Shown here: piece by piece, positions 1 to 64,000 of the stretch
Layout: the number at the start of each line of letters is the position of its first letter
How positions within the stretch are numbered: position 1 is the stretch's first letter
Assembly: GCA_938001865.1 (NCBI GenBank)
Contig: CALLAW010000040.1
Coordinates: 1 to 64,000, forward strand
Source: an uncultured Saprospiraceae bacterium
Lineage (GTDB): Bacteria; Bacteroidota; Bacteroidia; Chitinophagales; Saprospiraceae
Length of the DNA: 64,000 nt
Reading direction: 5' to 3'
The notes under the pieces: generated by a model
The model's database searches: none
The model's input: only the letters and a program-made list of their open reading frames with translations
Told to the model about the DNA's origin: nothing
Translations under genes and position numbers: made by a program

Positions 1-59
1 ACTGGAGTGCAAAAATAGAAGTATTTTCTTAAATGTAAACTCCTTTGACAAATATTTTC

Positions 60-1388
60 CTAAATATTACTATACACCTTATACGTCCATGGTTCGAGTA
101 ATATTTTGGTTCCTTGATAGAGATCTACTACCCTGAGATTAAATACATCCATCAGTCGCTTGACTTCTATCTCTGATTGGAAAGTTGCTGGAGTGTTGGA
201 GAGATTGAAGATACAGTAAGCTACTTGACCGTTTTTCTCTCGCTTATATGAGAGTATCTGATCGTCTACTTGCATCCACTCTACTTCCCCGCCAAAGTCA
301 CCGTTCCAGAGTGCTTGATTCATGTGTTTCGTCTTGAAGATGATCTGATACCAATCTTCCATGAGGTACTTATCAAATCCTATTGGGGTGCCTTTGTCCA
401 GTCCTATTTTTCTTGTCACTGGTTCTTCTTGTCCACCATACATCATAGGGATGTCTCCAAGAGTGTAGGAGAGTGCTGCTAAGGCATTGTGAGCTGGCCC
501 CATCGTTTTATTAGTTGGCCCTTTAGAGTTGTTGACATCACTCTTAGATGTATATTGGATTTGAAATCCTTTGTTCTTTCCTCTCCTGTTTTGACTCTGC
601 CAATTGACGATATCTTTTGGTCTTTTTTTCCGTGTAGCGATGTCTAAGAGTAGTGAGTAGAGTTCATCTCCAGTATCTGCATGGAAGTAATTTTTTTCTT
701 TGAGGCTCTGTACTTGGCTTCCAGCTAGCATGAGTATATCTTGCTTCGTATTGATAAGTGCTGTGTGGACTTCTGACCAAAATGACTCGGAGATTTGATC
801 CGCGTCAGTGATATAGTATCCATCTATATCTTGACTATTTGTCCAGTATTTCATTGCATCCATGACCTCTTTTCTCTTCTGTTGATTGTCTAAGTCTAGG
901 AATTGTAAGTCAGCGAATGACATCACGATCTTCATCCGAGCTTTGTGGATTGCTCTGACTAGCAATCTGAAGTCTGCGATTGTTCCCAACTCTGGGTTGA
1001 CATTGATGAGATTAGAGTTATTGTAGATTGGCAGGAAGATGAGTACATCCACCCCCATGTTTTTCAGTCTAGGAAGGTGCTCTATGAATGCTGCGAATGT
1101 ACCCTCTGGAGTGTAATTACTTAGGTTTACTTCGTAGAGGTTAGCATTTTTAGCATAAGCGGGATAGTGGCCCAGTAGTGTTGGTATCTCTGGAGCTGTA
1201 GGTTCTTCATTAATCGTGACTTTCCCTCGTTTGGATTGAGACTTCTCTTCGGGTGCCTTACTGACACTGGTTGCTATTTTACCTTGAGTGTTATGAGCAT
1301 GATCTGACTGGCATGCATGCAAGGCTAGGATAAGTGTGAGGATGAGTAAGATAGACTTGGAGGGTTGAGTGATAGACAACATTGACAT
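60..1388 (-). CDS. Lipoprotein with a degenerate GH13 (alpha-amylase-like) domain
   Basis: 442 residues. A lipoprotein signal peptide ends in LHAC with the acylated Cys at residue 26, so the protein should be membrane-anchored. After a Ser/Lys/Glu-rich linker (about 27-75), residues 80-320 follow the GH13 barrel: YEVNLSNYTPEGTF, then a PRLKNMGVDVLIFLPI strand, NPELGT, and late in the fold GDIPMMYGGQE (about 311-320). The catalytic positions are lost. The region that should read GFRxD is GYYIT (190-194, Thr for the nucleophile). The acid/base strand is MLAGS (220-224, Gly for Glu). Region IV is SKSD (Ser for His, Asp kept). Region I lacks DxxxNH and the segment after it is much shorter than in active enzymes. 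I infer a non-hydrolytic, perhaps glycan-binding, pseudoenzyme. The family is fairly secure; the role is unknown. A second Met at residue 3 is an alternative start. Confidence 0.75.
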   Translation of the reverse strand: MSMLSITQPSKSILLILTLILALHACQSDHAHNTQGKIATSVSKAPEEKSQSKRGKVTINEEPTAPEIPTLLGHYPAYAKNANLYEVNLSNYTPEGTFAAFIEHLPRLKNMGVDVLIFLPIYNNSNLINVNPELGTIADFRLLVRAIHKARMKIVMSFADLQFLDLDNQQKRKEVMDAMKYWTNSQDIDGYYITDADQISESFWSEVHTALINTKQDILMLAGSQVQSLKEKNYFHADTGDELYSLLLDIATRKKRPKDIVNWQSQNRRGKNKGFQIQYTSKSDVNNSKGPTNKTMGPAHNALAALSYTLGDIPMMYGGQEEPVTRKIGLDKGTPIGFDKYLMEDWYQIIFKTKHMNQALWNGDFGGEVEWMQVDDQILSYKREKNGQVAYCIFNLSNTPATFQSEIEVKRLMDVFNLRVVDLYQGTKILLEPWTYKVYSNI

Positions 1389-1440
1389 AGAGATTTTTGA
1401 AGATATTGCGGTGTATGATAGATGAGTTGATCATCCTCTG

Positions 1441-1462
1441 TATCCTATGAGCTCATAGGATA
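1441..1462. promoter_or_regulatory. Perfect 22-nt palindrome between two leftward genes
   Basis: Each 11-nt half (TATCCTATGAG) is the exact reverse complement of the other. It lies 36 nt past the stop of the 1499-3139 gene and 52 nt before the start of the pseudo-amylase gene. There is no T-run on either side, so it does not look like an intrinsic terminator. A dimeric-regulator operator for the downstream lipoprotein gene is the simplest reading, but this is an inference. Confidence 0.45.
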
Positions 1463-1498
1463 GGCATGGGTGTGAGAGGAGATACGTACCCGATGCGA

Positions 1499-3139
1499 TT
1501 AGATATGTTCGCTAACAGATTTTCTTGAGTTGAAAAGTGATTTTACAGTTTTTCGCAAAGATTGGGAAAATTTCTTCAATCCGATAGAATTGAGATGGTT
1601 GAGGTAGTTCTCTACTGTCTCGATAGACTTAGTGCCGAAGTGCTGATCGAGATAGGTCTCTACCCACTTAGTATAGAATGCTTGTACGAAGTCACTGTCT
1701 TCTTCGACGAGATCTCTATCGTACTGTTGCATGTAGTCCATATTTTGATTTTCTTCGAGGCAGTCGATGAGCAAGTCTGTCAGATCTAGACCATGATAGA
1801 TGTAGAGCTGATCGGAGATCGGATAATCTTTTATTGCTTTTTTGAGTTTTGAGCTATGTTTATATGTTACTTCGGGATCGAGTCTTTGCATCCGCTTGAC
1901 CAGCTCAAAGACCTTAGGCTGATGTGTCGTCCAGATGAGGTAATGCTTGATTGCTTTCTTATCATCTTTACTATTGAGATATCTCTCTGCTTGGAGTAAG
2001 GCGATCTCTTTGTGGAGGTCTTCATTATCCCTGAGGAGTTCGAGGTTGACATCTACGGCATCGAAGAATTTTTCGTTGAGTAGCATATTGATACTTGGTA
2101 CTATCTCAGTGCTTTCCCATTGGCTGTGTACTCTTTTTAGAGATTCGGGATATCGTGAGCCGACTAAGAGTGCTGTACAGAGTATTTGTGGTTTGAGATA
2201 GCGATCTACTCTTTTGGATTTCTGCTTGAGATCATCGACGATGAGAGTGACTTGATCAGGCGTGGTAAGTGTATGATTAGAGATGATCTCGTACAGTGAC
2301 AGATTGAGTTGCTCTTGTCCTGGGAGGTAGTAAGAGAGCTCGGCGATATTGATGATCTGACTGAGGAGTTTTTCCGAAAACTCTGGTGCCAAGTTTTGCT
2401 TACATGTCCTTCTTAAGAGATCTACCAGATTAGAGTTTAACGAGTCTATGCGCTTATTGGTAATGTCGTATGCATTGCGGATATAGGCGATCTTCTTGAG
2501 TGATGCGACTAATATCTTGGAGAGTTCTTGATACTTTCCGAGTGAGTAGAGGTCTTCTGCTTGAGCATTGAAATTGTCCAAGATTGCTAGAGCAGTTTGT
2601 AAGTCTTTTTGAGCTAGTTTGGGAGATTTTTCAGATTTTGGTTTGATCACTTTAGAGAGCAACTCGTGGTACTTCTCATCATGACTCCCATACTTAGAGA
2701 TGAAGTTAGCTTGCAGTCGAGCTGAAAAGTGTGGATCTTTTTTGCTGTAACTCTGGATAAATAAGATGAGCTGCTGATGTGGGATCTCTCTGAGTAGACT
2801 TGCTACTGGGCTATTGACAGCCTTAGTCCGTCGAGGAGTAGCCTGCTTGGCTTTCTCTTCTAGGATGGTGAGATGCTTGCGGAGCATGATTCCAGCATAG
2901 ACATATTCTCCTTTGGATTTCCCTTTTGGTAAAGGTGGATCGGATTCAAATGAGAGTTCTCCTTTTTTGAGTTTGATGGTAATCTGACGATCTGGAATAC
3001 TCACAGTATACGTTGATCGAGATTTTTTGATTGGAGGTATTCCTGTTGAGGCGTCGACGAGTTCCTCTCCGTTAAGAAAGTCAAATTCGTCGAAGATACT
3101 TTCGATGAAATGCAGTTTTTGTAGGAGTACGCTAGTCAC
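1499..3139 (-). CDS. Helical repeat protein, possibly with a degenerate SWIM-like N-terminus
   Basis: 546 residues, cytoplasmic (no signal peptide or membrane segment). I do not recognise it with certainty. Residues about 40-95 are beta-rich (TYTVSIPDRQITIKLKKGELSF, then EYVYAGIML). This resembles the lead-in and tail of a SWIM zinc finger, but the CxC...CxH ligands are absent. The protein has only three Cys, all far downstream. From about 110 onward it is almost wholly helical and TPR-like (LLREIPHQQLILFIQSYSKKDPHF, later RYLNSKDDKKAIKHYLIW), the kind of tail often seen behind SWIM domains. The start at 3139 is 34 nt from the divergent DUF4296 lipoprotein start. A scaffold or interaction role is possible; no function is assigned. 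Confidence 0.6.
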   Translation of the reverse strand: MTSVLLQKLHFIESIFDEFDFLNGEELVDASTGIPPIKKSRSTYTVSIPDRQITIKLKKGELSFESDPPLPKGKSKGEYVYAGIMLRKHLTILEEKAKQATPRRTKAVNSPVASLLREIPHQQLILFIQSYSKKDPHFSARLQANFISKYGSHDEKYHELLSKVIKPKSEKSPKLAQKDLQTALAILDNFNAQAEDLYSLGKYQELSKILVASLKKIAYIRNAYDITNKRIDSLNSNLVDLLRRTCKQNLAPEFSEKLLSQIINIAELSYYLPGQEQLNLSLYEIISNHTLTTPDQVTLIVDDLKQKSKRVDRYLKPQILCTALLVGSRYPESLKRVHSQWESTEIVPSINMLLNEKFFDAVDVNLELLRDNEDLHKEIALLQAERYLNSKDDKKAIKHYLIWTTHQPKVFELVKRMQRLDPEVTYKHSSKLKKAIKDYPISDQLYIYHGLDLTDLLIDCLEENQNMDYMQQYDRDLVEEDSDFVQAFYTKWVETYLDQHFGTKSIETVENYLNHLNSIGLKKFSQSLRKTVKSLFNSRKSVSEHI

Positions 3140-3173
3140 AACTCATAAATATAGCCTTATCTTTACGACTTCT

Positions 3174-3539
3174 ATGGATAATCGACTACATATTTTGAAT
3201 TTAGGTGTGATCTTGATCTCTCTGCTCATGGTTCAGTGTCAGAGTAGTGAGCAACCCATACAGGCTTATACGCATGATCAGGTCTATGTAGACATGATGG
3301 TCGACTTGACGATAGCCAATAAGATACAGAGTAAGGTATTGTACTCCCAGAGAGATCTTACTATGGATACCATATTAGATCAGGTCGAACAGATACACGG
3401 TAGATCAATCCAAGACTTCAATACTTATCTCCTTCAAGTGAAGTCTAATGACAAAGCTTATACTGAGTTCCTCGACTCTGTCAAGGTTGCCAAAGAGAGA
3501 CTTAGAGCTCAGCTGATGAGTGATCAAGATGAGGAATAG
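3174..3539 (+). CDS. DUF4296-type small lipoprotein
   Basis: 121 residues from the Met at 3174. The open frame runs further upstream, but that part lies antisense to the neighbouring gene, and the signal peptide begins only at MDNRLHILNL. The lipobox LLMVQC puts the lipid Cys at residue 22. The mature part (YVDMMVDLTIANKI, then a helical region ending in KVAKERLRAQL) has the pattern of DUF4296 proteins, which are small helical Bacteroidota lipoproteins of unknown role. The last 38 nt overlap the end of the convergent antiporter gene. Family assignment is by pattern and moderately confident. Confidence 0.7.
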   Translation: MDNRLHILNLGVILISLLMVQCQSSEQPIQAYTHDQVYVDMMVDLTIANKIQSKVLYSQRDLTMDTILDQVEQIHGRSIQDFNTYLLQVKSNDKAYTEFLDSVKVAKERLRAQLMSDQDEE

Positions 3540-5529
3540 CCTTGCCGAAGTAACTAATCCATGCGTAGAGTACACCTAGGCATGCGGCCAGACATATCCC
3601 AGAGACTATCCATCCACCACCGAGCACGATAGAGAGTGTAATCCCGATGAGACTGACAAGTCCCACGGTGAGGGCATAAGGGAGTTGTGTCTTGACATGG
3701 TCTAGATGATTGCAGTCCGTTGCAAGACTACTCAGTATCGTCGTATCTGAGATCGGAGAACAATGATCACCAAGCACAGAAGCAGCAAGGACAGTAGCGA
3801 TGATACACAGTAATATCTCATGACTCAGTGCAGGGTCCAATCCAGCACTCTGACACACTGCATAGGCAGTAGGGATAGCGATCGGGTAGAGGATAGCCAT
3901 CGTACTCCAGCTGCTCCCAGTCGCGAATGCTATGAAGGCAGCTAAGATGAAGATGAGACCAGGTAAGAGGTAAGGATTGATCCTATCGCTGAACAGATTG
4001 CTCAAGTAATCAGACGTGTGTAATGCCTCAGTGACACCAGCCAATGACCACGCCAAGACCAATACAAGTATCGCTGGTAGCATCGTCTTGAATCCTATGA
4101 TCAACCAATGGACTGAATCAAGCAGAGGAAGTGTACGACTCACTACAGTAATGACCAGTGCCAACGCAAGCCCAGAAAAAGATGCCCATATAAGCGCTGC
4201 ATAAGAGTCTGACATACCGATCAAAGTACCTAGCTTACTGAAGGCATTATTCCCATCCAGAGATTGCCAGATTGCCGACCAATTACCTTCAACCTCGTAA
4301 ACAGATCCCGCAGATTCAAATCCTGTAACTAACAGACCCACAATAGTGACGGAGATCACAGTAAAGATGGGGAGTGCTGCATACCACCAGATTGGTTGTG
4401 CTCCCGTTACTGGCGAGAGATCTTCCATATTTGGTTCGTCTTCGCTCTGAGTGGCTGCTGGTGAGACTTGACCTGTAGTCACTGCTCTGACCTCAGCCTG
4501 ATGCATCGGTCCGTAATCCTTGTCCTGAGAGATAATGAAATAGATAAATACTAATGTCAATATCGGATAGTATGAGTACTTCAGTGAAGCAAAGAATAGT
4601 GCATATGGAGTCTGAGTCTCAGCCAATCCCAACAGCGCCATACTATCACCAATATATCCAAGCTCTGCGCCGATCCAAGTAGTGATAAATGCTATTGCGG
4701 CAACAGGTGCTGCAGTGCTATCGACGATATAAGCGAGCTTCTCCCTACTGATTCTAAATTTGTCAGTCACGCTTCGCATCGTATTGCCCACGATTAGCGT
4801 ATTAGCATAGTCATCAAAGAAGATCAAGATGCCAAGGAGCCAAGTTGTTTTTTGTGTGGACTTACGAGTCTTTGCAAATCTTCCAAGCTTGTTGACCACT
4901 CCGAGCATACCTCCATTCTTGGAGATCAAGGCGACCATAGCACCTATCATCAATGAGAAGATAATCACCGAGAGGTGGCTCGTATCAGAGAGTGCATTGA
5001 TGATATAGGTGTCTACCGCAGTCATCAACGATGATACCCAACTCTTGATGCTCAGGAAGTTGCCGCCTTGGATGAGCATCACTCCTGACCAGATTCCGAT
5101 GAAGAGGGAGACCAATACTTCTTTGATCAGTAAGGCGATGACTATAGTCAAGAGAGGAGGGATCAGAGAGGTCCAGAGGGGGATAGACTTGAGCTGATGA
5201 GATCTGGGATGCAGATGGATGAGTGACAGACTACGTCCAGCTTTGACGAAGTTGAGGCCATCTTGATTGATGGGCACGTTACCTTTACCTTGAGTGACGG
5301 TGATTGGAGTCGACTTGCCATTCACGGAGATCTCTAAGATGCCACTGAGTTTTGAGTCTAATTCAATCGTCCATTTGTCGTCTTCTAGACTCAGATATTG
5401 AGTTACTTTTATTTTTTTGTAATCTATTTGAGTAGTTTCTGCGTTACCTTTGTCTAAGGCTAATGTGTCTATTTGTGCCGAGAGGAGTTGGCCAACAGAT
5501 AGGATTAAGATTAGTAACACCTTATTCAT
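3502..5529 (-). CDS. NhaC-family Na+/H+ antiporter with N-terminal extracytoplasmic domain
   Basis: 675 residues. A signal peptide (1-19, ending LLSAQ) leads into about 90 polar, beta-rich residues (WTIELDSKLSGILEISVNG and onward) that should lie outside the inner membrane. The membrane domain starts near residue 115 (IPLWTSLIPPLLTIVIALL). It carries ten or more hydrophobic helices typical of NhaC, with GDHCSPISDTTILSS late in the protein and LIFFDDYANTLIVGN in the middle, both characteristic of the family. A hydrophilic loop near 375-415 is rich in Glu, Ser and Pro. Bacillus NhaC is about 460 residues, so this form is extended. It probably exchanges Na+ for H+; related carriers move malate/lactate, so the substrate is not certain. 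Its start codon lies 1-19 nt from the divergent FG-GAP gene. Confidence 0.85.
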   Translation of the reverse strand: MNKVLLILILSVGQLLSAQIDTLALDKGNAETTQIDYKKIKVTQYLSLEDDKWTIELDSKLSGILEISVNGKSTPITVTQGKGNVPINQDGLNFVKAGRSLSLIHLHPRSHQLKSIPLWTSLIPPLLTIVIALLIKEVLVSLFIGIWSGVMLIQGGNFLSIKSWVSSLMTAVDTYIINALSDTSHLSVIIFSLMIGAMVALISKNGGMLGVVNKLGRFAKTRKSTQKTTWLLGILIFFDDYANTLIVGNTMRSVTDKFRISREKLAYIVDSTAAPVAAIAFITTWIGAELGYIGDSMALLGLAETQTPYALFFASLKYSYYPILTLVFIYFIISQDKDYGPMHQAEVRAVTTGQVSPAATQSEDEPNMEDLSPVTGAQPIWWYAALPIFTVISVTIVGLLVTGFESAGSVYEVEGNWSAIWQSLDGNNAFSKLGTLIGMSDSYAALIWASFSGLALALVITVVSRTLPLLDSVHWLIIGFKTMLPAILVLVLAWSLAGVTEALHTSDYLSNLFSDRINPYLLPGLIFILAAFIAFATGSSWSTMAILYPIAIPTAYAVCQSAGLDPALSHEILLCIIATVLAASVLGDHCSPISDTTILSSLATDCNHLDHVKTQLPYALTVGLVSLIGITLSIVLGGGWIVSGICLAACLGVLYAWISYFGKAIPHLDHSSAEL

Positions 5530-5548
5530 AATGCGTAGGAGATTATTT

Positions 5549-7852
5549 ATGAAACAATGTAAAACATATTTATATCAGACTCTAATTTTATTCGTGATAC
5601 TTTGTACGAGTCTGTATCCTTATCGGGGTCAGAGTCAGACCACTGGTCTAGCAGATATTCCATTTACAGTCAATGGTCAGGTGATTGCCGATCCCTTCAC
5701 AGGTGGTACTCTAGCTGCACAGTACAATGAGATAGACCTCAATCTCGATGGTGTGATGGATCTTGTGCTCTATGATCGCAGAGGGCTGGTCTTGACAACA
5801 TATCTGTTTGACACTGAGAGTGGAGACTATGAGTATAGACCTGAGTATAGAGAGATATTCCCAGAGTTGAGAAACATTCTATACGTCAGAGATTACAATA
5901 TGGATGGGGTAGCTGACTTGTATACCGGTGACTTATTCAACAATTCCAATTACATGTCAGTCTACAAAGGCTCGATCGTCGATGGACAATATCAATGGGA
6001 AATCATCCAGCACGATGTCGAGATATTTCCCAATCTCTATTATGAGCAGAATGGCCAATTCAGAGAGGTGTATAGCTCGTTCGTAGACAAATCGGAGATT
6101 GCAGATATCGATGGTGATGGTGATCTCGATATCTTAGCATTTGATGATAGTGGAATCTCAGTGAGATACTATCAAAATATGACAATAGAAGAAGGGAGAG
6201 ATTACGATGATCATTACTATAGATTGACAGACGAATGCTTTGGTAAGTTCATAGAGAGTGCTACTAGCTCTGCCATCTTACTGAGTGATACTCCAGAGGA
6301 TTGCTATACCACACAGCTCACCGATAGTGAAGTAGACTTCCGTCATGCCGGGTCTACGGTCACCGCATTTGATGAGGATGGAGATGGTGATATGGAACTG
6401 TTGATTGGCGATCTGCTCTCTAGATCTCTCGTAAGGTTATACAATGATGGTAGTCCTACAGCTGCTTGGATGACTAAGGTAGATGATACATTCCCATCCT
6501 ATGATCAGCCCACAGATATGCCAGTATGGTTGTCGGCCTTTGTCATAGATGTAGATCATAATGGTACACAGGATCTGATCGTTGCTCCCAATGACTTGAG
6601 CAGAGCTGAGAATATTAGCAACACTTGGTTATATCTCAACTCTAGTACAGAGAGATTTGACCTGACATTGGCACAAGAGGATTTCCTCAAGGATGCGACC
6701 TTGGACTTTGGTAATTATAGCTCACCCAAGTTTGCAGATGTCAATGCTGATGGATTGTTGGATATCGTGTGTGGATCGAGAGGTGGATATAACAATAACA
6801 ATAATGATCAAGCGAGCTTACTCTACTTTCAAAATATCGGTACATCGGAGTTTCCAGCGTATGAGCTCGTAGACTCAGACTTTGGCAAGCTCAATCAGTT
6901 TTCGATTTCATCGATTGAATATCATCCAGCATTTGGGGACTTGGATAGTGACGGCGATATTGATCTCCTAGTCGGAGAGGGCAGTGGTAGCCTTTACTAC
7001 TTGGAGAACACTGCTGGTCCTGATAATCCGATGCAATTGAGCAATGCTGTGGGTCAGTATATGGAGATCAGTCCAAGTAATTCGGGTGTCAGACCGGCTA
7101 TCTTTGATATTGACAATGATGGACTCAATGATATCATCGTCGGTGATAGAAAAACTAATACCAATATCTTCACAGGACAGATAGGTTCACTGAATTACTA
7201 TCACAATATTGGAAGTGTAGGCAATCCACTGTTCGATGATGATGTGCATGCTGGCGAGAATACACCTACACTCGGCAATGTCAACGGGCAGACCTCAGGT
7301 GAGTCCAGCGCTAGTGCAGCACCAGCATTCTACACGACCGATGAAGGCACTCTACTATTCGTAGGTACGAGAGGTGGCAATATCCAGGTCTATGGAGGTA
7401 ATATCAATAACCCCTACCAGTCATATGACACCCTCAACCTCAACTTGGGCAATATCTATGAAGGTAAAAACAGTGTCGTCGATGTGGCTGATATTGACTC
7501 CGATGGCTATCTGGAGATGGTAATCGGTAATGAAAGAGGTGGATTGGCGATCTATAATACGACAATAGACGCGGCATCGGGAGAGATCTTCAGTAGTCTA
7601 GATCCTATAGTTCGCAAACCAGAACTCACAATATTCCCTAACCCTACCAAGTCATACATCGCTGTCGAATCATCAGATGTGATCAAGCATGTGACACTCA
7701 TCAGTCAACTTGGACAGATACTGAGTACCACTGACGTAAATGCAAAACAAGCCAGACTGCAAGTCCCTCGATCTAGTCATGGTCCTATCTGTGCTAGAGT
7801 ACACCTAGACTCGGGTACTGTACTGACCAAAGTCATTATAGTCATAGACTAA
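5549..7852 (+). CDS. FG-GAP/VCBS repeat protein with T9SS sorting domain
   Basis: 767 residues from the Met at 5549, which gives a clean signal peptide (MKQCKTYLYQ to QSQ). A Met at 5531 (MRRRLF) is an alternative, and a TAGGAG lies 8 nt before 5549. About nine beta-propeller/VCBS repeats carry Ca2+-binding DxDxDG-type loops, such as DLNLDGVMDLVLYD, DIDGDGDLDILAF, DVNADGLLDIVCG, DLDSDGDIDLLVG and DIDNDGLNDIIVG. The last 80 residues are a type A sorting domain (LTIFPNPTKSYIAV to the Val/Ile-rich end), so the protein should cross the outer membrane by T9SS and be surface-attached or released. The ligand is unknown. The first 3' neighbour on this strand is pnuC, 184 nt away. Confidence 0.85.
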   Translation: MKQCKTYLYQTLILFVILCTSLYPYRGQSQTTGLADIPFTVNGQVIADPFTGGTLAAQYNEIDLNLDGVMDLVLYDRRGLVLTTYLFDTESGDYEYRPEYREIFPELRNILYVRDYNMDGVADLYTGDLFNNSNYMSVYKGSIVDGQYQWEIIQHDVEIFPNLYYEQNGQFREVYSSFVDKSEIADIDGDGDLDILAFDDSGISVRYYQNMTIEEGRDYDDHYYRLTDECFGKFIESATSSAILLSDTPEDCYTTQLTDSEVDFRHAGSTVTAFDEDGDGDMELLIGDLLSRSLVRLYNDGSPTAAWMTKVDDTFPSYDQPTDMPVWLSAFVIDVDHNGTQDLIVAPNDLSRAENISNTWLYLNSSTERFDLTLAQEDFLKDATLDFGNYSSPKFADVNADGLLDIVCGSRGGYNNNNNDQASLLYFQNIGTSEFPAYELVDSDFGKLNQFSISSIEYHPAFGDLDSDGDIDLLVGEGSGSLYYLENTAGPDNPMQLSNAVGQYMEISPSNSGVRPAIFDIDNDGLNDIIVGDRKTNTNIFTGQIGSLNYYHNIGSVGNPLFDDDVHAGENTPTLGNVNGQTSGESSASAAPAFYTTDEGTLLFVGTRGGNIQVYGGNINNPYQSYDTLNLNLGNIYEGKNSVVDVADIDSDGYLEMVIGNERGGLAIYNTTIDAASGEIFSSLDPIVRKPELTIFPNPTKSYIAVESSDVIKHVTLISQLGQILSTTDVNAKQARLQVPRSSHGPICARVHLDSGTVLTKVIIVID

Positions 7853-8036
7853 GAGAGCAGCAATCAATTCATTACGTTACTGAAGGCTGCCATGGTGTTG
7901 TCCTTTCTCGTCATTGTAAAGTACCATCGGGTCGGCATCTTTGCTTAGAGATGCAGTATGGCATCACTCTGATCAATGCGGCCATGCGATGAGATATTTC
8001 TTATTACCTTGTGCCAGTATCTAATAGAGAGAGAGC

Positions 8037-8603
8037 ATGAGTTTGCTAGAGATTTTTTCAGTTGTATTTTCTTTGATTTTTTTGATACTTCTCATCAGAC
8101 AGAATATCTGGTGTTGGGTATTTGGTATCGTCTCATCGATCTTGAGTGCCATCCTGTTCTATACGATTCATCTCTATAGTGAGTGTGTCCTCTATAGCTT
8201 CTATGCCATCTTTGGGGTATACGGTTGGATGGTCTGGGCCAAAAATGACAATACCTCATCAGACAATATCATTACACCAATCAAGGGGAGGCGATTACTC
8301 TTCTTTATTGCATTGGGCTTACCAATGTCACTCGGAGTTGGGTATCTCTCTAAGACATTTCTCAAGGATGCTGCGATCCCGTATATAGATGCTGCTACGA
8401 GTGTATTCGGTCTGATAGCGACCTACTTAGAAGCACATCGTTATCTGTCTGCATGGATATTTTGGATTATATTGAATTTTGCTACAGCAGTCATTTACTT
8501 TCAGAGAGGTTTGATGATATATGGTCCACTGATGTTGGTCTATTTTGTGTTTTCGGTAGTAGGCTATAGACAATGGAGGCAGCAAGTCTTAGTCATTGAG
8601 TGA
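8037..8603 (+). CDS. pnuC: PnuC-family nucleoside/vitamin transporter
   Basis: 188 residues with about six or seven membrane helices. The first half matches Pnu[43 protein letters not shown], and later [23 protein letters not shown]. PnuC imports nicotinamide riboside by facilitated diffusion, trapped by phosphorylation. Close relatives carry thiamine (PnuT) or riboflavin (PnuX), and the sequence alone does not settle which. No kinase gene (nadR-like) is adjacent, and I found no TPP-riboswitch consensus in the 184-nt upstream gap. The last 15 nt overlap the convergent hscA gene. Another open frame covering 7976-8179 is a shadow. Confidence 0.85.
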
Positions 8604-10445
8604 TGTCCCTGAGAGCTTATCTTCTACGACTTTGTCAAGTGCTATCTCGGCGAGAGGACGGCTATAGTGGTTGAGGTCTTCGAGCCTTTGGTTGATTACA
8701 TCCTTGTCTTTGGAGTTGATTGCCTCATCGAGGAGTGCATTGAGTTCTTGGAGTTTAGCGATCTGCTCAGCAGAGAGCCATGACTTATTTTGCTTGACGA
8801 ATTTGATATTGGAGTTGTAGACCATACGTCCTTCGGTCATTGCTTCTTGAGTGCTTCTGAGTTGGAGATCAGATTCTGCATTCTGTATTGATTCTAATAG
8901 CATTCTACCCATTTCTTCATCTGAGATTCCATATTGTGATTGGATTTGGATAGAGGTCTGTGTCTTTGATCGTTCTTCGGTAGCTTTCACTGTGAGTACA
9001 CCATTGGCATCTAGTAGAAACTGGATTTCTATCTTAGGTATCCCTGCAGCCATCGGTGGGATATCCGTCAAGATGACCTCACCGAGCTTCCGATTGTGCA
9101 TCACCATATCTCGTTCGCCTTGATAGACTGTCACTCTGAGCTTGGTCTGGCCATCCACTGATGTGGTGTAATTGCGACCTACTCGAGTAGGCACCTTACT
9201 ATTACGAGAGATGATGGTATCCATGAGCCCTCCCACTGTCTCTATCCCTAATGAGAGAGGAGTAATATCTAAGAGCAAGAGATCCTTCCTATTGCCTGCA
9301 AGGATGTCTGCTTGGATGGCGGCACCAAGAGCCACTACTTCATCTGGATTGATCTGATCATAGATTGCCTGGCCAAAATAATCTCCGACCTTAGCTTTGA
9401 TCCTCGGTATCCGCGAAGATCCACCGACGAAGATGACTTTGTCAATTGCGGATTTTTCGAGTTTAGAGTCAGTCAGTGCTGTCTGACAGGAATCTAGAGT
9501 CTTATCTATGAGTGGTTGGATGAGTTCGTTGAATTGATTAAGCGTCAGTTCTAGGTCTTTCTCTCCATATTTAGCGACAGCGATATCACTCTCTGTCAAG
9601 TCTCTCTTGGCTTGCTCTGCGAGTGGCTTGAGGAGATAGTTGTCAGTACTGTCCATCTGATAGACTTCCTTCCAATGCCTTACGATGAGATCATCGATAT
9701 CGTCACCACCGAGGAAGGTATCACCATGTGTACTGAGTACTTCGAAGATTCCCTTATCTATGTAGAGAATAGAGACATCAAATGTCCCACCTCCAAGGTC
9801 ATAGACTACGACATGCTGTGACTCTTCCATATCGAGGCCATTGCCATACGCAAGACTAGCTGCGGTGGGTTCGTTGATGATTCGGAGGATATCTAGTCCT
9901 GCTAGCTTCCCTGCATCTCGAGTCGCTTGTCGCTGTGCATCATTGAAGTAAGCAGGGACAGTGACTACAGCCTTATTGACACTCTTGCCGAGCAGTCTTT
10001 CGGCCTTACTTTTGAGTTCTGCAAGGAGCTTACTCGATAGCTGGATAGGATTGTAGTAAGTATCTCCCACTTTGACTTGGAGGAGCTTGCCTTCATCTTC
10101 GACATTGCCTACGATACGATAGCCAAGGTTATTGGTGTAGGCTTCGAGATCGTCTATGGACTTACCCATTAATCGCTTAGCGGAGTAGATAGTTCTTTGT
10201 GGAGCTGTGGAGAGTTTTTGTTTTGCTTCTGTTCCGATGATGACTTGTCCATCTTCTGCAAAGTGTACGACTGAGGGTACGAGTCCTCGTTTTCCATTTT
10301 CCGTAAGGATATATGGCTGACCATCCTTAATGTATGCTACTAAGCTATTGGTCGTGCCTAGGTCGATACCGACGATGACTGACTCCTCTTGTGAGGGAGC
10401 TGTATCGATCGTACCTGTGGAGAGGTTAATTGGAATTTTTGCCAT
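8589..10445 (-). CDS. hscA: Fe-S cluster assembly Hsp70 chaperone HscA
   Basis: 618 residues, against 616 for E. coli HscA. The Hsp70 ATPase motifs are complete: GIDLGTTNS (about 26-34), [36 protein letters not shown] and [11 protein letters not shown]. The substrate-binding part follows ([28 protein letters not shown]). The N-terminal segment before the ATPase, the Asn/Arg-rich lid and the absence of an EEVD-like tail fit HscA rather than DnaK. With HscB it would stimulate cluster transfer from the IscU scaffold. No isc genes are next to it. It starts 37 nt from the divergent queuosine-precursor transporter gene, a gap that holds an 11-nt direct repeat. Confidence 0.85.
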
Positions 10446-10452
10446 ACTACTA

Positions 10453-10479
10453 CTATCTTAACTATTAGCTATCTTAGCT
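10453..10479. repeat. Near-perfect 11-nt direct repeat in a divergent intergenic gap
   Basis: CTATCTTAACT (10453-10463) and CTATCTTAGCT (10469-10479) differ at one base and start 16 nt apart. They nearly fill the 37-nt space between the divergent hscA and queuosine-precursor transporter starts. This could be a regulator site or chance. Confidence 0.3.
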
Positions 10480-10482
10480 CTT

Positions 10483-11247
10483 ATGAGAATGGACAAAGCT
10501 ACACGATTGTTTATTATCCTAGGTGGATTTTTTATTGCAAATACTCTTCTGGCAGAGTTCATAGGGGTGAAGATATTTTCTCTTGAAGCTACGCTGGGAT
10601 TTATTCCATATGATTGGACAGTATTTGGCGTTACTGGACTTGGCTTCAATCTCACTGCAGGTGTCTTACTTTGGCCTGTAGTATTTGTGATGACGGACAT
10701 TATCAATGAGTATTACGGTAAGCGAGGTGTCAAGTTGTTATCTGGGATGGCGATAGGATTGGTCTTATATAGTTTTGCGATGATATACCTCAGTATCTGG
10801 CTCGAGCCAAATGGCTGGTGGAAGGATGTCAGCGGACAGGTAAGAGGAATTGACAATATGGATTTGGCTTATAATTCTGTCTTTGGGCAAGGATTATGGA
10901 TCATCATCGGGAGCATGGTAGCGTTCTTAGTCGGTCAGATCTTAGATGTCACAGTCTTCCATCGTCTCAAGCGTCTGACAGGCGAATCAAAAATCTGGCT
11001 CCGAGCTACTGGTTCAACATTGGTCTCACAGTTTGTCGATAGTTTTGTTGTGTTGATTGTTGCTTTTTATATTGGGTCAGATTGGGATCTCTGGCGAGTA
11101 TTGGCGATTGGCTGTGTCAATTATACATACAAGTTTGTCGTCGCCGTAGCACTTACTCCAGTCCTCTATGTGGCACATGCAGTCATTGACAGATATCTCG
11201 GTGATGAAGCAGCTACTAGACTCAAATTACTCGCGGGTAAATCGTAA
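10483..11247 (+). CDS. Queuosine precursor transporter (YhhQ/VUT family)
   Basis: 254 residues, integral inner-membrane protein with six or so helices. Family signs are FFIANTLLAEFIGVKIFSL near the N-terminus, WPVVFVMTDIINEYYGKRGV, the charged segment after LDVTVFHRLKRLTGE, and WLRATGSTLVSQFVDSFVVL. YhhQ-type transporters import preQ0/preQ1 for queuosine synthesis at tRNA position 34. This copy is longer than E. coli YhhQ (about 220 residues) because of a polar loop (residues about 105-130, GWWKDVSGQVRGIDNMDLAYN), common in Bacteroidota versions. The upstream divergent partner is hscA. Confidence 0.85.
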   Translation: MRMDKATRLFIILGGFFIANTLLAEFIGVKIFSLEATLGFIPYDWTVFGVTGLGFNLTAGVLLWPVVFVMTDIINEYYGKRGVKLLSGMAIGLVLYSFAMIYLSIWLEPNGWWKDVSGQVRGIDNMDLAYNSVFGQGLWIIIGSMVAFLVGQILDVTVFHRLKRLTGESKIWLRATGSTLVSQFVDSFVVLIVAFYIGSDWDLWRVLAIGCVNYTYKFVVAVALTPVLYVAHAVIDRYLGDEAATRLKLLAGKS

Positions 11248-11301
11248 CTTCGTGATCAAGTCTGCAAGATCAGACACTTAGTCAATAATCAATAAGAACT
11301 T

Positions 11302-12216
11302 ATGGCATCAGCAAGCTTTACCAATACAATACTAATGGTCCGTCCAGCACAGTTTGGGTACAATGCAGAGACAGCAGAGAACAACGCATTTCAGTCAAAG
11401 CTGGATATCTCCAAATCAATAATCAAAGAGAAAGCAGTCTCCGAATTTGATGCAATGGTAGATCTCTTAGATCAACATGGAGTCAATGTGATCGTCATCG
11501 AAGACACCGCTCAACCACAAAAACCAGATGCAGTATTCCCCAATAATTGGTTCAGTACACACCCAGGGAGAGTGGTCTTATATCCGATGTATGCCGAGAG
11601 CCGAAGAGTAGAGAGGAGAGGAGATATCCTTGATCATCTCATCTCCGAGTATGGCTATGGCTGCATCCAGAGTTATACTCACAACGAAGACCAAGGTAAG
11701 ATGCTCGAAGGCACAGGATCCATGATCTTAGATAGAGACCACATGATTGCTTATGCTTGTATTAGCGAACGGACAGACCAACAGCTATTCTTCGATTGGT
11801 GCCAGCACTTTGGCTATCGACCAGAAGCATTTACCTCAGTGGATAGCAACGATGGACTAGTCTATCATACCAATGTCATGATGGCACTTGGCCAACAATA
11901 TGTCGTCGTCTGTATGGAGTCAGTCAAGAGTCCAACCGAGAGAGAAAATCTCCTCAATGCCTTTGCCGAAACGAATAAAGTCGTCGTGGAGATCACCTTA
12001 GATCAGATGAATAACTTTGCAGGTAACATGCTAGAAGTCTTGGATGGAGATGGCAATCCACTCTTGATCATGTCAAGTCGAGCATACCAATCACTGACCC
12101 CTGACCAAATCCAAACATTAGAGAAGTACACAAGAATACTAGCGCCTGATATAGGGACAATAGAGACGATCGGTGGAGGGAGTGTGAGGTGTATGATGGC
12201 TGAGATATTCCACTAA
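11302..12216 (+). CDS. ctlX: CtlX-type citrulline/guanidino hydrolase (amidinotransferase fold)
   Basis: 304 residues, cytoplasmic. The opening (ILMVRPAQFGYNAETAENNAFQ) is characteristic of the CtlX branch of the arginine deiminase/DDAH superfamily. Catalytic candidates are the acidic residues in VFPNNWFST and LEGTGSMILD, the His of VYHTNVMMALG, and the Cys of GGGSVRCMMAEI ten residues from the end, as expected for the nucleophile. CtlX is linked to citrulline use. The exact substrate here is unproven, and a dimethylarginine or arginine substrate remains possible. It follows the queuosine transporter by 54 nt on the same strand, with no metabolic link visible. Confidence 0.8.
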   Translation: MASASFTNTILMVRPAQFGYNAETAENNAFQSKLDISKSIIKEKAVSEFDAMVDLLDQHGVNVIVIEDTAQPQKPDAVFPNNWFSTHPGRVVLYPMYAESRRVERRGDILDHLISEYGYGCIQSYTHNEDQGKMLEGTGSMILDRDHMIAYACISERTDQQLFFDWCQHFGYRPEAFTSVDSNDGLVYHTNVMMALGQQYVVVCMESVKSPTERENLLNAFAETNKVVVEITLDQMNNFAGNMLEVLDGDGNPLLIMSSRAYQSLTPDQIQTLEKYTRILAPDIGTIETIGGGSVRCMMAEIFH

Positions 12217-12316
12217 GTACGTCACAGAGATAGGATGTTAATGGTCAAGATTTCTAGTCATATTTGCTATCTTTATATTCGTAATAAATAATTATGTATT
12301 TAACTCAAGTCCAATT

Positions 12317-13768
12317 ATGAAATCACTTTACACGTTTTGCATTATTCTATTTATCTCAGGATTAGCGTCTGCACAGTTGACGATCACTGAGATTAGTTAC
12401 AATCCACCAGAGTCTAACACTGATAGCCTGGAGTATATAGAAGTACTCAACACTTCGGGGAGTCAACTTGATGTGACAGGATACACATTTACCAAAGGAG
12501 TAGAATATACATTTGATGGCATCCTTGACGCCGGACAGTATATCGTAGTAGCTGTCAATGCAGCGGCAATCCAGTCAGTACTGGGTGTCACAGCGGGAGA
12601 GTTTGAAGGGGCACTCACCAATGGAGGAGAAGAGATAGAGATCTCAGATGCTGCGGGTAATGTGATAGATAATGTGCCTTACTCAGATAGTGGGACGTGG
12701 CCATCCTCAGCGAATGGGACTGATGGCGCTGGTGCCAGTATAGAGCTCTGTGATATCACAAGTGACAATAGTGACGGCAACAACTGGAGAGCAGCAACCT
12801 CAGATACTGGAGCTACAGCTGATGGTAAGTCATACCTAGGTACTCCAGGGGCAGCGAATACAGTAGAGTGTATGGAAGTAACATTTATGGACGTATCGAT
12901 AGAGGACGCTACTGAGCTTGATAGCAATGGGGTAGCAGTGATGGATGGTCAATCTGTGAGATTGACTGGTATCGTGCATGGAGTCAATCTTAATGCCGCT
13001 GGATTACAGTTTACGATAATCAACTCCAATAATGAGGGCATTGGTCTGTTCAGTGGCTCTGAGACATTTGGCTATTCAGTATTGGAAGGAGATAATATCA
13101 CAGTCGAAGGGAACATCGGTCAGTTCAATGGATTGACTCAGATCAGTCCAGTGTCCATTACAGCTAATGGTGCAGACACTCCAGTACAGCCGAGATTAGT
13201 AACGACTCTTGATGAGAGTACAGAGTCATCGCTTGTAGTACTTGAGGGGATGATCCCTGTAGATGTAACTCAATGGACACCGGGTCAAGGGTCGGGGTTC
13301 AATGTAGATTTTAGTGATAATAACGGGAATGCGATCACTGTAAGGATCGATAACGATACAGATTTCTTTACAAGTCAAGAGAATTTTTTGGTCGAGGACT
13401 TAGAGTATCAAATTATTGGAATCGGTGGACAGTTTGACAATTCTGGTCCTGATTTCTTGGATGGATACCAATTGCTGCCTCGATATTTTGGAGATATCGA
13501 CAATCTCACTCGTACACAGGATACCCAACAAACACTCAATGCTGACCTTAAGGTATATCCAAATCCTGTAGATGCGATATTGGGCTGGGAGTTAGAGTCT
13601 GTGGATCGCGTAGAGTCTCTCTCAGTACTCAATCAAATGGGACAGCAAGTCATCATTGCTGACGGTAATCTCTCGCAGATATCAGTAGCAGACTTGACAG
13701 CAGGATATTACATGATCAAGTTACAGACTGCAACACAGAGTTACTCTCAGACTTTCGTCAAAAAGTAG
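12317..13768 (+). CDS. Secreted lamin-tail-domain protein with T9SS sorting domain
   Basis: 483 residues. A signal peptide (MKSLYTFCIILFISGLASAQ) is followed by a lamin tail domain (about 21-155: LTITEISYNPPESNTDSLEY, EYIEVLNTSGSQLDVTGYTF, ending in the GTPGAAN motif typical of this fold). Residues 170-375 look like an OB-fold unit (VSIEDATELDSNGVAVMDGQ, VRLTGIVHGVNL, GDNITVEGNIGQFNG), a pairing also found in secreted nucleases; no nuclease domain is present here. The end (LKVYPNPVDAILGWEL to the final FVKK) is a type A T9SS signal. Probably a surface-associated or secreted binding protein; the ligand is unknown. A hairpin terminator lies 35-75 nt after the stop. Confidence 0.8.
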   Translation: MKSLYTFCIILFISGLASAQLTITEISYNPPESNTDSLEYIEVLNTSGSQLDVTGYTFTKGVEYTFDGILDAGQYIVVAVNAAAIQSVLGVTAGEFEGALTNGGEEIEISDAAGNVIDNVPYSDSGTWPSSANGTDGAGASIELCDITSDNSDGNNWRAATSDTGATADGKSYLGTPGAANTVECMEVTFMDVSIEDATELDSNGVAVMDGQSVRLTGIVHGVNLNAAGLQFTIINSNNEGIGLFSGSETFGYSVLEGDNITVEGNIGQFNGLTQISPVSITANGADTPVQPRLVTTLDESTESSLVVLEGMIPVDVTQWTPGQGSGFNVDFSDNNGNAITVRIDNDTDFFTSQENFLVEDLEYQIIGIGGQFDNSGPDFLDGYQLLPRYFGDIDNLTRTQDTQQTLNADLKVYPNPVDAILGWELESVDRVESLSVLNQMGQQVIIADGNLSQISVADLTAGYYMIKLQTATQSYSQTFVKK

Positions 13769-13802
13769 GGAAAGCTGATCTAAAGACTGCTAATCAGTAG
13801 AA

Positions 13803-13846
13803 GAAAAAAAGAAGAGCAACATGACATGTTGCCCTTCTTTTTTTTA
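13803..13846. terminator. Bidirectional intrinsic terminator
   Basis: An A-rich left arm runs into GCAACA (13816-13821), the loop TGACA and TGTTGC (13827-13832), followed by a C then CTTCTTTTTTTT. Arms AAAGAAG/CTTCTTT extend the stem with a mismatch. A-run on the left and T-run on the right serve both the lamin-tail gene (rightward) and the hydroxyacyl-CoA dehydrogenase gene (leftward). Confidence 0.8.
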
Positions 13847-13940
13847 TGCGTTATTGACGCATGTGATACGTCTAGGTGATGCTAATTGATCAGAGTAGAC
13901 TTATTGATGGGAGTAGTCGCATTTGCATGCAAATGCCAAA

Positions 13941-14828
13941 TTATGCAAAATTGCTAGATACCACCTCAGCTCTTCGATTACCTGAGTAGTCATAGAATCC
14001 TTTACCAGATTTCTTCCCATTGTCACCGGCGAGCACCATATTTACCAAGAGTGGGCAAGGAGCATACTTCGCCTCCTTGAATCCATCATGGAGGACATCT
14101 AATATCGCCTTACACACGTCCAACCCGATGAAGTCAGCAAGCTCAAGTGGACCCATTGGATGAGCCATACCTAGCTTCATGATGCTATCGATCTCTTTGA
14201 CGCCTGCCACACCTTGGTAGAGTGCATAGATCGCTTCATTGATCATAGGCATCAGTATCCTATTGGCGATGAATCCAGGGTAATCATTGACTTGTACTGG
14301 TACTTTGCCTAGATTTTGTGTTAGACCTATGATCGTATCTCGAGTGGTTGGGGTAGTTTTGTATCCATTGATGACCTCTACTAGCTTCATGACAGGTACG
14401 GGATTCATGAAGTGCATGCCTATGACCTTGTCAGGTCTCTGAGTCGCTGATGCTATCTTAGTGATGGAGATAGAGCTCGTATTAGATGCCAAGATACAAT
14501 CCTCAGGGGCATGCTCATCTAAGATCTCAAAGATCTTCAACTTAGTCGCTTCTGACTCGCTAGCAGCCTCGATGACGAGATCGGCATTAGCTACTGCTTC
14601 TGCGATATTGGTCGATGTTGTGATGTTTTTCATTGAGTTATTGCCGTCATCTTCAGTGATCTTTTCTTTGGCGACCATTCTCCACAGATTTGACTTGATC
14701 GTCTCTAGTGCTTTGTCTAGGGCACCTTCATCGATGTCACAGAGATTCACTGAGTAGCCATTCATCGCAAAGACATGTGCTATCCCATTGCCCATCGTCC
14801 CTGCTCCTATTACTGTTATATTTTTCAT
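13941..14828 (-). CDS. 3-hydroxybutyryl-CoA dehydrogenase (3-hydroxyacyl-CoA dehydrogenase family)
   Basis: 295 residues, the usual length for single-function enzymes such as Hbd/FadB2. The Rossmann NAD site is GAGTMGNGIAHVFAMNG (about 7-23) with CDID after beta-2. The catalytic His lies in GMHFMNPVPVMKLVE, and NRILMPMINEA and MAHPMGPLELADFIGLD mark the C-terminal helical domain. It oxidises 3-hydroxyacyl-CoA (C4 preferred in Hbd) to 3-oxoacyl-CoA, or runs in reverse in butyrate/PHB-type pathways. No thiolase or enoyl-CoA hydratase gene is adjacent, so direction and chain length are open. Confidence 0.9.
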   Translation of the reverse strand: MKNITVIGAGTMGNGIAHVFAMNGYSVNLCDIDEGALDKALETIKSNLWRMVAKEKITEDDGNNSMKNITTSTNIAEAVANADLVIEAASESEATKLKIFEILDEHAPEDCILASNTSSISITKIASATQRPDKVIGMHFMNPVPVMKLVEVINGYKTTPTTRDTIIGLTQNLGKVPVQVNDYPGFIANRILMPMINEAIYALYQGVAGVKEIDSIMKLGMAHPMGPLELADFIGLDVCKAILDVLHDGFKEAKYAPCPLLVNMVLAGDNGKKSGKGFYDYSGNRRAEVVSSNFA

Positions 14829-14931
14829 GTATTATCGGTGTTACTTTGCACTGCAACTTTAGTATTTTAAGTTGAAATCTTCAGCTTCAAAATTAAGTGA
14901 AAATAAGTTACCATTACCCTTAGAAGCATAT

Positions 14932-14939
14932 TACATTTG
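14932..14939 (+). promoter_or_regulatory. Bacteroidota -7 box (TACATTTG) before the BadF-type kinase gene
   Basis: TACATTTG fits TAnnTTTG exactly and ends 20 nt before the ATG at 14960. No clear TTG stands at the -33 spacing, so the promoter rests on one box. Confidence 0.4.
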
Positions 14940-14959
14940 TCCAAACTAAAAATAGTCTC

Positions 14960-15793
14960 ATGGATCTGATCATTGATGGAGGAGCATCTACCTATAAGTA
15001 TGCAATCTATAAGAAGGGAAAACTCTATAGGGAAGATGAGTCAGTTGGAGCTAACTTCATGCATGGATTGGAGAGTGTCAGTTTCAGTGGAATCAAAGAG
15101 AAGAAATCAATAGAGAATATCTATCTATTCGGTGCAGGGATCAGAGAGACTGACGATAACTCTGAGCTCATAGCCTTAGTCAAGCGATCGTTTCCCAATC
15201 ACAAGTCCGTCTATGTCAATAATGATCTAGAAATCGTAGCCCTCGCATTCTCAGATCAATCGGAGTGTATGGTAGGTATCCTCGGAACTGGCTCCAATGC
15301 GGCCCTTGCCAAATCCGGCAAAATGAAGAAAAATATCATTGCAGGAGGATATATCATAGGTGATCAAGGAAGTGGCTTCAAGATCGGAAAGAAAGTCCTC
15401 CAATACTATATCGAAAACCAATTCAGCCAGGCAGAAGAGAAGAAATTTCGCAAAGAATACGGCTATGACAAACTCGAAGTCGTAAAGGCAATCTACGCTT
15501 CTGATAATCACAAGAGATTCGTTGCATCGTTTAGCAAATTTGTCAATGTACTCAAACCCAAAACAAGGAAAAAGATATTGAGCAGAGAGTTCTATAAGTT
15601 CTTTAGGAATGCGGGTAAACAGATCAAAGGCAGCGAAAAACTACCATACAACTTCGTGGGAAGTATCGCAGCGGTGTACGAAAAAGAGCTCAGACAAGAG
15701 GCAAAAAAACAAGGGATTAAGATCAATAAGATTATCAAAAGTCCGTTTGAAAGAATCGATACAATATACTCTTATATCAAGGCTAACTTTTAA
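14960..15793 (+). CDS. BadF/BadG/BcrA/BcrD-type ATPase, N-acetylglucosamine-kinase-like
   Basis: 277 residues with the actin/hexokinase-type ATPase fold. Phosphate-1 loop: IIDGGASTYKYAIYKKGK at the N-terminus. Connect/phosphate-2: GILGTGSNAALAKSGK (about 109-124), followed by GGYIIGDQGSGFKIGK. This pattern matches the BadF family, whose members include eukaryotic-type GlcNAc kinase and ATPases activating benzoyl-CoA reductase. The lack of any Fe-S reductase gene nearby favours sugar or amino-sugar kinase activity. The stop is 5 nt before pfkA, so the two are very likely co-transcribed, linking it to sugar phosphate metabolism. Confidence 0.75.
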   Translation: MDLIIDGGASTYKYAIYKKGKLYREDESVGANFMHGLESVSFSGIKEKKSIENIYLFGAGIRETDDNSELIALVKRSFPNHKSVYVNNDLEIVALAFSDQSECMVGILGTGSNAALAKSGKMKKNIIAGGYIIGDQGSGFKIGKKVLQYYIENQFSQAEEKKFRKEYGYDKLEVVKAIYASDNHKRFVASFSKFVNVLKPKTRKKILSREFYKFFRNAGKQIKGSEKLPYNFVGSIAAVYEKELRQEAKKQGIKINKIIKSPFERIDTIYSYIKANF

Positions 15794-15798
15794 AGACT

Positions 15799-16773
15799 AT
15801 GACAGAGATAAAAAAAATAGGTGTATTTACATCGGGTGGAGATGCTCCCGGGATGAATGCTGCCATCAGGGCAGTAGCAAGGACGGCTTATGGTCATAAG
15901 TTAGAGTGTGTAGGGATATATAACGGGTATGAAGGGATGATGGAAGGGAAGTTTGAGACTAACCTGAGAGGTAAAATCGCCAATATCATGCAGCGTGGAG
16001 GGACTATACTCAAGACTGCTAGAAGTAAGGAATTTATGGATCCCGAAGGGAGAGCCAAAGCGTATGAACAACTCAAAAATCGAAATATCGATGCTCTGGT
16101 CGCTATCGGCGGAAATGGAACGTATACCGGAGCAATGAAGTTGGGTCAAGAGCATGGTATCCCTATCATAGGTCTGCCGGGTACGATAGATAATGATCTG
16201 TATGGAACGGATTATACGATTGGATTTGACACCTCTATCAATACAGCAATAGATGCAATAGATAAGATCAGAGATACCGCTGATAGTCATAGTCGACTCT
16301 TCTTCGTAGAAGTCATGGGTCGTCATGCAGGATATATCGCCTTACATACAGCGATTGGGAGTGGTGCTTACTCAGTATTCTTACCAGAGACAGACACTCA
16401 TATCCCCAATTGGGTATCAGCCCTCAACAAAAAGAGAAAGAAACTCTTCAATATTGTCATCGTCGCCGAAGGAAACAAAAATGGCAATGCCAATGATATC
16501 GCCCAGAAAGTAAAAGACTCAGGGTTTGAGAGAGATGTAAGAGTCACTGTCATCGGACACTTACAGAGAGGTGGATCTCCAACTTGCCAAGATCGAGTAC
16601 TTGCGAGTAGACTCGGATATCAAGCAGTCAACTGCTTACTCCAAGGAGATCAAGGGGTGGCTCTCGGTATTGTCAACGACAAACTCCAAAAAACTCCCTT
16701 CAATGATGCCATCTACAAGACCAAAGAACTCAACACAGATCTGCTCGATATGATCGAATTATTGTCACTGTAG
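15799..16773 (+). CDS. pfkA: 6-phosphofructokinase
   Basis: 324 residues, as for bacterial ATP-dependent PfkA. Motifs: TSGGDAPGMNAAIR (11-24), catalytic GTIDNDLYGTD (128-138, Asp131 as base), FFVEVMGRHAGYIAL and GHLQRGGSPTCQDR for fructose-6-phosphate. The nucleotide/Mg site reads GGNGTYTGA. Gly107 argues for ATP rather than PPi as donor, but Asn106 replaces the Asp that binds Mg-ATP in E. coli (Asp103). The second gene of a pair with the BadF-type kinase gene (5-nt gap). The enzyme commits glucose carbon to glycolysis. Function is well supported; kinetics may differ because of Asn106. Confidence 0.93.
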   Translation: MTEIKKIGVFTSGGDAPGMNAAIRAVARTAYGHKLECVGIYNGYEGMMEGKFETNLRGKIANIMQRGGTILKTARSKEFMDPEGRAKAYEQLKNRNIDALVAIGGNGTYTGAMKLGQEHGIPIIGLPGTIDNDLYGTDYTIGFDTSINTAIDAIDKIRDTADSHSRLFFVEVMGRHAGYIALHTAIGSGAYSVFLPETDTHIPNWVSALNKKRKKLFNIVIVAEGNKNGNANDIAQKVKDSGFERDVRVTVIGHLQRGGSPTCQDRVLASRLGYQAVNCLLQGDQGVALGIVNDKLQKTPFNDAIYKTKELNTDLLDMIELLSL

Positions 16774-16989
16774 GATGTGGCGTAATCAGAGGGTGATACT
16801 ATCAGAGTAGGGGAGTGTGGTTCCAATCTGATGAGTATCTTGTATCTCACACGGAGCTTGCTGTATTTTGCTATTTGTGTAGATCTTTATTTACTGCCTC
16901 TTGAGCTAGTAATCCAGGAGCATTACCATTGACTCACAGAGTAGCAGTATAGCCAAGATGGGTCCACCCAAGATCAATATTGCTAAGCG

Positions 16990-18156
16990 TTACACTATCT
17001 GTCTACCGATAGCTCTGAAGAATGGTGCCCATTTAAAGGAATTCATAATCTTAATATCCTCTAACAATGTCGTATTACCGTCGAGAAACTTTAAGATCAA
17101 TGGTGTCTCGACCTTGCGATACATCGTATCGAATATCCATGGACCGATCTTGTTTTCGACTTGGAGGAGATCAAGGAGGAGAGTATCCATCATCCTATGA
17201 CGCTTATTGAAGAGTTTGTAACTCGGCACTCTGTGAGCTTTAAGATTGGCAATGACCTTACTCACATAGTACTCGATATACTTGAAGGCATATCCACTGC
17301 TAGGACGTACCCAAGACCCAGCCGTACCTATCTTAGTCAAGGTTGCTGAGTTGTCCTGATGGAATGGAAAGTTGCTCATCGGGATCATCCCTTGCTCGGT
17401 ATGATGTACTTGGTATGGATCTTTACTTATAGTATCGCTGATGTATGAGTGGATATGTGGGATATATTGATTCATATCCAGAGGGAGTTGTGGAGTGAAG
17501 AGTGTGTACTCTACGAAGGCTCTGCGAGTACTCATAGGCAAGATGTAAAAGAATGCTGTATTCTCCTCCTTGCGATATTGGAAGTCCATCATGGTAAAAG
17601 AGCTTGGGTCAAATACGTCTTCCTGAAACTCCACATCTATTCCTATAAATGGTTGATAGACCATTGCAGAGTGTTGGATGATCTCTTCATAATCTTGAGT
17701 AACCCTACTGTCAAAGCAGTGATGCACAGCATATGTATCAGTGTGAGTCTTGATTACTGCTTTGCTCTCTTGAGACAGTTGGACATCGGAGACTCTTGAT
17801 TGGATCCAAGTGACCTGCCCGGCAGCTGTAAGTACTGATTTGGTATGATTATAAAAGTTGATCGAAGGCAATAGCTTGTATGTATAGCTGTCAAGGTTGA
17901 GTTCATTGATATCGCCTTGTGAGTTGACAAACTTTCCTCTATTCCACCGATGTGTGATTAGCTCATCCCATAGACCGTCACCTTGCTCCCAATAACATAG
18001 CGTCTTGTCATTGGACTCCTTAGAGTCTTGATCAATGATGAGGATCGTCTTCTCAGCAAAGAATGGATCGCTTATCAGTGCTAAGGCTAACTGCATACCA
18101 GCGATACCACCACCCACTATACCATAATCGAAGGTATGTCCTAAGTGGTTACTCAT
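16990..18156 (-). CDS. crtY: Lycopene beta-cyclase (CrtY family)
   Basis: 388 residues. An FAD/NAD(P)-binding N-terminus (YGIVGGGIAGMQLALAL, with IIDQD after beta-2) is followed by the CrtY signature DKTLCYWEQGDGLWDELITHRW. Later come FYILPMSTRRAFVEYTLFT, a run before EQGMIPMSNFPF, and GTAGSWVRPSSGYAFKYI near residue 300. The enzyme cyclises the ends of lycopene to give beta-carotene in the membrane, implying a carotenoid-pigmented organism. No other crt gene is in the window. It lies 115 nt after ubiX on the same strand, so shared transcription is possible but not shown. The 216 nt after its stop contain no gene I can support. Confidence 0.88.
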   Translation of the reverse strand: MSNHLGHTFDYGIVGGGIAGMQLALALISDPFFAEKTILIIDQDSKESNDKTLCYWEQGDGLWDELITHRWNRGKFVNSQGDINELNLDSYTYKLLPSINFYNHTKSVLTAAGQVTWIQSRVSDVQLSQESKAVIKTHTDTYAVHHCFDSRVTQDYEEIIQHSAMVYQPFIGIDVEFQEDVFDPSSFTMMDFQYRKEENTAFFYILPMSTRRAFVEYTLFTPQLPLDMNQYIPHIHSYISDTISKDPYQVHHTEQGMIPMSNFPFHQDNSATLTKIGTAGSWVRPSSGYAFKYIEYYVSKVIANLKAHRVPSYKLFNKRHRMMDTLLLDLLQVENKIGPWIFDTMYRKVETPLILKFLDGNTTLLEDIKIMNSFKWAPFFRAIGRQIV

Positions 18157-18271
18157 ATCTGATGTGTGATTGGTAAGGAATAGTATTGATTACGAAGATA
18201 GCTATTCTCATGCAAATGAGTCTTGTATCAGTCTAAGACCAGGGAGCTGAGTAGAGAGTCATTAGTCGATG

Positions 18272-18850
18272 CTATGCTTGATCTCCCCATCGATAAGTAT
18301 CTATCTCTATGCCCAAGTGATCAATGATACGATCGACAACTGTCATGGCTGCATCATTGAGAGTCTGAGGTTGAGAGTAGAAGGAAGGGATGGCTGGTAT
18401 GATTGTCCCTCCAGCCTCAGCAATTGTTGTCAAGTTGCGGAGATGGATCAGTGAGAGTGGGGTCTCTCGAGGTACTATGATAAGCGTACGCCTCTCTTTG
18501 AGTATTACATCTGCAGCTCTAGTCATGAGATCATTACTGGTACCTGTAGCGATGCGACTTACGATCCCCATGCTTGCGGGACATACTACCATCGCAGTAT
18601 AGCGAGCTGACCCTGAAGCAAACGGAGCAAAGAAGTCTGATTTGTCATAGAATGTAAAGTCAGGATACCTCTCTTTGATTTCGGTATTGCCGCATTCTAG
18701 TTTCCAATTCAGAACAGCATTTTCACTCATGACAATACCCACAGTTGGATTACTTGGATGTTGGCTGAGGGTGTCTAGCAGTAATTTAGCATAGATACTT
18801 CCACTCGACCCACCGATTCCGATTACAATTTTTTTATGCGGTTGCTTCAT
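18272..18850 (-). CDS. ubiX: Flavin prenyltransferase UbiX
   Basis: 192 residues, the normal size. The FMN-binding start is IVIGIGGSSGSIYAKLLLD. CPASMGIVSRIATGTSNDLMTRAADVILKERR and LIIVPRETPLSLIHLRN are classic UbiX/Pad1 segments. UbiX joins a dimethylallyl group to FMN, making prenyl-FMN for UbiD-type decarboxylases. Because mqnD is elsewhere in this window, the client decarboxylase may belong to futalosine-route menaquinone synthesis (inference). Only 3 nt separate it from the end of folC, so the two are co-transcribed. Confidence 0.93.
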   Translation of the reverse strand: MKQPHKKIVIGIGGSSGSIYAKLLLDTLSQHPSNPTVGIVMSENAVLNWKLECGNTEIKERYPDFTFYDKSDFFAPFASGSARYTAMVVCPASMGIVSRIATGTSNDLMTRAADVILKERRTLIIVPRETPLSLIHLRNLTTIAEAGGTIIPAIPSFYSQPQTLNDAAMTVVDRIIDHLGIEIDTYRWGDQA

Positions 18851-18853
18851 AAG

Positions 18854-20116
18854 TTATACGACTTCTGCAACAGTGAAGATGCTCCCCGTTACGAGTATTA
18901 AATCATTCTGACTGGCAGAAAGTTTTGCAGATGCAAGAGCTTTTCTCAATGATGAATAAGTTTTTCCATTTAGTTGATACTTGGAAGCTACTTCTTTGAG
19001 TTGATCTGCGGGCATTCCTCGAGGGATATCAGCTTTGCTGAAGTAGTACTTCGCTTCAGTCGGGAGTAATGAGAGTACTTGATCAAGCGGCTTATCTCCA
19101 ACCATTCCGAGTATGATATGGAGTCTATTGTATTGTATAGATTTGAGGTGTTGGACGATCTGAGTGACCCCTTGGACATTATGTGCTGCATCTGCATAGA
19201 TGAGAGGTGAGTCAGAGAGGCGTTGCCAACGTCCCATATACTGAGTGTTACTATATAGATTTTTTATCCCATTGATAATATTCGTCGATGTTATACTGAT
19301 GTGATCATTACGATGGAGATAAGTCAGACTGGCAAGACTTGTCGTAAGATTGTGTTGGAGATATTTTACCTGGAGTAGATCATTGAGCAGTGACTGCTCA
19401 TCTGATGAGATAAGTGTATTGTGATCTGAGAGGTATGTTGATGCCCAATTTATTTCAGCATCAAGAGATTGAGCTTTGAGTGTGAATACCTGTTGGACTT
19501 CTTCTTGATATTCTCCGATGATGACAGGGACTTTTTCTTTGATGATTCCTGCTTTTTCGTTAGCGATCTCAGGGAGTGTCTCACCGAGTGTGGCTTGATG
19601 ATCATAACCGATATTGGTGATGATAGATAAGAGGGGAGTGATGATATTAGTACTGTCTAGTCGACCACCCAATCCAGTCTCAATGATACAGATCTGTGCC
19701 TGCTTGTCAGCAAAATACTGAAAGGCCATGGCTACTCCTATTTCAAAAAATGAAGGGTTGATAGCTTGAATCGTAGCATTGTGTCTCAGTGAGTTGATAA
19801 ACTTGATGACATAAGACTTTGGGATCATTATGCCATTGAGCCTTATCCGTTCTCTATAGTCCTTATAATGAGGAGAAGTGAACAGACCTACAACATAGCC
19901 AGCTTCTTGGAGTACCGATGCTATGATATGTGAGACCGTACCTTTACCATTAGTGCCTGCGATATGGATACAAGTCAGATCCTTCTGGGGATTGCCGCAA
20001 GCTTGCATTAGTCGGGTGATATTGTCCAGATTATATTTTAGTGCTTTGGGGCCTACCCGCTGAAACATCGGGAGTTGCTGATAGAGGTAGTCTATGGTCG
20101 CTTGATAGGTCTTCAA
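18854..20116 (-). CDS. folC: Bifunctional folylpolyglutamate synthase / dihydrofolate synthase
   Basis: 420 residues, typical for FolC. The Mur-ligase-type ATP loop is HIAGTNGKGTVSHIIASVL (about 48-66). FTSPHYKDYRERIRLNG is the folate-binding P2-type motif, and ETGLGGRLDSTNII and TNIGYDHQATLGETLPEIANEKAGIIK are catalytic-core signatures. The C-terminal domain has DAAHNVQG. It adds Glu to dihydropteroate and extends folate polyglutamates. The gene starts 63 nt after the histidine kinase gene ends and is followed within 3 nt by ubiX. Confidence 0.95.
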   Translation of the reverse strand: MKTYQATIDYLYQQLPMFQRVGPKALKYNLDNITRLMQACGNPQKDLTCIHIAGTNGKGTVSHIIASVLQEAGYVVGLFTSPHYKDYRERIRLNGIMIPKSYVIKFINSLRHNATIQAINPSFFEIGVAMAFQYFADKQAQICIIETGLGGRLDSTNIITPLLSIITNIGYDHQATLGETLPEIANEKAGIIKEKVPVIIGEYQEEVQQVFTLKAQSLDAEINWASTYLSDHNTLISSDEQSLLNDLLQVKYLQHNLTTSLASLTYLHRNDHISITSTNIINGIKNLYSNTQYMGRWQRLSDSPLIYADAAHNVQGVTQIVQHLKSIQYNRLHIILGMVGDKPLDQVLSLLPTEAKYYFSKADIPRGMPADQLKEVASKYQLNGKTYSSLRKALASAKLSASQNDLILVTGSIFTVAEVV

Positions 20117-20179
20117 TGAGTATTACTTATTATTTTGGTTGTCTAATCTTGATGTGACAAGTCAAAGATATGAGATATT

Positions 20180-21256
20180 TTACACCTGATTACTGGCTGA
20201 TGCCTTACTCAAGGTAAATCCAAATGTGCTACCTACACCTACTGTACTTCTCACTGAGATCGTCTGATTATGTGCTTCTAAGATATGCTTCACGATACTT
20301 AGACCGAGGCCACTTCCTCCAACTTCTCGATTCCTACTCTTGTCAACTCTAAAGAAGCGATCGAAGAGATGCTTGTGATACTTCTCTTCTACACCTATCC
20401 CGTCATCCGAAATCTCTATGAGGATAGTATCATCCATATCGTACAGACCTACGCTGGTAGTTCCATTCTGTATTCCATATTTGATCGAGTTGATGATAAG
20501 ATTAGTAAGGACTTGCCCTATCGAATTATTATCACCATAGACCATTTGGTCTAAGAGTTCCTCCGTTTTGTATCTAAATTTGATTCCTTTCTCTTCTGCT
20601 TGGAGAGTCAGATCATCGATGACACTATCTATCAAGTCTTTGATGTTAAATGACTTGAATTTGAGCGGAGGACCATCAGTCTCGAGTGATGTGATATAGT
20701 CGAGGTCATTGATGATATTGTTCAGTCTTTCTGCATTGTTTGCTGCTTTTTGAAGATACTTTTGGAGTACCTTCTCATCATACATACCTCCCTCTAGTAG
20801 TGTCAAGATATATCCTTGGATGCTAAAGAGTGGAGTCTTGAGTTCATGCGATATATTGCCGAGATAGGTTTTTCTGTAATTCTCCAAGCTTTTGAATGTT
20901 TCGAGCTCTTCTGCCGTTGTCTTTGCCCAGTTGACGACTTGCTTATTGACCTCATCAAGTGAGTTAGATTTATAGAAGTCTTTGTCCGATAAGTTAGGAT
21001 TGCCGCCAAGCTTAGAGGAGTTGATGACCTTGTAGATGACCTTGATCCTCTTGTAAATATATCTCTCCAAGAAAAAGTACAAGATAATGTAGGCGAGCAC
21101 AAATGTCAATAGCGCAATCACTAGATAGGTAGCCACTGAGATATCTACTGATTGGGAATAGTATGAGATGACTCCAAGTATTGCGATATTTACAGCTGTC
21201 AGTACTACAGAGATACTGAATGCAACTTCTCTAATTCCGTATTGTGATGATGCCAT
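20180..21256 (-). CDS. Membrane sensor histidine kinase (PhoR-like)
   Basis: 358 residues. Two adjacent membrane helices (about 14-36 and 41-63) with almost nothing between them mean there is no periplasmic sensor domain; the signal may be in the membrane or from partners. A short linker leads to the HisKA H-box GNISHELKTPLFSIQGYI (His near 136) and a full HATPase: NLIINSIKYG (N box), EISDDGIGVEEKYHKHLFDRFFRVD (G1/F boxes), GGSGLGLSIVKHIL (G2). The start codon overlaps the regulator's stop by 1 nt (TAATG), so translation is coupled. Orphan signal; PhoR-like by architecture only. Confidence 0.9.
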   Translation of the reverse strand: MASSQYGIREVAFSISVVLTAVNIAILGVISYYSQSVDISVATYLVIALLTFVLAYIILYFFLERYIYKRIKVIYKVINSSKLGGNPNLSDKDFYKSNSLDEVNKQVVNWAKTTAEELETFKSLENYRKTYLGNISHELKTPLFSIQGYILTLLEGGMYDEKVLQKYLQKAANNAERLNNIINDLDYITSLETDGPPLKFKSFNIKDLIDSVIDDLTLQAEEKGIKFRYKTEELLDQMVYGDNNSIGQVLTNLIINSIKYGIQNGTTSVGLYDMDDTILIEISDDGIGVEEKYHKHLFDRFFRVDKSRNREVGGSGLGLSIVKHILEAHNQTISVRSTVGVGSTFGFTLSKASASNQV

Positions 21257-21948
21257 TAGTCATTGCTAAATTTGTAACCAACACCTTTGAGAGTATAGAT
21301 ATACTTACTTCCGATTTTTTCCCTAAGTTTTCTAATGTGTACATCTATTGTACGATCTCCAACCATGACATCAGTACCCCAGACTTTATTGAGTATTTCT
21401 TGTCGTTTGAATACTCTACCTGTATCTGATACCAGTAGAGCTAAGAGGTCAAACTCTTTTTTCGGTAGGTTGATCTCTTTGTCATCTATTGTGATCGAGT
21501 ACTTGCTCATATTCACTTTAAATGTATCAAACACGATATCTTCTTTTTCGTCTGTAGCAACATTTTTAGGATGTCTTCTGAGTATAGATCTTATCTTACT
21601 CTTAAATACATTGGGCTTGATCGGCTTAGTGATATAATCATCACCACCAGCGTCAAGGGCTGCTACTTGGGTAAATGATTCAACCCGAGCTGTCAAGAAT
21701 GTGATGAGTATATCTTGCCCATTATTGGCAGCTCTGATGGTCTGGCAGACTTCGATTCCATCCATCCCTGGCATCATGATATCTAGTACGATCAGATCTG
21801 GCTTAAACTCTGGATACCTCTCGAGAGCTATTGGTCCACTCAAGCAAGTCTCTACGTGGTATCCTTCACTTTTGAGATTGTAGCTCAGTAACTCTAAGAT
21901 GTCTTCTTCATCATCTACGATAAGTATCCGGTAGTCTTTGTTTTCCAT
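21256..21948 (-). CDS. OmpR/PhoB-type response regulator
   Basis: 230 residues from the Met at 21948 (MENKDYRILIVDDEED). An upstream Met at 22029 would add 27 residues with no domain, so I prefer the shorter form. Receiver domain: acidic pair in VDDEED, phospho-acceptor Asp in LIVLDIMMPGMDG (about 53), switch Thr/Ser in ITFLTAR, and Lys in YITKPIKP. The C-terminal winged helix (LPKKEFDLLALLV, then VGDRTIDVHIRKLREKIG, LKGVGYKF) is DNA-binding. It pairs with the coupled histidine kinase. Targets are unknown; downstream folC and ubiX may ride on the same transcript. Confidence 0.92.
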   Translation of the reverse strand: MENKDYRILIVDDEEDILELLSYNLKSEGYHVETCLSGPIALERYPEFKPDLIVLDIMMPGMDGIEVCQTIRAANNGQDILITFLTARVESFTQVAALDAGGDDYITKPIKPNVFKSKIRSILRRHPKNVATDEKEDIVFDTFKVNMSKYSITIDDKEINLPKKEFDLLALLVSDTGRVFKRQEILNKVWGTDVMVGDRTIDVHIRKLREKIGSKYIYTLKGVGYKFSND

Positions 21949-22105
21949 CGTGCTGGTTGTTGAGTCTTCTATTTGTAGCCTTTCTCCGATTACGTGTATT
22001 AGATTAGCTTCGGAGAGAGTTTGATCCAATCGTCACGCTGTCTAATGTCCGTATCAGAGTGGTATATATGTCCTAATACACTCAAGGTTTTTTTATAGTT
22101 CGAGA

Positions 22106-25100
22106 TTATTCTGTTTTTATTATTTTTTGGCTATCGATGAGTCTTCCATCCTCAAAGATACTTGACAGATAGATGCCAGCGCTTAACGAAGCAAGATCAA
22201 TGTTCGTACTGACTGGGTCGATGAGTTGATTGATCAGTGTCCGACCAGTGAAGTCAGTGATGATAAGCCTGCTATTTTTGGCTTGACCAGAGATCTGTAT
22301 CCAGTCTTGAGTCGGATTGGGGTAGATATGAATCTCTCGATCATGACTGATATCTTCTACGTCTGAGATAGCCTCTTCCAGCAGTCGGAAGTTATCAAAG
22401 AGCATATAGTCAGAATCTTCGAGATCAGGAAGAGTGAAACTTGCCGAGCCAGACAGAGCAAATGCTGTAACGGTAAGGATGTCATTGAAGCCGACAGGTA
22501 GAGAGATTTTGTGAGTCTCCCAGACATCGTCGCTACTCGTACGGATTAAGTATGGTTCCATTCCAGGGATATCTATGGAGACCATATGATGATATGGGAC
22601 ATCTTGATTCTGTTCCACAAGACGAGTCTTTGACAGCATTTCGAATCGAAACTCTGGCTCTTCCATGCCTATTGTATTGGTGCAGAATTGGATGTTTTTC
22701 TTCTGATAATTGCTATCATAGAAGTCTTGAAGGTCAGGACAGTTAATGAAGCTACTTGCACCCGATCTACCTGCGATCGCAAGTACTGTATTGTTTTGGT
22801 ATGTAAGTACTGAGTCTGTTGTGGCAAATGTAGATCCTGTAATGTAGAATTGTGGGATAGCACTCTCTTCTAAGTCATCTAGATAGCCGTCGGTGATCGT
22901 AGATGGACTGATGATATCGGGAGTCAGTATCCTATCATTAGTGTCATCTATGTCATTCTCATATGTGAGAGATACTGCATTCACCTCTAACAGGTCGATC
23001 TGATCTTCATTGACGAAAATGGTAGATATCCTAGACCGTCCAGGCGCTAGGTCAAATGGGACATTAATCTCGATTTGTACTGTTTCGAATGGTGTTTCGA
23101 GGTTTATTCCGATGGATTCGTTTTGTGGTATTACCTCACAGCCATTGTTCAAGATATTAACTCTGAGACCTTCGACACTCTCGATATCGCATTCATCATC
23201 TAGTCGCCAGAGGACTTCTCTGAGTAAGAGATCACTACCGGATCTATCGTACATGATAGCGGAGATCCCCTCTCTATTGTTGAGATTGTTTCCCTCTATA
23301 TGACCATATTCCAAATCTATATTGATTCCGACCCCAGACTCCATTGGGAAGTCCAATGGAATATCTAAGAGTAGAGAGTCACCTGGAGCAAACTCTAAAG
23401 GCAATAAGACATCTAAGGTGTTGAGGATGCCGCCAGATGTGAGTATGATTTCGACATTAGACTTGTCATAATTCAGTCTACCTACATTACGTACTATTAG
23501 AGTTGTCGTCTGCTCTTCGCCTGGGCAGAGATAGATTACATCTTCTGTCACTTCGAGACTGAGGTCATAGTCATCTATGGTAGGGTAGAGTCCTACTGCT
23601 AACCATGCTTCGACTATAGCAAGATACTCGGCACTCGTTTCACCCCAATAGTCTTTGGCTACCTCAAGGGAACTATACATGGCTTCGATATATGTACTAT
23701 TCTCCGTCAGATAGCCTATCTGCATCCCATAGACGACGTCTAGAGTCTTTTCAAACCCCAACTCTGGGATATTGAAGGAGTAATCTACTTCATTGATTCC
23801 AGTCTGACCCTCCACCAGTGTATAGAACCAATAATTCAAAAGTCCACTATTGCTATGAACCCCACCATTATCTCCAGCACTGTAAAACCAAAAATCTCCA
23901 TCATAGAATTTTGGATCATTTCTTTCATTTGGGTCACTCATAGATCTGAAGATCCCAGCATTCTCATTGATCCTAAATCTATTGCCGATAAACCAATCAA
24001 AATTGTCAAAGTCAAATGCAAACTCCAATGACTTCCCTATAATGTCACTAATTGCTTCATTGAGAGCTCCTGATTGGTTGCGGTAGATAAGACCAGAGCT
24101 GAACTCCGTAAAACCATGTGCAAACTCATGACCTACTACGTCTAAGGTAGTGAGTGGATCATAATTAGCACAATCACCATTACCATAGTGAGTAGCTATT
24201 CCATTCCAATAAGCATTGACAAAAAACTTCCCTGCAATATTGTTGATACAGATAAGCTCACCACCGATACCATCTACTCCTTCCCATCCAAACATCTCAT
24301 CCATCCAGTCATAGTATCTACTTGCACAGTAGTGGGCATCTGTACTTACCTCAGTCTGCCAATTACCATCCCATTCCCATTCTGTTGAGTCGTTTTCAAA
24401 TTCTCCATATCCGTAGTCATAGTCATTGTCTCTCTCTTGCCCATTGATGGTGACTATACCAGCCCCCCTTGTCGTATCTCGCAGAATATACTTCCCCTGA
24501 GCTGTCTGCTGAGTGATGATTGACTGTTCACCATAGTACTTTGTCTGAGCATTAGCTGGGGTAGATTGGTGCAATATTTTATTTTCTACATAGATCAGAT
24601 GTGCTGTCTGAGCATCGATGTAGAGTATCTCTCGGATTGGTACTTGTAGGTTGTCATTGTTCACTTCTATTGCAAGAGCTGTCCGATAACCTCCACCTTG
24701 ATCAGGATAGGCTCTACTCATGATGACAGTATCTGAGGGAGTGAGTCTCACTGCTTCGGTATAGCGATCATTTGCGATAGATTTGATTTGATCATCTGTA
24801 ACATTTACCTGAGTGGTCGCTGCCAAATGTGGAACAATTACACCAGTGCCTTTCTTGAGTAGGCCACTCTTGCTATGTAAGGTATACACTGCGCCTTTGA
24901 CTAGGTGGTCATTGTGGTATTGTTGATACTTAGATCTTGTCCACCCATAATTGTCAACAAATGATCTGAGGGGTTGCATCTCATCTGCGTCAGTCAGACC
25001 GAGCTCCGAACTATACTGAGCAAAAAAGAGAGCCTCAGTGGTCACTCTAGAATCAACGCCGATGCTTTGACTAGTAAGTATATTGCCCAAAGTGAGATGA

Positions 25101-25138
25101 AGAATTACCATGGACAGGAATATGTACCTATACTGCAT
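22106..25138 (-). CDS. M4 (thermolysin-type) metallopeptidase, T9SS-secreted
   Basis: 1010 residues from the Met at 25138, which starts a good signal peptide (MQYRYIFLSMVILHLTLG); a Met at 25183 only adds a hydrophobic stretch. Propeptide (FTP/PepSY-like) to about 190, then the catalytic domain: zinc site HEFAH (337-341) with third ligand Glu361 in GALNEAISD, and the downstream GGVHSNSGLLNYWFY with the His expected for M4. After about 520 come CARDB/Ig-like domains (LSLEVTEDVIYLCPGEEQ) and a jelly-roll-like segment. It ends with a type A T9SS domain (IHIYPNPTQDWIQISG). An extracellular protease of general protein breakdown. sucC lies upstream behind a terminator. Confidence 0.9.
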   Translation of the reverse strand: MQYRYIFLSMVILHLTLGNILTSQSIGVDSRVTTEALFFAQYSSELGLTDADEMQPLRSFVDNYGWTRSKYQQYHNDHLVKGAVYTLHSKSGLLKKGTGVIVPHLAATTQVNVTDDQIKSIANDRYTEAVRLTPSDTVIMSRAYPDQGGGYRTALAIEVNNDNLQVPIREILYIDAQTAHLIYVENKILHQSTPANAQTKYYGEQSIITQQTAQGKYILRDTTRGAGIVTINGQERDNDYDYGYGEFENDSTEWEWDGNWQTEVSTDAHYCASRYYDWMDEMFGWEGVDGIGGELICINNIAGKFFVNAYWNGIATHYGNGDCANYDPLTTLDVVGHEFAHGFTEFSSGLIYRNQSGALNEAISDIIGKSLEFAFDFDNFDWFIGNRFRINENAGIFRSMSDPNERNDPKFYDGDFWFYSAGDNGGVHSNSGLLNYWFYTLVEGQTGINEVDYSFNIPELGFEKTLDVVYGMQIGYLTENSTYIEAMYSSLEVAKDYWGETSAEYLAIVEAWLAVGLYPTIDDYDLSLEVTEDVIYLCPGEEQTTTLIVRNVGRLNYDKSNVEIILTSGGILNTLDVLLPLEFAPGDSLLLDIPLDFPMESGVGINIDLEYGHIEGNNLNNREGISAIMYDRSGSDLLLREVLWRLDDECDIESVEGLRVNILNNGCEVIPQNESIGINLETPFETVQIEINVPFDLAPGRSRISTIFVNEDQIDLLEVNAVSLTYENDIDDTNDRILTPDIISPSTITDGYLDDLEESAIPQFYITGSTFATTDSVLTYQNNTVLAIAGRSGASSFINCPDLQDFYDSNYQKKNIQFCTNTIGMEEPEFRFEMLSKTRLVEQNQDVPYHHMVSIDIPGMEPYLIRTSSDDVWETHKISLPVGFNDILTVTAFALSGSASFTLPDLEDSDYMLFDNFRLLEEAISDVEDISHDREIHIYPNPTQDWIQISGQAKNSRLIITDFTGRTLINQLIDPVSTNIDLASLSAGIYLSSIFEDGRLIDSQKIIKTE

Positions 25139-25216
25139 ATCAAGTAAGTTTAAACTGTGGATAAGTATCAGTAAGGTAATCAATTCCCCTCAGATTACAT
25201 ATAACTAGCCCAAATA

Positions 25217-25256
25217 AAAATAGCGACTCTATCTTAGAAGACAAAGTCGCTATTTT
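25217..25256 (-). terminator. Intrinsic terminator after sucC
   Basis: AAAATAGCGACT (25217-25228) pairs fully with AGTCGCTATTTT (25245-25256) around a 16-nt loop. On the minus strand the stem is followed by a T-rich run. It lies 26 nt past the sucC stop and insulates the M4 peptidase gene. Confidence 0.85.
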
Positions 25257-25281
25257 ATTATGTTGGTGTTATCTCAGAGTT

Positions 25282-26484
25282 TTATGCAAGCACTTTCTCT
25301 ACTATAGCAGCTGCTTCTTTGAGTAAGATCGCAGAGTGTACTTCTAGTCCACTTTCGTCTATGATAGTTTTAGCGATATCTGCATTTGTTCCTTGTAGTC
25401 TTACGATAATAGGGACATTGATATTTCCGATGTTTTTGTATGCATCTACGACACCTTGTGCTACTCTATCGCATCTTACGATCCCTCCGAAGATATTGAT
25501 CAAGATTGCTTTTACTTCTGGATCTTTCAAGATGATTCTAAATGCTTGCTCGACTCTTGCAGCATTCGCTGTACCACCGACATCTAGGAAGTTTGCTGGC
25601 GACCCTCCAGAGAGTTTGATGATATCCATCGTTGCCATAGCTAATCCTGCACCGTTGACCATACACCCGACATTACCATCTAGGTTGACATAGTTGAGAG
25701 AGTGCTTTTTAGCTTCTACTTCTGTCGGATCTTCTTCGTCTTCATCTCTTTGCTCGGCGAGTTCAGGATGTCTGAAGAGTGCATTCTCATCTAGACTGAC
25801 CTTGCAATCTACAGCTATGATCCTGTCATCTCCAGTCTTCAGACATGGATTGATCTCAAACATACTTGCATCTGATCCTAGGAAAGCTGCATAGAGATTG
25901 GCAATGAACTTAGTCATACCTTTGAATGCCGTCCCCGATAGACCTAGGTTGAAGGCTATTTTTCTTGTTTGGAAGCCAAGCAACCCTTGGTTTGGATCTA
26001 TGTATTCTTTGAGTACAAGATCTGGTGTTTTTTCTGCGACTTCTTCGATATCCATTCCACCTTCAGTGGAGTAGATGATGACATTTTGTTTCTTCTCTCT
26101 ATCCATGAGGATTGAGATATAGTATTCTTTACATGCATCGAAGTCAGGAGCATATACATCCTCAGCAATGAGGATTTTTCTGACTAACTTACCTGGTCCG
26201 TCTAGTCCACCAGCGGTCTGTGGTGTCTTGAGCATCATCCCCAAGATGTCATTAGAGACTTGAGTGAATTCTTCTTTGTTTTTTGCTAATTTCACTCCGC
26301 CTCCTTTGCCTCGTCCTCCAGCGTGGATCTGAGCTTTTACGACGACATATTCAGTGCCAGTATCTGCTCTGAGCTTATCATAACCACTGCTTGCTTCTTC
26401 AGCATTATTCGCTACTTCTCCTCGTTGTATGGTTACTCCATATTTTGCTAGGAGCTGTTTTCCTTGATACTCGTGTAAATTCAT
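25282..26484 (-). CDS. sucC: Succinyl-CoA synthetase subunit beta (ADP-forming)
   Basis: 400 residues, against 388 in E. coli. It begins MNLHEYQGKQLLAKYGV and has an ATP-grasp domain with QIHAGGRGKGGGVKLAKN, and CoA-ligase signatures GCMVNGAGLAMATMDIIKL, GGSPANFLDVGGTANAARV and ILINIFGGIVRCDRVAQGV. An acidic insert near 240-255 (EQRDEDEEDPTEVEAKKH) is where many family members have EERD. The TCA-cycle enzyme makes succinate plus ATP from succinyl-CoA with the alpha subunit SucD, which is not in the window; separate sucC and sucD loci are common in Bacteroidota. Confidence 0.96.
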   Translation of the reverse strand: MNLHEYQGKQLLAKYGVTIQRGEVANNAEEASSGYDKLRADTGTEYVVVKAQIHAGGRGKGGGVKLAKNKEEFTQVSNDILGMMLKTPQTAGGLDGPGKLVRKILIAEDVYAPDFDACKEYYISILMDREKKQNVIIYSTEGGMDIEEVAEKTPDLVLKEYIDPNQGLLGFQTRKIAFNLGLSGTAFKGMTKFIANLYAAFLGSDASMFEINPCLKTGDDRIIAVDCKVSLDENALFRHPELAEQRDEDEEDPTEVEAKKHSLNYVNLDGNVGCMVNGAGLAMATMDIIKLSGGSPANFLDVGGTANAARVEQAFRIILKDPEVKAILINIFGGIVRCDRVAQGVVDAYKNIGNINVPIIVRLQGTNADIAKTIIDESGLEVHSAILLKEAAAIVEKVLA

Positions 26485-26547
26485 ATGGTTTGTTTGTACT
26501 TGATAATGAGATTATGATTTATAATATCTGATGCAAATGTAATAAAG

Positions 26548-28065
26548 TTATTGCTTAACCACTCTTTGAGTTAACAATCCATTTTCACTTTGGAGCTGCA
26601 CGAGATAGATTCCTGGTGTATTTGGTAATTGTAATTGCAATGCATTTGCTCCAGCATGTAATGTTTGGAATTGAGACTCGATGAGCTTACCTGTTACAGT
26701 TTTGAGTGTGATATTTAACGATTGTAAGTTGTCAGATGAGATTGCAAGAGTAATATCTGTAGACCCTGCCACAGGATTAGGGTAGATGTCAAATGAAGAG
26801 ATGCCTGCTATCTCCTCTACAGATGTGACCGCACTTCCAGTATCAAAGATGACTTTTGAAGATTTGTAACAAGCTGATGTTTCATTAAATGGATGTACAA
26901 ACCATGCATATTTTTTGTTTGCTTCGAGATCAGTCACCCAGAGATTTGGACTGTCTGTGATATACTCAATCTTAGTCCCGATAAATACATCTTGGATTTC
27001 TACGAGGTATCGATCGGCATGCTCTATTGCTTCCCATTCAAAGTATACTGAGTTATATGCATCCACAAAATCCCCAGTTGCTGGGAAGAGTTGAGTTGGT
27101 GCTGATGTGATTTCGTTGGTATTAGGTATGTATGTGCTTCTGATCTGTGACCTTGATGGAGAGTTGAAGTCAGCATGCATTACTTCAGCTTGTTGCTCTG
27201 TGAATGCGTACTCACCACAATCTGGGAAATAGTCCATCATATTGTTTTCCATTGGTACTAATTGATCTCCGAATAGATCAAAAATATTAGGAGTCAGATT
27301 GCAGTTAGCGATAGATGTGCTATTGTCACTCGAGAACCCAAAAAGATACGATGCTGGCGTATCACATAATCTATCGCCAGTGAACTCACAATTTCTAGCT
27401 CTATCTACCATTTCAATTTCTCTATTTGTGCCAGGTACTACTGAGAATTGAAGAGGATTGCCATGCTCGTTTACACTATATGGTGATGGTTCCCATCCAA
27501 AGAATGGATGCATCAGACTAAAATAGTGACCCAACTCGTGACTCAATGTACTTGTACTATCTAACACCTCTAGTTGTCTCATTACTAAGAAGTCAAAATT
27601 GGGGTCATAGTATCCAAGCGTAGTCCCTACGCCACCAGCTTGATCGACATTCCCAACAATAAATACATTGACACTTTCATCATCTGCAGCATTATTCATT
27701 GCAGCTTCGGCACCATTACTCCAAGGTTGGCTAAATGCTGCGCTACTATTTAATGTTGCAAAGTCTCCATTGATGTAAGGGACGATATCAGAGAATTTAC
27801 CGTAATCTTTACCAAGCTTACACATATTGTCGAGTATAGATGTGATCGCCATGTAAGACGTCCCATCTGTCCTGCCTACTCGGTGAAACTTTATTGGGGT
27901 ATATAGCGGATCTCCAGCTCTAGTTTCGACTGTATTAGCTGCAATACTCGCTTTGTTAGCCTCTATTCGCTTGATTAATGGTCCATGGTCGGTTGTGCAT
28001 TTATGGAATTGTCCATAGAGTGTACTACTCAAGGTAAAGATGATGATGATAGATAATAATCTCAT
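26548..28065 (-). CDS. M43-type zinc metalloprotease (cytophagalysin-like), T9SS-secreted
   Basis: 505 residues with signal peptide 1-19. The catalytic motif HELGHYFSLMH (176-186) is HExxHxxxxxH; a Met-turn MMDYFPDCGEYAFT lies about 100 residues later with Cys nearby, as in pappalysins. VFIVGNVDQAGGVGTTLGYY precedes the zinc helix in the family's usual way. A fibronectin-like domain (about 330-405, SVYFEWEAIEHADRYLVEIQ) connects to the type A T9SS end (FDIYPNPVAGSTDITLAI to VVKQ). Secreted protease with unknown substrate. A 267-nt divergent gap with two inverted repeats separates it from hemH. Confidence 0.9.
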   Translation of the reverse strand: MRLLSIIIIFTLSSTLYGQFHKCTTDHGPLIKRIEANKASIAANTVETRAGDPLYTPIKFHRVGRTDGTSYMAITSILDNMCKLGKDYGKFSDIVPYINGDFATLNSSAAFSQPWSNGAEAAMNNAADDESVNVFIVGNVDQAGGVGTTLGYYDPNFDFLVMRQLEVLDSTSTLSHELGHYFSLMHPFFGWEPSPYSVNEHGNPLQFSVVPGTNREIEMVDRARNCEFTGDRLCDTPASYLFGFSSDNSTSIANCNLTPNIFDLFGDQLVPMENNMMDYFPDCGEYAFTEQQAEVMHADFNSPSRSQIRSTYIPNTNEITSAPTQLFPATGDFVDAYNSVYFEWEAIEHADRYLVEIQDVFIGTKIEYITDSPNLWVTDLEANKKYAWFVHPFNETSACYKSSKVIFDTGSAVTSVEEIAGISSFDIYPNPVAGSTDITLAISSDNLQSLNITLKTVTGKLIESQFQTLHAGANALQLQLPNTPGIYLVQLQSENGLLTQRVVKQ

Positions 28066-28152
28066 TGTGATTTTTTACTTTAATTGATAAGTGTGTATTC
28101 CTGTGATGAGAGTGAGTGAGTTAGACTCCTCTCTATCTGCTAGCAAATATAG

Positions 28153-28168
28153 GTGAATAACAATTCAC
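28153..28168. promoter_or_regulatory. Inverted repeat between M43 protease and hemH genes
   Basis: GTGAAT, AACA, ATTCAC: a perfect 6-bp inverted repeat, 16 nt overall, 85 nt upstream of the protease start and 164 nt upstream of hemH. AT-rich and operator-like; no regulator is assigned. Confidence 0.35.
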
Positions 28169-28192
28169 AGAGAGTAGTTTAAGCGACATTGT

Positions 28193-28210
28193 AGGAAGTT
28201 ATCACTTCCT
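28193..28210. promoter_or_regulatory. Second inverted repeat upstream of hemH
   Basis: AGGAAGT, TATC, ACTTCCT: perfect 7-bp arms with a 4-nt loop, 122 nt before the hemH start. No T-run follows, so an operator or RNA hairpin is more likely than a terminator. Confidence 0.35.
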
Positions 28211-28332
28211 GTTGTTCTAAAAATATTTATGATCAAATTTTAGATTTCTATTTCTTTCTTATAACCTTTGTCGTCCTTTATGGTTTACTCTTACATCTTA
28301 CAATTTATCAGAGAGTTACAGAAACAATAGGT

Positions 28333-29358
28333 ATGAAAAAAATTGGAGTACTATTAGTCAATTTAGGGACACCTGACGGTCCAGATAGAGGTGCTGTATA
28401 TCGTTATCTCAAGGAGTTCCTGACAGATGGTCGTGTCATTGATTATCCTTGGTTGCCTCGTAATCTCCTCGTGAGAGGGATTATTGCCCCTTTCCGATCA
28501 GGCAGTAGTGCTAAGTTATACAAGAGACTCTGGACTCCCGAAGGATCACCCCTCAAGCAATATGGATTTGTCGTAAGAGATAAGTTGCAAGAGAGTCTTG
28601 GTGAGCAGTATCATGTGGAGTTAGCGATGAGATATCAGACTCCTGACTTGCCCCATGCTCTTGATAATCTCAAAAAACTCAATGTCTCTCAGATTATAGT
28701 CATTCCGATGTTTCCACAGTATGCATCTGCGACTACTGGATCTGTCCATCAAAGAGTGATGGAGTTAGTCTCTAAGTGGCAGGGGATCCCAGAGATTAGT
28801 TTTGCTAACTCTTATGCCAATGATAAGTATATTATCCAAGCTTTTGTCGATAATGCGAAGAAGTATGATATAGATTCGTACGACCATTTTGTTTTCAGTT
28901 TTCATGGAATTCCACAGCGCCAACTTACTAAGGCCTGCCATAATGATCACTGTCTCAAAGTAGAGAACTGTTGCAATGAACTCGTCGATGCCAACCAATT
29001 TTGTTATTCTGCGCAGTGTCATCAGACGGCTTATGCTATTGTCGATCAGCTCAACCTTCCTAAAGAAAAGTATACTGTCTGCTTTCAATCACGATTAGGG
29101 TTTGAAGATTGGACTCAGCCGTACACAAGTGATGTACTCGAGCACTTGGTCGAGAGTGGCAATAAGAGAGTATTGGTGTTTTCGCCAGCATTCGTAGCAG
29201 ACTGCCTTGAGACGACTATAGAGATTGGTTATGAGTATAAAGAAGAGTTCGACGAAGCAGGGGGAGAAGCACTAGACTTGGTAGAGAGTCTAAATGATAA
29301 TGATCTTTGGATCCAATCTATCAAAGAAATGGTACTACAGCGAGCTATTTTAGCCTAG
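28333..29358 (+). CDS. hemH: Ferrochelatase, with internal Cys-rich [2Fe-2S]-type segment
   Basis: 341 residues. Starts KKIGVLLVNLGTPDGPDRGAV; family motifs are PFRSGSSAKLYKRLWTPEGSPL, catalytic His191 in FSFHGIP and Glu293 in DCLETTIEIGYEY. Inserts ferrous iron into protoporphyrin IX or coproporphyrin III at the membrane surface. Residues 202-229 hold six Cys (202, 207, 213, 214, 224, 229). This is the position where one class of bacterial ferrochelatases, described from Myxococcus xanthus, binds a [2Fe-2S] cluster through four internal Cys. The last 14 nt overlap the convergent psd gene. Confidence 0.95.
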   Translation: MKKIGVLLVNLGTPDGPDRGAVYRYLKEFLTDGRVIDYPWLPRNLLVRGIIAPFRSGSSAKLYKRLWTPEGSPLKQYGFVVRDKLQESLGEQYHVELAMRYQTPDLPHALDNLKKLNVSQIIVIPMFPQYASATTGSVHQRVMELVSKWQGIPEISFANSYANDKYIIQAFVDNAKKYDIDSYDHFVFSFHGIPQRQLTKACHNDHCLKVENCCNELVDANQFCYSAQCHQTAYAIVDQLNLPKEKYTVCFQSRLGFEDWTQPYTSDVLEHLVESGNKRVLVFSPAFVADCLETTIEIGYEYKEEFDEAGGEALDLVESLNDNDLWIQSIKEMVLQRAILA

Positions 29359-29998
29359 CAATAGGATCGGTATTTCCTCGGACCACTTGATCCAGTTCCA
29401 CTAAGATCTCAGAGTCTACAGGGATGATAAGATCCACACGAGACCCAAATTTGATGAAGCCATATTCATCTCCTTGATTCAGTTGGTCTCCCTCTTTGAC
29501 GGTAGTAACGATTCTTCTCGCCAGAGCACCTGCAATTTGCTTAAGCATAATGATTGCACCAGTCTTACTTTCTAATACTGTGTAGCACCTTTCATTTTCA
29601 GTACTCGATTTTGGATTCCAAGCTGGCATATATTTACCATTGTAATGGGTTACTTGCTTTACCTTACTTGATACTGGGGCTCTATTGACATGGACATTGA
29701 GCGGTGACATGAAGATTGAAATCTGAAGTCTTTCTTCTTTAAAATATTCCTTCTCCATAATCTTCTCGATGACTACTACTTTGCCATCTGCTGGAGCATA
29801 GAGGAGAGTATCGTCCACTTTCGGAATATCCCGATTTGGGTTTCTGAAAAATGATAGGATGAAAATAAAAAATCCAAGTGCTACTAGAGCAATCAGTGAA
29901 GTGACACTCGTCGGTAAATACGCCACGCTTAACCCAACGATGCAAGAAAGAATAAGAAATACTAATATGATGGTAGGGTACCCAGTTTTGTGGATCAT
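29345..29998 (-). CDS. psd: Phosphatidylserine decarboxylase, short form (psd)
   Basis: 217 residues, the short archaeal-type Psd. Two hydrophobic helices (about 9-50) anchor it in the inner membrane. Family features: FFRNPNRDIP, YAPADGKVVVIEKI, ISIFMSPLNVHVNRAPVSS, and the self-cleavage site near the C-terminus, KFGSRVDLIIP, where the Ser would become the pyruvoyl group. It converts phosphatidylserine to phosphatidylethanolamine. Its start lies 9 nt after cdsA ends, so the two phospholipid genes form an operon; no phosphatidylserine synthase gene is in view. Confidence 0.92.
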   Translation of the reverse strand: MIHKTGYPTIILVFLILSCIVGLSVAYLPTSVTSLIALVALGFFIFILSFFRNPNRDIPKVDDTLLYAPADGKVVVIEKIMEKEYFKEERLQISIFMSPLNVHVNRAPVSSKVKQVTHYNGKYMPAWNPKSSTENERCYTVLESKTGAIIMLKQIAGALARRIVTTVKEGDQLNQGDEYGFIKFGSRVDLIIPVDSEILVELDQVVRGNTDPIARLK

Positions 29999-30007
29999 TG
30001 TATTGAA

Positions 30008-30811
30008 TTAGACCGCAAGATAGTGAGTTATTACAAAAAAAGGTCCTGCAAAGATAAATCCATCAAATCGATCAAAGTATCCACCATGACCAGGGATCAA
30101 GTTGCTCGAGTCTTTTACGCCAAATGTACGCTTGATTTTAGATTGGACCAGATCACCATACGAGCAGGCAAGCCATGTGATTATCCCCAATAAGATTACA
30201 CCAAAGGTATCAATGTCGATACAAGAGTAAGCCCAAATGAGTGAGCAGACTAGTGCCACTAATCCTCCACCTAGCAACCCTTCAATTGTCTTTTTTGGAG
30301 AGACATTTTCTAAGAGTTTTCGTTTCCCAAAGTTTTTCCCAAAGTAATAAGCTCCAACATCACTTGACCAGATCAGTGTAAAGTATAATAAGAGTACAGG
30401 ATATGATTCTGTTACATCTACCATATAATTTGCTAGGATACCAAGACACATCCCAGGGTAGATCAATGAACCAAAGATTAGTTGAGTATTAGATAGTGTC
30501 AATCGTGGAAAATAGAGAAATACAACATATGCGATACATTGAATAACGACCAAATAGGACAACCAATCTCCGATTGGATTGAAGAATCCTATGACACCAC
30601 CAATCAAAGAAAGAACAAATACAGATTGTCGCGATATTCGAGATGCTTGAGCAAAGAACGTAGATAACTCATAGCTACACAGTAACAAGAGTAAAGCTAA
30701 AAATATCATGATGAATGCAGACGGTGAAATCGATACCAAAATACACCCAATACCGATGAGCAACCCACTAATGACTCTCAAGCTACTATTTGGAAGGTTT
30801 TTTAACTGCAT
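30008..30811 (-). CDS. cdsA: Phosphatidate cytidylyltransferase
   Basis: 267 residues with seven or eight membrane helices. The CDP-diglyceride synthase signature is intact near the C-terminus: SKIKRTFGVKDSSNLIPGHG then GYFDRFDG. VSPKKTIEGLLGG and the Asp of WSSDVGAYYFGK are also typical. Makes CDP-diacylglycerol from phosphatidate and CTP, the precursor of phosphatidylserine used by the downstream psd product. Divergent from pdxJ with 65 nt between starts. Confidence 0.95.
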   Translation of the reverse strand: MQLKNLPNSSLRVISGLLIGIGCILVSISPSAFIMIFLALLLLLCSYELSTFFAQASRISRQSVFVLSLIGGVIGFFNPIGDWLSYLVVIQCIAYVVFLYFPRLTLSNTQLIFGSLIYPGMCLGILANYMVDVTESYPVLLLYFTLIWSSDVGAYYFGKNFGKRKLLENVSPKKTIEGLLGGGLVALVCSLIWAYSCIDIDTFGVILLGIITWLACSYGDLVQSKIKRTFGVKDSSNLIPGHGGYFDRFDGFIFAGPFFVITHYLAV

Positions 30812-30876
30812 GATGTCTTATCTTGATGTAGCTTTGTAACTTTATTGACATAACTTATCCAATCGATCTCACTCAT

Positions 30877-31593
30877 ATGGCTGTAAAATTAAGCGTAAAT
30901 ATTAACAAAGTTGCTCTTATTCGTAACTCTAGAGGGGGCAACCTCCCAAACCTCAAACAAGTGGCCATTGATTGCGAAGAATTTGGCGCTGATGGTATTA
31001 CAGTCCATCCGAGACCTGACGAAAGACATGTCAGATATAGCGATCTTCCAGTATTGAAAGAGTGCAATACCACAGAGTTCAATATTGAAGGTTATCCAAG
31101 CGAACAATTCTTAAATCATGTTAAAACAGTTAAACCACATCAATGTACATTGGTGCCTGACCCCCCTGGAGTATTGACAAGCTCAGAAGGTTGGGATGTA
31201 CTTAGACATAAGGAGTTGTTAAGTAGAGTAATTGCCTCACTCCAAGATGATGGGATCAGAGTATCTTTATTCATGGAACCTGACGCTAAGCAGATGAGCT
31301 ACGCTAAAGAAGTCGGAGCAGATAGAGTAGAGCTGTACACGGGTCGATATGCTGATAACTACCATGATGACAGAGAGTTAGCCGTCGCTGAGCATGTGGG
31401 AGCAGGCAGAGAAGCTAACCTTCTAGGACTTGGTCTCAATGCAGGACACGATCTTAATCTAGATAATCTAGCTTACTATTGTCAACAGGTACCTGGATTA
31501 CTAGAAGTCTCTATTGGGCATGCATTGATTACAGACTCTCTCTATTATGGACTGCAGAATACGATAATGATGTATTTACAGAAGTGTAAATAG
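30877..31593 (+). CDS. pdxJ: Pyridoxine 5'-phosphate synthase
   Basis: 238 residues, as for E. coli PdxJ (243). LSVNINKVALIRNSRGGN at the start binds phosphate; DGITVHPRPDERHVRYSD, CTLVPDPPGVLTSSEGWD, VELYTGRYADNY and GLGLNAGHDLNLDNL are family signatures, the last containing the catalytic loop His. A TIM barrel that condenses 3-amino-1-hydroxyacetone phosphate with deoxyxylulose phosphate to PNP, in the DXP-dependent vitamin B6 pathway. It stands alone; the 188 nt after it lead to the susC promoter. Confidence 0.96.
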   Translation: MAVKLSVNINKVALIRNSRGGNLPNLKQVAIDCEEFGADGITVHPRPDERHVRYSDLPVLKECNTTEFNIEGYPSEQFLNHVKTVKPHQCTLVPDPPGVLTSSEGWDVLRHKELLSRVIASLQDDGIRVSLFMEPDAKQMSYAKEVGADRVELYTGRYADNYHDDRELAVAEHVGAGREANLLGLGLNAGHDLNLDNLAYYCQQVPGLLEVSIGHALITDSLYYGLQNTIMMYLQKCK

Positions 31594-31691
31594 CTCAATC
31601 TAATTTGTAACAATGTAGGCTAGCTGACGATCTGTCACTATTAACTTTTCATTTAAATATTTAATATTTTCTTAACTTAGAGTTAATGTTC

Positions 31692-31699
31692 TATATTTG
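31692..31699 (+). promoter_or_regulatory. -7 box (TATATTTG) before the susC-susD operon
   Basis: TATATTTG matches TAnnTTTG exactly, 83 nt before the susC ATG, so the mRNA would carry a leader of about 75 nt. No TTG is visible at the -33 position, so activation by a regulator is possible. Confidence 0.4.
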
Positions 31700-31781
31700 G
31701 CTAGACAATGAATAGACTTAATCACTCTATTTGCCAAATTGTAACGAAATATTCATTAGTTAACTAAATTATTTTATTTGT

Positions 31782-34700
31782 ATGAAAAAACTATCACTAT
31801 TGATGTTATTGCTTGCATTCTGTGTTACGCTGGGACTCTCTCAGCGGACTGTATCAGGTGTAATAGCTGATGACACTGGCGAAGCTCTCATTGGAGTTAA
31901 TGTCATTGAGAAAGGTACCACTAACGGTACGATTACTGATCTTGACGGATCATTTTCATTAAATGTATCTGATGCAGCTGAGATGCTCGTTGTGAGTTAC
32001 ACAGGATTTGCTACTCAGGAAATTGATATTTCTAATGGGTTGAACAAGGTTTCGGTAACTCTTGCAGAAGGTGCAGTATTAGATGAGATCGTAGTTACTG
32101 CGGCTGGTCTTGAGAAGAACAAAAGAACACTTGGTTATGCAGTGCAAAATGTAGATCCTGAAGATATCTTATCTTCTAAGGAGGTCAATTTTGTAGATGC
32201 ACTTAACTCCAAGGTTGCTGGTGTATCTGTTGTAAGTAGCTCTGGATCTCCAGGGGCATCATCTAATATCAGGATTAGAGGATCTATCTCTATTAATGGA
32301 TCTAACAGTCCATTATTTGTTGTAGATGGTGTACCTATCGACAACTCTTCAGTAGGTACAGGTGCTGATCCAGGATCTTCTGCAGTGTCAGGTGTTGATT
32401 TCTCCAATAGAGCAATTGACTTAAATCCCAATGACATAGAAACATTGACTGTACTCAAAGGTGCTGCTGCGACTGCACTTTACGGTGTAAGAGCTGCCAA
32501 TGGAGCTATTGTTGTTACGACTAAGAGAGGAGAAGCTGGCAAGCCAAGAGTTACATTAAGCGCTACATACGGAGTCGATGATGTAAATAAGCTTCCACAA
32601 AGACAGTTTACATATGCTCAAGGTAGACCATTAGGCGGAGTGCCGACTTGGAGAGGTCCTGAGACACTTGAAGGATTTTCATGGGGTCCAGAAATCTCAA
32701 GCTTAGAGTTTGATGGTGATGCTGATTACCCTTATGATTCAAGAGGTAGACTAGTACCTATGGGTGAAGGCAATGGAGTAGCAGCTGAAGCTTATACTCC
32801 ATATGATTTCTTCGTAAGAGGAAGTACTTATGATCTCAATGCCAGTGTATCAGGCGGATCAGATGCATTCAAGTACTTCATGTCATTTGGTAGACTCTCT
32901 CAGACTGGTATCATTCCAAATTCAGAATTTGCTAGAAATTCATTTAGAGTAAATACTAACTCTCAGATAACTGACAAGCTTGATGTTGGTGTAGATATGA
33001 ATTATGTAAACTCTGGTGGAACTAGACTACAAAGAGGATCTAACTTGAGAGGTGTAATGCTAGGACTACTGAGAAATACACCAACATTTGATATAGGTGA
33101 TGGATTGACAGGTCAAGCTGCAGCAGATAATGTAGGTTCATATGAGTTGCCTGATGGTACTCAGAGATCTTATAGAGCTGGTATCTATGATAATCCATAT
33201 TGGGTGGTCAATAAGAATCAGTCATTAGATGACGTAAATAGAGTGATTGGAAACGTAAACTTCGGATACCAGTTAGCACCTCAATTGAGACTAGGATATA
33301 AGTTGGGTCTGGATACTTACAGCGATGGAAGATTAGATGCTGAGGATATTGTGCCAAGACAAGGAAGTACTACTCCTTGGGGAGCTGGAGCTGTTGCTCA
33401 GCATGACATCTCTAACAGAGATATTAACTCTGATTTGACATTAGCATATAATAATCAAGTCTCAGACAATTTTGGATTTTCTGCATTAGGTGGATTCAAT
33501 CTTTTTGATAATAACTATGCAAGAAGAACTTCTAGAGGAACAACGCTTGCATCACCTAACTTCTACCATATCAGTAACGCTGCAGACATCCAAGCAGAAG
33601 AGATTATAGATAGAAAGAGAATACTAGGACTCTATGCGACTACTGATTTTAACTTTGGCGAGTTCTTATTCTTGAACTTAACAGGACGGAATGACTGGTC
33701 TTCAACGCTTCCGGCAGCAAATAACTCATATCAGTCATACTCAGCGAGTCTCGGATTTGCATTTACTGAGTTGCTAAACTTAAATTCAAACTTTTTGAAT
33801 TATGGTAAGTTGAGACTCTCAGCAGGAAAGGTTGGACTTGATGCCAATACATTTGTAACAAATAATGTGTTTAATCAGGCATCAATCGGTGGTGATGGAT
33901 TTATCACAACGCTTGATTTCCCAGCTCTTGGTACAAGTTCTTTTGAGAGAGACGTGCAATTAGCTAACAATGCGATCGTTCCAGAGTCGACAATATCATT
34001 TGAAATCGGTGGAGAGTTCAAATTCCTCAGAGATAGATTAGGTGTTGATGTTAACTACTTCAATGCGGAGTCAAGTGATGTAATCATTGCAGTGGAAGTA
34101 TCACCAACAACTGGTTATACCAATGCAGTACAAAATGCAGCAGTTATTACAAATGAAGGATGGGAAATTACTGGATATGCTAACCCTATCCAAAGAGAAG
34201 GATTCAGATGGGATACAGAAGTTAACTTTACAGCAATGGAAAATACTGTTGAAAGTCTTGCTGAAGATCTAGAAACTGATTTCTTAGCTGGATTTACAAG
34301 TACATCAGCTAGAGCAGTAGCAGGTCAGCCATTCTCAACAATCTACGGAATTGGATTCCAAAGAAATGATGATGGACAAGTGATTGTTGGTGCAGATGGG
34401 TGGCCACTTGTAGATGCTACACCTAAGGCTATCGCTGACCCTAATCCAGATTGGACAGCTGGTTGGAGAAACTCATTTACATTTAAAGGAGTGACTGTTT
34501 CAGGATTGTTAGACATTAGACAAGGTGGATCAGTATGGTGTGGTACTTGTGGTATCATTGACTATTTTGGTACTTCTGCTCAGTCTGCGGAAGAGAGAGA
34601 TGATGTCGTTATCTTTAATGGAGTAGTGAATACAGGTACAGCTGACGAACCAGTCTATGTTGACAACAATACACCTGTTGCATTGGCTGATCCTACAAGT

Positions 34701-35009
34701 GCAAATGGTCAAAACGATTACTATAGAGTAAGATATGGTTTCGGTGGTATCGCTGAGATGAATGTATTTGATGCATCATGGGTAAGATTGAGAGAGTTGA
34801 CTGTAGGATTCAGTGTGCCAAGTGAGAAGTTAACTGGAATCGAAGCAGTAGATGTTTCTCTTTCAGGTAGAAACCTTTGGTTGAAAACTGAATATCCTGG
34901 AATTGACCCAGAGACTAACTTATCTGGTGACTCTAATGGATACGGTCTCGATTACTTCAATAACCCAAATACACGTAGCTATTCTGCTACTGTGAAACTT
35001 TCATTCTAA
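31782..35009 (+). CDS. SusC/RagA-family TonB-dependent outer membrane transporter
   Basis: 1075 residues. Signal peptide 1-20; a carboxypeptidase-regulatory-like domain (RTVSGVIADDTGEALIGVNV, to about 95); a DEIVVTA box at about 105 that serves as the TonB box; the plug (IRIRGSISINGSNSPLFVVDGVPID, TVLKGAAATALYGVRAANGAIVVTT); then the long barrel with many aromatic-ended strands and a final Phe (VKLSF). Works with SusD as a lidded importer driven by TonB; peptide or glycan substrates are both known for such pairs. First gene of a four-gene operon with SusD-like, an unknown secreted protein and a lipoprotein. No polysaccharide hydrolase lies nearby, so the substrate is open. Confidence 0.95.
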   Translation: MKKLSLLMLLLAFCVTLGLSQRTVSGVIADDTGEALIGVNVIEKGTTNGTITDLDGSFSLNVSDAAEMLVVSYTGFATQEIDISNGLNKVSVTLAEGAVLDEIVVTAAGLEKNKRTLGYAVQNVDPEDILSSKEVNFVDALNSKVAGVSVVSSSGSPGASSNIRIRGSISINGSNSPLFVVDGVPIDNSSVGTGADPGSSAVSGVDFSNRAIDLNPNDIETLTVLKGAAATALYGVRAANGAIVVTTKRGEAGKPRVTLSATYGVDDVNKLPQRQFTYAQGRPLGGVPTWRGPETLEGFSWGPEISSLEFDGDADYPYDSRGRLVPMGEGNGVAAEAYTPYDFFVRGSTYDLNASVSGGSDAFKYFMSFGRLSQTGIIPNSEFARNSFRVNTNSQITDKLDVGVDMNYVNSGGTRLQRGSNLRGVMLGLLRNTPTFDIGDGLTGQAAADNVGSYELPDGTQRSYRAGIYDNPYWVVNKNQSLDDVNRVIGNVNFGYQLAPQLRLGYKLGLDTYSDGRLDAEDIVPRQGSTTPWGAGAVAQHDISNRDINSDLTLAYNNQVSDNFGFSALGGFNLFDNNYARRTSRGTTLASPNFYHISNAADIQAEEIIDRKRILGLYATTDFNFGEFLFLNLTGRNDWSSTLPAANNSYQSYSASLGFAFTELLNLNSNFLNYGKLRLSAGKVGLDANTFVTNNVFNQASIGGDGFITTLDFPALGTSSFERDVQLANNAIVPESTISFEIGGEFKFLRDRLGVDVNYFNAESSDVIIAVEVSPTTGYTNAVQNAAVITNEGWEITGYANPIQREGFRWDTEVNFTAMENTVESLAEDLETDFLAGFTSTSARAVAGQPFSTIYGIGFQRNDDGQVIVGADGWPLVDATPKAIADPNPDWTAGWRNSFTFKGVTVSGLLDIRQGGSVWCGTCGIIDYFGTSAQSAEERDDVVIFNGVVNTGTADEPVYVDNNTPVALADPTSANGQNDYYRVRYGFGGIAEMNVFDASWVRLRELTVGFSVPSEKLTGIEAVDVSLSGRNLWLKTEYPGIDPETNLSGDSNGYGLDYFNNPNTRSYSATVKLSF

Positions 35010-35031
35010 TTACTACAAAACTTATAAAGAA

Positions 35032-36414
35032 ATGAAACAAACAAAATATATAATATTATTAGTCATAGGGTTATTGAGCTTTAGTGCTTGTACTGATACC
35101 CTCACTGAAATCAATACAGATCCTTCAAGATTAACAGAAGTTGATCTGCGATTGATGTTACCAGAGGCAATTGCTCAATCATTCTTCAATGAAGGAGGTA
35201 ATCAAGCTAGAGTAGCTGGTCTTATCATGAAGCAATTCGAAGGTCTTGATGCTCAGCAGATAGATTATGGTAATTATAACATTGCTGCCAATGCGATGGA
35301 TAACTACTGGAATTTTGGATTGTATGCAGGATCACTTAGAGCCTGTCAAGCGATCATAGAGAAGTCCGAAGAAGTTGGATCTTCTTCATTCTATGCTGGA
35401 GTTGCCAAAATATTAATGGCAAATCAATACGGAATAGCAACATCAATGTTTGGTGATATTCCGATGACTGAGGCGTTAAGAGGAATCGAGTTTTTGCAAC
35501 CTTCTTATGATTCTCAAGAGTCAGTATATGCTGGAGTACAGTCTATGTTAGATGAGGGGATTGCCGATCTAGCTTCTGCTGAAGGCTATGCTGGTGGTGA
35601 CCTTGTATTCGGTGGAGATGCTGCTAATTGGATAGCAACAGCTCATGCTTTCAAAGCAAGATATTATCTTCAAGTATCTAAGAGAAGTGCTACAGGCATG
35701 TCTGATGCACTTGCCTCAATAGGTAATGCATTTGCAGATGCTAGTGCACAACCCAATCTTACATTCGATGATTCTCAGATTGGTAATCATGCTCTTGCAA
35801 AATTTGGAACTGAAAGACCTGGAACATTAGGATTCCATCCTGACTTTGCAGCAATGCTTACTGACGATCCTAGAGGGAGTTCTTACTTCTTACCAGATAC
35901 AGTAGAGTCTATGATCTCTTACCAATATTGGGGATTTGACAACCTTGTGTGGGCACAAAACAATGCAACTCTACCACTCATCTCTTATGTCGAACTCAAG
36001 ATGATGGAAGCTGAAATTACAGCAGCAAACGGTGGCGATGCAAGTGCTATGCTTGAAGAAGCTATATTGGCATCTATGGCAATGGTAGGAGTAGAAGACG
36101 GCGGATATGCTGCGGCTAATAGCAGTCTGTCTGGCATGTCATCTGATGAGGCTATTGAGAAGATTATGACTGAGGCTTATAAGGCGTATTACGGATTCAA
36201 TTTCCATGGGACATGGTCCAATTATAGAAGAACGGGATATCCAGCAATTACGCCACAGAATAATGAAGCAAATGGATTGAATCCAGGTGGACAAGTACCT
36301 AGAAGATTCCTCTATGCAGATTCTGAATCAGCAACTAACTCAGCAAATCTAGAAGCTGCACAAGCTGCGCAATCTGGAGCTCTACTCAATATTGACGTGT
36401 GGGCATTTGAATAA
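35032..36414 (+). CDS. SusD/RagB-family surface lipoprotein
   Basis: 460 residues. Lipobox LLSFSAC at about 14-20 with the Cys as lipid anchor. Typical SusD features: EINTDPSRLTEVDL after the anchor, AKILMANQYGIATSMFGDIPMTEALRG, ESVYAGVQSMLDEGIADL, AHAFKARYYLQVSKR and a C-terminal FNFHGTWSNYRRTGYP region. It caps the SusC barrel at the cell surface. The 22-nt gap to susC supports co-transcription. Closest in pattern to the SusD-like_2 subgroup, by my reading. Confidence 0.92.
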   Translation: MKQTKYIILLVIGLLSFSACTDTLTEINTDPSRLTEVDLRLMLPEAIAQSFFNEGGNQARVAGLIMKQFEGLDAQQIDYGNYNIAANAMDNYWNFGLYAGSLRACQAIIEKSEEVGSSSFYAGVAKILMANQYGIATSMFGDIPMTEALRGIEFLQPSYDSQESVYAGVQSMLDEGIADLASAEGYAGGDLVFGGDAANWIATAHAFKARYYLQVSKRSATGMSDALASIGNAFADASAQPNLTFDDSQIGNHALAKFGTERPGTLGFHPDFAAMLTDDPRGSSYFLPDTVESMISYQYWGFDNLVWAQNNATLPLISYVELKMMEAEITAANGGDASAMLEEAILASMAMVGVEDGGYAAANSSLSGMSSDEAIEKIMTEAYKAYYGFNFHGTWSNYRRTGYPAITPQNNEANGLNPGGQVPRRFLYADSESATNSANLEAAQAAQSGALLNIDVWAFE

Positions 36415-36432
36415 TAGATTGTAACTTTTTAT

Positions 36433-37158
36433 ATGTTAATGTTCAGAATCATATCACTTATTACAGGTTTAGTCTTTTGCCTGAGTTATAACACTCAAGG
36501 TCAATTTACTGAAGTCAACTCTACAGTGTTGAAGCAAAATCCTGATGACTTGGTCAATTATCAAGCAATGTCTACTTACGGCTTGAATACGTTTGACTTA
36601 AGGGATTTCACACCAGATGGTTCGCCATACTATGGTGATAAGTGGTATGATGGTACGCTTGTTTTATTTGATGACAAAGAGATTAAGTGTCCAATGTTGT
36701 TTGACGTTGAAGATCAAGAGTTCTTTATCCAACTCAATGATGAAATCTTCTTACTCCCTAATGGTGTAGTCAAGAGGTTCCAATTGGGACCTGATGAAGA
36801 CGGGTCGCAAACCTCAACGACATACTACAGCATGTCTACTTCTAATAGTGTGATCTATTATGAATTGCTTGGAAAGCAAGGGGACATATCTCTTATCAAA
36901 TTATTTGATGTGAAGATAATAGCACCCAATTACAATCCAGCAATTGATGTAGGCACTCACAAGAAGACTTATGTCAAAAAAGAAACTTTAGCTCTGATGG
37001 ACAAGAGTACTTTCATTGAGCTAAGGAAGCCAAGAAATAAAACATTTAAAAAGTTTAATAACACTGCTCTACAACAAGCCTTGAAAAAAGGCAATGTAAG
37101 TTTTGATGATGAAGAATCAATTCTTGCAATTTTAAATAACAATTTTAAAAATTTATAA
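36433..37158 (+). CDS. Unrecognised secreted protein in the SusCD operon
   Basis: 241 residues. A signal peptide (MLMFRIISLITGLVFCLSYNTQGQ, no lipobox) means export to the periplasm or beyond; a start at 36439 is also possible. The body is mixed alpha/beta, with a segment WYDGTLVLFDDKEIKCPMLF / IQLNDEIFLLPNGVVKRFQL that looks like the short paired-strand surface proteins common in Bacteroidota. The C-terminal 60 residues are basic and helical (RKPRNKTFKKFNN, ALQQALKKGN). It starts 18 nt after susD and ends 1 nt before the next gene, so it belongs to the importer operon. Function not assigned. Confidence 0.65.
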   Translation: MLMFRIISLITGLVFCLSYNTQGQFTEVNSTVLKQNPDDLVNYQAMSTYGLNTFDLRDFTPDGSPYYGDKWYDGTLVLFDDKEIKCPMLFDVEDQEFFIQLNDEIFLLPNGVVKRFQLGPDEDGSQTSTTYYSMSTSNSVIYYELLGKQGDISLIKLFDVKIIAPNYNPAIDVGTHKKTYVKKETLALMDKSTFIELRKPRNKTFKKFNNTALQQALKKGNVSFDDEESILAILNNNFKNL

Positions 37159-37159
37159 A

Positions 37160-38077
37160 ATGAAAATAAATAACATTTTTTCAGTAATGATGATTTTCAT
37201 GCTACTGTTAGCAGTAGGGTGTCAAGATGACCCAATTATTGACAAAGCTGAAGATACACTCTTTGAAGAAGGAGGTGCAACTGTTGCAGCTACAGCTTCA
37301 GGAAACGAATTCAACTTAACTGACTATTTAACTGGTCAAGATAATGTTCCAGTTACTTATTCAGTAACGACTACAGGTGAGGATGTTTCTAGCCTTAACT
37401 CTTTTATCTCATATAATGGAGGTAATGTAAACAGCTTAACGGATTTTGAAAGCTTTCCTTCGGAAGGAAGTATAGATATTGTTCAAGCAGCACAAGCTTG
37501 TGGGATTAATCCTGATGATTTGGTAGCAGGAGATTTTTTCACAGTGAGTTTTGATAATGTAACTACTGATTCTGGACTATTTGCAACGGGTGCTGGATTT
37601 AGAATTGACGTAGTAGAAGTATTCAAATCGGCACTAGCAGGAGTGTTCGACGCGGTAGTTACATCTACTAATCAAGCAGCTGGTATTGGTTGGGATGATT
37701 GTGCAGGTAACGAATGGACTGGATTAGTTGAATGGGAAAGACAACATACTCTTCCTGAAGATGATGGAATTTACAGAGTATTGACTACAGCTCCAACTAC
37801 TGAGGTATTTGAAGACGCATCACATGGTGCTTACTATAGCTGTTATGGAACAGATGCACAAGCTAACCTGCCAAATGGTGATCTTAGAGTCACTGATACA
37901 GATGGTGTACTGGCAATTACAGGAGCATCTCAATGGGGTGAAGTTTATGCTGTGACTGATGTTGTAGTAGATGGCACAGTATTGACATTTAACTGGACCA
38001 ACGATTATGGCGAAGGAGCTGCAATTCAACTTACTAGACAAGATGGTGTAGATTGGCCAGCAGACCTTTCAAATTAG
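37160..38077 (+). CDS. Putative substrate-binding lipoprotein in the SusCD operon
   Basis: 305 residues. Lipobox LLLAVGC with lipid Cys at about 21. The mature part starts with an acidic linker, then beta-rich segments (FNLTDYLTGQDNVPVTYSVTT, DFFTVSFDNVTTDSGLFATGAGFRIDVVEVF) and a C-terminal domain with paired Cys, WDDCAGNEW and YYSCYGTD, which could form a disulfide. The position as last gene of susC-susD-X-Y resembles SusE/SusF-type surface binders, but the fold is not recognised. A strong hairpin terminator follows 30 nt after the stop. Confidence 0.6.
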   Translation: MKINNIFSVMMIFMLLLAVGCQDDPIIDKAEDTLFEEGGATVAATASGNEFNLTDYLTGQDNVPVTYSVTTTGEDVSSLNSFISYNGGNVNSLTDFESFPSEGSIDIVQAAQACGINPDDLVAGDFFTVSFDNVTTDSGLFATGAGFRIDVVEVFKSALAGVFDAVVTSTNQAAGIGWDDCAGNEWTGLVEWERQHTLPEDDGIYRVLTTAPTTEVFEDASHGAYYSCYGTDAQANLPNGDLRVTDTDGVLAITGASQWGEVYAVTDVVVDGTVLTFNWTNDYGEGAAIQLTRQDGVDWPADLSN

Positions 38078-38107
38078 GAAGGATATTGTCAATCTAAAAA
38101 AGAAGAT

Positions 38108-38139
38108 AATGGGAAAGTCGTAATGACTTTCCCATTTTT
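38108..38139 (+). terminator. Intrinsic terminator of the susC-susD operon
   Basis: AATGGGAAAGTC (38108-38119), loop GTAAT, GACTTTCCCATT (38125-38136), then T-run to 38139. Twelve perfect base pairs, 30 nt after the lipoprotein stop. The next gene starts 13 nt later, so it must have its own promoter or depend on read-through. Confidence 0.9.
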
Positions 38140-38151
38140 GTATTTAGAGTT

Positions 38152-39807
38152 ATGAGACTTTGTTTTTCAATAATATTAATTTTTTCATTTAGTTATTTAA
38201 ACTCACAATTTACGGTTGGGACACTTTATCTCGATAGCTTGCTTGTGCAAGATGGACATACTCTATTCTATCCTAACAACCAATCATCTGTATATTTAAT
38301 AGACAATTGTGGAGCACTCATCAATGAATGGAAACTGTCCGAAGGAAGCTTTGCTGGAGCTGTAGCAAAGATGGACTCTCATGCTAATCTGTTTGTAGCT
38401 AGTGCTAACAGTACTTTAGTCAATCAATCATCTTTTGGTGCGGGAGGAGCCGGTGGTGTCATTGAAAAGTACGATAGAAATAATACTTTAATTTGGCGAC
38501 ATATAGCAGCTGATTCATTACAAAGACAACACCATGATTTTGAAATACTCCCTAATGGTAATATTCTATACATTGTGTGGCAGAGGCACTTTTTGGATGA
38601 GATAGTTTCAATGGGTTTTGATACAGTAACTCACCCTCAAAGAGAAATATGGTCTGACTCGGTCTTAGAGTATGACCCACTATTAGATCAGATCGTCTGG
38701 CAGTGGAACTCTTGGGACCATATTGTACAAGACTATGACGAAAACTCATCAAATTACGGAGACGTTTCACAATCATTGGGTCGCATAGATCTCAATTATC
38801 AAGATTATTCATTTGGTAGACAAGACTGGTTACATAGCAATGGAATTAGTTATTTAGAAGAGAGAGACCAAATTGTTCTTTCTGTTCGTAATTTCAATGA
38901 AATCTGGATCATTGATCATTCAACAACCATTGAGGAGGCAGCTACAAGTGAAGGTGGTGTGTCTGGCAAAGGTGGAGAACTACTCTATAGATGGGGAGAT
39001 AGTAATACCTACCAAGAAGATTCTTTTGATGTGCAAAGAAGAAGCTTTTGGCAGCATGATCCAGATTGGGTATTGACAGATAATGGTGAACAAGGCATTT
39101 TGTTTTTCAATAACTTTTTAGATGAAGAGCGATCCGAAGGTCAATTAATACTCCCTGTATTTGATGCCGAATCCCAAACATATCAGCTTGCCCAAGATTC
39201 TACAGAGTACCTTCCTTTACATCCGATAGAGACTTATAGTCATCCTCAACAAGAGAAAACATTTTCTACTGCTGCTTCGTCCATTCAGAAATTACCAAAT
39301 GGTAACATTCTCATGTGTGCAGCTAGGCAAGGACGCATCTTCGAGATCACCATGGAAGGCAACTTAGTCTGGGAATACTTAGTACCTCTAAAAGCCGGTA
39401 TTCCAATAGACCAAGGTTTTGAATTGAGTTTGAGCGATAACTTCACTTTTCAAGCTCATAAATATCCGATCAGCTACTCTGATGAGTTTATTACAGATAG
39501 TACGACGACTATTGAGGTGGGTTCTTTACCAAGCTACTGTGATCAAATATCTAGCAATTCGAATTTTAAAAATCATGATCAGATAGCCACTATTCAGCCA
39601 AATCCAATATTAGATGAGGTGCTGAGAGTTGCTGTGAAAGATTCAGTTGATTATTTTGATACAGGATACGAAATATATACTCTGAGTGGATCACCCTTAT
39701 TAAGAGGTGTTTTTGACCACGATCTCACTATAGATGTAAGTACTCTTGAAGCAGGTATCTATCTGTTGCGATTGCAAGGAGAGTTATTGAAATTTGCAAA
39801 GCTTTAA
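38152..39807 (+). CDS. Arylsulfotransferase-family (ASST) protein with T9SS sorting domain
   Basis: 551 residues. Signal peptide 1-19; then a beta-propeller with DGHTLFYPNNQSSVYLIDNCG and GVIEKYDRNNTLIWRH. It keeps the residues expected of ASST: His in QRQHHDFEILPNGN, WLHSNGISY (equivalent to the E. coli nucleophile His), Arg in LSVRNFNEIWIID and a later His in WQHDPDW. These enzymes move sulfuryl groups between phenols; T9SS forms are uncharacterised as far as I know. The C-terminal type A domain (TIQPNPILDEVLRV to LLKFAKL) sends it to the surface. The stop codon overlaps the stop of the convergent CRTAC1-like gene by 4 nt. No terminator lies between. Confidence 0.85.
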   Translation: MRLCFSIILIFSFSYLNSQFTVGTLYLDSLLVQDGHTLFYPNNQSSVYLIDNCGALINEWKLSEGSFAGAVAKMDSHANLFVASANSTLVNQSSFGAGGAGGVIEKYDRNNTLIWRHIAADSLQRQHHDFEILPNGNILYIVWQRHFLDEIVSMGFDTVTHPQREIWSDSVLEYDPLLDQIVWQWNSWDHIVQDYDENSSNYGDVSQSLGRIDLNYQDYSFGRQDWLHSNGISYLEERDQIVLSVRNFNEIWIIDHSTTIEEAATSEGGVSGKGGELLYRWGDSNTYQEDSFDVQRRSFWQHDPDWVLTDNGEQGILFFNNFLDEERSEGQLILPVFDAESQTYQLAQDSTEYLPLHPIETYSHPQQEKTFSTAASSIQKLPNGNILMCAARQGRIFEITMEGNLVWEYLVPLKAGIPIDQGFELSLSDNFTFQAHKYPISYSDEFITDSTTTIEVGSLPSYCDQISSNSNFKNHDQIATIQPNPILDEVLRVAVKDSVDYFDTGYEIYTLSGSPLLRGVFDHDLTIDVSTLEAGIYLLRLQGELLKFAKL

Positions 39808-41825
39808 TTGACGATCAACTTGAGAGTATATTGTTCATTCTTGGTGGTTACTTGAATCAAGTACAGTCCTGCATTGAGATCGTCTACTTTTACTTGAGTT
39901 CTATATCGACCATCTTCTGATTTTTTTAGATCAGAGGGAAATAATCTAGTTTCTGTTATTGATCGACCTGTCATGTCTAACAGTTCATAACTTATAGGAA
40001 TAGTATCACATTCGAGATTGATCGTCGACTTTGGAAGAGTTGGATTAGGGTAGATTCGGATTGATGCAAACTCTTTTGCTAGATCTTTATCAACAGAGCG
40101 ATAGATTACATTACCAATATACTTCTTAGGGCTTACAAGTTCAAAGAATCCACCATCATCTACCATTGCAGTTGTGTCCACATCGGTTTCTTCATTGATC
40201 GTAAGATAAGTGGTGTCCTCCTTTATGTAATAGAGACTGTCTACCACAAGATTGGAGTAAGTGTCGACAGTTTGTGCTGTATTTGGCCAGTAGATAACCA
40301 AGCTATCGATAGTCTTCGTAGTTCCGACGCCAAAATGCAAAGTTTTACTACTAGATGAACCATGGCTATTACCGCAAGAGACTTCTTTGAGTATCTGATC
40401 GTCTTGATGATACAGCTCTACATTTGCACCGCAGGCACTTTTGTTTGCAACAAGCCCCTCTAGCTTGACTTGTACCCAATGCATGGAGTCAGCTATGGTT
40501 GTGTTGGATTGGTTTTGGTAGATCTGTGACGTCATTTCGCCATTGATGGGTATCCTCATCACATTGACAAGGATATCTTGATCTCCATCATTATCATAGT
40601 CACTTATTGCTACACCACGACCCGAGTGGATATTGTCTAATCCTGAGACATCTATCGTCTGCTCACTGAATTGAAAACCACCCAAATTTTCATAGAAACG
40701 ATCTCTATCATTAAAGCTTGAAGGGAGAAAGGGTGGAGCAGGAACGTATCCATTAGCTACATAAAGGTCTTCATACCCATCGTTGTTGTAATCTAGAAAA
40801 GCTGCTCCCCAACTGATACTGAGCTCACCTGGGTTCTCACTATTATTTGCACTCGATGCTACAGGATCAACAATTGTATGTAAGGTATCTGACTTGTTTT
40901 CGAGTAAAATGTTGCTTCCAAAGTTAGTGATATAATAATCCATATCAAGATCATGGTCAAGATCTGCCGCAGCCATCCCCATCGAATAGATTCCATCATT
41001 GAATCCATAATCTTTAGTTTGACTAAAGAAAGTACCGTTTATGTTCATTAGCATCCTATTTGGCACGACATCATTGCCAAAGTCATTGCAAACAAGTAAG
41101 TCAATGTCCCTGTCTCTATCAAAGTCGGTTGCCATAGCTGATAAGGTGCAACCTTGATCTTCGTCGGTGCTCAGATAGAGGTCAGTGACATCCTGAAATT
41201 GGAAATTACCTAGATTGTGATAAAGTGAATTGGGGTAGCACAAATGATCATAAGCAATGATCACATTATCTTCATCTCGGATAAAACCGGGTTCGTCTAC
41301 ATAATTGAGTACGTAGATGTCCAACAAGCCATCATTGTCAAAGTCTACCAGCACCGCACCAGACGATTTTTCTATGGTATTGAATTGCAACCAGACATCT
41401 TCGTATTCGTTATTTCCTTTATTGAAAAATAAAATATTTTTACTCAGAATCTCTCCAGATCCTATAGTTGTGACAAAGATGTCCTCCCTTCCATCATTGT
41501 TAAGGTCCCCCGTTACGACACCTGTTGTATAGTAATTTGCTGTAAGCCCTAATCCAGAAAAAAAGCCTGCCTCTTCAAATTGTCCATCATTGTTAATCAA
41601 TAACTGATCTTTATTGGTCCCACTGATCAGATAGATATCGTCATCTCCATCATTGTCAGAGTCAAAGAATGCACAACCACCACCATTAAAGTTGCTATGC
41701 TTATTATAGTGGTTTACTCCGATGCTCTGTGCAACTTGGACAAAGTGAGTCGACGTTTGGCTATGACCAATAATCGAAAATGACAAAAGATTGCATATCA
41801 CAAACATATTAAATATATTTGCCAT
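39804..41825 (-). CDS. CRTAC1/ASPIC-UnbV-type FG-GAP protein with T9SS sorting domain
   Basis: 673 residues from the Met at 41825, the first giving a signal peptide (MANIFNMFVICNLLSFSIIGHSQ). The reading frame goes on upstream within xerC antisense and has no domain there. Seven FG-GAP/VCBS repeats with Ca2+ loops (DSDNDGDDDIYLI, DLNNDGREDIFVT, DFDNDGLLDIYVL, DYNNDGYEDLYVA, DYDNDGDQDILVN) form a propeller. An ASPIC/UnbV domain follows (about 495-565: WVQVKLEGLVANKSACGANV, LHFGVG, IDSLVIYWPN), then a type A sorting domain (IRIYPNPTLPKSTINL). Likely a surface binding protein; ligand unknown. Its start codon touches that of xerC (CATATG). Confidence 0.88.
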   Translation of the reverse strand: MANIFNMFVICNLLSFSIIGHSQTSTHFVQVAQSIGVNHYNKHSNFNGGGCAFFDSDNDGDDDIYLISGTNKDQLLINNDGQFEEAGFFSGLGLTANYYTTGVVTGDLNNDGREDIFVTTIGSGEILSKNILFFNKGNNEYEDVWLQFNTIEKSSGAVLVDFDNDGLLDIYVLNYVDEPGFIRDEDNVIIAYDHLCYPNSLYHNLGNFQFQDVTDLYLSTDEDQGCTLSAMATDFDRDRDIDLLVCNDFGNDVVPNRMLMNINGTFFSQTKDYGFNDGIYSMGMAAADLDHDLDMDYYITNFGSNILLENKSDTLHTIVDPVASSANNSENPGELSISWGAAFLDYNNDGYEDLYVANGYVPAPPFLPSSFNDRDRFYENLGGFQFSEQTIDVSGLDNIHSGRGVAISDYDNDGDQDILVNVMRIPINGEMTSQIYQNQSNTTIADSMHWVQVKLEGLVANKSACGANVELYHQDDQILKEVSCGNSHGSSSSKTLHFGVGTTKTIDSLVIYWPNTAQTVDTYSNLVVDSLYYIKEDTTYLTINEETDVDTTAMVDDGGFFELVSPKKYIGNVIYRSVDKDLAKEFASIRIYPNPTLPKSTINLECDTIPISYELLDMTGRSITETRLFPSDLKKSEDGRYRTQVKVDDLNAGLYLIQVTTKNEQYTLKLIVN
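41791..41821 (+). promoter_or_regulatory. Consensus promoter giving xerC a nearly leaderless mRNA
   Basis: TTG at 41791-41793, 20 nt, then TATATTTG at 41814-41821: an exact fit to the Bacteroidota housekeeping consensus. Transcription would start about 5-8 nt after 41821, at or right beside the xerC ATG at 41826. Confidence 0.65.
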
Positions 41826-42704
41826 ATGTATTTGAACGAATTCATCCAATATATCAGTCAGCAGAAGAGATACTCTAATCATACAGTTATTGCTTATCGT
41901 AAAGATATTCAACTTTTGCAAAGTTACCTGACAGAACAATATGAGATTGATGATTGGTCCGTTGTGAACTATCATCAAGTCAGATCTTACGTAGTTACAC
42001 TCATGCGTGAGGGGATCACTGAGAAAACAATAAATCGTAAACTGTCCTCCATTCGATCATTTTATAAATATCTACTCAATAGGGGATATGTTGACACTAA
42101 CCCGACGGCACAGATAGTAGCTCCGAAGATTCCCAAGAGATTACCCTCATATCTTAAGCCAACAGAAGTGGAGCAATTACTAGATCAGATTGTGGATTAT
42201 ACCTCATTTGAATCGACAAGAAATAATCTATTGATGATAACCTTGCTCGTATTAGGCTTGCGACGTTCTGAGGTCATTGGCATGAAAATGGCCCACGTTG
42301 ACCTATTGAGAAGTACGCTGACTGTACTAGGTAAGGGTGATAAAGAAAGGAAACTGCCACTCTCACAAGGATACATCAAGCGATATCAAAATTATTTGCT
42401 AAGACGAGAAGAGCAAAACCCAACACATGATTTTATCTTTATCACCAACTCGGCAAAACCACTATATCCAAAGTTTCTTTATAATCTCGTGAAATCGCAA
42501 ATACAGAGTGTCAGTGCTCTAACAAAGAAATCTCCACACGTACTGCGCCATACATTTGCTACATTACTCTCCGATAATGGTGCTCAGATAACCGCAATCA
42601 AAGACTTACTTGGTCACAGCAGCCTTGCTGCAACACAGATCTACACACATTCTTCCATAAGAGCATTACAAAATGCTTACAGCAAAGCACATCCAAGATC
42701 GTAA
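41826..42704 (+). CDS. xerC: Tyrosine recombinase XerC/XerD
   Basis: 292 residues, standard Xer length. N-terminal SAM-like core-binding domain (1-90), then the catalytic domain with all key residues: Arg146 (LGLRRSEV), Lys170 (GKGDKERKLP), His238-x-x-Arg241 (HVLRHTFA), His264 (LGHSSLAA) and nucleophile Tyr273 (QIYTH). It resolves chromosome dimers at dif with FtsK. Whether XerC or XerD cannot be told from the sequence; the tuf-cluster position fits the gene usually called xerC. A consensus promoter ends 4 nt before the ATG. The first codon abuts the start codon of the divergent CRTAC1-like gene. Confidence 0.92.
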   Translation: MYLNEFIQYISQQKRYSNHTVIAYRKDIQLLQSYLTEQYEIDDWSVVNYHQVRSYVVTLMREGITEKTINRKLSSIRSFYKYLLNRGYVDTNPTAQIVAPKIPKRLPSYLKPTEVEQLLDQIVDYTSFESTRNNLLMITLLVLGLRRSEVIGMKMAHVDLLRSTLTVLGKGDKERKLPLSQGYIKRYQNYLLRREEQNPTHDFIFITNSAKPLYPKFLYNLVKSQIQSVSALTKKSPHVLRHTFATLLSDNGAQITAIKDLLGHSSLAATQIYTHSSIRALQNAYSKAHPRS

Positions 42705-42791
42705 ATTATTAACAGTCAGATATTTATACGTGGTAAGTAAAATTTATCTGTTTTTTAGATAATTTTTATTTCATAAATCAAAAATTACACT

Positions 42792-42799
42792 TACTTTTG
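42792..42799 (+). promoter_or_regulatory. -7 box (TACTTTTG) for the tRNA cluster
   Basis: TACTTTTG matches TAnnTTTG and ends 21 nt before tRNA-Thr. A TTG at the usual spacing is not evident. Confidence 0.45.
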
Positions 42800-42820
42800 C
42801 ATTCGCTTTAATGAAAGTTT

Positions 42821-42894
42821 GCCGATGTAGCTCAGTTGGCCAGAGCAGCTGATTTGTAATCAGCGGGTCGGGGGTTCGAATCCCTCCATCGGCT
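42821..42894 (+). tRNA. tRNA-Thr (TGT)
   Basis: 74 nt. Acceptor GCCGATG pairs with CATCGGC before discriminator T; anticodon arm CTGATTTGTAATCAG with anticodon TGT; T-arm GGGGGTTCGAATCCCTC. CCA is not encoded. First of three tRNAs before tuf. Confidence 0.97.
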
Positions 42895-42922
42895 CTTTTT
42901 TTTGATAAGATTAACAGGTGTA

Positions 42923-43004
42923 GGGGATGCGCCGAAGTTGGAGAGTCGGGACAGACTGTAAATCTGTTGTTTAGGCTGAATAGGTTCGAATCCTATCATC
43001 CCCA
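42923..43004 (+). tRNA. tRNA-Tyr (GTA)
   Basis: 82 nt with the long variable arm of bacterial tRNA-Tyr. Acceptor GGGGATG pairs with CATCCCC, discriminator A; anticodon stem CAGACTGTAAATCTG with GTA; T-loop GTTCGAATC. Starts 28 nt after tRNA-Thr. Confidence 0.97.
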
Positions 43005-43022
43005 CATTATAAAGGAGAAGAT

Positions 43023-43095
43023 GCGGGTGTAGCTCAGTTGGTAGAGCATCAGCCTTCCAAGCTGAGGGTCGTGGGTTCGAGTCTCATCACCCGCT
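43023..43095 (+). tRNA. tRNA-Gly (TCC)
   Basis: 73 nt. Acceptor GCGGGTG pairs with CACCCGC, discriminator T; anticodon loop CTTCCAA with TCC. A run of T follows straight after, then a 159-nt leader to tuf. Confidence 0.97.
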
Positions 43096-43254
43096 TTTTT
43101 TTATTAGGTTTATCTAATTAAATAACTAATATCACTCAATTGAGTTTGCTTCTATGGAATGAAGTGTTGGGCAAGTAGCTCTAGATATAAGTTATAAATA
43201 GTATTGTATTAAGGATTTAACAGAATTGAATATTAACATTTAAAAATTTATCTG

Positions 43255-44451
43255 ATGGCAAAGGAAACGTTCGATCGTAGCAAACCACACGTGAATATCG
43301 GAACTATTGGTCACGTCGATCACGGAAAAACAACGCTTACAGCGGCTATTACTAATGTATTAGCAGACCAAGGACTTGCTGAGAAAAAAGATTATTCTTC
43401 TATCGATGCGGCTCCTGAAGAAAGAGAAAGAGGTATTACAATTAACACTGCTCACGTTGAGTATGAGACAGCTAACAGGCATTATGCCCATGTAGATTGT
43501 CCAGGTCACGCCGATTATGTAAAAAACATGGTTACGGGTGCTGCTCAAATGGATGGTGCAATATTAGTTGTAGCCGCTACTGATGGACCTATGCCACAGA
43601 CTAGAGAGCATATCTTACTCTGTCGTCAGGTAGGTGTTCCTTCAATCGTAGTATTCATGAACAAGGTAGACCTTGTAGATGATGAAGAGATGTTGGAATT
43701 AGTAGAAATGGAAGTAAGAGAACTATTGGATCAGTACGAATTCGATGGTGATGGATCTGCTATCGTTATGGGGTCTGCTCTTAAGGCACTCGAAGGTGAT
43801 GCTGATGCAGTAGCTAAAATCATGGAATTGATGGCAGCAGTAGATGCACAGATTCCTGAGCCACAAAGAGATGTGGATAAGCCATTCTTGATGCCAATTG
43901 AAGATGTATTTACTATTACAGGTAGAGGTACTGTTGCAACTGGTAGAATCGAAAGAGGTGTAATCAATACAGGTGATCCTGTACAGATTGTAGGAATGAT
44001 GAAGGATGATGAGAAGCCAATCGAATCTACAGTTACAGGTGTTGAGATGTTTAGAAAGATTCTCGAAAGAGGTGAGGCTGGTGATAATGCTGGTATCCTT
44101 CTTAGAGGTATTGATAAGTCAGACATCAAGAGAGGTATGGTAATTTGTAAGCCAGCTTCTGTGAATCCTCACTCACATTTCAAGTGTGAAATCTATGTAT
44201 TGAGTAAGGATGAAGGTGGTAGACACACTCCATTCTTTAACGGATATAGACCACAATTCTACTTCAGAACAACTGATGTTACAGGTGATGTAACATTGCC
44301 TGGAGGAGTTGAGATGGTAATGCCTGGTGATAATGTCACTATTGAAGTGAAGCTTCTTAATAAAATTGCAATGGAGAAAGGACTCAGATTTGCAATTAGA
44401 GAAGGTGGTAGAACAGTAGGAGCAGGTCAGGTTACTGAAATTTTAGATTAA
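43255..44451 (+). CDS. tuf: Elongation factor Tu
   Basis: 398 residues. G1 [10 protein letters not shown] (18-27), effector region [17 protein letters not shown]3 [13 protein letters not shown]4 NKVD and the G5 GSALKALEG segment; domains 2 and 3 are complete to [11 protein letters not shown]. Delivers aminoacyl-tRNA to the ribosome. No Shine-Dalgarno; the ATG is preceded by an A/T block CATTTAAAAATTTA (43237-43250) also found before rplL. Flanked by tRNA genes and ended by a hairpin terminator. Confidence 0.98.
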
Positions 44452-44517
44452 TTCGTGCTTGTAATTTCTCCTAATAAGAGAGGTTATAGTAGCTCGTTGA
44501 AATACAACATGTAGATT

Positions 44518-44548
44518 ATTAAGCACCCTTTTTTGGGTGCTTAATTTT
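44518..44548 (+). terminator. Intrinsic terminator after tuf
   Basis: AAGCACCC (44521-44528), loop TTTTTT, GGGTGCTT (44535-44542), then AATTTT. About 70 nt past the tuf stop and 72 nt before tRNA-Trp. Confidence 0.8.
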
Positions 44549-44620
44549 CTCATATAAGGGAAGAGGTTTTCTTATTGTTGTAATCAATATCAAAGAGTCC
44601 AATGCGAAAGCTAATATCAT

Positions 44621-44693
44621 AGGGGAGTAGCTCAGTTGGTAGAGCGGTGGTCTCCAAAACCATAGGCCGCGGGTTCGAATCCTGTCTCCCCTG
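44621..44693 (+). tRNA. tRNA-Trp (CCA)
   Basis: 73 nt. Acceptor AGGGGAG pairs with CTCCCCT, discriminator G; anticodon arm GGTCTCCAAAACC with CCA; T-loop GTTCGAATC. Lies 23 nt before secE, in the usual bacterial order. Confidence 0.97.
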
Positions 44694-44716
44694 CAAATAG
44701 AAAGAAATAGTAGATT

Positions 44717-44911
44717 ATGAATGACATAGTATTATACGTGAAAGAGAGCTACAATGAGCTTCTGCATAACGTAACTTGGCCTACATGGTCAGATTTGTTA
44801 AGAAACTCAAGAATTGTAATTGTTGCTACAATTCTAATAGCTGCGATCATATTCATAATGGATTTTATAGCAAAGACCTTCACTACAGGTATTTATAACC
44901 TTGGAATTTAA
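44717..44911 (+). CDS. secE: Preprotein translocase subunit SecE
   Basis: 64 residues, the short single-helix form. VKESYNELLHNVTWPTWSDLLRNSRIVIV is the conserved amphipathic helix with the Trp-Pro motif, followed by one membrane helix (about 35-55). It clamps SecY in the translocon. Followed 22 nt later by nusG. Confidence 0.95.
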   Translation: MNDIVLYVKESYNELLHNVTWPTWSDLLRNSRIVIVATILIAAIIFIMDFIAKTFTTGIYNLGI

Positions 44912-44933
44912 TCCAGCACTTACCTAGAACAGT

Positions 44934-45497
44934 ATGTCTGAAGAAAATTTAACTGGCGAAGTAACAAGGTGGTATTCACTCAGAGTGATCTCTGGTAAAG
45001 AAAAAAAGATCAAAGAGAGAATAGAATTAGAAATCACTCGTAATAAGTGGTCTGATTTCATTCCTCAGATTCTTGTTCCTTCAGAGAAGGTGTACAAGAT
45101 TAGAAAAGGGAAGAAAGTTATCCTAGAACGAAACATTCTGCCAGGGTACATACTCATAGAGGCAGTACCAGGGAAGTTTAGCGGAGAGATGATAACTACA
45201 ATATCAGGAATGCCAAATGTGATACACTTCCTCGGAAAGAATAATCCAATTCCGATGAGACAAGCTGAAGCTAACAGAATGTTGGGTAAGGTAGACGAAA
45301 GTCAAGAAGTCTCAGAGGCAATGATTGAGCCGTACATAGTTGGTGAGACCGTTAAAGTCGTTGATGGACCATTTAACGAATTCGTCGGAGATGTACTTGA
45401 AGTAAATGAAGAGAAGAAAAAGCTTAAAGTCATAGTGAAAATCTTTGGTAGAGGTACCGAAGTCGAGCTAAACTTTATGCAAGTAGAAAAAACATAG
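44934..45497 (+). CDS. nusG: Transcription termination/antitermination protein NusG
   Basis: 187 residues. NGN domain: RWYSLRVISGKEKKIKERIELEI, ILPGYILIEAVPGKF and IPNVIHFLG-like segment; C-terminal KOW domain GETVKVVDGPFNEFVGDVLEV. Binds RNA polymerase and links it to Rho or ribosomal S10. The second gene of the secE-nusG-rplK run. Confidence 0.97.
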   Translation: MSEENLTGEVTRWYSLRVISGKEKKIKERIELEITRNKWSDFIPQILVPSEKVYKIRKGKKVILERNILPGYILIEAVPGKFSGEMITTISGMPNVIHFLGKNNPIPMRQAEANRMLGKVDESQEVSEAMIEPYIVGETVKVVDGPFNEFVGDVLEVNEEKKKLKVIVKIFGRGTEVELNFMQVEKT

Positions 45498-45526
45498 ATT
45501 TTAATATTTTTCAAAATAGTTAGAGA

Positions 45527-45970
45527 ATGGCTAAAGAAGTCGATGGCTTTATCAAGTTACAAGTAAGAGGAGGGTCTGCTAATCCTGCTCCACCAGTAGG
45601 ACCTGCATTAGGTGCTAAGGGTGTAAATATCATGGAATTTTGCAAACGATTTAATGCAAAAACAGAAGAAAGCAGAGGTAAGTTATTACCAGTTGTAATT
45701 ACTGTATTCAAAGACAAGTCCTTTGAGTTCGTAATTAAGACTGTACCAGCTTCTGCACAGATTCTTGAAGCAATCAAACTCAAAAGTGGATCATCAGTAC
45801 CCAATCGTGATAAGGTAGGATCGATATCTTGGGATCAGCTAAAGGAAATAGCAGAGAACAAAATGGAAGATCTCAATGCATACAAAGTAGAGTCTGCAAT
45901 GAGAATGATCGCAGGTACTGCAAGATCGATGGGAGTAACAGTAAGTGGTGTTGCACCTTGGGAGGCGTAA
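45527..45970 (+). CDS. rplK: 50S ribosomal protein L11
   Basis: 147 residues. [37 protein letters not shown] is the classic N-terminal segment, and the C-terminal RNA-binding half ends [16 protein letters not shown]. Part of the GTPase centre with L10 and L7/L12. Only an 87-nt gap to rplA, which holds an L1-site-like hairpin. Confidence 0.98.
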
Positions 45971-46008
45971 GCCACTCAGAAACTTTGAAGACACAATATT
46001 TTCATTAT

Positions 46009-46040
46009 AGGGAGCTAAGTTAAATGCTTAGCGTGGACCT
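46009..46040 (+). promoter_or_regulatory. Putative L1-binding leader hairpin before rplA
   Basis: AGG (46009-46011) pairs with CCT (46038-46040); GCTAAG (46014-46019) pairs with CTTAGC (46027-46032). The internal loop has GA on the 5' side and GTGGA on the 3' side. This asymmetric GGGAG.../GUGGA pattern resembles the L1 site of 23S rRNA and known L1 mRNA sites, so L1 could repress its own translation. By resemblance, untested. Confidence 0.55.
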
Positions 46041-46057
46041 TTAAATTTTATAATACA

Positions 46058-46753
46058 ATGGCAAAAATTTCTAAGAAAAGAAAAGAAGCCCTAGCAAAAG
46101 TTGACCAAGACAAACTTTATGGTTTGTCTGATGCAATGGCTCTAGTCAAAGAAGTGAACTGTGCTAAGTTCGATGCTTCTGTAGACTTGCATATCAGACT
46201 AGGCGTGGATCCTCGTAAAGCTGATCAGGCAATAAGAGGAACGGTAGTTCTTCCTAACGGAACTGGAAAATCAAAAAAAGTACTCGTCTTATGTACTCCA
46301 GATAAGGAGAAGGAAGCATTGGATGCTGGAGCAGACTATGCTGGACTCGATGAGTATGTACAGAAAGTACAAGGTGGGTGGACAGACATAGATGTTGTAA
46401 TCGCAACGCCTAATGTCATGGCTCAAGTTGGTAAGATCGGTAGGATATTAGGACCTAGAGGTCTCATGCCTAACCCTAAGACTGGTACAGTGACACAGGA
46501 TGTTGCGAGTGCGGTATCAGATGTTAAAGGTGGTAAGATTGCTTTCAGAGTGGATAAGTATGGTATCATACATTCACCAGTAGGTAGAGTATCGTTTACA
46601 GCAGATAAGTTGTATGAAAATGCAAATGAATTGCTCACAACGATTGCAAAGATGAAGCCTTCTTCAGCGAAAGGAGTCTATATGAAGTCAGTCTCAGTCG
46701 CTAGTACGATGAGTCCTGGAGTCAAGATAGATCCGAAGGAAATTAAATTATAA
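46058..46753 (+). CDS. rplA: 50S ribosomal protein L1
   Basis: 231 residues. [56 protein letters not shown] and the [14 protein letters not shown] end are diagnostic. Binds the 23S L1 stalk. Probably autoregulated through the hairpin 18 nt before its ATG. Confidence 0.98.
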
Positions 46754-46781
46754 CCTCCACCTATATTAAAATATCGATAGC

Positions 46782-47306
46782 ATGAATCGCGAACAAAAAG
46801 CGCAAGCAATAGAAACACTAAAGGAGAAATTTGCAAGTTCATCTTTCTTCTATATCACAGATTCTTCAGCACTTAATGTAGGTCAGGTAAATGATCTTAG
46901 ACAAAAGTGTTTTGAGAATGACATAGAAATGCAAGTTGTCAAAAATACACTTGTAAAAAAAGCTCTTGAAGAAACAGCAGCTGATAAAGGTTACGAAGGA
47001 CTATACGAAGTACTTTCAGGTCCAACTGCATTGATGTTTAGCAATGTAGCTAATGCACCAGCTAAAGTAATCAAGGAATTTAGAAAGTCTCATGATAAGC
47101 CAGTCATAAAGGCTGCTTACATTGACTCTGATATCTTTATGGGAGATGAAAGTTTAGCTGTATTGGCTGACATGAAATCCAAAGAAGATTTACTCGGAGA
47201 GGTTATTGTATTATTACAATCTCCGATCAAGACTGTTATTGGATCACTCAATTCAGGTGGTAATACGATTGCAGGTCTCGTCAAAGCTCTCCAAGAAAGA
47301 GCTTAG
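46782..47306 (+). CDS. rplJ: 50S ribosomal protein L10
   Basis: 174 residues. FYITDSSALNVGQVNDLRQKCFENDIEMQVVKNTLVKKAL and LSGPTALMFSNVANAPAKVIKEF are typical L10 segments; a C-terminal helix binds L7/L12 dimers. Starts 28 nt after rplA, with no room for a long L10 leader. Confidence 0.97.
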   Translation: MNREQKAQAIETLKEKFASSSFFYITDSSALNVGQVNDLRQKCFENDIEMQVVKNTLVKKALEETAADKGYEGLYEVLSGPTALMFSNVANAPAKVIKEFRKSHDKPVIKAAYIDSDIFMGDESLAVLADMKSKEDLLGEVIVLLQSPIKTVIGSLNSGGNTIAGLVKALQERA

Positions 47307-47382
47307 ACACACTAGTTAAGGCTTCCAAGCTTAAACGCATTATTATATATTTCTTAATAAGCATTTAAAAATTTAATTATAC

Positions 47383-47760
47383 ATGGCAGATTTAAAAACA
47401 TTAGCTGAATCATTAGTAAACCTTACTGTAAAGGAGGTAAGTGAGTTAGCTGACATCCTTAAGGATGAGTACGGTATCGAACCAGCAGCAGCAGCAGTAG
47501 CTGTAGCAGCAGGTGGAGGTGCAGGTGGCGGTGCAGCCGCAGAAGAGAAAACTGAATTCGACGTAGTGCTTAACTCTGCTGGTGCAGCTAAGTTAGCAGT
47601 TGTCAAGGCAGTGAAAACTCTCTTAGGCGTTGGACTGAAAGACGCAAAAGATTTAGTTGACGGAGCTCCTGGCGTTATCAAGGCAGGTGTACCTAAAGCT
47701 GAAGCTGAAAGTATTTCAGCTGCTCTTACTGAAGCTGGTGCTGAGGTAGAATTGAAGTAA
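47383..47760 (+). CDS. rplL: 50S ribosomal protein L7/L12
   Basis: 125 residues. N-terminal dimerisation part ([21 protein letters not shown]), an Ala/Gly-rich hinge (about 35-55), and the C-terminal factor-binding domain ([41 protein letters not shown]). The ATG follows the A/T block CATTTAAAAATTTA at 47362-47375, the same as before tuf. Confidence 0.98.
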
Positions 47761-47817
47761 TTTCGTTCTATCTTGCTAATGGCAGAAGTAAAAAGCTAAA
47801 TACGTAAGAATCAAACA

Positions 47818-47846
47818 GGCTTAGTGCTCAATACGAGTGCTAGGCC
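47818..47846 (+). promoter_or_regulatory. Stem-loop between rplL and rpoB, attenuator-like
   Basis: GGCTTAGTGCTC (47818-47829), loop AATAC, GAGTGCTAGGCC (47835-47846): a 12-bp stem with three G-U pairs, followed by ATGTTTTGTTC. It lies 57 nt after rplL and 56 nt before rpoB, where E. coli has the partial terminator that sets the ribosomal protein/polymerase ratio. The T-run is broken, so weak termination or RNA processing is likely. Confidence 0.6.
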
Positions 47847-47902
47847 ATGTTTTGTTCTATTAACGTAGTAATTATTCGTTCATCTGAAGAGTAAAATTAA
47901 TT

Positions 47903-50900
47903 ATGACAAAAAATCCGTCACTCCAGAGGGTTGACTTTGGAACAATAAAGCTTCCTGAAAACACTCCAGATTTATTAGAAATTCAACTCAAGTCTTTTCA
48001 AGAGTTCTTTCAACTAGAAACAACACCTGAAAACAGAGGAAATGAAGGACTCTTCAGAGTTTTTCAAGAGAATTTTCCAATTACTGATGCTCGTAATATC
48101 TTTGTATTAGAGTTCCTCGATTACTTCATAGATCCTCCGAGATATACAATCGAAGAGTGTATGCAGCGTGGACTTACTTATGCAGTGCCACTCAAGGCTA
48201 AATTGAGATTATCGTGTAACGATGAAGAGCATGTTGACTTCCAGACTATCGTCCAAGATGTCTTCCTTGGGAATATTCCTTACATGACGCCTAAAGGTAC
48301 ATTTGTAGTAAATGGAGCAGAACGAGTAATCGTGTCACAGCTTCATAGGTCTCCAGGTGTATTCTTCAGTCAGACATTCCACCCTAATGGAACAAAAATC
48401 TACTCTGCAAGGATCATTCCTTTCAAAGGAGCATGGATGGAATTTGCCTCTGATATCAACATGGTGATGTATGCATATATCGATCGTAAGAAGAAATTCC
48501 CTGTAACTACATTACTCAGAGCGATAGGGTTTGATTCGGATAAAGATATATTGGAAATCTTTGGTCTTTCAGAAGAAATCAAAGCTGATAAAAAAGCACT
48601 CAAGAAGGCCGTCGGAAGAAAGTTGGCAGCAAGAGTTTTACGTAAGTGGTCGGAAGACTTTGTAGATGAGGATACGGGTGAAGTAGTAACTATCGAACGT
48701 AACGAAGTATTACTCGAGAGAAATGCAATACTAGATGAATCTAATATTGAACTCATCGAAGACGCTAACGTCGATACAATTATACTTCAGAGAGAAGATG
48801 AAAACCAAGATGATTACACAATCATCTATAATACACTCAATAAAGATGCTTCTAACTCAGAATTAGAAGCAGTTGCACAGATCTATCGACAGTTAAGAGG
48901 TACAGATCCACCTGATGAAGAGACGGCAAGAGGTATTATTGATAAATTATTCTTCTCCGATAAAAGGTATAACCTAGGTGAGGTAGGAAGATACAAAATC
49001 AATAGAAAACTCGGTACTGAAACAAGTGACGATGTACTCGTATTGACGAAGGAGGATATCATTGAAATCGTGAAGTATCTGGTTGCACTTATCAATCAAA
49101 ATGCTGAGCTTGACGATATCGATCACTTAAGTAACAGAAGAGTCAAGACTGTTGGAGAGCAACTCTATGGACAATTCGGTGTCGGACTTGCAAGAATGGC
49201 TCGTACGATTAGAGAGAGAATGAATGTCAGAGATAATGAAGTATTTACGCCAGTAGATTTGATAAATGCTCGGACTTTATCCTCAGTAATCAACTCATTC
49301 TTTGGAACTTCCCAACTTTCTCAATTTCTAGATCAGACTAATCCACTCTCTGAGATTACACATAAGAGGAGAATATCTGCCTTAGGGCCAGGTGGTCTCT
49401 CTAGAGAACGAGCAGGTTTTGAGGTGAGAGATGTTCACTACTCTCACTATGGTAGACTCTGTACGATTGAGACTCCAGAAGGTCCTAACATTGGACTTAT
49501 CTCTACTCTCTGTGTACATGCCAAGGTCAACAAGATGGGATTCTTGGAGACTCCGTACAGGGAAGTAAAGAAGGGAAAAGTTAATATCAACTCTGAACCA
49601 GTATATCTGAGTGCAGAAGGAGAAGATTACAAAAAGATAGCCCAAGCCAATGCACCGATCAATGAAAAAGGTGCTTTCCTTGTCGATAGAATCAAGTCGA
49701 GAGATCACGGTGACTTCCCAGTACTAGCTCCAGACGAGCTCGAGTATATGGATGTTGCTCCTAATCAGATTGTGGGAGTGAGTGCCTCTTTGATTCCATT
49801 CTTAGAGAATGATGATGCCAATAGAGCCCTCATGGGATCTAACATGCAGCGTCAAGCAGTACCATGCCTCATCCCTAACTCTCCGATCGTGGGGACTGGA
49901 ATCGAAGCCAAAGTTGCTCAAGATTCAAGGATGCTAATCAATGCATCTGGAGAAGGAATCGTAGAATATGTCGATGCTAATGAAGTGGTCATCAAATACG
50001 ATAGATCTGAAATAGACCAATTAGTCTCGTTTGAAGATAATGTAGTCACTTATAAGTTGACTAAGTTTAGAAGAACGAATCAGGGGACATGTATCAATCT
50101 GAAACCAATCGTCAGGAAAGGTGATAGGGTACAGAAAGGATCACTTCTCTGTGAAGGATATGCCACTCAAAAAGGAGAATTGGCTCTTGGTCAAAACCTC
50201 TTAGTAGCATTTATGCCTTGGAAAGGTTACAACTTTGAAGATGCAATTGTCCTTAGTGAACGTGTGGTTAGAGAAGACGTATTCACTTCGTTACATATAG
50301 AGAGCTTTGAGCTAGAGGTGAGGGATACTAAGCTTGGTGAAGAAGAGCTGACGAATGATATCCCAAATGTCAGTGAAGAAGCAACTAAGGACTTAGATGA
50401 AAACGGAGTAATCAGAGTAGGTGCATGGCTTAAAGAAGGTGACATAATTATCGGTAAGATCACACCAAAAGGTGAATCAGACCCTACACCGGAAGAGAAA
50501 CTCCTCCGAGCAATCTTTGGTGATAAGGCTGGTGATGTCAAAGATGCTTCACTTAAGGCTCCACCATCCACTAAGGGTGTTGTGATTTCTAAGCAGCTTT
50601 TTGCAAGAGCAAAAAAAGATAAATTCCAGAAGGTACAAGAGAAAGACTTACTTGCTAAGTTAGATGATAGTCATGCAGTCACGCTAAATGAGCTCAAAAC
50701 GGTGCTCGTTGATAAGCTGATGAAACTCGTCGGTGGTAAGGTGTCTGCAGGCGTCAAGTCAATCTACAGAGAAGAGATCATTCCTAAAGGCTCTAAGTTC
50801 ACAATGAAAGCTCTCAAGGATGTAGATTTTAGCCAGATTGATTATTCAGGTTGGAGTCATGATGAAGGTAATAATAAGCTTATTGCTAGACTGCTCCATA

Positions 50901-51712
50901 ATTATACGATCAAAGTCAATGAAGAAATCGGACGGTACAAGAGAGAGAAATTCAATATTAGTATCGGTGATGAGTTACCAGCAGGTGTACTCAAGTTAGC
51001 AAAGGTCTATATGGCCAAAAAGCGTAAGCTTAAAGTTGGTGATAAGTTAGCTGGTCGACATGGAAATAAGGGAATTGTTTCTAGTATCGTAAAGCTAGAA
51101 GATATGCCTTTCCTTGAGGATGGAACACCCGTAGATATTGTATTGAATCCACTTGGTGTACCATCAAGGATGAACTTAGGGCAGATCTTTGAGACTGTAC
51201 TTGGATGGGCTGGTAAGAAACTCGGAATCAAATTCTCTACTCCGATCTTTGATGGAGCTAGCATGGATGAGATAGAGACATATATCCAGAAAGCTGAATT
51301 GCCTTCACTCGGTCAGACATTCTTATACGACGGAGAGACTGGCGATAGATTCCACCAGGAAGCTACCGTAGGTATAATCTACATGCTCAAACTCTCCCAC
51401 ATGGTTGATGATAAGATGCATGCAAGATCTATAGGACCTTACTCATTGATCACACAACAACCACTCGGTGGTAAAGCACAGTTTGGTGGACAACGATTTG
51501 GTGAGATGGAGGTATGGGCATTGGAGGCATTCGGTGCTTCTAATATACTGAGAGAGCTCCTGACCATTAAGTCAGATGATATCCATGGTCGAGCAAAGAC
51601 GTACGAAGCAATCGTCAAAGGAGATCGATTGCCAGAGCCTGGTATCCCAGAGTCATTTAACGTACTCGTGCATGAGCTGAGAGGGTTAGCCCTTGATGTG
51701 AAATTTGATTAA
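47903..51712 (+). CDS. rpoB: DNA-directed RNA polymerase subunit beta
   Basis: 1269 residues, usual for Bacteroidota. The rifampicin region ([43 protein letters not shown]) is wild-type in appearance, as is the following [34 protein letters not shown] and the C-terminal [18 protein letters not shown] are catalytic-core signatures. The 142-nt upstream gap holds an attenuator-like stem. rpoC starts 33 nt after its stop. Confidence 0.98.
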
Positions 51713-51745
51713 CCCTTTTTTAGAAAATTTTAGAATAGATAATAT

Positions 51746-54700
51746 ATGTCATTCAAGAAAAATTTTACTCAGCAAAAAAGCTTTGATGCAATCACGATAA
51801 GCTTGACATCTCCAGATCAAATACTGGAAAGGTCTTATGGTGAAGTACTCAAGCCAGAAACTATAAACTACAGAACATACAAACCGGAAAGAGACGGACT
51901 ATTCTGCGAAAGGATATTCGGACCTGTCAAGGATTATGAATGTTACTGTGGAAAGTATAAAAGAATCAGATACAAAGGTATCGTATGTGATAGATGTGGT
52001 GTAGAAGTGACTGAGAAGAAAGTCAGAAGGGAGAGAATGGGACACATCAAATTGGTAGTTCCAGTTGTTCACATTTGGTTCTTCAAGTCACTGCCAAACA
52101 AGATTGGTTACCTACTCGGTATCGCATCTAAAAAGTTGGAGACAATTGTATATTATGAAAGATACGCAGTCATCCAACCAGGTGTCAAAGAAGGAGAGAT
52201 TGAAGTTAAAGATCTCTTGACAGAAGAGGAATACTTCGAAGTATTAGATTCCCTGCCAGCTGATAATCAGTTACTAGATGATAGTGATCCTAATAAATTC
52301 ATCGCAAAGATGGGTGCAGACGGGATCCGAGAGCTCCTCATGAGGTTAGATCTTGATCAGTTAGCATTGGATCTCAGACACCAAGCAGCTACTGAGACTT
52401 CAAGACAAAGAAAGTCAGAAGCGTTAAAGCGATTGAGAGTAGTAGAGGCCTTCAGAGACGGACAGACTCGTATTGACAATAGACCTGAATGGACTATTAT
52501 TGATTACTTGCCAGTCATTCCACCGGAGTTAAGACCATTGGTACCTCTAGATGGTGGTCGATTTGCAAGTTCAGATTTGAATGATCTTTACCGAAGAGTA
52601 ATTATACGGAATAATAGACTCAAGCGTCTGATTGAAATCAAAGCTCCTGAAGTGATACTCAGAAATGAGAAAAGAATGCTTCAAGAGGCTGTAGATTCAC
52701 TCTTTGATAATAGTAGAAAATCTAATGCCGTCAAAGCAGAAGGTGGTAGAGCCTTGAAGTCATTAAGTGATGTACTCAAAGGTAAGCAAGGAAGATTCAG
52801 ACAGAATCTACTCGGTAAGAGGGTAGATTACTCAGGAAGATCAGTGATCGTTGTTGGGCCAAATCTTAAGCTCCACGAGTGTGGATTACCTAAGGGTATG
52901 GCCTCAGAGTTGTTCAAGCCATTTGTCATCAGGAAACTCATAGAAAGAGGTATCGTGAAGACGGTAAAGTCAGCTAAGAAATTAGTAGATAGAAAAGATC
53001 CAGTGATCTGGGATATCCTAGAGAATATACTTAAAGGTCACCCTATCATGCTCAACAGAGCACCAACTCTTCACAGGTTGTCAATTCAGTCATTCCAGCC
53101 TAAATTAGTAGAAGGAAAAGCGATCCAATTACACCCACTCGTTTGTGGTGCATTTAACGCCGATTTTGATGGTGATCAGATGGCTGTCCACGTGCCACTG
53201 AGTCATGCAGCGATCTTAGAAGCACAAGTACTGATGCTTTCTGCTCATAACATGCTCAACCCACAGAATGGTACTCCGATTACACTTCCTTCACAGGATA
53301 TGGTACTTGGTTTGTACTACCTATCAAAAGAAAAGCCTGCAGAAAAATCTAAAGGATCAGGGATGATTTTCTACTCTTCCGAAGAAGCAGAAATCGCTTA
53401 TAACGAAGGGAAAGTAGACCTCCATGCTCCAGTCAAGGCTAAAATAGAAGTAGAAAATGAAGAAGGAGCGATAGAGTGGAAATTGAGTGATACTACTGTT
53501 GGTAGGATCCTATTCAATGACGCTAAGCCAGACGGATATCCTTTTATCAATGTAGTATTGACAAAAAGGAACTTGAAGAAGGTTGTGAATACACTCATCC
53601 AGAAGACAAGTTTTACTGTCGCGGCAGAATTTTTAGATAAGATTAAGGAGATGGGATTCTATTGGTCATTCAAAGGAGGACTTTCGTTCAACTTGGGAGA
53701 TCTGATCAATCCATCTGTCAAAGAAAGTACGTTGATATCCGCAAAGGATGAAGTGGATGAAGTGTGGGAAAACTATAATATGGGTCTCATCACTAACAAC
53801 GAACGATACAATCAAGTAATCGATAAGTGGACTTACGCTGATAACAAGATTACAGAAAACTTGATGAAAGAGTTAGCTGAGCACAAAGATGGCTTCAACT
53901 CAGTATATATGATGCTTGACTCTGGAGCAAGGGGATCTAAGCAACAAATCAAGCAGTTATGTGGATTGAGAGGGTTGATGGCTAAGCCTCGAAAGTCTGG
54001 TGATACAGGTGGAGCAGTTATCGAAAATCCGATACTCTCTAACTTCCTGGAAGGTCTTTCGATTCAAGATTACTTTATCTCTACTCACGGTGCTCGTAAG
54101 GGTCTTGCCGATACAGCCTTGAAGACAGCCGATGCCGGTTATCTGACAAGAAGATTGGTAGATGTGTCTCAAGATGTTGTAGTAAGACAAGAAGATTGTA
54201 ATACACTCAGAGGGATCATGACAAAAGCTCTTATCGAAAATGATAAGATCATTGAACCACTTTCTGACAGAATAGAAGGAAGATACTCACTCCAAGATGT
54301 GGAGCATCCAGAGACAGAAGAAATTCTAGTGTCAGAGGCTCAATATATAGATGCTAAGATTGCTAAAACAATCGAAGAGGCAGGAGTAGAAGCAGTAGTG
54401 ATCAGATCAGTATTAACATGTGATGCTAAGTCTGGTGTCTGTACTAAGTGCTATGGTAAGAACCTTGCTACTAACAGAATCTCAGAAAGAGGTGATGCAG
54501 TAGGTATTATAGCAGCACAATCTATCGGTGAGCCAGGTACACAGTTGACTCTACGTACATTCCACGTGGGTGGTATCGCATCAGTCAGTAAGACAGAGAA
54601 TCAAATTGTTTCCAAATTTGATGGAGTCCTTGACTTTGATAATATCAAAGTTGTAGAGTTTAACGAGAATGGCCAGAAAGAGAATATCGTACTCTCAAGA

Positions 54701-56032
54701 TCTGGTGAAGTAAGAATCTTGGAACCAAAGACTAATAAAATCTTAACAACAGCATTTATCCCGTACGCGAGTATACTCAAGGTAAAGGATAATGCTAAGA
54801 TTGCTAAAGGTGATATTATCTGTGAATGGGATGCCTTTAACTCTGCAATTATTTCAGAGTTTGGTGGTATCATCGAATTCGACGGGATAGAAGAAGGTGT
54901 GACGTTCAGATCTGAGAGAGATGATCAGACAGGATTTACAGAAAAGATCATAATAGAGTCTAGAAATAAGAAGTTGATTCCGCAAATCAATATCATGTCT
55001 CCATCTGGCGAAGTCATCAAAGCATATACGATGCCAGTGGGTGCTTATCTCGCTATCGATAATGGTGATGAAGTGAAGCCAGGACTACGTATCGCTAAGA
55101 TACCTCGAAAGCTAGGTAAGATTCAGGATATTACCGGTGGTCTCCCAAGAGTAACAGAACTCTTCGAGGCACGTAATCCATCTAATCCTGCTGTAGTCGC
55201 GGAGATAGATGGTATCGTAACATTCGGTAAGCTCAAAAGAGGAAATAGAGAAGTATTCGTCGAAGATGAGAAGACTAATCAGAAGCGTAAATACATGATT
55301 GGAAAAGGTCTCTTGATGCTCGTGCAAGATGGTGACTTTGTAAGATCAGGAACTAAGCTTTCTGATGGTGCTACTTCACCATTTGATATCCTCAATATCT
55401 CAGGACCATTCGCTGTACAGCAACACTTGGTCAATGGAGTACAAGAGGTCTATAGATCTCAAGGTATCAAGATTAACGATAAGCATATCGAGGTGATCGT
55501 CAAGCAAATGATGAGAAGAGTAGAAATCGAAGACGCAGGAGATACGATCTTCCTCGAAGGTGAAGCTGTGGAGAAAATCAACTTCTTAGAGCAAAATGAC
55601 TTTATCTACGATAAGAAGATCGTCTTAGATGCTGGAGATAGTACTAAGCTCAAAGCTGGTCAAACGATCACTCTGAGACAGTTGAGAGAGGAAAATAGTT
55701 TCCTTAAGAGAAATGATCAGAAGCAAGTAAATGCTAGAGATGCCGTACCAGCAACATCTAAGCCTATCCTGCAAGGTATCACTCGATCATCTCTCGGTAC
55801 AGTAAGTTGGATATCAGCAGCATCATTCCAAGAGACAACTAAGGTACTCAGTACTGCAGCGATTGGAGCGAAGAGAGATGTCTTACTCGGTCTGAAAGAG
55901 AATGTCATAGCAGGTAAAAATATCCCTGCGGGAACAGGAATCAAAGACTTTAGAAATGTCTATGTCGACAGGAATGATAAAGAATATCAGACTGCCGAAG
56001 ATATAGAAGCAGAAACAGCAGCAGCAGAATAG
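51746..56032 (+). CDS. rpoC: DNA-directed RNA polymerase subunit beta'
   Basis: 1428 residues. N-terminal zinc site [20 protein letters not shown] (about 72-91); active site [16 protein letters not shown] near residue 470 with the three Asp that hold the catalytic Mg; bridge helix [29 protein letters not shown]; second zinc site [13 protein letters not shown] near 895. The C-terminus ends in an Ala/Glu-rich tail. Last gene of the operon, closed by tandem hairpins. Confidence 0.98.
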
Positions 56033-56033
56033 T

Positions 56034-56104
56034 ACTCTCTCTGAGGAGAGAGTAATCGTAAAATAGCGGCAACATTCTTAATTGAGTGTTGCCGTTTTTG
56101 TTTT
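56034..56104 (+). terminator. Tandem hairpins and terminator after rpoC
   Basis: First hairpin: ACTCTCTC (56034-56041) with GAGAGAGT (56046-56053), right after the stop, no T-run. Second: CGGCAACATTC (56067-56077), loop TTAATT, GAGTGTTGCCG (56084-56094), then TTTTTGTTTTG. The second is a strong intrinsic terminator. Confidence 0.85.
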
Positions 56105-56322
56105 GTGATAGCTTAGTTGAGTCCACTGATTTACGATTGTGGGGACATAGAATAATGCATGGTGTAGTTGGATTGATAAGGACTAACCCCTAATAGCGAA
56201 ACCATGATAATCGATCTAATACTGTGCATAAGATCTATTGGTAATCAAATGATGAAGAGAGAATCTTATTCGTTACCCGCCGTGGTTGTGTAATTGGTAT
56301 AGTATGAGATGTGGTGGTGACC
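56105..56322. other. Non-coding gap between rpoC terminator and mnmD
   Basis: About 220 nt between two convergent genes. I see no frame with family features, no hairpin with a T-run and no repeat here. Confidence 0.5.
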
Positions 56323-57030
56323 TTACGCCTTTATAGCTCGGGTCATTTCATGTTTGCGATTAGGGCCGGGGAGTTGATCGAGCTGGTATCCTATCCCTTT
56401 GAACATCCGCTTGACCACCCCTTTAGCACAGTAAGTGGTAAGAGCACCATTCTTCTGCATTGATTGATAGAGTAGGGTATGGTACTCTGGAGTCCAGAGT
56501 TCAGGTTGTGTGTTGGGAGCAAATGCATCAAAGAATATTACATCATATAAGTCAGGGGGATATGGATGCGTCAGCACGTCGCAGTGATACTTAGTCAGTG
56601 AAGTGTAAGAGTTGAGCTTGACTTCTGTATTCCAATCAGAGGAGTGTATCTCGGACAATAGTCGCTTCTGTGAATCATTAAGATGAGGAAGCATTGAATT
56701 GAAGTTCAGCTTGTCTGTGGTCGTTGGATCTAGAGGATGCTTTTCTATCGTATGGATTGTGATATTTATGTGATGTTTGTCAGCCCAAAGAGCTGCTAGC
56801 CATACATTCAGCCCAGTACCCATTCCAATTTCTAAGATATTGATATGCTCTCTATGGTGCTGTACCCTCTGATAGTCCAACCCAGCCATGATAAAGACAT
56901 GTATTGACTCATCTATCGCCCCAAAGATACTATGGTAAGTAGCTCCGTAAGCTTGCGATTCCAATGTATGAGACCCATCTGCTGTCTGATAGAGACTTAC
57001 ACTTGGATGATCTGTCTGTTGTTTATTCAT
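56323..57030 (-). CDS. mnmD: tRNA 5-methylaminomethyl-2-thiouridine methyltransferase (MnmD)
   Basis: 235 residues: the methyltransferase half of MnmC as a stand-alone protein, as in many Bacteroidota. YHSIFGAIDESIHVFIMAGLDY, ILEIGMGTGLNVWLAALWA (SAM site), IHTIEKHPL (acidic end of beta-2), YDVIFFDAFAPNTQPELWTPEYH and TYCAKGVVKRMFKGIGYQLDQLPGPNRKHEMTRA are all diagnostic. It methylates nm5s2U to mnm5s2U at tRNA position 34. No FAD oxidase half is present. Confidence 0.93.
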   Translation of the reverse strand: MNKQQTDHPSVSLYQTADGSHTLESQAYGATYHSIFGAIDESIHVFIMAGLDYQRVQHHREHINILEIGMGTGLNVWLAALWADKHHINITIHTIEKHPLDPTTTDKLNFNSMLPHLNDSQKRLLSEIHSSDWNTEVKLNSYTSLTKYHCDVLTHPYPPDLYDVIFFDAFAPNTQPELWTPEYHTLLYQSMQKNGALTTYCAKGVVKRMFKGIGYQLDQLPGPNRKHEMTRAIKA

Positions 57031-57121
57031 AATCAGCTCAAATTTAACTGGAATATGTACAACAATTCAGAGATATTCTGCTTTTCAATTATGCGTAAGA
57101 GATTAATTGCAACTTTGTAAA

Positions 57122-57961
57122 ATGAAGAGAAAGATAAGTCTAGCCTATAGTCCATGCCCTAACGATACGTATATTTTTGGTGGGATAGCATTGGGGTTGG
57201 TCTCAGATCAACTTCACTATGATATTACACTTGGTGATGTAGGATTACTCAACTCCTTAGGTACTCAGTCGTCTTTTGATGTCATCAAGATGAGCTATCA
57301 TGCGTGGGCTTATCTAACTGATGAATACCAAATGTTGCCATTCGGCTCGGCGCTAGGATTCGGAGTTGGGCCATTATTGATTGCCGATCAACAAGAGATG
57401 GTAGATGTTGGGAAGATACATAGAGTTGCTATTCCAGGTAAATTCACTACAGCTAATATGTTGTTAGACTTTGCCTATGGGAGTAATTTATTCGAGAAGG
57501 AAGTGATGATATTCTCAGAGATAGAAGCTGCAATCTCTAATGGTGAGGTAGACGCTGGGGTAATCATCCATGAAAATAGATTTACCTACCAGGAGAGAGG
57601 GTATCATTGTATCCAAGATCTAGGCCAGTATTGGGAGACTGAAACCAAGCTACCCATTCCACTTGGAGGGATAGCAGTGAAACGATCATTACCTGATGGC
57701 ACCAAGCAGGCAATCTGTAGAGACCTGCAAGAGAGTATAGCCTTAGCTGATAGAGATTTTGACTTGATCAGAGATTATGTCAAGCGGTATGCTCAAGATA
57801 TGGATGTAGAGATCATGAAGAAGCATATAGATCTCTATGTCAATCAAAGTACACGGGGACTCTCTAAAGAAGATATCAGAAGTATCGAGTATTTACTCAC
57901 TCACATCTCAAAGACAAACCAACATGTCAATCTTCACGCAGACTGGCTAGCAAATTATTAA
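57122..57961 (+). CDS. mqnD: 1,4-dihydroxy-6-naphthoate synthase (futalosine pathway)
   Basis: 279 residues from the Met at 57122 (MKRKISLAYSPCPNDTYIF); a Met at 57107 (MQLCK) is weaker. SPCPNDTYIF, VIKMSYHAWAYL and GVGPLLIA match the MqnA/MqnD solute-binding-protein fold; the opening SPCPND marks MqnD. It converts cyclic de-hypoxanthine futalosine to 1,4-dihydroxy-6-naphthoate in the alternative route to menaquinone. Other mqn genes are outside the window. ubiX, also here, could serve a downstream UbiD-type decarboxylase. An AACTTTG just before the start is only a partial promoter match. Confidence 0.93.
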   Translation: MKRKISLAYSPCPNDTYIFGGIALGLVSDQLHYDITLGDVGLLNSLGTQSSFDVIKMSYHAWAYLTDEYQMLPFGSALGFGVGPLLIADQQEMVDVGKIHRVAIPGKFTTANMLLDFAYGSNLFEKEVMIFSEIEAAISNGEVDAGVIIHENRFTYQERGYHCIQDLGQYWETETKLPIPLGGIAVKRSLPDGTKQAICRDLQESIALADRDFDLIRDYVKRYAQDMDVEIMKKHIDLYVNQSTRGLSKEDIRSIEYLLTHISKTNQHVNLHADWLANY

Positions 57962-58030
57962 CAACGACTAAAACTATCATATTAAATAATTCCATAAAGT
58001 GTACTTAACTGTTAAAGTGATGATTAAATA

Positions 58031-58061
58031 TTGCTAAAATACTTAATATATGATATATTTG
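58031..58061 (+). promoter_or_regulatory. Consensus promoter inside the mqnD-adhesin gap
   Basis: TTG at 58031-58033, exactly 20 nt, then TATATTTG at 58054-58061. This is as good as the xerC promoter, but no gene of any length follows before the hairpin at 58103. Confidence 0.65.
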
Positions 58062-58067
58062 AATTGT

Positions 58068-58130
58068 GTAAGTTTAGGTTATTAAACTAAAAATTCGTTT
58101 TTGCTCGTGAAATGTCACGAGCATTTTTTA
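58068..58130 (+). ncRNA. Putative small RNA A (about 60 nt)
   Basis: Start estimated as about 7 nt after the consensus -7 box; end at the T-run. It contains AGTTTAGGTTATTAAA (58071-58086), where GTTTA and TAAAC can pair, a 16-nt A/T linker, and the hairpin GCTCGTGA/TCACGAGC. There is no plausible reading frame. Nearly the same block recurs 240 nt downstream before another hairpin. It could instead be the 3' end of mqnD mRNA. Confidence 0.45.
58103..58129 (+). terminator. Intrinsic terminator A
   Basis: GCTCGTGA (58103-58110), loop AATG, TCACGAGC (58115-58122), then A and six T. It could end mqnD mRNA (142 nt past the stop) and/or small RNA A. Confidence 0.85.
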
Positions 58131-58310
58131 TTTGTACCCATTTCATTTCTCCTCAATCTATGGAAGCATACCTCATTCTTGATAGAGTATAGTGTTGATA
58201 ATAAGTGAGTTATATAATGTTAATAAGATAAAGTAGCGATTTACAGCTAATTACATATACACAAAGTTTTATATTTTGGCATAGTATTTGGTCATACTAT
58301 ATCGAATATG

Positions 58311-58370
58311 AGTTTTGGTTATTAAATTGAGTATTGCCCGAGATCCCCAATCTCGGGCTACTTTTTTTTT
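58311..58370 (+). ncRNA. Putative small RNA B (about 58 nt), paralogous to A
   Basis: AGTTTTGGTTATTAAA (58311-58326) matches the block of unit A at 15 of 16 positions, followed after 9 nt by the hairpin GCCCGAGAT/ATCTCGGGC and nine T. No coding gene on this strand lies between terminator A and this one, so the hairpin needs a transcript of its own. The promoter match is weaker (TTG 58277, TATATCGA 58298). Confidence 0.4.
58336..58370 (+). terminator. Orphan intrinsic terminator B
   Basis: GCCCGAGAT (58336-58344), loop CCCCA, ATCTCGGGC (58350-58358), TAC and nine T. It points rightward, away from mqnD and against the leftward adhesin gene, whose own transcript would not meet a T-run here. Confidence 0.85.
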
Positions 58371-58450
58371 ATACCTTATTTACCGTGTTGGGTTCTGACA
58401 TGACGACTCAGAGATCACATCATTCTTAACTATTATCCCCCATATAAGGA

Positions 58451-61400
58451 TTACAGTTTACTCCATCTTACACTATAGCTTTTGTTGTCTATAGAGATTC
58501 TGGTGAGATATACTCCTGGTTGATATTGGCTGATATCTATTCTGAGATCTTTTGGATTATTTTCTATCGTTAGTCTCTGTCCTTGGAGAGAGTAGATCTC
58601 AATTGAGTTTATTTCATTTTGGCTATGACCATCTAAGCTAAAATCTATCGTAGAGCTAGCTGGATTAGGGCTAGCGACTAACTTGAACTTTTGTTCGTCG
58701 ATATCTTGGACCTGTGAACTCACTTTTTCTTCTATCATAATTGGATCTGATACCAATTCGCAGCCATTATTATCAATAATTATTGCCTGATATTCACCTG
58801 GCATGAGATCAGTCAGATCAGTAGTGTTATAGTCTGTCAGCACACCATCTAAGTACCAATCGATCTGATATGGGAGGACACCACCGGTAATACTTGTAGA
58901 GATACTTCCATCATTACCATCTACTGTGAGCTCATCCACGATTGCATTTACACTTAGTGCTATGATTGATGGTTCTTCGATGACAACAGTAGTACTTGTC
59001 AGACATCCGTCTTGATCTATTGCTACTACATCATACTCACCGGCTGAGAGCTGATCTAAGCTTCCTCCATTGGCACTGACCTCGGTATAGACAACACCAT
59101 TATCATCAATGATAATCTCACCATCACTGCCGCCAAAGCAGCTGACTGAGATCACTGTTGCTGAGAGCGGGACTTCTGCAAGTCGAGTTACTGAGAACGA
59201 ACAGAGAGTGGAGTTGTTACTATTATCAGTCCCCATATAACTTACAACTGTCGTGCCCACCTCAAAGGGTGCTTGACTCTCTTGTCCTTCGGTGAGGGTG
59301 AGGGTTACAGACTCTCCGCAGTTATCCTCTGCTGTGAGAGTGTAGATTACTTCTTGGCAGTATGCGACCGTGAGATCAGATGGACAGTTGATGATAGGCG
59401 GTGATACATCATCGACGGTGAGGGTAGTGGTGCCGATCGCAAAGTTGCCAGATTCGTCTGCAACTCGGATGTCTACTTGATATGTTGCAGTGCCACAGAG
59501 TACTACGGGTTCGTACTCGTAGGTAAATGTCAAGCTCGTACAATTATCACTCGATGCAAGGTTATAAGCAATTGGATCAGGAAGGATGATTCCACCTGTC
59601 TCTGAGATCTCAATTGTTAATGGTTGGAGATCGACTATTGGCTTGATGTCATCTTCATATCCAGTCGTAATACCTGCACTGACCTGACACCCGTTCTGAT
59701 CAGTGACCGTGATTGACGTGAACTCTGATCCAAGATCAGTATCAGGAGAGTTACTACCGCCTTCCCAGACATACAGATATGGTGGTGATCCTCCCATGAC
59801 GATCGCAGTAGCCAGACCATCTTGTGTATCGGTACACGTCGGTATTGAATTGACTTGGATATCGATCGTCAAGGCACTTGGTTCTGTGATAGTGATTGAT
59901 TGTTGTGTAACACAATTGGCAGAGTCAGTAGCTGTCACTGTATAACTGCCAGCTCTCAATTGATTAGCCTCTTGAGGGATATTATCTTCATTGAGTACAG
60001 TGATGTCAAATGGGGGAATACCATTGATAACTTCGATACTCACACTTCCATCATCGTCTCCATTACAATTGACATGAGTGACTACAGTATTGATCTCTAT
60101 GAGACATCCACCAGCATTGACATTCTCGGCAATAGTGAGTTGACAACCAAGGTCGTCAGTGATCAAGCATGTATAGTTTCCAGGTGACAGACCAGTAAGA
60201 GTTGCTAGAGTATCTCCATTACTCCAGAGATAAGAGTAACTCCCGCTGCCTCCTTGTGTAGTGAGAGCAATAGACCCATCATTGATGCCTGTCTCTGACT
60301 CTGGAGTCACGACTGAAGTGTAAGAGAGCAATTCATTTTGCATGACAGGAATCAATCTTGTCACAGAACACCCAAGAGTATCTGTAACAGTAAGTGCATA
60401 TGTATCAGCGGTCAACCCATCAATATCTTGAGCTGTACTCCCAGTATTCCATTGGAATACATAACCACCATGACCGCCTATGGCTGATGTGACAATCTCT
60501 CCAGTAGCATCTCCATAGCAATCTACGTCTGTTACATCCTCTACAACGATGATAAGTGGGAGTACATCCGGTATTGTCACCAGAAAGCTATCGACACAAC
60601 TCTTGCTATCAACGACTGTCACCTGATACTGTCCAGAGACTAAGTCAGTGATCGTATCTCCTACCAGGTCCTCTGGCCAGAAATAAAAGTATGGACTCAC
60701 TCCACCAGTGGCATGTACTGCTACCAAACTTGTAGTATCATCATAGCAGATCGGCGGCACCAATGTATCTATCGTCAAATCAATCGCTAGCGGCTCTACA
60801 ATCTCATAAGTCTGAGCAGCACTACAGCCAGTCGCATCGATAACAGTATAGGTATATAATCCTGGACATAGATCAGTCAATCTACTAGCAGTCGTACCTG
60901 TAGACCATGATCCTGTGACATTAGTATTATTCGCTAGTCCGGCCTCTAAGATTCCATCACAATCCCCAATACAACTTACAGGAGTATTCTCTATAAGTAT
61001 GATCTCGAGGTCTTCAGAACAGTTCACTGTGATAGAGTCTACCTGCATGCAGCCTAGACTATCAGTAACCATTACCGTATATGTAGCACAAGTATCGATC
61101 ATTAATGTAGAGAGGGTGCTCCCATCGCTCCACTCATATGTGTCGTACTCTTCAGTAAGGCTAAGTTGCACTGGATTGCCAGGACAGATTACTGAAGGAC
61201 CGCTGATGCTAAATGGTGTCACTTGTAACTCTACGATATCAATATAAGCTATACCTGTACAGCCAGCCGCATCGGATACTACTACGTTATAGTTATTAGG
61301 ACTGTCGACGGTGATCGTATCTGTCAAGTCGCCAGTACTCCAAGAGTAGGTTGCATACCCTCCTGTTGCAACAAGCTGAGTACTCGTCCCTTCACAATAT

Positions 61401-62431
61401 TCGGTATCCCCTTCAATAGTCACGGGGAGTCCTTCTTCGGAGACTGTTACGAGTGTGTTAGCAATACATCCATTATTATCCATGACTTGGACATTGTACA
61501 ATCCAGCTATCAGGTTGATAGCTAATGGTCCTACTTGTCCATCTGACCAACTGTATTGATAAGGTGGATTGCCTCCACTTGCCTCTAATTCTACTTCGCC
61601 GTTTAACCCATTGAGACAGAGTGGAGAATTATTTGAGATTTCATCGATTTGGATTTCTGTCGGCTCTTCAAGTATCACAGCCAGAGTTGTTGTATTGTCA
61701 TTACTATCAGTAATTTCTACCGTAGTTTCACCTGCTTCTAATTCAACAGCAGGGTTCGTATTTTCTCCATTCTCCCAATCATAGAAGTAGGGTGGTGTCC
61801 CACCTGTAACATTTAATGTTACTTCTCCATCCTGTCCTTGGTAGCAACTTGGATCTATTTGACTTGCTATTGTAGCCTCCAAAGTCACGTTACTTGCATT
61901 GATAGTTGTAGATTCGCTGATGACCCTTACTCTATCATTGCCGCTGCCCGACCCATTGCCAATCACACCTGCGGCATGCATTGTCACTTCAGTTCCTTGA
62001 GGGAGGTTAGGTGCTGTCCAATCAGCAGTCCAAGTAAGCGGTGCTCCATTGAACGGATTCATCCCACTATGCTCATGATATTCTCTGCCACTTGAGGTCA
62101 TAAACGTGGACCCTGTTGATGCATTGGCTAGGTCTCCTGCATTGGCATTGTTGTCATCTATGGCTACCCACTGGAATCCACCACGGGAGGCGGCACCATT
62201 GGGATTGGTCAGTGTAATTGTAATCGGATAAGTAGTGTTAGCATCCACGGATGTAGGAAGACCAGTGATGGTCAATTCTCCATCTAGAGCTTGATTACTA
62301 CCAGTATGGCATTGGTTACAAGTATTTTCTCCAGGTGCTCCAGTTTTTCCATTTGGAGGATTACTAGAGAATGAGAGCAATAGCACTGCAATACCAAGAC
62401 AGAAGGCAATGAGTTGTAATTTATTAGTCAT
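58451..62431 (-). CDS. Giant SprB-repeat surface adhesin with CxxCH domain and T9SS sorting domain
   Basis: 1326 residues. Signal peptide 1-22; a choice-of-anchor/Reeler-type domain (about 28-180) that opens with ENTCNQCHTG, a CxxCH haem-c motif at 38-42. Then about ten SprB-type repeats of roughly 75 residues (pattern CxGxxDGxxxxxxxGGxxPYxYxWxxG...LxxGxYxVxVxDxxGC), an Ig-like unit, an HYR domain (about 1015-1095: PPIINCPSDLTVAYC), two more SprB repeats and the type A sorting domain (KLVASPNPASSTIDFSL to VRWSKL). SprB carries gliding motility in Flavobacterium; this much smaller protein may be an adhesin. Upstream is a 572-nt gap with a large hairpin in its probable leader. Confidence 0.88.
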   Translation of the reverse strand: MTNKLQLIAFCLGIAVLLLSFSSNPPNGKTGAPGENTCNQCHTGSNQALDGELTITGLPTSVDANTTYPITITLTNPNGAASRGGFQWVAIDDNNANAGDLANASTGSTFMTSSGREYHEHSGMNPFNGAPLTWTADWTAPNLPQGTEVTMHAAGVIGNGSGSGNDRVRVISESTTINASNVTLEATIASQIDPSCYQGQDGEVTLNVTGGTPPYFYDWENGENTNPAVELEAGETTVEITDSNDNTTTLAVILEEPTEIQIDEISNNSPLCLNGLNGEVELEASGGNPPYQYSWSDGQVGPLAINLIAGLYNVQVMDNNGCIANTLVTVSEEGLPVTIEGDTEYCEGTSTQLVATGGYATYSWSTGDLTDTITVDSPNNYNVVVSDAAGCTGIAYIDIVELQVTPFSISGPSVICPGNPVQLSLTEEYDTYEWSDGSTLSTLMIDTCATYTVMVTDSLGCMQVDSITVNCSEDLEIILIENTPVSCIGDCDGILEAGLANNTNVTGSWSTGTTASRLTDLCPGLYTYTVIDATGCSAAQTYEIVEPLAIDLTIDTLVPPICYDDTTSLVAVHATGGVSPYFYFWPEDLVGDTITDLVSGQYQVTVVDSKSCVDSFLVTIPDVLPLIIVVEDVTDVDCYGDATGEIVTSAIGGHGGYVFQWNTGSTAQDIDGLTADTYALTVTDTLGCSVTRLIPVMQNELLSYTSVVTPESETGINDGSIALTTQGGSGSYSYLWSNGDTLATLTGLSPGNYTCLITDDLGCQLTIAENVNAGGCLIEINTVVTHVNCNGDDDGSVSIEVINGIPPFDITVLNEDNIPQEANQLRAGSYTVTATDSANCVTQQSITITEPSALTIDIQVNSIPTCTDTQDGLATAIVMGGSPPYLYVWEGGSNSPDTDLGSEFTSITVTDQNGCQVSAGITTGYEDDIKPIVDLQPLTIEISETGGIILPDPIAYNLASSDNCTSLTFTYEYEPVVLCGTATYQVDIRVADESGNFAIGTTTLTVDDVSPPIINCPSDLTVAYCQEVIYTLTAEDNCGESVTLTLTEGQESQAPFEVGTTVVSYMGTDNSNNSTLCSFSVTRLAEVPLSATVISVSCFGGSDGEIIIDDNGVVYTEVSANGGSLDQLSAGEYDVVAIDQDGCLTSTTVVIEEPSIIALSVNAIVDELTVDGNDGSISTSITGGVLPYQIDWYLDGVLTDYNTTDLTDLMPGEYQAIIIDNNGCELVSDPIMIEEKVSSQVQDIDEQKFKLVASPNPASSTIDFSLDGHSQNEINSIEIYSLQGQRLTIENNPKDLRIDISQYQPGVYLTRISIDNKSYSVRWSKL

Positions 62432-62495
62432 AATTACTTAAATATCAAATAAACAATCGGAGTGGATATCACACTTAAGATTACTCTTGAGTAGC

Positions 62496-62542
62496 ACTCT
62501 GTATTATCAAAAAATACCGATGTATTATGGATAATACGGAGT
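62496..62542 (-). promoter_or_regulatory. Two-tier stem-loop upstream of the SprB-repeat adhesin
   Basis: ACTCTGTATTATC (62496-62508) pairs with GATAATACGGAGT (62530-62542) at 12 of 13 positions; inside the 21-nt loop AATAC (62513-62517) pairs with GTATT (62522-62526). It lies 65-111 nt upstream of the adhesin start, so it may sit in the mRNA leader or be an operator. No T-run on either strand. Confidence 0.5.
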
Positions 62543-62639
62543 AAAATAAGACTCCATACCTTATAGGTGTGCCAAAAGCTGTGCTAGACACCCGTTTAAA
62601 TAACATTAACTGAGATATGTCAGGTGTATTTTTTAGATG

Positions 62640-62659
62640 AGTGATATTTCAGTGATATT
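62640..62659. repeat. Tandem AGTGATATT repeats, one helical turn apart
   Basis: AGTGATATT at 62640-62648 and 62651-62659, an 11-nt period. Same-face direct repeats of this kind are typical of response-regulator sites. It lies about 210 nt upstream of the adhesin gene. Confidence 0.35.
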
Positions 62660-63003
62660 ACCCACTCACTCTCATACAGATAAGGATTTACCCTAATTGT
62701 AATATGAGATTCTATAGAGTATTTTTATTCAGTGGATCACATCCTACTCTCATTAGCAATGATAGTCTGAGATGACTTGACTGCATGATAGAGGTATGAG
62801 ACTCTATACCTTAATGCTAAAATAATATCCATTAGTGTGTATACAGCTCATTGGTACTCTATATACTGCGTCTAGAGTTAGAGGTAGGAGAGGTTTACAA
62901 GAGAATTAGCAAGTAGTAGATGTTTAGCAACAGGGATACGTTAGAGAATCATATTCTCTTGTCAAGTACGGAATCAGATATTCATAACGATGATCTGAAA
63001 CTT

Positions 63004-63213
63004 TTAATCTAATATTCCCTCATCCGTTAGTAACTGTATTGCCTCTTCTGCTCTTTCTTTAGAGACATAGAGTTGGATATTACCGAAGAGCCCAGCATGA
63101 GCAGAGTCCATTTTGTTAACTGAGACAGCTTCGATACCAGCTTCTTGTAGGATATGCTTAGCTGACATGATCTTGAGTTGCGAGACACTGATTAAGATTC
63201 TATTTTCATTCAT
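63004..63213 (-). CDS. DUF2007 small protein
   Basis: 69 residues. RILISVSQLKIMSAKHILQEAGIEAVSVNKMDSAHAG and a final helix ERAEEAIQLLTDEG match DUF2007, a ferredoxin-like GlnB-resembling fold of unknown function, often called a putative signal-transducing protein. Cytoplasmic. It is 45 nt downstream of the TPR gene on the same strand, so an operon is likely. Confidence 0.8.
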   Translation of the reverse strand: MNENRILISVSQLKIMSAKHILQEAGIEAVSVNKMDSAHAGLFGNIQLYVSKERAEEAIQLLTDEGILD

Positions 63214-63258
63214 GGCATATCTACTTTAGGTGTGACACTCTGGTGAGGACATGATTTT

Positions 63259-64000
63259 TTATTGCTGCTTGCTTTCTATCATTTTCAGGATTTCCTCATT
63301 TGATTTTCCGAGATTTCCGATAAGGAATTCTACATCATCAGCAAGGTCATGGCTTGGATATTTCTTCAGAAACTCTTCGTAGAAGACCTTAGCTCCATTG
63401 TCATTATTGAGTTCATTCTCTAAGATAAATCCTTTGAGGAATAAGGCAGTTGGTGCCTTTGCATGGGTAGGATATTTGTCTATCAACCAGTCAAAGAGAG
63501 CAAACGACTTATTGAAGCTCTTCAAACTTTTAGCAACTTCGCCAGCATTGAAGAGGTGTGTAGGTGTCTCAGGGTTATCGGGCATGACCATAGCATACGC
63601 TTCACAAGCATCTACATAGTCTCTTGCATTCTCTTCGTTGAGACTATATCTCGTGGGATTTTCACTGATTTTATTTCTGAGATTTGTGATGTAAGCTTGG
63701 ATATCATCAATGGGACTACTGATGAGAGCTGAGGCTTCATTCTTTTGCTCTGGAGTGACATCTAGTCTATTGTATCCGTAGAGGAGGACATCAGCTGCCC
63801 CATTTTTATTTGCAGATTTGAGGACTTTAGCTAATGCTAATGCTTTATTTGGATCAGCATTAGGTCCGACCGTCTTGAGGTAGGTGTTGAGTAGACTTGC
63901 TTGCATCGATGTTTCCTTCAATGTGTTGGCTACGTCTAATCCTGATTCGAGGAGAACTTTTTTTTCTTTTACAGGAGTATCCTTGTTAAGAGCAGTCTTG
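63259..64000 (-). CDS. TPR-repeat protein, 5' end outside the window (partial)
   Basis: The reading frame is open from 63261 to the window edge (first full codon at 63999, Lys-Thr-Ala-Leu-Asn), so the N-terminus is missing; 247 residues are visible. TPR-like helical pairs: NPETPTHLFNAGEVAKSLKS, SFALFDWLIDKYPTHAKAPTALFLKG and GAKVFYEEFLKKYPSHDLADDVEFLI, similar to outer-membrane assembly or tol-pal-type tetratricopeptide proteins. The Lys/Glu-rich part just inside the edge (VKEKKVLLES) may be a linker after an N-terminal signal or anchor. Role unknown. Confidence 0.75.
   Translation of the reverse strand, partial: KTALNKDTPVKEKKVLLESGLDVANTLKETSMQASLLNTYLKTVGPNADPNKALALAKVLKSANKNGAADVLLYGYNRLDVTPEQKNEASALISSPIDDIQAYITNLRNKISENPTRYSLNEENARDYVDACEAYAMVMPDNPETPTHLFNAGEVAKSLKSFNKSFALFDWLIDKYPTHAKAPTALFLKGFILENELNNDNGAKVFYEEFLKKYPSHDLADDVEFLIGNLGKSNEEILKMIESKQQ

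Follow-up and report, generated by a model that had tools for sequence, protein, structure and literature searches.

Two putative sibling small RNAs of Saprospiraceae with a common 5' head and different promoter classes

Units A and B between two protein genes

The window, i.e. the whole stretch of 64,000 nucleotides analysed here, belongs to contig C40 of a Saprospiraceae genome of 3.58 Mb (G000). Two short units, A and B, lie between a plus-strand ORF (57122–57961), which we take from its sequence to be mqnD-like, and a convergent minus-strand neighbour (58451–62431), read as an ORF only and coding for a repeat protein of 1326 aa. The shared block of the original prediction is present as described: AGTTTAGGTTATTAAA at 58071–58086 and AGTTTTGGTTATTAAA at 58311–58326 are identical in 15 of 16 nt, and hairpins follow 16 nt (A) and 9 nt (B) past the block, with a T run after each. 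These hairpins, GCTCGTGAAATGTCACGAGC in A (58103–58122) and GCCCGAGATCCCCAATCTCGGGC in B (58336–58358), form with their T runs two intrinsic terminators on the plus strand, at 58103–58130 in A (a covarying stem of 8 pairs) and at 58336–58369 in B (6 of 8 stem pairs changed on both sides among relatives). Because the gene after B is convergent, the terminator of B ends no other plus-strand gene there, as had been pointed out from the start.

Unit A (58066–58130, plus strand) is a predicted sRNA of ∼65 nt, its start placed from the −7 box and its end from the T run. Unit B (58303–58370, plus strand) is a predicted sRNA of ∼66 nt, with a putative start 12 nt past the −12 element. Within the block, the core of B (58312–58325, plus strand) is the family core GTTTTGGTTATTAA, and that of A (58072–58085, plus strand), GTTTAGGTTATTAA, deviates from it by a single T-to-A change. 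In the region 58072–58098 the A core reads GTTTAGG instead of GTTTTGG, and the letters downstream differ too (TAAACTAAAAA). With these changes a 5' stem UUUAG/CUAAA becomes possible in the window's A, and pairing with targets would be weakened.

The promoter of A, TTG-N20-TATATTTG (58031–58061, plus strand; −7 box at 58054–58061), is of the Bacteroidota primary-sigma type and an exact match, as claimed at the outset. A second promoter, missed at that time, precedes B: TGGCATAGTATTTGG (TGGCAT-AGTAT-TTGG; 58277–58291, plus strand) fits the −24/−12 elements of sigma54 promoters by sequence and spacing.

Searched with up to three mismatches, the block has three matches in the 64-kb window against 1.45 expected, and 20 of 100 shuffled sequences reach three as well. 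That it stands above chance follows from its conservation in relatives, not from counts inside the window. Elsewhere in the genome, the B head occurs a third time, as GTCTTGGTTATTAAATTGAGTAATGCCC, just past another terminator-like hairpin (L059; G000:C65:25968–25998). This copy has neither a sigma54 element nor a clear terminator of its own and is perhaps a decayed unit.

Conservation, promoter classes and arrays

Comparison of the intergenic stretch with 60 relatives by BLASTN gives matches in 11 genomes, own genome included, mostly with A and B as separate islands; the tandem pair after the mqnD-like gene recurs in G001, G003 and G020. A scan of 84,980 species (one genome each) yields 77 stretches and, after removal of 11 non-unit candidates and with no unit in L081, L105 and L121, 74 loci with 50 A and 62 B units. 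Most loci are labelled Saprospiraceae or Saprospirales, some just Bacteroidetes or Bacteroidota, and one (L127) Chitinophagales; in these searches the family turns up in Saprospiraceae and close kin only. Among the carriers of A units are the cultured Portibacter marinus 10MBP4-2-1 (L115) and P. lacus YM8-076 (L122). Both classes are present in 38 of the 74 loci; in 37 of these, A lies 5' of B on the same strand, at 115–284 nt.

Two alignments, to each of which the window row was added, describe the classes: A1 with 45 sequences of class A (six A units left out, of which three lack a T run within the cut and three are identical to others) and A2 with 55 of class B (one without a T run, one truncated and six identical ones left out). 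The head letters are fixed by the scan pattern, and their invariance in A1 and A2 is thus not independent; matches by BLASTN and by covariance models are a less biased measure of head conservation. The terminator stems covary in both classes. In A, 99.2% of the cells are paired and both sides are changed in 50 cells, versus 11.1 in shuffles; in B the corresponding values are 93.6%, 34 cells and 10.0. In both classes the 5' head precedes the terminator, and for A RNAalifold adds a weak 5' stem without covariation. Model R1 matches the window at 58065–58131 with 77.7 bits and model R2 at 58305–58366 with 77.4 bits, the window row being part of each model. The covariance-model search proposed with the original prediction, carried out in 150 family genomes (E ≤ 0.01), gives matches to the A model in 73 genomes and to the B model in 43, the weaker of the latter including A units. 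Collectively, the 74 loci, the covarying stems and the model matches bear out the idea of a duplicated short-RNA family with a conserved head and differing hairpins; loss of conservation in relatives, named beforehand as a ground for rejecting it, is not what is seen. No Rfam family reaches its gathering score over the units of the window or of four other loci (L209, L212, L092 and L220); at E ≤ 10, the lowest E value is 0.43, far below the gathering score.

Across the family the promoter types divide the classes sharply. A −7 box TAnnTTT[GA] shortly 5' of the core occurs in 50/50 A units versus 1/62 B units, at a distance of 10 nt from the core in 45 of the 50, and TTG at −33 is found in just 15 of the 50. 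Conversely, TGGCA[CT]-N5-TTG is present in 58 of the 61 B units with complete upstream sequence and in 0/50 A units, with 14 to 21 nt between the −12 element and the core. These class B promoters show −24 GG and −12 TTG at N5 spacing; the TTG is extended to TTGC in just 15 of the 58, so the C is not conserved. The B units without a sigma54 motif are L085 949, L097 5906 and L111 156, and their hairpins are near-identical. Upstream of the −7 box, ending 20–23 nt before the core, 26 of the 50 A units (L064–L140) carry the dyad CATAT-N14-ATATG, which suggests an operator for some regulator. A count of 7-mers upstream of B, directed at an activator motif, is dominated by the neighbouring unit A itself. 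The sigma54 gene rpoN, at C5:83373–83846 in G000, is found in 145 of 150 family genomes and is so nearly universal that its co-occurrence with B carries no information.

Could B rather encode a tiny peptide, MSFGY (ATG AGT TTT GGT TAT TAA)? Of the 62 B units, 51 have the ATG in this position and eight a TTG. L082 and L112 have neither codon (a third exception, L075, is truncated), and A units read GTGTAAGTTTTGG, with a stop just 5' of the shared letters, yet the same letters are conserved in A. Together, the codon exceptions in B and the stop in A make a peptide very improbable.

In other genera, an A-type head (TGTAAGTTTTGGTTAaaaaATTGTAAGATTCGTTT) lies mostly behind sigma54-type promoters and is often repeated, as seen in 20 regions fetched from the weaker A-model matches. 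Four units, three of them with a sigma54 motif, lie within 0.6 kb in G127 (L209, C24); there are three in G019 (L212, C26), two each in G162 (L220, C148), G092 (L224, C20) and G072, and two in G120 that are 2.4 kb apart. In our reading, the primary-sigma promoter of A may be the derived state. A sigma54 element followed by GTTTTGGTT is found in 65 of 150 family genomes versus four for the reversed pattern. Five of the 30 such places inspected are without unit features and look like chance, and G077, G082, G150 and G154 have no such place besides featureless ones. In a phylum sample of 395 genomes the combination occurs in two family members and eight others; by eye, none of these eight has a clear GC-rich hairpin and T run.

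Genes that recur within 3.5 kb of the units are presumably, from their sequences in L064–L140, pseudouridine-synthase-like (36 of 74 loci), alanine-dehydrogenase-like (23) and transaldolase-like (23), and an ORF homologous to the mqnD-like neighbour recurs in 19 of the 74 loci. Intrinsic terminators so close behind promoters, and the alanine-dehydrogenase-like gene near the units at 23/74 loci, would fit units that act in cis on a downstream gene, as its leader or attenuator. Against such a role, the gene after B in the window is convergent, neighbours vary between loci, units occur as arrays and other mRNAs carry complements of the head, which renders it highly unlikely. We set this explanation aside, as we did the peptide.

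Complementary sites before start codons

Apart from the units themselves, the two places in G000 that best match the 16-nt block both lie antisense to the start of an ORF. The one on contig C45 complements the B head perfectly over 16 nt, with 10 nt between its core end and the downstream ATG of a protein of 1432 aa; the one on C83 is complementary over 15 nt and precedes the start codon of a 35-aa protein by 12 nt. The ORF on C45 has an alternative in-frame ATG upstream of the site, and the later start was chosen because homologues in G003, G134 and G020 begin there.

A search across the family for TAATAACCAAAAC with an ATG 2–30 nt downstream extends these two cases. Its raw counts are no evidence, since the reversed control gives ∼66 genomes versus 53; as the target genes were found by pattern, the evidence lies in their recurrence and in the position of the sites. 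Among 40 regions fetched from the matches, 26 fall into three target classes, one is a unit and 13 are chance-like, without a recurrent target gene. Class T-I comprises small secreted proteins (122–179 aa; 10 sites, all 8 nt before the ATG), T-II very large secreted proteins (11 sites, 8–11 nt before the ATG) and T-III membrane proteins of 34–36 aa (seven sites, 9–13 nt before the ATG). Altogether 28 sites are known in 21 genomes, 18 of which have a unit match by covariance models; in the other three (G096, G028 and G112) neither covariance model finds a unit. The sites form a conserved island within otherwise divergent leaders.

Homology is uneven among the classes. BLASTP links all seven T-III proteins and 10 of 11 T-II proteins (the contig end in G112 truncates the ORF to 41 aa); T-I splits into four homology groups (6, 2, 1 and 1) and is a class, not one family. 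By Pfam, both complete T-II proteins searched carry a type IX sorting tail (one below the cut-off), one of these two has dockerin and cohesin domains, and two T-II proteins have HYR_4C below the cut-off; nothing scores above the cut-off in five T-I proteins, one T-III protein and the partial T-II protein L332. Recurrent predicted targets appear to be surface or membrane proteins other than SusC-like ones. A partial site, TTTTAACCAAAACTCACTA, precedes two ORFs that we take to be TonB-receptor-like, L416 (G033:C6) and L417 (G151:C471), both in genomes where neither covariance model finds a unit. For array-type heads, the pattern TTTTAACCAAAACN{2,14}ATG (20 regions) reveals no clear gene family in array genomes; it gave further target-type genes in the B-match genomes G165, G111, G172, G160, G078, G073 and G168.

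The position of the complements was assessed with all occurrences of TAACCAAAAC outside units in G000 (7), G003 (9), G020 (20) and G111 (19), each counted as a hit when an ORF of 30 aa or more begins with an ATG 8–13 nt downstream. Nine of these 55 complements precede an ORF start, compared with a base rate of 1.38% (P = 6e-8) derived from 1.24 million strand positions (the window and L064–L140, both strands); shuffled 10-mers give 13/921. The 8–13 nt interval was chosen post hoc, and six of the nine hits had already come to light in the earlier searches; the three new hits among 49 complements correspond to P = 0.03. With an interval of 2–30 nt, fixed beforehand, there are 12 hits in 55 versus a base rate of 6.15% (P = 1e-4). 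Leaving out G000, where the sites were first noticed, gives 8/48 (8–13 nt, P = 3e-7) and 11/48 (2–30 nt, P = 1e-4). The strict rule for ORF starts leaves out two plausible T-II sites, L353 and L451. In the array-type genome G127, complements are not enriched at starts (1/27, P = 0.31), and the target model is therefore not supported for array-type heads; the five genomes together, G127 included, give 10/82 (P = 2e-7). The raw frequency of TAACCAAAAC is lower than that of its reversed control (282 vs 691 in 12 genomes), which we attribute to avoidance of TA.

In computed duplexes with its own two targets, the window's B head reaches −24.6 and −25.1 kcal/mol. When the targets are shuffled (300 shuffles), the means are −11.7 and −11.9 and the best values −25.5 (C45 leader) and −20.0. 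For the window's A and the same two targets, the energies are −16.3 and −13.3 kcal/mol and the best shuffles −18.4 and −16.3. For B with the C45 leader and for A with both targets, some of the 300 shuffles are thus no weaker than the true pairing. Because the core of A is mismatched and pairs less well, A and B may not share targets in G000.

In the T-III leaders, complementarity can exceed the core. In G000, G003, G020 and G134, B starts with GAATATGA 5' of the core and the T-III leader extends the complement with CATATTC past a one-base bulge; in G003, the flank match between the B start and the T-III leader spans 12 nt. In G160 and G035, B has another start and the T-III leader lacks the extension. 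The comparison covers six of the seven T-III pairs (all but G167); as G000 and G003 share a genus, the four genomes with the extension amount to at most three independent cases. Upstream of the T-III ORFs, six of seven leaders (L004, L343–L346 and L352; by eye) contain TGGTAT-N5-TTG, a possible sigma54-like element.

In Bacteroidota, A-rich stretches are a common feature ahead of start codons, and the complements might thus be a translation enhancer or another leader motif, conserved independently of the sRNAs; the three genomes that have sites and no detected unit would agree with this. Such a motif accounts poorly for a match to the sRNA head of at least 13 nt, for differences in the extension that track the 5' end of B in six genomes and for shuffled 10-mers of equal composition that stay at the base rate, and we regard it as unlikely.

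Alternatively, the shared head could mainly bind an RNA-binding protein that the RNAs titrate, as CsrB-type decoys do, with the mRNA complements being incidental. Conservation does run past the core (TTGTAAAATTCGTTTTTGCTC in A and TTGAGTAATGCCC in B), longer than a short seed needs, and the protein RbpB binds the FopS RNAs (PMC11697453). Titration does not, however, predict core complements before the ATG of homologous genes across many genera, nor their excess at starts in four genomes, and A and B diverge directly after the core; this explanation seems improbable.

Proposed mechanism and comparison with known systems

The reading that we prefer, with a probability of roughly three in four, is that A and B act in trans as sibling sRNAs, pairing with mRNAs ahead of start codons and thereby repressing translation, with B switched on via sigma54. 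Units, promoter classes, terminators, conservation and complementary sites are there in the sequence; what we infer begins with transcription and the exact start points and extends to cellular pairing, repression and the signals of A and B. Each RNA would be ∼65 nt long and consist of the conserved 5' head followed by the terminator hairpin. The common core would pair with a site 8–13 nt 5' of the start codon of its targets, namely the membrane protein of 34–36 aa, secreted repeat proteins of very large size and, among relatives, also small secreted ones. Since the sites lie in front of start codons, repression is favoured, and pairing most likely blocks translation initiation. Transcription of A would start at its primary-sigma promoter and that of B at a sigma54 promoter, which requires an enhancer-binding activator, so that the siblings may answer to different signals.

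It is tempting to go further, on a speculation somewhat likelier to fail than to hold, and to propose a lineage-specific regulon. In it, the RNA made on a sigma54 signal would use its seed to silence surface and secreted proteins as well as the conserved 35-residue membrane protein, whose leader carries the sigma54-like element TGGTAT-N5-TTG. Repressor RNA and target would then both be driven by one promoter system, as an incoherent feed-forward loop. The tandem A would feed the same seed from a housekeeping promoter, and the flank of the seed would co-evolve with the target.

The literature searched, with preprints outside its scope, yields no small RNA of Saprospiraceae. Members of this family are abundant in wastewater treatment plants (PMC9304909), where attachment proteins plausibly matter. 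The A/B family combines one seed under two promoter classes with naturally occurring arrays and with predicted targets, located before surface-protein genes, that can be tested. It would show sibling sRNAs splitting one seed between housekeeping and sigma54 promoters in adjacent genes, and the analysis points to a conserved membrane protein of 35 aa, the one member searched having no Pfam match.

By analogy, the family may work like FopS, Qrr and GlmY/GlmZ, and by the tests made it is a member of none of them. Qrr sRNAs depend on sigma54 and are among the Rfam families. As described in PMC4211561, Qrr of Vibrio comprises several siblings with one faithfully conserved core, as A and B do, and is switched on by the response regulator LuxO; the Vibrio siblings are distal, whereas A and B are in tandem and have no Rfam match. 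GlmY and GlmZ of enterobacteria are a sibling pair in which glmY is transcribed from a sigma54 promoter (PMC6075780, PMC4211561), and overlapping sigma54 and sigma70 promoters are named in the title of a reference cited there (PMC4211561). The GlmY and GlmZ genes are distal and a decoy mechanism with a processing factor operates (PMC6075780, PMC4211561), in contrast to the two tandem genes with one promoter class each considered here.

Within Bacteroidota, Rfp18 of Flavobacterium psychrophilum, needed for proper expression of secreted proteases, is likewise an sRNA tied to secreted proteins; it differs in being predicted to be strongly structured and to pair via its third stem-loop (PMC9723704). 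The same source describes a sigma54 motif (SM4) of this species, with a sigma54 regulon that includes gliding and exported proteins, and its available portion contains no link of Rfp18 to sigma54. FopS and GibS of Bacteroides, according to PMC11697453, are paralogous short multicopy sRNAs that pair near the starts of surface-protein mRNAs. Common to them and to A and B are a single-stranded 5' seed followed by an intrinsic terminator, short multicopy genes in Bacteroidota and pairing sites (predicted here) close to where translation of surface-protein mRNAs begins; like the promoter of A, those of FopS are of the primary-sigma type (PMC11697453). Differences concern the sigma54-type promoters of class B and the arrays; the targets, which are SusC-like transporters for FopS/GibS and, recurrently, apparently other proteins in the predictions made here; and Rfam, where the FopS structure is deposited and the A/B units have no match (PMC11697453 for FopS/GibS). 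FopS is the system closest in kind, and for sigma54-driven siblings the closest are Qrr and GlmY/GlmZ.
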